Shown: piece by piece, positions 1 through 24,531 of the stretch
Layout of the letters: each line of letters opens with the position of its first letter
Position numbering within the stretch: position 1 is the stretch's first letter
Source of the DNA: a virus
Virus record (IMG/VR): IMGVR_UViG_3300031963_000892
Coordinates: 1-24,531 of that record
DNA: 24,531 nt
Direction: 5' to 3' (one strand)
Position numbers and translations under genes: made by a program
The notes under the pieces: generated by a model
What the model saw: only the letters and a program-made list of their open reading frames with translations
What the model was told of the DNA's origin: nothing
Databases searched by the model: none

Positions 1-554
1 GCCAGTCGCCCAACGCGCAGGCGATGCAGGCGGCTATGGCCGCTCACATCCAAGAGCATCTGGCCTTCGCCTATCGCAAGCAGATCGAGGAGCAGGCTGG
101 CGTCCCGCTGCCACCGCCCAACACCGATATGGACGAGCAGACCGAGCTTGCCATCTCGCGTCTCGCTGCCGCCGCAGCCCAGCAGCTTCTTCAGAAGAAG
201 AAAGCCGAGGCACAGGCCCAGCAGAACCAGCAGATGGCCCAAGACCCCATCGTGCAGATGCAGATGCAGGAACTCGAACTCAAGAAGCAGGAACTGCAGA
301 TCAAGGCGCAGAAGCTCGCCATCGACGCTGCCGCCAAGAACGACCAGATCGAGATCGAGCAGGCCCGCATCGCCGCTCAGAAGGAAATTGCTGGCCTCAA
401 CGCTGGCGTCAAAATTGCGACGGACAAGGCCAACCTGTCCGCCAAACAGCAAGAGGCTGGGCTTCGGCTCGGCGTCGAAATCGCCCGTGACCAACTTGAC
501 CGGGCGCAACCGGAGACCCCTGTTTCCCCAACCCAGCCACCTAAGGAAGAGTGA
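1..554 (+). CDS. Portal protein, C-terminal fragment (5' truncated)
   Basis: The reading frame is open from the window edge, so this is the C-terminal ~184 residues of a longer protein. The visible part begins with a helical segment containing HIQEHLAFAYRKQIEEQ. A long Gln/Ala/Lys/Glu-rich stretch follows that looks like an extended helix or coiled coil, then a Pro-rich end. Portal proteins of podovirus-like aquatic phages carry this HIQEHLAF.YRKQIEE segment before a glutamine-rich helical tail, which is how I recognise it. The portal forms the dodecameric ring at the head vertex through which DNA enters and leaves. Its position immediately upstream of scaffold and capsid genes supports the call. 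The true start lies outside the window. The stop overlaps the next ATG by 1 nt. The main uncertainty is that the diagnostic core domain is missing. Confidence 0.75.
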   Translation, partial: QSPNAQAMQAAMAAHIQEHLAFAYRKQIEEQAGVPLPPPNTDMDEQTELAISRLAAAAAQQLLQKKKAEAQAQQNQQMAQDPIVQMQMQELELKKQELQIKAQKLAIDAAAKNDQIEIEQARIAAQKEIAGLNAGVKIATDKANLSAKQQEAGLRLGVEIARDQLDRAQPETPVSPTQPPKEE

Positions 555-748
555 TGGCCGATGATCTACTGAAATACCTATCGGGTAAACTCCAAGAAGA
601 ACTCAAGCTGATCGAGGGTGACCTCGCCTTGGGTACAGCCAAGGACCACGGCGAATATAAGTTCGCGTGTGGCCGATACCGTGGGCTTCTGATGGCGAAC
701 AACATCATCATAGAGACCGCGCAACGCATGGAAAGAGACGATGACTGA
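554..748 (+). CDS. Small conserved phage protein in head module
   Basis: This 64-residue protein is predicted to be mostly helical (LLKYLSGKLQEELKLIEGDL, then an Arg/Glu-rich C-terminus). I chose the ATG at 554 over the GTG at 551 because AAGGAAG at 543-549 is then properly spaced and the ATG shares 1 nt with the portal stop. It has no signal peptide or membrane segment. Similar short proteins sit between portal and scaffold in related aquatic phages, but I know of no assigned function. Tight coupling to the portal suggests a virion-assembly role; this is inference only. The next gene starts inside its last codons (8 nt overlap). Confidence 0.7.
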   Translation: MADDLLKYLSGKLQEELKLIEGDLALGTAKDHGEYKFACGRYRGLLMANNIIIETAQRMERDDD

Positions 749-1175
749 CATCATTGGTGCGGCCAAACCCGCCCTCGTCGGACTGAACGGCAAAGTCCTC
801 AAGTCCGAACCCGCAGAACCCGAAGTCCCCATTGAAGAGCGCGCCAAGATGCTCCCTGACCCGTCGGGCTACCGCATCCTATGCGGAGTACCAGACGTCG
901 AGGAGAAGACCGAAGGCGGCGTCTACAAGGCCGACATGACCAAGCAGTTCGAAGAACTGACGACCCCGGTCCTTTTCGTCATCAAGATTGGCCCCGATGC
1001 CTACAAGGATGAGAAGCGGTTCCCGAGCGGTCCTTGGTGCAAAGAAGGCGACTTTATCCTCACGCGCCCCCATGCCGGGAGCCGGGTGAAGATACATGGA
1101 CGCGAGTTCCGCATCATCAATGACGATAGTGTCGAAGCGGTGGTCGAAGACCCCCGTGGCATTTCCAGAGCGTAA
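741..1175 (+). CDS. GroES-like (Cpn10) co-chaperonin
   Basis: This 144-residue protein has a ~38-residue variable N-terminus followed by a Cpn10-like domain at about residues 39-138. Visible features are the opening PSGYRILC (compare P.GDRVLV of GroES), EEKTEGGVYKAD in the place of the GroES mobile loop (about residues 54-65), a PVLFVIKIG strand, KEGDFIL in the place of V..GD.V, and a C-terminal REFRIINDDSVEAVV like the closing G.EY.I..E.DILA. GroES caps the GroEL cavity. Phage versions such as T4 gp31 replace or supplement the host cap so that the capsid protein can fold. Its position just before scaffold and 2 kb before the capsid gene fits that job. The insertion around residues 84-100 (GPDAYKDEKRFPSGPWC) is longer than in bacterial GroES. 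The fold assignment is fairly secure, but the interaction with GroEL is inferred. Confidence 0.82.
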   Translation: MTDIIGAAKPALVGLNGKVLKSEPAEPEVPIEERAKMLPDPSGYRILCGVPDVEEKTEGGVYKADMTKQFEELTTPVLFVIKIGPDAYKDEKRFPSGPWCKEGDFILTRPHAGSRVKIHGREFRIINDDSVEAVVEDPRGISRA

Positions 1176-1186
1176 GGGAGGTAGAT

Positions 1187-2122
1187 ATGGCTACGAAGCC
1201 GAATGACGACGACTTCGATTTCGAGATCGAAGGTGATGAAGTTGGCACCAAGCCCGAGATCGAGGTCGAGGACGATACCCCGGAGGAAGACCGGGGCCGT
1301 GAACCGATGCCCGCCGAATTGGTGGCCGAACTCGAAGCTGACGAACTCGAAGAGTATTCCGAGAAGGTCAAGGTTCGCCTCAAGCAGATGAAGAAGGTCT
1401 GGCACGACGAACGCCGTGAAAAAGAGCGGTTGATGCGTGAACAGAACGAGGCTTTGGCTGCTGCCCAGCGGTACCGTCAGGAGGCCGAACAGCTTCGGCG
1501 CACGCTGTCGCAGGGTGAGCAGGAGCTTGTCGGCACCTACAAGCAGAACGCCGAGATGGAACTGGCCGAAGCGCGCCGGGCCTATCGCGATGCCTACGAA
1601 GCGGGTGATACCGACAAGGTGCTTGAGGCGCAGGAGAAGCTGTCGGCAGCGCAATATAAGCTGCAGCAGGTTGCTGCGTATCGTCCTACTTTACAAGGTG
1701 CAACGACTGAGGTACAAACTCCTCAACAGCCTGTGGCTATTCCGCAGCCGGACGCCAAGACGCAAGCGTGGCAAGAGCGCAATACGTGGTGGGGAACGGA
1801 CCCGGAGATGACGGCCTCGGCTCTCGGGCTTCACCAGAAGCTCGAACGCGAACGTGGCCCGCAGTTTGTGGGTACCGACGAATACTGGAGCGCCATCGAC
1901 ACAACGATGCGCCGTCGCTTCCCGGAATATTTCGGGGAAGAGAAAGCGTCCACCGGCAAGTCTTCTCGCGCCGAGACTAAGCCTGCTAACGTAGTCGCAC
2001 CCGCTTCTCGCAGTACATCCGCCAAGAAGATCGTACTCAAGCAGTCCCAGATCGCCATTGCGAAAAAGCTGGGTCTGACCCCCGAGCAGTATGCTCGTGA
2101 ACTCATGAAGATGGAGCGTTAA
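1187..2122 (+). CDS. Scaffolding protein
   Basis: This 311-residue protein has the composition of phage scaffolds. The N-terminus is very acidic (DDDFDFEIEGDE, EVEDDTPEEDRGRE). A long charged helical or coiled-coil region spans about residues 60-165 (Glu/Arg/Gln/Ala-rich, e.g. NEALAAAQRYRQEAEQLRR). A less ordered Pro/Gln linker, a WWGTDPEMTASA segment and a basic C-terminal helical hairpin (KKIVLKQSQIAIAKKLGLTP) follow. In P22, a comparable basic C-terminal helix-turn-helix contacts the coat protein. Scaffolds nucleate procapsid assembly and leave before or during packaging. The location between portal and major capsid matches T7- and P22-like orders. GGGAGG at 1175-1180 precedes the ATG. The function is assigned from composition and position as much as from sequence similarity. 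Confidence 0.8.
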   Translation: MATKPNDDDFDFEIEGDEVGTKPEIEVEDDTPEEDRGREPMPAELVAELEADELEEYSEKVKVRLKQMKKVWHDERREKERLMREQNEALAAAQRYRQEAEQLRRTLSQGEQELVGTYKQNAEMELAEARRAYRDAYEAGDTDKVLEAQEKLSAAQYKLQQVAAYRPTLQGATTEVQTPQQPVAIPQPDAKTQAWQERNTWWGTDPEMTASALGLHQKLERERGPQFVGTDEYWSAIDTTMRRRFPEYFGEEKASTGKSSRAETKPANVVAPASRSTSAKKIVLKQSQIAIAKKLGLTPEQYARELMKMER

Positions 2123-2124
2123 CA

Positions 2125-2574
2125 ATGGCAGAAACTCGCCTCGCACGTGAACTTGACACCCGCGTAGAAGCGGAGCGCCCGAAGGTTTGGCAACCAGCGT
2201 CAACGCTGCCCGAACCCGACAAGCAGCCCGGCTACTCGTATCGGTGGGTTCGTGTCACCACGCTGGGTCAGTCCGACCCGCGCAACGTCTCGGCCAAACT
2301 CCGGGAAGGTTGGGAGCCGGTCCGTATCGAAGAGCAGCCGCAGTTTCGGATGCTGGTCGATCCCGACAGCCGGTTCAAGGACAACATCGAAGTCGCAGGA
2401 CTGTTGCTCTGCAAAATCCCTACGGAAATGATGATCCAGCGGAAGGACTACTTCTCGCAGAAAAATCAGGCCCAGATGGAGAGCGTGGACAACAACTTCA
2501 TGCGAGAAAACGATGCTCGGATGCCTCTCTTCCGCGAGAAGAAGTCTTCGACATCGTTCGGCAAAGGCAGATAA
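2125..2574 (+). CDS. Conserved head-module protein of unknown function
   Basis: This 149-residue soluble protein has no membrane segment. Its central part, YRWVRVTTLGQSDPRNVSAK followed by LREGWEPVR, is a conserved block in proteins found between scaffold and capsid genes of aquatic podovirus-like phages. A segment with RFKDNIEVAGLLLCKIP follows, then a charged C-terminus rich in Met/Asn/Arg that ends in a Ser/Lys tail. GGAG at 2113-2116 lies 8 nt before the ATG. The location suggests a virion or assembly role. I do not recognise a catalytic motif and assign no function. Confidence 0.75.
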   Translation: MAETRLARELDTRVEAERPKVWQPASTLPEPDKQPGYSYRWVRVTTLGQSDPRNVSAKLREGWEPVRIEEQPQFRMLVDPDSRFKDNIEVAGLLLCKIPTEMMIQRKDYFSQKNQAQMESVDNNFMRENDARMPLFREKKSSTSFGKGR

Positions 2575-2588
2575 GCTAGGAGCTTAGA

Positions 2589-3188
2589 ATGGCATATCCT
2601 ACTGTTTCGGCCCCCTATGGGCTTCTTCCGATCAACCTGATCGGCGGTCAGGTGTTTGCTGGTGCCACCCGCCAAATCCCGATTGTCTCGGGCTACGATA
2701 CGTCGATCTTCTATGGCGACGTTGTGAAGCTCGTGGACACCGGTACTCTGGCTAAGGACACCGGTACTTCCACCGCCACCCCGGTCGGCGTTTTCCTCGG
2801 CTGCTCGTACACCGATCCGGTGTTCGGGAAGACCTTCCGTCAGTACTACCCGGCCAACACGGTCGCCACGGACATCGTGGCCTACGTGCTTGACGACCCG
2901 GATGCGCTGTTCAAGGTCGCTGTGGTCTCGTCTGGCACCACCATTGGCTTCGTCACCCGCACTGCTGTGGGTAACAACGCCGCTCTGGTCCAGAACGCTG
3001 GCAACACCATCACTGGTAACTCGCGGGTCGCTGTCGATGACAACACCGCGACGACCAACACCCTGCCGGTCCGCGTCATCGACGTCGTGCCGGAAACCGC
3101 ACAGGCGGGCAACCCCGGCAACTACACCGAGGTGATCGTCAAGTGGAACCAGGGCATGCACCAGTATCTCAACCCGACTGGCGTCTAA
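2589..3188 (+). CDS. Putative capsid decoration / head structural protein
   Basis: This 199-residue protein is Gly/Thr/Val-rich with alternating beta-prone stretches and no membrane segment. The N-terminal block MAYPTVSAPYGLLPINLIGG, then QVFAGATRQIPI and FYGDVVKLVDTG, is a pattern I associate with conserved proteins just upstream of the capsid gene in aquatic phages. The abundant, beta-rich composition and the strong AGGAG ribosome-binding site (about 2579-2583) fit a highly expressed surface or cement protein that stabilises the expanded head. This role is inferred. An alternative is a minor head protein. It precedes the major capsid gene by 12 nt and is probably co-transcribed with it. Confidence 0.65.
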   Translation: MAYPTVSAPYGLLPINLIGGQVFAGATRQIPIVSGYDTSIFYGDVVKLVDTGTLAKDTGTSTATPVGVFLGCSYTDPVFGKTFRQYYPANTVATDIVAYVLDDPDALFKVAVVSSGTTIGFVTRTAVGNNAALVQNAGNTITGNSRVAVDDNTATTNTLPVRVIDVVPETAQAGNPGNYTEVIVKWNQGMHQYLNPTGV

Positions 3189-3200
3189 GGAGACTGAACA

Positions 3201-4112
3201 ATGGCAATTTCACGCGCACAGCTTCTGAAGGAGCTTCTGCCCGGCCTCAACGCCCTGTTCGGCCTTGAGTACGCCCGTTACGGTGAAGAGCATAAGGAGA
3301 TTTTCGAAACCGAAAGCTCCGAGCGTTCGTTCGAAGAAGAAACCAAGCTGTCGGGCTTCTCGGCTGCTCCGGTTAAGAACGAAGGCAGTGCCATCGCGTA
3401 CGACAACGCACAGGAAGTCTTCACGGCTCGCTACAACCATGAGACGATTGCCCTCGGGTTCTCGCTCACGGAAGAAGCCATCGAAGACAACCTGTACGAC
3501 AGCCTGTCGTCGCGGTACACCAAGGCCCTCGCCCGTGCGATGGCTTACACCAAGCAGACCAAGGCTGCTGCGGTCCTGAACAACGGCTTCGACACCGACT
3601 ACCCCGGTGGCGACGGACAGCCGCTGTTCTCGAACGCTCACCCGCTGGTCTCGGGTGGCACCAACTCGAACGTCCCCAGCACCCCGGCTGACCTGAACGA
3701 AACGTCGCTTGAAGCGGCTGTCATTCAGATCGCTGGCTGGACCGACGAACGTGGCCTGCTGATCGCAGCCAAGCCGCGCAAGCTGGTGGTCCCGCCGAGC
3801 CTGATGTTCGTTGCTACTCGTCTGCTCGAAACCGAACTGCGCGTTTCGACTGCCGACAACGACATCAACGCTCTGAAGTCGAACGGCTCGATCCCGGAAG
3901 GCTACACCGTCAACCACTTCCTGACCGACACGGATGCGTGGTTCCTGACCACCGATGTGCCGAACGGTCTGAAGCACTTCGTTCGTACGCCGATGGCTAC
4001 GTCGATGGACGGTGACTTCGACACCGGGAACGTCCGCTACAAGGCTCGCGAGCGTTACTCGTTCGGCTGGTCTGACCCGCTGGGCATGTACGGTTCCGAA
4101 GGCGCTGCCTAA
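3201..4112 (+). CDS. Major capsid protein (Mu gpT-like, HK97 fold)
   Basis: This 303-residue protein is close to the length of Mu gpT (about 305). It starts with a helical N-arm (SRAQLLKELLPGLNALFGLEY), has ERSFEEETKLSGF, and a long helix around residues 80-125 with GFSLTEEAIEDNLYDSLSSR like the capsid spine helix. It carries LFSNAHPLVSGGT, a hallmark of the Mu-like major head subunit family, and KPRKLVVPPSLMFVA. The C-terminus YKARERYSFGWSDPLGMYGS also fits that family. It forms the icosahedral shell lattice. The gene is preceded by GGAG and followed directly by a strong terminator, as expected for the most highly expressed head gene. No cleavable N-terminal delta domain or protease gene is seen in the window, consistent with use of a separate scaffold. 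Confidence 0.9.
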   Translation: MAISRAQLLKELLPGLNALFGLEYARYGEEHKEIFETESSERSFEEETKLSGFSAAPVKNEGSAIAYDNAQEVFTARYNHETIALGFSLTEEAIEDNLYDSLSSRYTKALARAMAYTKQTKAAAVLNNGFDTDYPGGDGQPLFSNAHPLVSGGTNSNVPSTPADLNETSLEAAVIQIAGWTDERGLLIAAKPRKLVVPPSLMFVATRLLETELRVSTADNDINALKSNGSIPEGYTVNHFLTDTDAWFLTTDVPNGLKHFVRTPMATSMDGDFDTGNVRYKARERYSFGWSDPLGMYGSEGAA

Positions 4113-4120
4113 GGAAACAG

Positions 4121-4160
4121 GGGGGAGGGAAGGAGGTAAAACTCCTTCCCTTCTTTCTTT
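4121..4160 (+). terminator. Rho-independent terminator after the capsid gene
   Basis: A perfect 9-bp inverted repeat, GGGAAGGAG (4127-4135) and CTCCTTCCC (4142-4150), encloses a 6-nt loop. It extends outward by one A-T pair and further G-T/G-C pairs, and is followed by the T-rich tract TTCTTTCTTT (4151-4160). It starts about 14 nt after the capsid stop. The hairpin is GC-rich and followed by T's interrupted by C's, so it is probably efficient but may be leaky. Confidence 0.85.
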
Positions 4161-4194
4161 GTGCGTGGTACACGTACGCAACTAGGATTAACCA

Positions 4195-4237
4195 CTCGTA
4201 CCGACCGACCTAGCGGACTTAGTAGAGACGGTACGAG
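4195..4237. promoter_or_regulatory. Inverted repeat with 25-nt loop upstream of the post-capsid genes
   Basis: CTCGTACCG at 4195-4203 is the exact reverse complement of CGGTACGAG at 4229-4237. The repeat sits in the 104-nt non-coding gap between the capsid terminator and the next gene, 15 nt before its ribosome-binding site. It lacks a T-tract, so it is unlikely to be a second terminator. It could be an operator, a 5'-UTR stability hairpin, or part of a phage-specific promoter. A weak sigma70-like pair (TTGTGC at 4159-4164, TAGGAT at 4183-4188, 18-nt spacer) lies just upstream and is not convincing alone. The repeat is seen directly; its role is not established. Confidence 0.45.
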
Positions 4238-4264
4238 GATGTGCTACTACACAGGAGGCCAATA

Positions 4265-4534
4265 ATGGCTCGCACTACTTTTTCGGGTCCGGTTGCTTCG
4301 GACAATGGCTTTGAAGGCACCTTCACCGGCAACGTGGTCGGCAATGTCACCGGCAACGTGACCGGCGCTGTCACTCTCCCGACCTACACCGTCGCTGGTG
4401 TCCCCTCGGCCTCGGCCAACGCTCGCACGCTGATCTACGTCTCGAACGGCGCTGCTGGCAGCCCGGTTGTGGCTTTCTCGAACGGCACGAACTGGCTCCG
4501 CTGCGATACGCTTGCTGCCATCAGCGCCACCTAA
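4265..4534 (+). CDS. Small beta-rich virion protein (putative decoration/fibre)
   Basis: This 89-residue protein starts MARTTFSGPVASDNGFEGTF, followed by short Gly-Asn-Val repeats (GNVVGNVTGNVTGAV). The C-terminal half, with SANARTLIYVSNGAAGSP and FSNGTNWLRCD, resembles a recurring module in phage surface proteins. The ATG at 4265 is preceded by a perfect AGGAGG at 4253-4258 with 6 nt spacing. An upstream in-frame GTG at 4241 has no such signal and was rejected. It is the first gene after the capsid terminator. A surface-exposed structural role is inferred from composition and neighbours; no enzymatic motif is seen. Confidence 0.65.
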   Translation: MARTTFSGPVASDNGFEGTFTGNVVGNVTGNVTGAVTLPTYTVAGVPSASANARTLIYVSNGAAGSPVVAFSNGTNWLRCDTLAAISAT

Positions 4535-4559
4535 TCCTGATCCATAGGAGGGCTGGCTT

Positions 4560-4871
4560 ATGGCTATGCAAACTGACGTCAAGGTCACCAAGCCTTTGAC
4601 CGCAACTGGCGTGTTCAAGACCCAGAGCGATGCAAACTGCACGTTCCGTACCCGCGTGAAGGGTATCTACGTCAAGAATGGCGCAACGGCGGGCACTGTG
4701 GTGGTGCGCGACGGGTCGTCGGGTGGCGACATCCTGTTCACGTTGAACACTTCCGCCGCTGCCGACACGGGTGATTTCTATATCCCCGTGCCCGATCAGG
4801 GTATTCTGGCAGAGAATGGTCTGTACGGCACGCTCACCGACGTCGCCGCGATCACCATCTTCTACGGTTAA
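4560..4871 (+). CDS. Small beta-sandwich-like virion protein
   Basis: This 103-residue protein is dominated by alternating beta-prone stretches: FRTRVKGIYVKNGATAGTVV, then VRDGSSGGDILFTLN, DTGDFYIPVPDQGILAENGL and a closing TDVAAITIFYG. The pattern V.RDG..GG...F.......G...IP..GI....G.Y..L.....I.IFYG recurs in short structural proteins of many tailed phages next to capsid genes. AGGAGGG at 4546-4552 gives 7 nt spacing to the ATG. It is probably a virion surface or head-tail accessory protein. That is inference from family resemblance and position. Confidence 0.65.
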   Translation: MAMQTDVKVTKPLTATGVFKTQSDANCTFRTRVKGIYVKNGATAGTVVVRDGSSGGDILFTLNTSAAADTGDFYIPVPDQGILAENGLYGTLTDVAAITIFYG

Positions 4872-4881
4872 GGAGGTCGAG

Positions 4882-5172
4882 ATGGCAAAAATCGACAAGG
4901 TGCTTGGCTCGATCTCCCCGCTGTACGGGGCGGTTAGCGGCCAAGGGTTGTTTAGCGGGTTGCGCAATCTTAGTCCGGCTCTGTTGGCGGTTGATGCGAT
5001 CAAGGGCAAGAAGGGCAAAAAGCCCGGTATGGTTGCCGAAGCTGCGGAAGTCGAAACTGGCGCTGGTATGAAGCGCGGCGGCAAGGTCAAGAAGTACGCC
5101 AAGGGCGGCTCGGCCTCGAAGCGCGCCGACGGCTGCTGCAAGAAGGGCAAGACCAAGGGGAAGATGGTCTGA
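4882..5172 (+). CDS. Basic Lys/Gly-rich phage protein with RADG..KKGKTKGKM C-terminal module
   Basis: This 96-residue protein has AAGGAGG (4870-4876) placing the start at ATG 4882, not at any upstream in-frame ATG. Residues 1-40 are mildly hydrophobic and helix-prone (LFSGLRNLSPALLAVDAI). The rest is strongly basic: KGKKGKKPG, MKRGGKVKKYAKGGSAS, and the end KRADGCCKKGKTKGKMV. The last 25 codons before the final Val are nearly identical to a segment of the gene at 5681-6073 (22 of 25 residues). Such short basic proteins with a KGGS..RADG...KGKTKG tail recur in aquatic phages, often several per genome. No function is known to me. Packaged DNA-binding or internal protein is a hypothesis based on charge. 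Two adjacent cysteines (CC) in the module are a difference from the second copy. The stop overlaps the next ATG by 1 nt. Confidence 0.75.
   Translation: MAKIDKVLGSISPLYGAVSGQGLFSGLRNLSPALLAVDAIKGKKGKKPGMVAEAAEVETGAGMKRGGKVKKYAKGGSASKRADGCCKKGKTKGKMV
5092..5166 (+). repeat. 25-codon module, copy 1
   Basis: This 75-nt segment encodes KYAKGGSASKRADGCCKKGK followed by TKGKM. It matches 5972-6046 codon for codon in length and at 22 of 25 residues, with several synonymous differences. The synonymous changes suggest an older duplication or recombination kept under protein-level selection. Confidence 0.85.
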
Positions 5173-5432
5173 TGGCTAAGTCTCCTGCTTGGACCCGGAA
5201 GGAAGGTAAGAACCCCAAGGGTGGCCTCAACGCCAAAGGGCGTGCGTCGGCCAAGAAGCAGGGGATGAACCTCAAGCCACCGGCACCCAATCCGAAAACG
5301 AAGAAAGACGCTTCCCGTCGGAAGTCCTTCTGCTCGCGCATGAAGGGGATGAAGTCGAAGCTGACGTCCTCGAAAACCGCAAACGATCCGAACAGCCGGA
5401 TCAACAAGTCATTGAGGGCGTGGAACTGCTAA
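5172..5432 (+). CDS. Small basic conserved phage protein (GGLNAKGRAS family)
   Basis: This 86-residue, highly basic protein has the N-terminal block SPAWTRKEGKNPKGGLNAKG followed by RASAKKQGMNLK, then SRRKSFCSRMKGMKSKLTSS and RINKSLRAWNC. The order 'PAW.RKEGKNP.GGLN..GR.S ... RR.SFCARM.GMK ... SLRAW' is a recognisable conserved family of phage proteins, which I believe is catalogued as a DUF (possibly DUF6321; not verifiable here). It has no membrane segment. Its ATG shares 1 nt with the preceding stop, indicating translational coupling. The charge suggests nucleic-acid or capsid-interior association, but this is not shown. Confidence 0.78.
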   Translation: MAKSPAWTRKEGKNPKGGLNAKGRASAKKQGMNLKPPAPNPKTKKDASRRKSFCSRMKGMKSKLTSSKTANDPNSRINKSLRAWNC

Positions 5433-5433
5433 G

Positions 5434-5676
5434 ATGGAAATGATGGTATGGAACGTCATTTTGAGCGGTATCGTGGCGGTTATGGGCTTCCTCATTAAAG
5501 GGAAGTTCGACGAGTTGGACAGGATCACGATCCTGCTCAACAAGACCCGTGAGGAGATCGCACGAGACCATGTTACTCGGGCCGAGATGAATATCACGGT
5601 CGATAAACTGGGGGAGCGGTTCGACAGCGCCTTCAAGCGCCTTGAGGACAAGCTCGACGAGTTCAGAAAGGGCTGA
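5434..5676 (+). CDS. Membrane-anchored coiled-coil protein
   Basis: This 80-residue protein has a hydrophobic N-terminal segment, VWNVILSGIVAVMGFLIKG (about residues 5-23), that fits one transmembrane helix. An amphipathic heptad-like region with EELDRITILLNKTREEIARD-type spacing follows, then THRAEMN-like residues and a second coiled-coil stretch ending FKRLEDKLDEFRKG. The RITILLNKTREEIA..HVT.AEM block is conserved in small proteins of aquatic phages. The architecture is reminiscent of XhlA-type or spanin-like accessory proteins, but the sequence does not establish a lysis role, and the endolysin is 9 kb away. The start could also be ATG 5440 or 5443, since there is no strong ribosome-binding site for 5434. 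Confidence 0.7.
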   Translation: MEMMVWNVILSGIVAVMGFLIKGKFDELDRITILLNKTREEIARDHVTRAEMNITVDKLGERFDSAFKRLEDKLDEFRKG

Positions 5677-5680
5677 TGAG

Positions 5681-6073
5681 ATGAAGAGCAAAAAGTTTGG
5701 TTCCGGTGGCCCCACGGCCAAGCCCAAGGCGAGCGATCCGCGCATGCGTGAACCGATCACTGGGGGTCCCGACACCGTGCCGCTGACCCCGGAGCGCAAG
5801 AAGTTCCTCGAAGAGATGCGGCGTCGTAACGCCGAAGCGGCCAAGGACGCCAGCAAGGCGGCGAAGAAGGCCACCCCCTACGCCAAAGGAGGCAAGACGA
5901 TGAAGAAGGCAACCAAGGCCGGTAAGGCCATGATGAACAAGTCGGCTGACGCCAAGGGCCGTGCGATGCCGAAGTACGCCAAGGGCGGCTCGGCTTCGGC
6001 TCGTGCTGACGGCATCGCCAAGAAGGGTAAGACCAAGGGCAAGATGCTCGCTGGCGGCGGGAAGTGCATGTAA
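5681..6073 (+). CDS. Basic Lys/Ala-rich protein carrying a second RADG module
   Basis: This 130-residue protein has GAAAGGG (5666-5672) supporting the ATG at 5681; an in-frame TTG further upstream was rejected. Residues 1-30 are Gly/Pro/Lys-rich, then TPERKKFLEEMRRRNAEAAK is a charged helix. The remainder is Ala/Lys-rich and histone-H1-like in composition (DASKAAKKATPYAKGGKTMK, KATKAGKAMMNKSADAKGRA). It ends with the shared KYAKGGSASARADGIAKKGK module and a short LAGGGKCM tail. Two YAKGG motifs and one AGGGK occur in this protein alone. The overall charge suggests DNA binding or neutralisation. Its stop TAA overlaps the next ATG (TAATG). Confidence 0.75.
   Translation: MKSKKFGSGGPTAKPKASDPRMREPITGGPDTVPLTPERKKFLEEMRRRNAEAAKDASKAAKKATPYAKGGKTMKKATKAGKAMMNKSADAKGRAMPKYAKGGSASARADGIAKKGKTKGKMLAGGGKCM
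5972..6046 (+). repeat. 25-codon module, copy 2
   Basis: This is the second copy of the module at 5092-5166, encoding KYAKGGSASARADGIAKKGK plus TKGKM. The three residue differences from copy 1 are Lys to Ala, Cys to Ile and Cys to Ala. In copy 1 the module ends one residue before the stop. Here an 8-residue tail follows. Confidence 0.85.
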
Positions 6074-6360
6074 TGCGCGCTTCGCGGGGTATGGGCGACA
6101 TCCGGGCGTCGAAGATGCCGGGGAAGAAGATCATCCGTCGGAAGGACAACCCCGACGATGTGGCCATGTACGCCAAAGGCGGTAAGCTGGACATCAAGAA
6201 GGCCATTAAGAAGCCCGGTGCCCTGCGCGCCGCGCTCGGCGTCAAGAAGGGGCAAAAAATCCCCGCCAAGACGCTCGCCAAGGCGGCAAAGGCTCCCGGC
6301 AAACTGGGCCAGCGTGCCCGGTTTGCGCAGGTCTTGAAGGGCTTCAAGAAGGGGAAGTAA
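6073..6360 (+). CDS. Basic phage protein with YAKGGK and KIPAKTLAKAAKAPGKLGQR
   Basis: This 95-residue protein starts at an ATG sharing 1 nt with the previous stop; a GTG 9 nt upstream is in frame but less likely. It begins RASRGMGDIRASKMPGKKII, then RRKDNPDDVAMYAKGGK and LDIKKAIKKPGALRAALGVK. It ends KKGQKIPAKTLAKAAKAPGK followed by LGQRARFAQVLKGFKKGK. The 'LHK.LGV..G.KIPA..LAKA.KA.GKLG.RA..A..LK' C-terminal region is a recognisable conserved domain of small phage proteins with unknown function. It is strongly basic and soluble. It carries the (M/Y)YAKGGK motif shared with its neighbours, suggesting they belong to one functional set. Confidence 0.75.
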   Translation: MRASRGMGDIRASKMPGKKIIRRKDNPDDVAMYAKGGKLDIKKAIKKPGALRAALGVKKGQKIPAKTLAKAAKAPGKLGQRARFAQVLKGFKKGK

Positions 6361-6361
6361 G

Positions 6362-6757
6362 GTGGCGCGGACAGACGAGGGCAAGTGGAAGCGCATTGTC
6401 GCCGCCGTGAAGGCCAGCGACAAAGGCGGCAAGCCCGGCCAGTGGTCTGCCCGCAAAGCCCAGCTTGCGACCCAACGGTACAAGAAGTCCGGGGGCGGAT
6501 ACTCCGGCCCCAAGACCAAGGCCCAGCAATCGCTGTCCAAGTGGACGAAGGAAGAGTGGGGTACCAAGTCCGGTAAACCCTCAACCCAAGGCCCCAAGGC
6601 GACCGGGGAGCGATACCTCCCGAAGAAAGCGCGACAGGCACTGACTTCTTCCGAATACGCTGCTACAACGAAGGCCAAGCGAGAAGGCATGGCTAAGGGC
6701 AAGCAGTTCGTGAAGCAGCCCAAGACCATCGCCAAAAAGACGGCGAGATACAGATGA
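6362..6757 (+). CDS. Conserved basic phage protein (GKPGQWSARKAQLAT / WTKEEWGTKSGKPS family)
   Basis: This 131-residue protein is read from GTG at 6362, with GAAGGGG (6348-6354) upstream. The ordered motifs are KWKRIVAAVKASDKGGKPGQ, WSARKAQLATQRYKKSGGGY, LSKWTKEEWGTKSGKPSTQG, GERYLPKKARQALTSSEYAA and TTKAKREGMAKGKQFVKQP. This set matches a widespread small-protein family of phages and large viruses that I believe is DUF5872 (number from memory, unverified). No catalytic residues are obvious. The conserved Trp and basic residues could serve DNA or capsid contacts. It overlaps the next gene by 4 nt (ATGA), so it is probably co-translated with the adaptor. Confidence 0.8.
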   Translation: MARTDEGKWKRIVAAVKASDKGGKPGQWSARKAQLATQRYKKSGGGYSGPKTKAQQSLSKWTKEEWGTKSGKPSTQGPKATGERYLPKKARQALTSSEYAATTKAKREGMAKGKQFVKQPKTIAKKTARYR

Positions 6758-7464
6758 CCACGAGCGGCACCACTACCTTCAACATGAACCTCAACGAGCT
6801 TGTTGAGGAAGCGTTCGAGCGTTGCGGTGCCGAGCTTCGTACTGGCTACGACTTGCGCACTGCCCGGCGCAGCCTCAACCTCCTGACGATTGAGTGGGCT
6901 AACCGGGGCATCAACCTATGGACTATCGAACAGGGGAGTATCCCGTTGGTGCAGGGACAGATCACCTACGATCTACCTGCGGATACCATTGACCTGATCG
7001 ACCACGTGATCCGCACCCAGACCGGGCAGGCGCAAACCGACATCAACATCAGCCGGATCAGTGTCGATACCTACTCGACGATCCCGAACAAGAATGCGCA
7101 GGGTCGCCCGATCCAAGTCTGGATCAACCGGCAGTCGGGTGCGAATTACCCGGTGACCGGCGTGCGGGAGCCGCAGATCAACGTCTGGCCCGCGCCGGAA
7201 CAGAGCAACTACTACACCTTCGTCTACTGGCGGCTCCGACGCATCCAAGACGCTGGCAACGGCGTCACGACGCAGGACATTCCATTCCGCTTCCTTCCGT
7301 GCATGGTGGCTGGTCTGGCCTATCACCTGTCCAAGAAGGTGCCGGGCGGGCTGGAGCGCACCATGATGCTCAAGAGCGAATACGAAGAACTCTGGCAGCA
7401 GGCTGCAGACGAGGACCGTGAAAAGGCCCCGCTCCGCATCGCCCCGCGTCAGATGTTCTACTAG
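6754..7464 (+). CDS. Head-to-tail adaptor protein (gp11/gp4-like), first of two
   Basis: This 236-residue protein has a helical N-terminus (MNLNELVEEAFERCGAELRT) with RTARRSLNLLTIEWANRGIN, followed by a beta-rich middle (WTIEQGSIPLVQGQITYDLP, INVWPAPEQ, YYTFVYWRLRRIQD). The C-terminal helix region has PFRFLPCMVAGLAYHLSKKV and LKSEYEELWQQAADEDRE. This helix-beta-helix plan, with 'A...LN.L...W...G..LW....', is typical of T7 gp11/P22 gp4-like adaptors that sit under the portal and complete the connector of short-tailed phages. It acts in the virion at the portal-tail junction. A second protein of the same architecture is encoded at 8220-8900. Confidence 0.75.
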   Translation: MTTSGTTTFNMNLNELVEEAFERCGAELRTGYDLRTARRSLNLLTIEWANRGINLWTIEQGSIPLVQGQITYDLPADTIDLIDHVIRTQTGQAQTDINISRISVDTYSTIPNKNAQGRPIQVWINRQSGANYPVTGVREPQINVWPAPEQSNYYTFVYWRLRRIQDAGNGVTTQDIPFRFLPCMVAGLAYHLSKKVPGGLERTMMLKSEYEELWQQAADEDREKAPLRIAPRQMFY

Positions 7465-7472
7465 GAGGTGCG

Positions 7473-7865
7473 ATGCCTAATCGGTTCGCCTCTGGCAAAT
7501 GGGCGATCTCGCAGTGCGACCGCTGCGGGTTCCGTTACAAGCTCAAGCAGCTTCGGCGTCTCGTCATCAAGACGAAGAACGTCAACATCCTCGTGTGCCC
7601 AACCTGCTGGGAACCGGATCAACCACAGCTTCAGCTTGGTATGTACCCGGTCGATGACCCACAGGCGCTGCGCAATCCGCGTCCCGACACGACCTACTTC
7701 CAGTCTGGCTTGATGGCCGACGGGTCTGTCGGTGAAGGTAGCCGGATCATTCAGTGGGGTTGGAACCCCGTAGGACTAAACGATCCTTTGGGTTTATCTG
7801 GACTTCCAAATACGCTACTAGGAGTTGGTGAAGTAGGCACGGTGACTGTGCAGACGGAGGAATGA
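7473..7865 (+). CDS. Zinc-ribbon phage protein (CDRCGF...CPTCWEPDQPQLQ family)
   Basis: This 130-residue protein has two CxxC pairs, C15-C18 (CDRCGF) and C42-C45 (CPTCW), forming a probable zinc ribbon. The conserved stretch WEPDQPQLQLGMYPVDDPQA then LRNPRPD follows. The C-terminal ~70 residues are Gly/Pro/Asn-rich and look flexible. This exact arrangement recurs in aquatic podovirus-like phages near adaptor genes, implying a structural role rather than transcription control; that is inference from neighbourhood. A strong TAGGAGGTG precedes the ATG. The stop overlaps a dispensable ATG of the next gene. Confidence 0.75.
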   Translation: MPNRFASGKWAISQCDRCGFRYKLKQLRRLVIKTKNVNILVCPTCWEPDQPQLQLGMYPVDDPQALRNPRPDTTYFQSGLMADGSVGEGSRIIQWGWNPVGLNDPLGLSGLPNTLLGVGEVGTVTVQTEE

Positions 7866-7867
7866 CG

Positions 7868-8074
7868 ATGGATAAGAAGGACCTCAAGCAAGACAAGAAA
7901 ATGGTGGCCGCTGCGGTGCACAAGCACGAGCGCGCCAAGCATAAGGGTCAGCCGCTGACCAAGATGGCCAAGGGCGGCAAGACCAATGCCCAGATGAAGG
8001 CGATGGGCCGTAATCTGGCGAAGGTCGCCAACCAGAAGAAGTCGGTGCGCGCTGTGCCGAAGAAGGGCATCTGA
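7868..8074 (+). CDS. Basic phage protein (MDKKDLKQDKKMV..AVHKHE family) with MAKGGKT motif
   Basis: This 68-residue protein is Lys/His-rich: DKKDLKQDKKMVAAAVHKHE, then KMAKGGKTNAQMKAMGRNLA and KVANQKKSVRAVPKKGI. The 'DLKQDK..IA.AVHKHE ... K.GGKT...MK..GRN.AKV.NQK' pattern is a common small phage protein family of unknown function. GGAGG (7856-7860) favours ATG 7868 (7 nt spacing) over the overlapping ATG at 7862. The AKGGK motif ties it to the basic proteins at 4882-6360. No membrane segment or enzyme signature is present. Confidence 0.75.
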   Translation: MDKKDLKQDKKMVAAAVHKHERAKHKGQPLTKMAKGGKTNAQMKAMGRNLAKVANQKKSVRAVPKKGI

Positions 8075-8075
8075 C

Positions 8076-8216
8076 ATGGACTACAAGCCCAAGATCGTGC
8101 CGATTGTGCCGAACAACAACGGCTATCCGAACAAGGTTGCCAACACCCAGACCGTGAAAACTCGCGGAACCGGCGCGGCTACCAAGGGGACGAATAGCAG
8201 CAAGAAGCTGGGGTAA
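8076..8216 (+). CDS. 46-residue basic phage peptide (TRGTGAATKG family)
   Basis: This short gene begins MDYKPKIVPIVPNNNGYPNK, continues VANTQTVKTRGTGAATKG, and ends TNSSKKLG. The C-terminal TRGTGAATKG..S.K is a recognisable motif of very short, basic proteins in phages of this kind. It starts 1 nt after the preceding stop and ends 3 nt before the next start, so it is embedded in the operon without room for other signals. It belongs to the same basic-protein group by composition, but it lacks the AKGG motif. Function unknown. Confidence 0.7.
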   Translation: MDYKPKIVPIVPNNNGYPNKVANTQTVKTRGTGAATKGTNSSKKLG

Positions 8217-8219
8217 CCC

Positions 8220-8900
8220 GTGAACTACGCGCAACTGTTCGAGACCATCAAGGGGTACGTCGAAAACGACTTCCCCAACACCTCGTGGACCGGCTCTGAC
8301 GGCTCCAGCACGGTGACGTTGACGTCCACCGAGCAGATCAACGCGTTCATCAAGGAGGCCGAGCAGCGCATCTTCAACTCGGTCCAGCTTTTGGACCTGC
8401 GGAAGAATGTGACCGGTAACGTCACAGCAGGGAATAAGTACCTCTCGGTGCCTTCGGACTGGCTCGCCAACTTCTCGCTGGCCGTGATCGACGGAGACGG
8501 GAACTACGAGTTCCTGCTCAACAAGGACGTCAGCTTCATCCGGCAGTCGTTTCCGAACCCAAGCGACACGGGCCTACCGTACTGCTACGCCTATTTCGAC
8601 GAGAACTCGTACATCCTTGGTCCGACCCCGGATGCGAACTACCAAGTCGAACTCCACTATTTCTACTACCCGCCGTCCATCGTCGAGGCGGGCACTTCGT
8701 GGCTGGGTGACAACTTTGACAGTGCGCTCCTCTACGGGGCGCTGCTGGAAGCCTACACCTTCATGAAGGGCGAAGCCGATGTCATGGCTGGCTACCAGAA
8801 GCGGTATGACGAGGCGATGGCCATGCTCAAGCAGCTTGGCGAGGGCAAGAACCGTCAGGATATGTATCGCAGCGGGCAGGCCCGCTACCCGGTGAGGTAA
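8220..8900 (+). CDS. Second adaptor-like protein (SU10 adaptor-like)
   Basis: This 226-residue protein starts at GTG 8220, with GGGGT (8210-8214) 5 nt upstream; MNYAQLFETIKGYVENDF is a typical start for this family. Next come FIKEAEQRIFNSVQLLDLRK, a beta-rich centre with NKYLSVPSDWLANFSLAVID and KDVSFIRQSFPNPSDTGLP, then YCYAYFDENSYILGPTPDAN and VELHYFYYPPSIVE. A C-terminal helical region has LLYGALLEAYTFMKGEADVM and YQKRYDEAMAMLKQLGEGKN. This matches phage adaptor proteins (T7 gp11/SU10-adaptor type) well, particularly 'FD.ALLYGALLEAY.FMKGE'. It would form a ring in the tail neck. It is of similar plan to the protein at 6754-7464, so the tail may use two stacked adaptor rings or one of them has another neck role. 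Confidence 0.78.
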   Translation: MNYAQLFETIKGYVENDFPNTSWTGSDGSSTVTLTSTEQINAFIKEAEQRIFNSVQLLDLRKNVTGNVTAGNKYLSVPSDWLANFSLAVIDGDGNYEFLLNKDVSFIRQSFPNPSDTGLPYCYAYFDENSYILGPTPDANYQVELHYFYYPPSIVEAGTSWLGDNFDSALLYGALLEAYTFMKGEADVMAGYQKRYDEAMAMLKQLGEGKNRQDMYRSGQARYPVR

Positions 8901-8903
8901 GCC

Positions 8904-9185
8904 ATGTTCGATGCTGTAGGGGCTATTGGGGCCGTCGATGTCCAAACCACCACGGGGCGTGGCTTCACTCCCGAGGAGATCGCGGAGCGCGCCCTCGACA
9001 AGATCATCTACGTGGGCAGCACCGCCCATCCGGCTATCCGGGAGCAGGCGGAAGCCTTTCGGTCGTCGATCCGAGCGGTACTGATCCATTACCTACACGA
9101 AGCGGTGCGTTCCGACCGTGTGTCCATATCCAACAAACTGCGGGAGGCCGGGTTTCCGGAGATGATCCCGATCCTCGACCTGTAA
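8904..9185 (+). CDS. Conserved small phage protein (RGFTPEEIAERALDKIIYVG family)
   Basis: This 93-residue protein has TGRGFTPEEIAERALDKIIY, then VGSTAHPAIREQAEAFRSSI and RAVLIHYLHEAVRSDRVSIS, ending LREAGFPEMIPILDL. It is predicted to be mainly helical and soluble. The FTPEE.AERALDKI..VG...HPAIR.QA.AF...I..VL..Y..EA..SDR block is a strongly conserved phage-only protein between adaptor and fibre genes. It is likely a virion or assembly component by location. I do not recognise an activity. Confidence 0.75.
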   Translation: MFDAVGAIGAVDVQTTTGRGFTPEEIAERALDKIIYVGSTAHPAIREQAEAFRSSIRAVLIHYLHEAVRSDRVSISNKLREAGFPEMIPILDL

Positions 9186-9195
9186 GGAGGCCCCG

Positions 9196-9660
9196 ATGGC
9201 AATTACCCAAGCTATGTGCACCAGCTTCAAGGGGGAAATCCTCCTTAGCGTGCACGACTTCCGCGCCACTTCCGGCGATACTTTCAAGCTGGCGCTCTAC
9301 ACCTCGTCGGCTAACCTTGACGCCACCACGACTGCCTATACGGCGACTGGGGAGGTTTCGTCGTCGGGCACCAACTACACCACTGGCGGCGGCACGCTGA
9401 CCAACCTCGGTGTGGTCACTTCGGGCACGACCGGTTTCACCGACTTTGCCGATCTGACCTTCGCTAACGCGACGATCACGGCTCGCGGTGCGCTGATCTA
9501 CAACACCACCCCGTCGGCGCTGTCGAACGGTGGTTCGGTGCTGACCAACCCGGCTGTGGCGGTGCTGGACTTCGGTTCGGACAAGACCTCGACCAACGGT
9601 GATTTCACCATCATCTTCCCGACCCCGGCTGCTTCGACCGCTATCATCAGGATCGCCTAA
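9196..9660 (+). CDS. Beta-rich tail/virion protein upstream of the first fibre
   Basis: This 154-residue protein begins MAITQAMCTSFKGEILLSVH, followed by FKLALYTSSANLDATTTAYT and then Gly/Thr-rich beta stretches. It ends AVAVLDFGSDKTSTNGDFTI plus IFPTPAASTAIIRIA. The 'MAITQAMC.SFK.E.L...H.F......FK.ALYTS.A..' N-terminus and the 'VLDFG.DK....GDFT..FP......II.I' C-terminus define a common phage structural family next to tail fibre genes. AAGGAGG precedes the ATG. The stop TAA shares 1 nt with the ATG of the fibre, so the two are translationally coupled and may assemble together. The exact position in the virion is unknown. Confidence 0.75.
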   Translation: MAITQAMCTSFKGEILLSVHDFRATSGDTFKLALYTSSANLDATTTAYTATGEVSSSGTNYTTGGGTLTNLGVVTSGTTGFTDFADLTFANATITARGALIYNTTPSALSNGGSVLTNPAVAVLDFGSDKTSTNGDFTIIFPTPAASTAIIRIA

Positions 9661-12600
9661 TGGCTCTTGCCTTTGCTGACCGCGTAAAGGAAACGACGAC
9701 CACTACCGGAACCGGCACGATCACTCTCGCGGGTGCGTCTGCCGGGTATCAGTCGTTTGCGGCCATCGGCAACGGCAACACAACCTACTACACGATTGCG
9801 GCAGGTTCCCAGTGGGAAGTGGGCATCGGCACCTACACGGCTGCTGGTACTACGCTATCCCGTGATACCGTGCTGGCATCGAGTAGCGGCGGCGCGCTGG
9901 TCAACTTCTCGGCGGGCGTGAAGGACGTCTTCTGCGACTACCCTGCTGGTAAGGCGGTCATTCAAGACGGGGCGTCCATTGCGGCGGGTACCGCTATCCT
10001 TGGTGTGCCCAATGGGGGCACGGGCGCAGCTACGTTGACGACCAATGGTGTACTTTATGGTAACGGTACGTCAGCCCTCGCGGTCACGGCTGCGGGCACT
10101 AGCGGTCAAGTTCTTGTCGGCAACACTGGCGGTGCCCCTTCATGGGCCTCCTTGAGTGGTATCGGTGTCACTTCGTTTAGCGCGGGCACCACGGGGCTTA
10201 CACCTTCAACGGGTACCACTGGCGCGATTACGCTCGCGGGCACGCTGGGCGTCGCCAACGGCGGCACAGGCGCGACAACGCTGTCCTCGGGCTATCTGGT
10301 CAAGGGCAACGGCACCTCGGCTGTATCGGCCTCTGTCATCTTCGACAACGGCACGAACGTCGGGATCGGAACCAGCAGCCCCAGCAGCCGCCTTACGGTG
10401 CAGGGCGACGAACTCATCATCCCTGCTGCCGGGTGGACTTCGGGGCAGGCTGCGCGGCTGTACCTTGGTGACACCAACAACGGCATCCAAAGCGTTAATG
10501 GCGCGTACCAGAACTACTTTGCATTCAATGGTCATAGCTGGTTGATTAGCGGCTCTGAACGGATGCGGATCGACAGTAGCGGTAACGTCGGGATCGCTAC
10601 AAGTAGTCCTGCTACGCCGTTGGATGTGGGTGGGACGATCCGTACCAGCACAGGTGGCTCTGACCCCGGTACGGGGACCGCGCTTTATTTTGTCGGGTCC
10701 GGTGCTTTCCAGAGTGTCTTGGCCGGGGCTGCATTTGCGGTCCACACGGGGAACAACAATGCGCGCACCGAGCGGATGCGTGTCGATATTAGCGGCAATG
10801 TCGGGATCGGTACTTCGTCGCCCGGTGCCAAGCTCGACGTAACCACGGCCTCTGGGGCCAACATCGTCGTGTCGCGCTCCAGCGCCGCTGGCTACGCGGC
10901 CTTCCAGCGCATCGCCCCCGCAGGGCAACAGACCTACGACTTCTACACGATCAACGGCACCGAAGCTGGGCGCATCACGGTCGATGGCTCAAACTTCATG
11001 GCCTTCTCGACTGGCTCTTCTGCCACCGAACGCATGCGCATCGACAGCAGCGGCAACGTCGGGATCGGGATTAGTAGTCCGAGCTACCGTCTTGATGTCG
11101 GCACTGGCACTGCCGTTGGCACCACGGCGGGCAATTCGATTTCGGTTAGCCGTCTAAGCGGCGGAGCGGGCACGAACAACGTCGCGCTTCAGACTACACT
11201 GAACCGGATTTCGAACGGCACCGATTGGCAGACGACAGCCCTGCGCGTCCAAGCGCAAGTCGATCTCACCCCGTTTGGGTATATTGATTTCCTTAATGGC
11301 TCCTCGGCTGCGATGGCTTTCGGTCGCGCAACGAGCGAGTTCATGCGCATCGACAGCAGCGGCAACTTGGGCCTTGGGACCACCGCGCCCACCGTGCAGT
11401 TCCAAATCAACGGCACCCAGCCTCAGATACAGTGGAGCAACCCGACCACGGGCGCTACCTCTAACGATGGCACGCACCTCTACCTGTCCAGTTCAGACTT
11501 CTGGCTAGTCAACAAAGAAGCCGCCGCGATGGTGTTCGCCACCAGCAACACCGAACGCGCCCGCATCACCAGCGCGGGTGACGTCGGGATCGGCACCACC
11601 AGCCCCGGTGCGACCCTCACCGTCGTGACGAACACGACTTCCCATAATGGGATGCGCGTCACCAACAATTCGACGACGCAGTTTGCTGGTTCTGGCTTGC
11701 AGATGCTCGGCCCGAGTGCCGCCGGTTCGCAGGGTGGCGCGGGTATCTACTATTACAACACCAACGTCGGCGGCACGACTGGCGGTCTGGGCATAGCCCA
11801 GCTCAACAGTAGTGGTAACTTCCAGCGCAACCTCGCCTACTACGACTACAACAGCCAGTTCTGGGGTTTCCTCACCAACGGCTCCGAGCGGATACGCATC
11901 GACAGCAGCGGCAACGTCGGGATCGGGACCAGCAGCCCCGGCGCACGCCTCGATGTCAACGGCACTTCGACAACTGATATTTTTCACGTAACCCGTGGTA
12001 CTACTTGGTTCACGGTAGGGGTCACCGACGGTTCTCGCGTCGATGTCAATGCGTTCCAGTCGGGTGTGGGCGCAAGGCATCTGGCGCTCCAGAGTGCTGG
12101 GGGTTCCGCGAGCTTTGAAGGTAACCTTGGGATCGGGACCAGCAGCCCCGGTGTCCGGCTCGATGTGGTGGGTGGCTCTATTCGGGTTGGCAACACCCAT
12201 GCAATGACGTTCCGCAACGCTGCGGGTACGGGTACGGCTACCTATACCCTCCAGAGTGACGACAACTTCGTCGTCTATAACGCTGCGGGCACGCCGATCC
12301 AGAGTTTCTCGCAGGGTGCTGCGGCTTTTGCGGTCTATGGCGGCAACGCCAACAACCGCATGATCGTCGATAGCGGCAGCAATATCACTTACTGGATCGT
12401 CAACGGCTCCGAGCGCGCTCGCATCAACAGCAGCGGCGAGTTCCTCGTCGGCACCTCCTCCGGTGGCCGCACGGTCTGCATCAACGCTTCCGACAACTGG
12501 GTGCGCCAAGTTAATCCCAGCCGCTCGTGGCTGATTGGCATGGGCACCGGGTCCAACTTCAATATTTTCGACGAGACAGGCGGTGGCACCCGGCTCGGGA

Positions 12601-13811
12601 TTGATACTAGCGGTAATTGGCTCGGTACCAACTCGATCATTCTCGGCGCGGGGTTCAACAACGACAACCGGATCGAGGTCGGTCAGGGCCGCACGGGCAA
12701 CAACTTTGCCTACATCGACCTGATCGGGGACACGACCTACACCGACTACGGCCTGCGCCTGCTCCGTGGGAATGGTGGTCCGAACGCAACTTCGGAACTG
12801 AACCATCGCGGGACTGGCCCTTTCTCTATCAACGTTCAAGACGCAGGTATTCTGGCCCTTGCGACCAGCAATACCGAACGGATGCGTATCGACAGCGCCG
12901 GGAGTGTCGGGCTTGGTACAAGTTCGCCTCAATGTCGTTTCAACGTCAAAGGCGGCACCACTTGGCTCCAGAACTTCAACGGGGCGAACGCCTCCCCCAC
13001 TGAGGCGGTGGACTGGCCGGTTCCGGCCCTGAACGTCACATCCTTTGGAGACTTCACGCTCCAGACCATGATGACCTTCACGTTGCCGAACGATGGCAAC
13101 TACTTTACCGGCGACAACGTCTGGAACTTCCGCCTTGAGCAAACCGCTAGCTCGACCACCTCTGCGGGCGTCGCGGGCATGCGCTTTATGGGACCCGGCT
13201 ACCTCCTGTTTGGCCCCGGACAGTCCGAGCGGATGCGGATCGACGCAAGCGGCCACGCCCGTTTCGGCCCTTATGCCAGCAGCTCCTCGTCCGGTAACGC
13301 GACCGGCGTCGAGATCATGAACAACGGCGGCACGGGCGACAGCAACTTGGCCGCGATGTCGTTCCACTGCCAAGGCACGTACGGCATGCACCTTGGTCTT
13401 CGCCCGGACGGATACTTCGGCGCGGGCGGGTGGTCCGCGAGTTCGTGGCGCTGGTACGTCTACATGCCCAGTGGCGACATGACCGCTGCGGGCAACGTTA
13501 CTGCCTACTCGGACCCGCGTCTCAAGGAGGATGTGCAGCCTATCACGGGCGCGCTGGCTACGCTTGGCAAGCTCGACGGTGTCCGCTTCCGTTGGAAGCA
13601 GCAGGAGTTTCTGGGCCACGCCGGAGAATACGACTACGGTGTTCTGGCCGATCAGGTCCAAGCTGTATTGCCGGAAATCGTCGCGGATAGTATGCACGAC
13701 GCGCCGGAAGGCGGCAAATACAAGACCGTGGCCTACGACAAGCTCGTCCCGTTGCTGATCGAAGCTGTAAAAGAACTCACCGCGCGCGTGGCGGAACTGG
13801 AAAGGAAGTAA
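9660..13811 (+). CDS. Large tail fibre/spike with C-terminal S74 intramolecular chaperone
   Basis: This 1383-residue protein has an N-terminal ~105-residue attachment-like domain (MALAFADRVKETTTTTGTGT ... YTAAGTTLSRDTVLASSSGG ... VKDVFCDYPAGKAV). A shaft with NGGTGA motifs follows. The long body carries nine copies of the (N/D/S)(V/L)G(I/L)G(T)(S/T)(S/A)P..(R/K)L.V repeat, usually after ERMRIDSSG. Residues from Ser1284 (SDPRLKEDVQPITGALATLG ...) form a Peptidase_S74 domain with YDYGVLADQVQAVLPEIV and the terminal coiled coil YDKLVPLLIEAVKELTARVA. In S74 proteins the C-terminal trimeric chaperone folds the fibre and then cuts itself off at a Ser-Asp bond; Ser1284-Asp1285 is the matching site. 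The fibre would bind the host surface. Its repeats have low-complexity DNA but the frame is intact throughout. Confidence 0.92.
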   Translation: MALAFADRVKETTTTTGTGTITLAGASAGYQSFAAIGNGNTTYYTIAAGSQWEVGIGTYTAAGTTLSRDTVLASSSGGALVNFSAGVKDVFCDYPAGKAVIQDGASIAAGTAILGVPNGGTGAATLTTNGVLYGNGTSALAVTAAGTSGQVLVGNTGGAPSWASLSGIGVTSFSAGTTGLTPSTGTTGAITLAGTLGVANGGTGATTLSSGYLVKGNGTSAVSASVIFDNGTNVGIGTSSPSSRLTVQGDELIIPAAGWTSGQAARLYLGDTNNGIQSVNGAYQNYFAFNGHSWLISGSERMRIDSSGNVGIATSSPATPLDVGGTIRTSTGGSDPGTGTALYFVGSGAFQSVLAGAAFAVHTGNNNARTERMRVDISGNVGIGTSSPGAKLDVTTASGANIVVSRSSAAGYAAFQRIAPAGQQTYDFYTINGTEAGRITVDGSNFMAFSTGSSATERMRIDSSGNVGIGISSPSYRLDVGTGTAVGTTAGNSISVSRLSGGAGTNNVALQTTLNRISNGTDWQTTALRVQAQVDLTPFGYIDFLNGSSAAMAFGRATSEFMRIDSSGNLGLGTTAPTVQFQINGTQPQIQWSNPTTGATSNDGTHLYLSSSDFWLVNKEAAAMVFATSNTERARITSAGDVGIGTTSPGATLTVVTNTTSHNGMRVTNNSTTQFAGSGLQMLGPSAAGSQGGAGIYYYNTNVGGTTGGLGIAQLNSSGNFQRNLAYYDYNSQFWGFLTNGSERIRIDSSGNVGIGTSSPGARLDVNGTSTTDIFHVTRGTTWFTVGVTDGSRVDVNAFQSGVGARHLALQSAGGSASFEGNLGIGTSSPGVRLDVVGGSIRVGNTHAMTFRNAAGTGTATYTLQSDDNFVVYNAAGTPIQSFSQGAAAFAVYGGNANNRMIVDSGSNITYWIVNGSERARINSSGEFLVGTSSGGRTVCINASDNWVRQVNPSRSWLIGMGTGSNFNIFDETGGGTRLGIDTSGNWLGTNSIILGAGFNNDNRIEVGQGRTGNNFAYIDLIGDTTYTDYGLRLLRGNGGPNATSELNHRGTGPFSINVQDAGILALATSNTERMRIDSAGSVGLGTSSPQCRFNVKGGTTWLQNFNGANASPTEAVDWPVPALNVTSFGDFTLQTMMTFTLPNDGNYFTGDNVWNFRLEQTASSTTSAGVAGMRFMGPGYLLFGPGQSERMRIDASGHARFGPYASSSSSGNATGVEIMNNGGTGDSNLAAMSFHCQGTYGMHLGLRPDGYFGAGGWSASSWRWYVYMPSGDMTAAGNVTAYSDPRLKEDVQPITGALATLGKLDGVRFRWKQQEFLGHAGEYDYGVLADQVQAVLPEIVADSMHDAPEGGKYKTVAYDKLVPLLIEAVKELTARVAELERK
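10354..12940 (+). repeat. Interspersed [14 protein letters not shown] repeats in fibre 1
   Basis: Nine imperfect copies of a ~15-codon motif, (N/D/S)(V/L)G(I/L)G(T)(S/T)(S/A)P with a following RLDV-like strand, are spaced irregularly through the fibre body. Several are preceded by an identical-looking ERMRIDSSGN segment. At DNA level the phrase ggcaacgtcgggatcgg recurs. Two more copies lie in the second fibre (about 16660 and 16980), giving homology for recombination between the fibres. Confidence 0.85.
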
Positions 13812-13812
13812 G

Positions 13813-14148
13813 ATGGCAGTCACCAACACTTGGTCCGTCGTGCAGATGGACGCATACCCCGAGGAAGACGGCGAGACCGATGTGGTCTTCAACGTCCATT
13901 GGACGCTGACTGGCACGGACGGCACCTACAGCGGCAGCGTCTATGGCTCGCAGGGTGTCAGCATCGACCCCGATGTCCCGTTCACCCCCTACGAGGACCT
14001 GACCGAAGAGCAGGTTATCGGCTGGGTGCAAGCTGCTATGGGCGCGGAACAGGTCGCCGCGCTTGAGGCCAACGTGGCCAAGCAGATCGAAGACCAGATC
14101 AACCCCCCTGTTGTAACCCCGCCCCTTCCGTGGGCACCAGCGCCGTAA
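13813..14148 (+). CDS. Small tail-associated conserved protein
   Basis: This 111-residue protein starts MAVTNTWSVVQMDAYPEEDG, with WTLTGTDGTYSGSVYGSQGV and a conserved PYEDLTEEQVIGWVQAAMGA block before helix EQVAALEANVAKQIEDQINP. It ends in a Pro-rich tail. The pattern 'W.V..M......G....V....W...G.DG.Y.......V......PF..Y..LTE..V..WV...LG...V...E..L...I..Q..P' matches a common phage protein family located just after tail fibres (I believe DUF7936; unverified). AAAGGAAG at 13801-13808 precedes the ATG and overlaps the end of the fibre gene. It may be a fibre accessory or assembly factor; this is inferred from position. Confidence 0.75.
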   Translation: MAVTNTWSVVQMDAYPEEDGETDVVFNVHWTLTGTDGTYSGSVYGSQGVSIDPDVPFTPYEDLTEEQVIGWVQAAMGAEQVAALEANVAKQIEDQINPPVVTPPLPWAPAP

Positions 14149-14157
14149 GGAGTACCT

Positions 14158-14331
14158 ATGATTAAGCTCGAACTCGAACTCGAAGCCGTGAACGACATTC
14201 TGAACGTCCTCGGCCAGCTTCCCACCGCTTCTGGCGCGTGGCCGCTGATGCAGCGCATCCGTGCGCAGGCCGAAGCACAGGCTGGTCCGCAGGCACAGGC
14301 CGAGATCATGCAGGAAGACGAGGCTGCGTAA
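14158..14331 (+). CDS. 57-residue helical protein between fibre and endolysin
   Basis: This small gene begins MIKLELELEAVNDILNVLGQ, followed by LPTASGAWPLMQRIRAQAEA and a Gln/Ala/Glu-rich end (QAGPQAQAEIMQEDEAA). It is predicted to be a helical protein without a membrane segment. AAGGAG about 8 nt before the ATG and a TAATG overlap with the endolysin start support translation. Proteins of the form 'L.L...EVN.IL..LGQ.PY......I.KI..QA..Q' are widespread beside tail fibre genes in phages. Their role is not known to me. Confidence 0.75.
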   Translation: MIKLELELEAVNDILNVLGQLPTASGAWPLMQRIRAQAEAQAGPQAQAEIMQEDEAA

Positions 14332-14723
14332 TGTCCATCACTCTGGGGGCACGTTCGTTGGCGCGCTTGGAGGGGGTCCACCCGGACCTCGTCCGCGTAG
14401 TCAAGCGCGCCGCAGCTATGTCGGACCTCGACTTCACCGTCCTTGAAGGGCTGCGCACGCTGGATCGCCAGCGGCAGTTGTTTGCCCAAAAGGCGACGAA
14501 GACGATGAACTCGCGCCACCTCACCGGCCACGCTGTCGATCTGGCACCGATGCTCGGTGGGAAGGTGTCTTGGGATTGGCCGCTTTACCACCGTCTCGCG
14601 AAGACCGTGAAAGCCGCCGCCGCTGCCGAGAAAGTCCCGATCACTTGGGGTGGGGACTGGCGCACTTTCAAGGACGGCCCGCATTGGGAACTGCCTTGGA
14701 AAGAGTATCCGAGAGGAAGCTGA
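14331..14723 (+). CDS. Endolysin, M15-family L-alanyl-D-glutamate-type peptidase
   Basis: This 130-residue protein is the typical length for T5-type M15 endolysins. It starts at ATG 14331 (TAATG junction); upstream in-frame starts were rejected because they would overlap the previous gene by about 90 nt. It contains LDFTVLEGLRTLDRQRQLFA, then the metal-binding motif SRHLTGHAVDLAP (zinc ligands expected at His63 and Asp70), WDWPLYHRLAKTVKAAAAAE, and WGGDWRTFKDGPHWEL (His118 is the third ligand, with nearby acidic residues as catalytic candidates). It cleaves stem peptides in peptidoglycan and releases phage at the end of infection. There is no signal peptide, so it needs a holin. A holin-like gene follows 1 nt after the stop. 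Confidence 0.92.
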   Translation: MSITLGARSLARLEGVHPDLVRVVKRAAAMSDLDFTVLEGLRTLDRQRQLFAQKATKTMNSRHLTGHAVDLAPMLGGKVSWDWPLYHRLAKTVKAAAAAEKVPITWGGDWRTFKDGPHWELPWKEYPRGS

Positions 14724-14724
14724 T

Positions 14725-14895
14725 ATGTCGAAGAGTGAACTCCACGGCGTTGCCCGTACCATCCTCGCCGCTGTCGGTGGTTTTGCCGCCGCCAAGGGCT
14801 GGATCGACAGCGAGACCGCCGTGTCACTGGCCGGTGCGCTTGCCACCGTTTTCGTGGCCGTATGGTCGGTGAAGTCGAAGCGTAGCGCAGCCTAA
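14725..14895 (+). CDS. Putative holin (small two-helix membrane protein)
   Basis: This 56-residue protein begins MSKSELHGVARTILAAVGGF, with two hydrophobic segments at about residues 10-26 (RTILAAVGGFAAAKGWI) and 33-49 (VSLAGALATVFVAVWSV) and a basic SKRSAA-type tail. AGAGGAAG just upstream supports ATG 14725. A small, two-segment, basic-tailed membrane protein immediately after an endolysin is a classical holin arrangement. The sequence resembles holins annotated after phage Pam3 gp28 (from memory). It would form inner-membrane lesions letting the endolysin reach the cell wall. An antiholin or spanin role cannot be excluded, and no obvious spanin pair is seen nearby. Confidence 0.75.
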   Translation: MSKSELHGVARTILAAVGGFAAAKGWIDSETAVSLAGALATVFVAVWSVKSKRSAA

Positions 14896-14920
14896 GCTAC
14901 AGGTACTAATGTAACCCTAA

Positions 14921-14970
14921 GCCGAGAAAGGAGGGGACAGACGTATGTTCGGTTTCTCTCCCTTCTCGGC
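14921..14970 (+). promoter_or_regulatory. Possible start-site hairpin on the 22-residue-repeat gene
   Basis: GCCGAGAA (14921-14928) is the reverse complement of TTCTCGGC (14963-14970). With a one-base bulge the pairing extends by GG/CC (14930-14931 with 14961-14962). The enclosed loop holds most of the Shine-Dalgarno sequence (AAGGAGG at 14928-14934) and the ATG at 14945. Such a fold could restrict ribosome access. The complementarity is seen directly; the regulatory effect is inferred. Confidence 0.4.
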
Positions 14971-15907
14971 CACTCCCTTCTCGGACATCAACGAGAGCGT
15001 CCGGGTAACCGTATTCCTTACCGGTGTCGAAGGCATCGGGCAGATCGGCACGGCAGTCATCGACGCCGATGCTGTGGTTATCGAGGACGGTGTAGAGGGG
15101 ACCGGTGCGGTCGGCACCGTTATTGCTACCGCAGGTAGCGCGAACCTCGTCACTGGACTGGCTGCGACCGGCGCGGTCGGCACCGTCACCGTATTTAACG
15201 AAGCCTTTATATACCCCACCGGGGTAGAAGGCTCCGCGCTGCTTGGCACCGCTGTTGTCGAAGCCGATGCCCCCGTCAATGTGTCCGGGGTCGAGGCGAC
15301 CACTGCGGTTGGTACAGTCAACGCCACGGGCGGCAGCGCCAATCTCGTCACCGGTCTGGCAGCTTCGGCTGAACTCGGGGATGTTACCACCCGCACGGTC
15401 AACTCGATCCCGGTCACGGGGGTCGCAGCTTCCGCAGACCTCGGCACGGTCGTCGTTGAGGCAGATGCCCCGGTATATGTCGATGGCGTACAAGCCAGCG
15501 CTCAGCTTGGCACTGTTGAAGTTGGGGCCAAAGCCATTGTCACCGTCACTGGTGTATCGGCAGTCTGCACCCTTGGTTCGGTCGTCGTCAGCGCAGGTGC
15601 GGGCGCAGTTGTGGCCGGTGTTGAGGCCACGGGTGATGTTACTGCTCCTAGTGTCGTAGGTAGTTCCAATGTTGTCCCGGTTGGTGTACAAGCCTCGGGG
15701 ATTATTACCAGCGTACTGGTCTGGGGGGTCATCAACGACAACCAGAACCCAGACTGGGTGCCGGTAAACGACGCACAAACGGGCAACTGGGTGGGTATTT
15801 CCGATAACCAGACACCGAACTGGCAGGCGGTAAACGACACCCAACCGAGCAATTGGGTCCAAGTGGCGGATGGGAACACCGTCGTCTGGACCCAGATACC
15901 GACGTAA
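14945..15907 (+). CDS. 22-residue-repeat protein with Trp-repeat C-terminus (putative tail/surface protein)
   Basis: This 320-residue protein begins MFGFSPFSATPFSD, followed from residue 26 by about ten consecutive units of almost exactly 22 residues. The consensus is (T/D/S/A)G(V/L)(E/A/Q)(A/G)(S/T)A.(L/V)GTV.V.A.A...V. The C-terminus is five exact 11-residue units, each ending in Trp (e.g. VGISDNQTPNW, QAVNDTQPSNW), then TQIPT. Val/Ala/Gly-rich regular repeats suggest a beta-solenoid or stacked beta-hairpins. The Trp-repeats may be a trimerisation or binding tip. It lies between the lysis genes and the second fibre, so an adhesin or fibre-associated role is likely but unproven. A strong AAAGGAGG site precedes the ATG inside a possible hairpin. 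Confidence 0.75.
   Translation: MFGFSPFSATPFSDINESVRVTVFLTGVEGIGQIGTAVIDADAVVIEDGVEGTGAVGTVIATAGSANLVTGLAATGAVGTVTVFNEAFIYPTGVEGSALLGTAVVEADAPVNVSGVEATTAVGTVNATGGSANLVTGLAASAELGDVTTRTVNSIPVTGVAASADLGTVVVEADAPVYVDGVQASAQLGTVEVGAKAIVTVTGVSAVCTLGSVVVSAGAGAVVAGVEATGDVTAPSVVGSSNVVPVGVQASGIITSVLVWGVINDNQNPDWVPVNDAQTGNWVGISDNQTPNWQAVNDTQPSNWVQVADGNTVVWTQIPT
15020..15715 (+). repeat. Ten ~22-codon protein repeats with a 3-unit super-period
   Basis: The units run from residue 26 to about 250. Unit ends recur every third repeat: ADAVVIE / EADAPVNV / EADAPVYV in units 1, 4 and 7, and AGSANLV / GGSANLV in units 2 and 5. A 66-residue (198-nt) higher-order block therefore appears to have been duplicated. 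Only one unit is 23 rather than 22 residues. Confidence 0.8.
15725..15889 (+). repeat. Five 11-codon Trp-terminated repeats
   Basis: Five consecutive 11-residue units each end in Trp: GVINDNQNPDW, VPVNDAQTGNW, VGISDNQTPNW, QAVNDTQPSNW and VQVADGNTVVW. The conserved core is (N/S)D.Q..(N/D)W. The unit length is exactly half of the 22-residue repeat that precedes it. Confidence 0.85.
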
Positions 15908-15916
15908 GGGATTGAC

Positions 15917-18547
15917 ATGGCAAGTACCTATAGCCCTCTCAAAATCCAGTTGATGACCACGGGGGAGAACGCGACCACGTGGGGTGACGTCACCAACACC
16001 AACCTTGGTACTGCGATTGAGGAGGCTATCGTCGGCTCGGCTGACGTCACCTTTGCGAGCGCCAACGTCACGCTGACACTGACCAACACCAACACTACGC
16101 AGACTGCCCGCAACCTGCGGCTTCGTCTGATCGGCACGACTGGTGGCTCGACCCGCAACCTCGTGGTCCCCAGCATCGAGAAGCCGTACATCGTCAGCAA
16201 CGGTTGCGCTGATAGCGTCCTCGTCAAGACCGCTGCTGGCACCGGGATCACGGTCCCCGCCGGTAAGACGATGTGGGTCTACAGCGACGGCACGAACGTG
16301 GTGGATGCGGTTACCCACCTGTCGTCGCTGACGCTGGGCGGTGCGTTGTCCGGTACGTCTGCAGACTTCACGGGTGCCCTTAGCACTGGCGGCACGCTCA
16401 CCACCGGCAACGGCGTCAGCACGGGTGATTGCGCCATCGAGATCGGTGGTAACCGGTCGGGAAGTGGCCCGGCCTACATCGACTTCCACTCCACTGCGGG
16501 GTCGGACTTCGAAGCGCGCATCATGCGCTACGCGGGCGCAAATGGCGCGATGGATATTGCCAACACCGGGACTGGTGGGTTGAACTTGGCGGTCCAAGGG
16601 AATGGCCCGCTCACACTAAACACCGCAGGTTCCGAAAGGATGCGCATCACCAGCACCGGCAACGTCGGGATTGGCACCAGCAGCCCTAGTGATCGCCTTG
16701 TGGTGGTGTCGAACGTCTACCGGTCGGCTATCTTCTCGTCTGCTGTGACTGCCACCCCCGCTTCGCTTGATGCAGGTGAAGTGTTCAACATCTCGGCCAA
16801 TGCTGCGGTCAGCGGGGTAACCTTCTCCCCAAGCGACCCCCGCCTGCTCACCTTCGGTGTGTCCACGGGCAACCAAGTCTACGTGCGCGCGGGCGATCTA
16901 AGTCTGGTCTCTACCTCCAACATTGGGTTCGTGACCGGTGGCGGCACGGAGTTCATGCGCCTTACCAGTGCCGGTCGGCTCGGTATCGGTACGGTCTCCC
17001 CTTCTACGCTTCTCGATGTGAACGGTGCGGCCCGCGCCAACTCGCTGACGCTGACGACCGATCTGGCCGTTGCCGATGGTGGTACTGGTGCCTCGACCGC
17101 TGCGGATGCGCGCACCAACCTCGACGTTCCTTCGACTGGTGGTTCGGGTGCCTCGGGCACGTGGGGGATCAATATCTCCGGCAACGCCGCGACGGTGACC
17201 AACGGGGTCTACACCACTGGTAGCCAGACCATCTCGGGGCAGAAGCTGTTCAGCAGCCTGCTGCTTCTCGGTGACGGGGGCTTCGCCTTCAACAGCGATG
17301 GTGCGCAGGATACCGGGATTAGCTGGGCCTCGGATGGCGTGATGAACGTCCGGTCGAACGGTGTGACTATCGGCCAGTTCAACGGCAACGGCTTCACCGG
17401 CAACGCCGCCAACGTCTATGGTACTGTGGCTGTCGCCAACGGCGGCACGGGGGCTACGACTGCTGCTGGGGCGCGGACCAACCTTGGTCTCGGATCGCTC
17501 GCCACCCTCAACTCGATCAACAACTCCAACTGGTCGGGCACCGTCCTTGCGGTTACCAATGGCGGCACGGGCGCAGGCGATGCCGGATCGGCCCGGACCA
17601 ACCTCGGTCTCGGCTCGCTGGCCACCCTGTCGTCGATCAACAACTCGAATTGGTCGGGCACGGCGCTGTCCATCGGTAACGGCGGCACTGGTGCGTCGGA
17701 TGCTGCCACTGCCCGTTCCAACCTGTCGGTGCCCTCGACCACTGGTTCGGGCGCTTCGGGCACGTGGGGGATCAACATTTCGGGGAGCGCCGCGTCGGCC
17801 TCCACCGCATCGAATGCCAGCGCCCTCAATGGGCAGGCAGCGTCCTTCTACACCGACATCCCGGCGCGGCTCGGGTATACCCCGGTTCAGCAGGGTGGTG
17901 GTGTCGGTCAGGGTTCCAACAAAATCTACATCGGATGGACCGGTTCGCAGATCGGCATTCAGGTGGACAGCACCAACTTCGGTGGGTCGTGGCCGATCAA
18001 CGTCACTGGCAGCGCCGGGTCGGTTGCATGGACTAGTGTGTCGGGTCGTCCGACTGCGGTGTCGGCCTTTACCAACGACGCGGGCTACATCACCTCGGCT
18101 GCGCTGTCGGGGTACGCCCAGCTTTCGGGTGCGATATTCACTGGTGACATCACGACCTATCGTACCGCTGCTCCGACCACCGGGGTTCTCTTCCTCGGTA
18201 ACGCCGGGAACCGCTACCTCTTCTACAATGGTACCAACTACGAGATGCCGGGCGCGAGCCTGACCATTAACGGCAGCACTGCGGTCACCAACAACGGTGG
18301 TACCTACGGGATCAACATTAGCGGAAACGCTGCGACTGCCACCTCGGCCACGAGTGCCACCTCGGCTACCTCGGCTACCTCGGCCACCAACGCTACGAAC
18401 GCGGCGAACCTCGTTGCGGCCAACTTCTCGGTTGTGCAGTCTGGCACCAACCTGCTGTTCCAGTACAACGGTACCACCATCGCCGTGCTGGATAGCTCGG
18501 GCAACTTCACGGCCAAGGCCAATGTCACTGCGTACGGGAGTATCTAA
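15917..18547 (+). CDS. Second tail fibre, lacking an S74 chaperone domain
   Basis: This 876-residue protein has an N-terminal domain of about 140 residues ([74 protein letters not shown]) shared with many aquatic phage fibres. Two NVGIGTSSP-type repeats follow (about residues 250 and 355). Then come [17 protein letters not shown] tandem units, [13 protein letters not shown] units and a Ser-Ala-Thr run. It ends [18 protein letters not shown]. The first fibre has the equivalent MTAAGNVTAYSDPRLKED, in which the S74 domain starts at that Ser. So this protein stops where the mature, self-cleaved form would end. It is probably a receptor-binding fibre. How it folds without the chaperone is unclear. 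Its stop overlaps the next ATG by 1 nt. Confidence 0.88.
17432..17791 (+). repeat. 120-nt (40-codon) tandem repeat in fibre 2
   Basis: The phrase GGCGGCAC(G/T)G recurs at exactly 120-nt intervals (17441, 17561, 17681). Each unit encodes (V/I).[29 protein letters not shown]; the third unit diverges after [20 protein letters not shown]. At least two full units are nearly identical at protein level. This is a likely spot for unit gain or loss changing fibre length. Confidence 0.85.
18336..18402 (+). repeat. Short ACCTCGGC-type repeat (Ser-Ala-Thr run)
   Basis: Repeated 9-nt units around gccacctcg / gctacctcg encode a (Ala-Thr-Ser) run passing into Asn-Ala-Thr near the C-terminus of fibre 2. This is a low-complexity slippage-prone tract that stays in frame because the unit is 9 nt. 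Confidence 0.7.
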
Positions 18548-19113
18548 TGCCTCTACCCTCTAGCGGCCCGCTCTCGCTGAATGACATCCAGACGGAGTTT
18601 GGTGGGTCTAACCCGATCTGCCTTTCGGAGTACTACGCTGGTGGGGCGAACGTGCCCGCTGGTACCACGGGTACCTACGGGGCTGTACCGTCGAGTGGCG
18701 CGATCAGCATCCGTAATTTCTACGGTACCACGAAGGTCATCATCTCGATCACAGGTCAGAATATCGGCTACTCTTCGGGGGGCCTTACCTCCGCTACTGC
18801 GGGGTACCAACTAACAAACGGGGGTTTGGTCCGCCAGAACGAACAGAACAACTATTCCACCCTTGAACAATGGTGCACCCCTACATCCCAAGCGACCAAT
18901 TACGAGGTGTACGCTACCTTGGTGTACGGCACGGTTTACGGCGACCCTACCGGCGCGTGGTTGTTGCTCACAAACACACGGGAGTGGCTCGTTACGGCCT
19001 CAACCGGAGGCTATGAACAGGCTCAGATCACAGTCCAAATCCGGCGTACCGGTACGACCACACCCGTCTATGGTCCTGTTACCATCACCATCACAGCGGA
19101 TGCGATCCTCTAA
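18547..19113 (+). CDS. Fibre-partner protein with SGPLSLNDIQTEFGGSNPI domain
   Basis: This 188-residue protein starts [20 protein letters not shown], then NPICLSEYYAGGANVPAGTT, YGAVPSSGAISIRNFYGTTK. The first ~62 residues form a conserved domain found in many phage tail proteins, often as the N-terminus of short receptor-binding or fibre-tip proteins. The remaining ~125 residues are beta-rich (VIISITGQNIGYSSGGLTSA ... YEVYATLVYGTVYGDPTGAW ... AQITVQIRRTGTTTPV) and look variable, as expected for a host-facing domain. It is translationally coupled to fibre 2 (TAATG) and to the next gene (TAATG). The receptor-binding role is inferred. Confidence 0.75.
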   Translation: MPLPSSGPLSLNDIQTEFGGSNPICLSEYYAGGANVPAGTTGTYGAVPSSGAISIRNFYGTTKVIISITGQNIGYSSGGLTSATAGYQLTNGGLVRQNEQNNYSTLEQWCTPTSQATNYEVYATLVYGTVYGDPTGAWLLLTNTREWLVTASTGGYEQAQITVQIRRTGTTTPVYGPVTITITADAIL

Positions 19114-21047
19114 TGGCGTTCATCAAGCTCCAGTTCAAACCCGGCGTCAACCGCGACCAGACCGACTACTCGAACGAGGGCGGCTGGTACGAGTGCGACA
19201 AGATCAGGTTTCGCTCGGGCTACCCCGAGAAGGTCGGGGGGTGGAACAAGCTCACGCCGAATACCTTCATCGGCGTGTGCCGCCAGATGTGGAACTGGAT
19301 CACTTCCTACAGCGACAACTTCCTCGCGCTGGGCACCAACGAGAAGGCGTACATCGAGGCGGGTGGTTACTTCTACGACATCACCCCACTGCGCACGGTG
19401 GACCCCACCCTGTCGTCGCCGGGTACGGATAACGCAGTCGCCACGACCAATGGTAGCGCGGTAGTCACGTTCAACCTGACGGTTCCGCACCTGCTCACCG
19501 ACGGCGACTATGTGCAAATCTCCGGTGTGGTGGGTCCGATTGCTGGTATTCCCGCCAGCCAGATCAACGCCAACCATCGTGTTACTGTAGTAGACACAGA
19601 TAGCTTCACCATCACGGTGACGACCGCTGCCAACGCAACCCTGTCCGGGCAAGGCGGCACCGCCATCGACATCGCCTGCGAAGTCTCTCCCGGCAACCCG
19701 ATCACCGTGCAGGGTTACGGTTGGGGCACCGGTCCGTGGGGGCGCGGCGCATGGGGTCTGGGTTCGACCACCCCTATCAACCTGCCGCAGCGTGACTGGT
19801 GGTTCGACAACTTCGACAACGACCTCGTGATGAACATCCGCAACGGGGAAGGCTACTGGTGGGCACGCGGCACCACCAACGACCCGACCAGCGCGTTGAA
19901 CACCAAGGCCGTGCGGCTCGTTGACTACGCTATTGCCGAAGGCTTCACCGGGTCGTCTGTGCCGGTGCAGATCATGCAGTTGCTGGTGTCGCAGCAGGAC
20001 CGCCACCTGATCGCCTTTGGCGCGGTCCCGTTTGGCTCGACCAACCCCGACGACTTTGACCCCATGCTGATCCGCTGGGCCGACCAAGACACGCCGGGCG
20101 ACTGGACCCCGACCACGACCAATACCGCTGGTGACCTCCGCGTTTCACGTGGATCACGGATCGTGCGCGCTATGCCGACCCGGCAGGAAGTCCTCGTCTG
20201 GACCGACACCAACCTCTACACCCTACAGTTCCTCGGCACGACCGACGTCTTTGCCTTGCAGGAGTACGCCGACAACATCTCGGTCATGTCACCCCGTGCG
20301 ATGGCCTCGGCAGCGAACATCACCTACTGGATGGGGCAGGACAAGTTCTACGCCTACACGGGCCGCGTCGAGACGCTGCCATGCACCCTGCGCGACCACG
20401 TGTTCAAGAACCTCAACCTCGATCAGTCGGATCAGGTAATCTGCGGGACCAACGAGCAGTGGAACGAGGTGTGGTGGTTCTACCCGACTGCCAACAGCGA
20501 CTACAACAACGCCTATGTGGTCTATAACCACCTTGAGCGTATCTGGTATTACGGCACCATTGACCGGACAGCGTGGCTCGACACTCCCCTACGCTACTAC
20601 CCGCAAGCGGTGAACTCTTCGGTTGTGGTGACGGACGGTGTTCCCAGCGTTGGGGCGGGCTATCTTTACCAGCACGAGGATGGCATCGACGCCGATGGCG
20701 AGCCGATGGATAGCTACATCCAGTCGTCGGACTTCGACCTTGAGGATGGCGACCAGTTCATGCTGACGCGCCGCCTGCTGCCGGATGTCGGCTTCGCGGG
20801 TTCGACCGCAGCCTCGCCGGAAGTGACGTTCCAGATGCGCCCGCGTAACTTCCCCGGTAGCCGCTTTTCTTCGGACCCGGCGGACACGCAGCGCGTCATC
20901 GAGACGTCAGTCGGCCAGTTCACCGAGCAGGTCTTCATCCGCGCCCGTGCCCGTCAGATGGCGATCAAGATCAGGTCGCAGAACCTCGGGGTGCAGTGGC
21001 AGCTTGGTGCGCCGCGCCTTGATGCGCGCCCGGACGGGAGGCGCTAA
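19113..21047 (+). CDS. Large conserved tail protein (putative tail nozzle/tubular protein)
   Basis: This 644-residue protein starts MAFIKLQFKPGVNRDQTDYS, then NEGGWYECDKIRFRSGYPEK, VGGWNKLTP, GVCRQMWNWITSYSDNFLAL, EKAYIEAGGYFYDITPLRT. Later parts have HLLTDGDYVQISGVVG (a small beta domain around residues 125-190), WWFDNFDNDLVMNIRNGEGY, WADQDTPGDWTPTTTNTAGD, EVLVWTDTNLYTLQFLG and YWMGQDKFYAYTGRVETLPC. Regular Trp/Tyr-rich strands suggest a propeller-like fold. Proteins with this N-terminus are core tail proteins in short-tailed aquatic phages. By synteny and size it is my best candidate for the tubular/nozzle protein (T7 gp12 analogue). The general tail role is fairly secure; the specific nozzle call is inference. 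Confidence 0.75.
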   Translation: MAFIKLQFKPGVNRDQTDYSNEGGWYECDKIRFRSGYPEKVGGWNKLTPNTFIGVCRQMWNWITSYSDNFLALGTNEKAYIEAGGYFYDITPLRTVDPTLSSPGTDNAVATTNGSAVVTFNLTVPHLLTDGDYVQISGVVGPIAGIPASQINANHRVTVVDTDSFTITVTTAANATLSGQGGTAIDIACEVSPGNPITVQGYGWGTGPWGRGAWGLGSTTPINLPQRDWWFDNFDNDLVMNIRNGEGYWWARGTTNDPTSALNTKAVRLVDYAIAEGFTGSSVPVQIMQLLVSQQDRHLIAFGAVPFGSTNPDDFDPMLIRWADQDTPGDWTPTTTNTAGDLRVSRGSRIVRAMPTRQEVLVWTDTNLYTLQFLGTTDVFALQEYADNISVMSPRAMASAANITYWMGQDKFYAYTGRVETLPCTLRDHVFKNLNLDQSDQVICGTNEQWNEVWWFYPTANSDYNNAYVVYNHLERIWYYGTIDRTAWLDTPLRYYPQAVNSSVVVTDGVPSVGAGYLYQHEDGIDADGEPMDSYIQSSDFDLEDGDQFMLTRRLLPDVGFAGSTAASPEVTFQMRPRNFPGSRFSSDPADTQRVIETSVGQFTEQVFIRARARQMAIKIRSQNLGVQWQLGAPRLDARPDGRR

Positions 21048-21727
21048 TGGCACTTACCAAGTTCCGCGCTTCGCCACTACCCAACGCCCCGGCGCAGTAC
21101 GATCCACAGCACATCCGGCAGATGATCCGGGTGATCGAGACGTACTTCTCGCAGTTGGACAGCAACACACCCAACTATGCCCAGAGCTACACGGCGGACT
21201 TCTTCTACGGGGATGGCACCGGCATCTACGTCCCTTACAACCAGTTTCAGAGCCGGGTTGACCAGACGGCTGCGGCCATCGACCAAGCCTACGCAATCCG
21301 GTTGGAGGTCACCGACTTTGTGAATGGTATATCCATCACGGGGGTGAACAACACGCGCATAACCTTCTCCGAGCCGGGGATGTATAATGTGGCGTACAGC
21401 CTTCAGTTCAAAAACACGGTCAACGACCTTGAGACCATCGACATATGGTTGCGGTACAAGGGTGTAGACATACCCGACACGAACACCCGTTTTGCCATCC
21501 CCCCTCGTAAATCGACGGGCGACCCATCCTTCTTGGTTGCCGTCACGCCGCTCATGCTGACTGTGGCTGCGGTTAACGACTACATCGAGATCATGTGGCG
21601 GGTATCGAACGTCAACGTGATACTGGAGCATCTCCCCGCAGTGGCTGCTGTTCCGGGTGTAACGCCTGCTATCCCGGCCACCCCCTCGGCTATTGTCGAG
21701 GCGTTTTTTGTGTCGAAGGCAGTCTAG
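21047..21727 (+). CDS. Jelly-roll-like virion protein
   Basis: This 226-residue protein has an N-terminal helix ALTKFRASPLPNAPAQYDPQ with HIRQMIRVIETYFSQLDSNT. A C1q/TNF-like beta-sandwich follows: TAAAIDQAYAIRLEVTDFVN, GISITGVNNTRITFSEPGMY, NVAYSLQFKN, IDIWLRYKGVDIPDTNTRF, VAAVNDYIEIMWRVSNVNVI. It ends in a Pro/Ala-rich stretch and AIVEAFFVSKAV. The 'YN..YS.Q.......IDIWLR.NGVDIP.SNTR' pattern is a common phage structural family. The fold suggests a trimeric surface or receptor-binding component near the tail tip. It is coupled by TAATG to the upstream gene. A possible terminator hairpin lies inside its last codons. Confidence 0.75.
   Translation: MALTKFRASPLPNAPAQYDPQHIRQMIRVIETYFSQLDSNTPNYAQSYTADFFYGDGTGIYVPYNQFQSRVDQTAAAIDQAYAIRLEVTDFVNGISITGVNNTRITFSEPGMYNVAYSLQFKNTVNDLETIDIWLRYKGVDIPDTNTRFAIPPRKSTGDPSFLVAVTPLMLTVAAVNDYIEIMWRVSNVNVILEHLPAVAAVPGVTPAIPATPSAIVEAFFVSKAV
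21684..21709 (+). terminator. Possible weak terminator inside the 3' end of the jelly-roll gene
   Basis: CCTCG (21684-21688) and CGAGG (21697-21701) can form a 5-bp stem with an 8-nt loop, followed two bases later by six T's (21704-21709). The stem is short, so efficiency would be low. It falls within coding sequence 18 nt before the stop, just upstream of one of the few non-coding gaps in the window, which is what makes it plausible. Confidence 0.35.
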
Positions 21728-21808
21728 TTTTTTGGGTACTACTTGCTATGGAACTTGTGTATACACTCGTAGCAGTTGGCAAATGATAACCTCGGTCTAA
21801 GGTCAGCC
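21728..21808 (+). other. Short non-coding gap with a 10-bp palindrome
   Basis: This 81-nt gap contains the perfect palindrome GTGTATACAC at 21757-21766. I see no convincing -35/-10 pair, although TATACA within the palindrome could serve as a -10 element. An in-frame TTG at 21776 lacks a ribosome-binding site, so I treat the region as untranslated. Operator or promoter function is possible but unsupported beyond the palindrome. Confidence 0.35.
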
Positions 21809-23938
21809 ATGCAAAACAACCAGCTAATGCCCGCGCAGCCTCAATTGGGCACACCTATCCCCGGAACGACGGGTGGCCTCCCGGCACAGGGGGGTCTTTC
21901 TGTTTTTGCCAGCCCGATGGCGCAGCAACTGCAGAGCCTTGGACGCGGCGACGACAAGATGCTCGTCCACATGACCCCGAACGAGGTGAACAGCCTGCAG
22001 GGTCTGGCTATGGCAACGGGGGGTTCGCTGACCATTAACCCTCATACCGGCCTCCCCGAAGCGGGCTGGCTGGGCAAGCTGCTGCCGACGATCCTTGGTG
22101 TTCTCGGCGCGGCAGTGGGTATCCCCACGTGGGCCATCGGCCTTGGCGGCACTGCTGTTGGTACTGCGGTGACCGGCGATCTTAGCAAGGGGCTTATGGC
22201 TGGCCTCGGTGCTTATGGTGGTGCCGGTCTGGGTAACGCCGTTGGTCTGGGCGGTTCTCTGTCAAAGAATGCGTTCGGTCTATTGGGCGAGAAGGCTGCT
22301 ACCGACGCCGCTACCAATGCTGCGGTCAACGCTGCCTCCAATGCTCCGGTTCCTCCGGCTACCCCGCCGGTTGCCCCGCCCCCTGTCGCTACCCCGCCTG
22401 TCGCTGCCCCACCTGCAGGTGCGCCGGGGTTGGCCGCTCCCGGACCGAGCGCGAAGTTTATGGAGGCATTTGCAGACATCGCACCTCCACCTCCGGTGTC
22501 CGCAGGTGCTGCTCCCAGTCTGGCCCAAAGCCTTACCGAAGCACAGACCGAACAGCTTCTCATGGGCATGCCGGGACCGCCTGTTGATCTCGTTCCTGAG
22601 GTACTGGGGGGAACCGCCACCGCTTCGACGTTTGCTCCTACCGCCGCAGGTCTTGCGGAGAGTACCGCAGCTAACGCCGCAAAGCCGGGCTTCCTCGGCG
22701 CGTTCAAGAATGCGACCAACATCAAGGGTACCGGCAATATCGGCGCTATCGCTGGTGGTCTCGGCGTTCTTAACAATATAAGCGAAGCCTTTGCTCCCAA
22801 ACTCCCGAAGTACGAGGAAGAGGAGCCGTATAAGTACGAAGGTCCGTATGTCCCGGTTCCGCGCACGGTGCGGATGCCGACTACCCCGGCGCGTGAGCGT
22901 GGCGGTCGTGAACACCTCTTCTTCGACAACCTGAACCCGGTCCCCGGCTACGTACCGTACAAGTCGCTGGGCATGGCCGAAGGGGGTAGGGTCCCCGCGC
23001 AGCGTCCGCGCATGGAGCGTAATTTTGGCTTCCGGTCGCAGGGTAATGCGATGATGCCTGCCCCGCAGGGTATGGGTAACATGCCGGGCGGTCTCAAGGG
23101 CGGCGCAATGATGCCTGCCCCGCAGGGTATGGGTAACATGCCGGGTGGTCTCAAGGGCGGCGCGCTCCAGCAACTGATGGCGCAGCGGAGTATGGGCGGC
23201 ATGCCGCAAGGTGCTATGCCTCCCCAGCGTATGATGCCTTCTCCGATGATGCGTGGGCGCGAGCGTGACCACGGCTTCCGAACCATGCCTGCCGCTCCCG
23301 TCGCTTCGGTACTGCCGCAGTCGATGGACGCTCCGTCGGTAATGATGCCGCAGCAGATGATGCCGCAGCGTATGATGCCGCAGCCGGTACCCGCAACGAT
23401 GCCGCCGCAGATGATGCCGCAGCCGGTACCCGCAACGATGCCGCCGCAGATGATGCCGCAGCCGGTACCCGCAATGATGCCGCCTCCGGCCCCTTCCAGC
23501 CCTCGCTTGGCTATGGATTTCGCTCCGGCGCTGTCGAACAACATGGGCTTCGCTCAGATCGAAATGCCCGGCATGAACCGTGGCGGCGAAGTGCCGTTGT
23601 CGGATGGAGCCTTTGTGCTGGATGCGCGCACGGTGTCGGAGATCGGCAACGGTAGCAGCAACGCTGGTAAGGAAGCCCTCGCTCGCATTGGTGGTCGTCC
23701 GATTGAAGGCCCCGGCGATGGGGTAAGTGATAGTGTCCCGGCCCGGATCGGTCGTGACCAGCCTGCCCGCGTGGCCCGCGATGAGGTGGTTGTACCGGCT
23801 GACGTCGTGCGCCGCATCGGCAAGGGCAGCCCCAAGCGCGGTGCCGACAAGCTCTACGACCTGATGAAGAAGGCGCACAAGGCGCGTAAGAAGGCCAAGC
23901 GTGGGCAGGATACCAAGCTGCGGAAGGGCCTTGCATGA
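21809..23938 (+). CDS. Large internal virion/DNA-ejection protein (putative)
   Basis: This protein is 709 residues from ATG 21809, chosen because AAGG (21799-21802) is 6 nt upstream; an in-frame TTG 33 nt earlier has no such site. Residues about 50-75 contain HMTPNEVNSLQGLAMATGGS and LTINPHTGLPEAGWLGKLLP. Then a long Gly/Ala-rich hydrophobic stretch (TILGVLGAAVGIPTWAIGLG, GLMAGLGAYGGAGLGNAVGL) could insert into membranes. A Pro/Ala linker, a Met/Pro/Gln-rich region with tandem repeats, and a conserved C-terminal domain follow (LSDGAFVLDARTVSEIGNGS, NAGKEALARIGGRPIEGPGD, GVSDSVPARIGRDQPARVAR, DEVVVPADVVRRIGKGSPKR). Phage internal core or ejection proteins often combine such features. The C-terminal domain is strongly conserved among aquatic phages. 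The ejection role is inferred. It overlaps the next gene by 4 nt (ATGA). Confidence 0.72.
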   Translation: MQNNQLMPAQPQLGTPIPGTTGGLPAQGGLSVFASPMAQQLQSLGRGDDKMLVHMTPNEVNSLQGLAMATGGSLTINPHTGLPEAGWLGKLLPTILGVLGAAVGIPTWAIGLGGTAVGTAVTGDLSKGLMAGLGAYGGAGLGNAVGLGGSLSKNAFGLLGEKAATDAATNAAVNAASNAPVPPATPPVAPPPVATPPVAAPPAGAPGLAAPGPSAKFMEAFADIAPPPPVSAGAAPSLAQSLTEAQTEQLLMGMPGPPVDLVPEVLGGTATASTFAPTAAGLAESTAANAAKPGFLGAFKNATNIKGTGNIGAIAGGLGVLNNISEAFAPKLPKYEEEEPYKYEGPYVPVPRTVRMPTTPARERGGREHLFFDNLNPVPGYVPYKSLGMAEGGRVPAQRPRMERNFGFRSQGNAMMPAPQGMGNMPGGLKGGAMMPAPQGMGNMPGGLKGGALQQLMAQRSMGGMPQGAMPPQRMMPSPMMRGRERDHGFRTMPAAPVASVLPQSMDAPSVMMPQQMMPQRMMPQPVPATMPPQMMPQPVPATMPPQMMPQPVPAMMPPPAPSSPRLAMDFAPALSNNMGFAQIEMPGMNRGGEVPLSDGAFVLDARTVSEIGNGSSNAGKEALARIGGRPIEGPGDGVSDSVPARIGRDQPARVARDEVVVPADVVRRIGKGSPKRGADKLYDLMKKAHKARKKAKRGQDTKLRKGLA
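23051..23164 (+). repeat. 57-nt tandem duplication (19 codons, two copies)
   Basis: Copies at 23051-23107 and 23108-23164 both encode MMPAPQGMGNMPGGLKGGA and are almost identical in DNA. They differ only at scattered third positions, so the duplication is recent or homogenised. It is in frame within the 709-residue protein. Confidence 0.9.
23372..23488 (+). repeat. 39-nt tandem triplication (13 codons, three copies)
   Basis: The copies start at 23372, 23411 and 23450. The first two encode MMPQPVPATMPPQ and the third MMPQPVPAMMPPP. A shorter MMPQ(Q/R) run precedes them. The region is Met/Pro/Gln-rich and probably disordered. Copy number is likely to vary between close relatives. Confidence 0.9.
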
Positions 23939-24384
23939 GCGAAGCCATTGCCAGCTACGTCCCGACCGAACACGTGCAGAACGTGTGGCCCCGCATCCGG
24001 GGCTACATCGCTAATGCCACGAAACACACCTATGGCCGCTACGAGCCGGAGGATGTGCTGGACCTGCTCTTCTTCCACAACCACCAGTTGTGGATCGCGA
24101 TTGATGGTGAAGAAATCATCGGCTGCATCGTCACGACCGTCATGGATTATCCGCGCAAAAGGGTCCTTAGCTGTCCTTTCGTAACAGGAGAGGACTTTAG
24201 TCGCTGGAAGTACCCCATGCTACGGTTGCTCCGGCAGTGGGCAACTGATAACAAGTGCGAGGTATTAGAAAGCACCGCTCGCCTCGGTTGGTCGCGCATC
24301 TTCAAAGACGACGGCTATACGGCGATGTGGCAGTCTTTTGAGCTTCCTGTGGACGACGCAGGAACGGGGGTAGATAATGGGTAA
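23935..24384 (+). CDS. GNAT-like acetyltransferase-fold phage protein
   Basis: This 149-residue protein includes HVQNVWPRIRGYIANATKHT, YGRYEPEDVLDLLFFHNHQL, WIAIDGEEIIGCIVTTVMDY, PRKRVLSCPFVTGEDFSRWK, PMLRLLRQWATDNKCEVLES, GWSRIFKDDGYTAMWQSFEL. The strand 'LWIA..GE.IIGC.VT', then a V-shaped beta region and 'G....FK..GY......FE' near the end follow the GNAT order. The usual R/Q-x-x-G-x-G/A acetyl-CoA loop is not evident, so catalysis is uncertain. Proteins of this type are encoded among tail/internal virion genes in many aquatic phages, which suggests a structural or accessory virion role. It overlaps both neighbours (4 nt upstream, 8 nt downstream). Confidence 0.7.
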   Translation: MSEAIASYVPTEHVQNVWPRIRGYIANATKHTYGRYEPEDVLDLLFFHNHQLWIAIDGEEIIGCIVTTVMDYPRKRVLSCPFVTGEDFSRWKYPMLRLLRQWATDNKCEVLESTARLGWSRIFKDDGYTAMWQSFELPVDDAGTGVDNG

Positions 24385-24531
24385 GAGCAGCAGTCAGCCC
24401 ACACAGCAGAATGTTAAGACGGAAACGTCTAACCTTCCCGAATACGCTCGTCCGTATTTCACCAACATCATGGAGCGGGCGCAGGCGGAAAGCTATCGCC
24501 CCTACACCCCGTACGATGCTGATCGGATCGC
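24377..24531 (+). CDS. Virion protein, N-terminal fragment (3' truncated)
   Basis: The first 51 codons of a gene run off the window edge. It begins MGKSSSQPTQQNVKTETSNL, then PEYARPYFTNIMERAQAESY and RPYTPYDADRI. The 'MGKSSSQPTQQ...T.LPEYA.PYF..L..RA.A.S...Y.PY...RI' N-terminus is familiar from large proteins in aquatic podovirus-like genomes, located beside the GNAT-like and ejection-protein genes. An internal virion/tail role is likely, but the fragment shows no more. GGGGG at 24366-24370 serves as ribosome-binding site. The start lies within the end of the preceding gene. Confidence 0.65.
   Translation, partial: MGKSSSQPTQQNVKTETSNLPEYARPYFTNIMERAQAESYRPYTPYDADRI

Follow-up and report, generated by a model that had tools for sequence, protein, structure and literature searches.

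Why would a virus end several otherwise dissimilar small proteins with the same short sequence? The question is raised by the window, the whole 24,531-nucleotide stretch of IMG/VR virus record IMGVR_UViG_3300031963_000892 that we analysed (Table 1). The initial annotation had reported a duplicated 25-residue module and a shorter (Y/M)AKGG motif in four proteins, and both observations held. The two 25-codon copies (5092-5166 and 5972-6046) agree at 22 of 25 residues, against a best ungapped 25-mer identity of 13 when both proteins were shuffled 500 times. [YM]AKGG occurs in the proteins at 4882-5172, 5681-6073 (twice), 6073-6360 and 7862-8074; in 2,000 shuffles it appeared in 0.029 proteins on average and never in more than one. 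The suggestion that AKGG is itself the shared unit did not survive: we rejected it because conservation runs 20 residues further and because AKGG precedes different tails. The conserved part is the sequence that follows, a C-terminal tag with the consensus [YMF][AK]xGG..SASxRADG[IC]Ax[KR]GKT[KR]G[KR][MIF][VIC]-COOH. The small genes had also been called basic, which is true of seven of the nine small ORFs counted in 4882-8216 with the adaptor left out (net charge +7 to +26) but not of 5434-5676 (net -1) or 7473-7865 (net +1). A similar string, MAEGGRV, is present in a 709-residue window protein as described; no tag follows it, and nothing indicates that this protein belongs to the set.

Table 1. 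Features of the window around the tagged genes.
Feature	Position	Strand	Remarks
Major capsid protein; tag cluster linked to this gene	3201..4112	+	phrog_371
Tagged protein 1, 96 aa, variable body and C-terminal tag	4882..5172	+	ORF, GGAGG upstream
KYAKGG hinge preceding tag	5092..5109	+	
RADG-GKT tag core SASKRADGCCKKGKTKGKMV, runs to stop codon	5110..5169	+	
DUF6321 protein	5172..5432	+	Pfam PF19846, E 6.8e-22
Tagged protein 2, 130 aa: basic body, inner YAKGG, tag, short AGGGKCM extension	5681..6073	+	
RADG-GKT tag core SASARADGIAKKGKTKGKML	5990..6049	+	
YAKGG protein without tag; clade-specific, candidate partner	6073..6360	+	
Head-tail adaptor homologue, downstream of tagged genes	6754..7464	+	phrog_12985 (function unknown)
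HKHE-body protein with second conserved tail (GRN-NQ)	7862..8074	+	Relatives: same body with RADG tag
GRN-NQ tail KTNAQMKAMGRNLAKVANQK, immediately 3' of MAKGG	7979..8038	+	

The tag is tied to one capsid clade. We built a profile from 35 seeds, 7 of them taken out of capsid-fetched loci, and none of 2,325 shuffled sequences reached 15 bits with it; the tag is thus not ordinary low-complexity Lys/Gly sequence, and we discarded that artefact as an explanation. Among 80 loci fetched by the capsid protein, 33 extend at least 3 kb downstream, and in 30 of them the tag scores 30 bits or more, on the same strand as the capsid gene and 1-5 kb beyond it. The full 80 loci hold 60 tag ORFs at this threshold, all on the capsid strand and 991-5,242 bases past the capsid gene. 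Even at 15 bits no tag ORF lies upstream of the capsid gene, and a single opposite-strand ORF reaches 20 bits. A sister capsid clade, 65% identical, shows the tag in 1 of 39 loci. The related capsids of HTVC023P, DSL-LC04 and CRP-902 (58-66% identical) come without it, and that capsid type therefore needs no tag. The untagged protein at 6073-6360 has a similar distribution, occurring in 31 of 32 tag-clade loci versus 1 of 35 sister-clade loci.

A scan with DNA patterns found at least 120 stretches, with 114 new loci among the matches listed. The same capsid family lies upstream on the same strand in 41 of these 114; another 71 have less than 5 kb of upstream sequence and no capsid gene in it, and one lacks a strong tag. 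One further listed locus (L252) has 5.7 kb upstream without a capsid gene, its contig starting at a cement-like gene. The 114 loci and the 465 profile hits include redundant loci, several being the same contig fetched twice. With that redundancy included, 357 of the 465 hits at 30 bits or more finish at the last or next-to-last residue of the protein, and most of the remainder stop 3-12 residues short of its end. We counted one to five tagged copies per record in 28 long IMG/VR records, most of them chosen through loci fetched by the tag or a tagged protein.

Named phages and reference databases hold little of the tag. A tag-like tail was seen only in the Planktothrix phage Pag-Yong1, where it is diverged and belongs to protein UMO75986.1, and, through a protein of 100% identity, in MinM2 and Pra-JY27. 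A tblastn search of INPHARED at E 10 with window 5062-5169 and one tagged protein returned nothing, though low-complexity filtering may have masked these queries. Scanning genome contigs with a single pattern gave four stretches, spread over three MAGs and an assembly titled 'uncultured bacterium'. The tag has no record in Pfam, the PDB or the literature searched; its profile matched PDB entries at GG only (E 0.19 or worse).

Tags within one genome differ mostly at synonymous positions, and the peptide is therefore under selection. Our first synonymous counts were skewed by pattern selection; on profile hits, which are free of pattern selection but keep the seed bias, pN/pS is 0.35. Across 65 profile hits the tag residues G, G, T and G are invariant and K is found in 64. 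The string GxxxxGKT matches a P-loop NTPase motif, a candidate that we rejected: the string stands only just before the C terminus, with a few residues to go, its lysine is arginine in Pag-Yong1 and in locus L334, and Pfam gave no match among 118 tagged-protein representatives.

The bodies that carry the tag are diverse. The loci read gave 299 distinct tagged ORFs, and we compared 297 bodies. Single linkage of blastp matches at 1e-4, with low-complexity sequence masked and every ORF taken from its longest start, sorted them into 93 clusters, and 'different' bodies are thus those without detectable similarity; the largest cluster (141) may be held together by common linker sequence. Neither Pfam nor PADLOC recognized a cargo domain in any of the 118 representatives. 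Of eight near relatives, five match tagged protein 1 at best over just 34-58% of its length, and three have a full-length relative of tagged protein 2, at 42-62%. Such variability is not peculiar to tagged genes: the cement-like genes at 4268 and 4560 vary too (28-60% and 37-74%).

Tails are exchanged. The HKHE body ends in the GRN-NQ tail in the window and in the RADG tag in relatives, and a DUF6321-like tail replaces the RADG tag on a protein with a shared N-terminal module in L078 and L266. A SADAKGRAM stretch of tagged protein 2 recurs in a DSL-LC04 protein without the tag. AKGG is the hinge, a junction ahead of more than one tail type. DUF6321 (PF19846) occurs in 536 of 50,697 INPHARED records, chiefly cyanophages, and lies at or near the C terminus of longer PHROG profiles and, in S-B43, of a protein whose annotation reads 'structural protein'; at approximately 70 residues it differs from the RADG tag in sequence. 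The earlier claim of a motif reused on unrelated proteins is strongly supported, with the C-terminal tag in place of AKGG: in a large group of uncultured bacterial viruses, genes in a fixed place just past the capsid gene of one clade give many otherwise dissimilar bodies the same tag, which is under purifying selection and exchanged at the hinge.

The reading that we prefer, and to which we give roughly even weight, is that this tail of about 20 residues is an address label loading small proteins into the virus head. We infer a virion location, a receptor, ejection and a role for the bodies as follows. During head assembly the tag would project on its Gly-rich hinge ([YMF]AKGG) and dock on a receptor constant within the capsid clade, which may be the inner capsid face, the scaffold or the portal. 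Docking would bring a variable complement of small proteins, about one to five for each genome, into the procapsid. They would then enter the next host together with the DNA, and there the bodies may serve counter-defence or host takeover, by analogy with T4 internal proteins. The portal C terminus had seemed a clade-specific receptor, since window 24-554 appeared in 43 of 43 versus 0 of 32 loci; we dropped it on finding that 24-554 is the divergent end of a portal present in both clades.

The proposed mode of action is best likened to that of the T4 capsid-targeting sequences or of the loading peptides of encapsulins. T4 internal proteins are described as a highly diverse small set with a short conserved terminal sequence that directs prohead loading (PMC3012670), and the genes here resemble those of IPI-III and Alt in encoding diverse small proteins with one such sequence alongside head genes. 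The T4 targeting sequence is described as N-terminal and cut by gp21 (PMC5694885), whereas the tag is C-terminal. Encapsulin cargo-loading peptides are reviewed as short, conserved and usually C-terminal, on diverse cargo encoded beside an HK97-fold shell gene (PMC7355545), and our tag agrees with this in being a conserved peptide at the C terminus of diverse proteins whose genes lie near that of the shell. The cargo in that review is enzymes and the shell is cellular (PMC7355545); here the system is a phage, the bodies are small and without known domains, and the tag is longer.

Some tagged proteins begin with a module, MPSxSKKQHNFM...QSVGKEF, that also starts CBB_322, for which 30 unique peptides were reported from virions by mass spectrometry (PMC5259590). 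It recurs in jumbo-phage proteins (phrog_16759, phrog_22033, phrog_25121; phiKZ gp165.1, GAP32 gp317, CBB_322) over the first 35-47 or so residues, with one profile alignment reaching position 99, and PHROGs having it are annotated 'virion structural protein'. The link to CBB_322 runs through this module, found in some tagged proteins only. A predicted structure of one such tagged protein (mean pLDDT 59) has three helices in the N-terminal module, with block means of 72-84, a helix of low confidence at 56-65 and a structureless tag; a PDB fold search with it gave an unusable best E of 0.39.

Other explanations of the tag must be weighed. That the repeat is a recombination cassette, DNA spreading between gene ends with its peptide unselected, is extremely improbable. 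The exchange of bodies and tails would suit it, as would the presence of several copies in one genome, but same-genome copies of the 15-residue core are just 73% identical in DNA and codons at invariant residues vary freely; this codon drift led us to reject it, and the pN/pS of profile hits also speaks against it. The tag is basic (net +4 to +11), and DNA binding is possible instead of docking: a nucleic-acid-binding tag would let proteins coat or condense packaged DNA and enter the head without a protein receptor. The invariant Gly-Lys-Thr turn, the regular K/R spacing and the Lys-rich window proteins fit this idea, which we nevertheless judge unlikely, as DNA binding by itself should not require 20 near-invariant residues including D and T, a C-terminal place or a single capsid clade. 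Nor did we find the strong, uniform basicity of protamine- or histone-like proteins: the bodies have a median charge of +0.06 per residue, and a net charge of zero or below was obtained for 35 of the 297 and for 13 of the 93 cluster representatives, which weakens the DNA-condensing part of the initial annotation.

It is quite unlikely that the tag docks minor decoration or connector proteins outside the head or at the neck. The position between cement-like and adaptor genes, the PHROG annotations of the N-terminal module and the variable cement-like neighbours favour such a role; the number of body clusters, the one to five copies per record and the low order predicted in the single model do not, and the adaptor (DSL-LC04 and Pag-Yong1 have similar genes with that annotation) differs in being 82-93% identical in the six near relatives having it. 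Action outside the virion, with the tag binding a host or phage factor such as a chaperone, protease adaptor or membrane in the infected cell, appears more doubtful still. Our literature search found no virion proteomics of a tagged protein, and no cargo domain was recognized in the set; against this reading, the genes co-localize with head genes and one capsid clade, and the N-terminal module has its virion relative in CBB_322.

Returning to the tail as an address label, a broader and more tentative possibility is that RADG-GKT, GRN-NQ and DUF6321-type tails are interchangeable C-terminal labels, swapped at the AKGG hinge among fast-evolving bodies and each directing to a different particle site, so that this large uncultured phage clade may deliver changing injected effectors. 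Should the tag prove to be an encapsidation signal, it would provide a rule by which the injected proteins of uncultured phages can be found at once, even where the bodies are unrecognizable by homology, together with a new portable sequence by which foreign proteins could be brought into a phage capsid. It would also represent a C-terminal answer to the problem that T4 solved with an N-terminal targeting sequence.

The initial annotation reported a 25-residue module duplicated in two small proteins and an [YM]AKGG motif recurring across four proteins of the window, and both withstood comparison with shuffled sequence: the two module copies are identical at 22 of 25 residues, whereas 500 shuffles never exceeded 13 identities, and the motif occurs in four proteins where 0.029 were expected. 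When the second of these proteins (tagged protein 2) was used as a query, it retrieved many contigs with only the final 25–35 residues in common, the matches lying at or near the protein C terminus. The conserved module is a C-terminal tag of about 20 residues, with a RADG...GKT core following an [YMF]AKGG hinge; we call the remainder of each protein its body. A second sample of loci was fetched with a DNA pattern covering RADG.A..GKT.G (at least 120 stretches). For 86 of 111 pattern matches (loci L168–L244), the protein ended exactly 3 residues past the last Gly; a common form of post-tag extension closes in KGGxxC or similar. At positions left free in the DNA pattern, all 109 distinct tails carry Ser two places N-terminal of RADG, and all 109 carry Lys or Arg preceding GKT. 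Among 65 profile hits in loci fetched by capsid protein, G, G, T and G are invariant (65/65), with K in 64 and D in 63. The invariant residues show mixed codon use, and 35 within-genome tag pairs gave pS of 0.64 and pN of 0.22 (ratio 0.35). Selection acts on the tag peptide.

INPHARED contains no near DNA relative of the window, a 24,531-base virus record. The 5′ end of the window falls within a portal gene. Genes for GroES and a scaffold-like protein come next, then that for the major capsid protein, with small genes, adaptor-like genes, long fibre-like proteins and an endolysin further along. Among named phages, those closest in capsid protein are Pag-Yong1, MinM2 and Pra-JY27 (72% each), followed by Pelagibacter HTVC023P (66%), DSL-LC04 (65%) and Roseobacter CRP-902 (58%). 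The records of MinM2, Pag-Yong1 and Pra-JY27 (OQ594354.1, OL906435.1 and PP438419.1) are each 65,014 bases long and named for different cyanobacterial hosts; the single protein compared among them is 100% identical, and they are possibly one phage deposited three times.

Positions of the window features discussed
Feature	Position	Match
65-residue protein	551-748	
Major capsid protein	3201-4112	phrog_371
Tagged protein 1	4882-5172	
Module in tagged protein 1	5092-5166	
DUF6321 protein	5172-5432	DUF6321
Tagged protein 2	5681-6073	
Module in tagged protein 2	5972-6046	
Untagged YAKGG protein	6073-6360	
CxxC protein	7473-7865	
HKHE-body protein	7862-8074	
Met/Pro/Gly-rich protein	21809-23938	

We analysed linkage to the capsid gene in a sample not chosen by the tag, comprising 80 loci fetched by capsid protein (the best 80 of at least 600); downstream sequence reaches 3 kb or more in 33 of them. 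The tag profile, built from 35 seeds of which 7 came from capsid-fetched loci, detected the tag in 33 of these 33 at 15 bits, 31 at 20, 30 at 30 and 28 at 40; maxima were 9.9 bits among 2325 shuffled tagged proteins and 9.7 bits among shuffled plus-strand ORFs. Across all 80 loci, the 60 ORFs scoring at least 30 bits lie on the capsid strand and start 991–5242 bases downstream of the capsid gene; one of 73 ORFs at 20 bits was on the opposite strand, and none at 15 bits was upstream. Among 114 new pattern-fetched loci, 41 have a capsid gene of this family upstream in the same orientation; a further 71 lack a capsid gene, each with less than 5 kb of upstream sequence, and one lacks a strong tag. 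L252 has 5.7 kb upstream without a capsid gene; because the first gene on its contig is cement-like, the capsid gene probably lies beyond the contig edge. Searching 34 whole records (E 0.01) gave 1–5 tag matches in each of 29, namely 27 of 28 long IMG/VR records, one MAG and Pag-Yong1, and none in HTVC023P, CRP-902, QDWS535 or DSL-LC04. The capsid family occurs in 27 of 31 records, the exceptions being one MAG and three contigs with tags near a contig end. Of 39 loci extending 3 kb downstream in the sister capsid clade, around DSL-LC04, one has a tag, and small basic genes occupy the equivalent position. Upstream of the capsid gene in sister-clade loci (L357, L331, L290 and L294, for example), proteins bear other GG-linked C-terminal tails (...KKKDGNRPVKIY, ...RKDAKKKTKIY and ...SRGQGKVMRTKQTRIC) and end about 4 kb before the capsid gene end; these tails suggest further C-terminal labels.

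The bodies are diverse. From 299 distinct tagged ORFs we obtained 297 bodies of at least 25 residues, forming 93 blastp clusters (the largest of 141, the next of 15, and 65 singletons). In eight relatives with capsids 94–99% identical to that of the window, adaptor, DUF5872-like and untagged YAKGG proteins are 68–93% identical where present. Matches to tagged protein 1 cover 34–58% of its length in five relatives and stand at 39–53% in the other three; tagged protein 2 matches at 36–62%, with at least 96% of its length covered in three. The cement-like genes 4268 (28–60%) and 4560 (37–74%) are also variable, and variability alone is therefore no mark of tagged genes. Among 118 representatives of the tagged ORFs, none matched Pfam or PADLOC; five matched phrog_16759, phrog_22033 or phrog_25121, through an N-terminal module in the three seen individually, and one further match was marginal (phrog_23735, E 0.01). 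Of 20 tagged proteins seen individually against PHROGs, one marginal match extends into the tag (L156, phrog_23735, E 0.01). The tag profile had no match in the PDB. In literature open without subscription, none of the matches listed for AKGG was relevant by title and the RADG-type tag motifs gave one unrelated paper; the excerpted text of the HTVC023P-type genome paper (PMC9599517) holds nothing on tagged proteins.

Tails are swapped at AKGG. The HKHE body (DKKDLKQDKK...VHKHE) bears a second tail, KTNxQMKxxGR[NG][LM]A[KR]xxNQ, in the window and many other loci, and the RADG tag in L010, L099, L101, L137 and others. The second tail is single-copy: of 24 capsid loci extending 5.5 kb downstream, 22 have it once and 2 lack it. 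We tallied the HKHE–RADG form across loci with distinct second-tail proteins, excluding those with no second-tail gene in view: it occurs in 7 of 18 loci whose second tail stands alone, 1 of 71 with the second tail on another body, and 0 of 57 with HKHE still on the second tail.

The N-terminal module, MPSxSKKQHNFMAAVAHNPAFAKKAGVPQSVGKEF, carries variable C-terminal ends: the RADG tag, degenerate GKT tails or a DUF6321-like CARM...RWKC tail (the last in L078 and L266). About 45 residues long, it is common to L253, L129, many other loci and the jumbo phages phiKZ, GAP32, CBB, 201phi2-1 and EL. It is 76% identical to phiKZ gp165.1 over 42 residues and 56–58% identical over 47 residues to the start of GAP32 gp317 and CBB gp322, both annotated as virion structural proteins. 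In the excerpted text of PMC5259590, CBB_322 (taken to be RefSeq FDG95_gp322 by its matching number) was detected in the phage particle (30 unique peptides, 43.6% coverage). This likeness is indirect evidence that tagged proteins belong to the virion.

DUF6321 itself occurs in 536 of 50,697 INPHARED records, most of them from cyanophages, and in longer PHROG profiles it sits at the C terminus or close to it; no paper naming it was found in literature open without subscription. The CxxC protein has two CxxC pairs and is zinc-ribbon-like (weak Pfam matches); the tag clade has it in 24 of 26 loci and the sister clade in 23 of 23. The Met/Pro/Gly-rich protein, of 709 residues, has tandem MMPQPVPATMPPQ-type repeats and matched nothing in PHROG or Pfam.

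Diverse bodies, a Gly hinge, a near-invariant terminal peptide and a fixed place among the head genes of one capsid clade are what a loading signal looks like. Encapsulin cargo, as described in the excerpted text of PMC7355545, bears a short peptide at its C terminus, and its gene lies next to that of an HK97-fold shell; the tag is likewise C-terminal and near the capsid gene. From this anatomy and parallel, we propose that the tag would load cargo proteins into the procapsid, a scheme in which we infer both the receptor and the role of the bodies. Candidate clade-specific partners of the tag are the untagged YAKGG protein (31 of 32 tag-clade versus 1 of 35 sister loci) and the 65-residue protein (44 of 48 versus 0 of 38).
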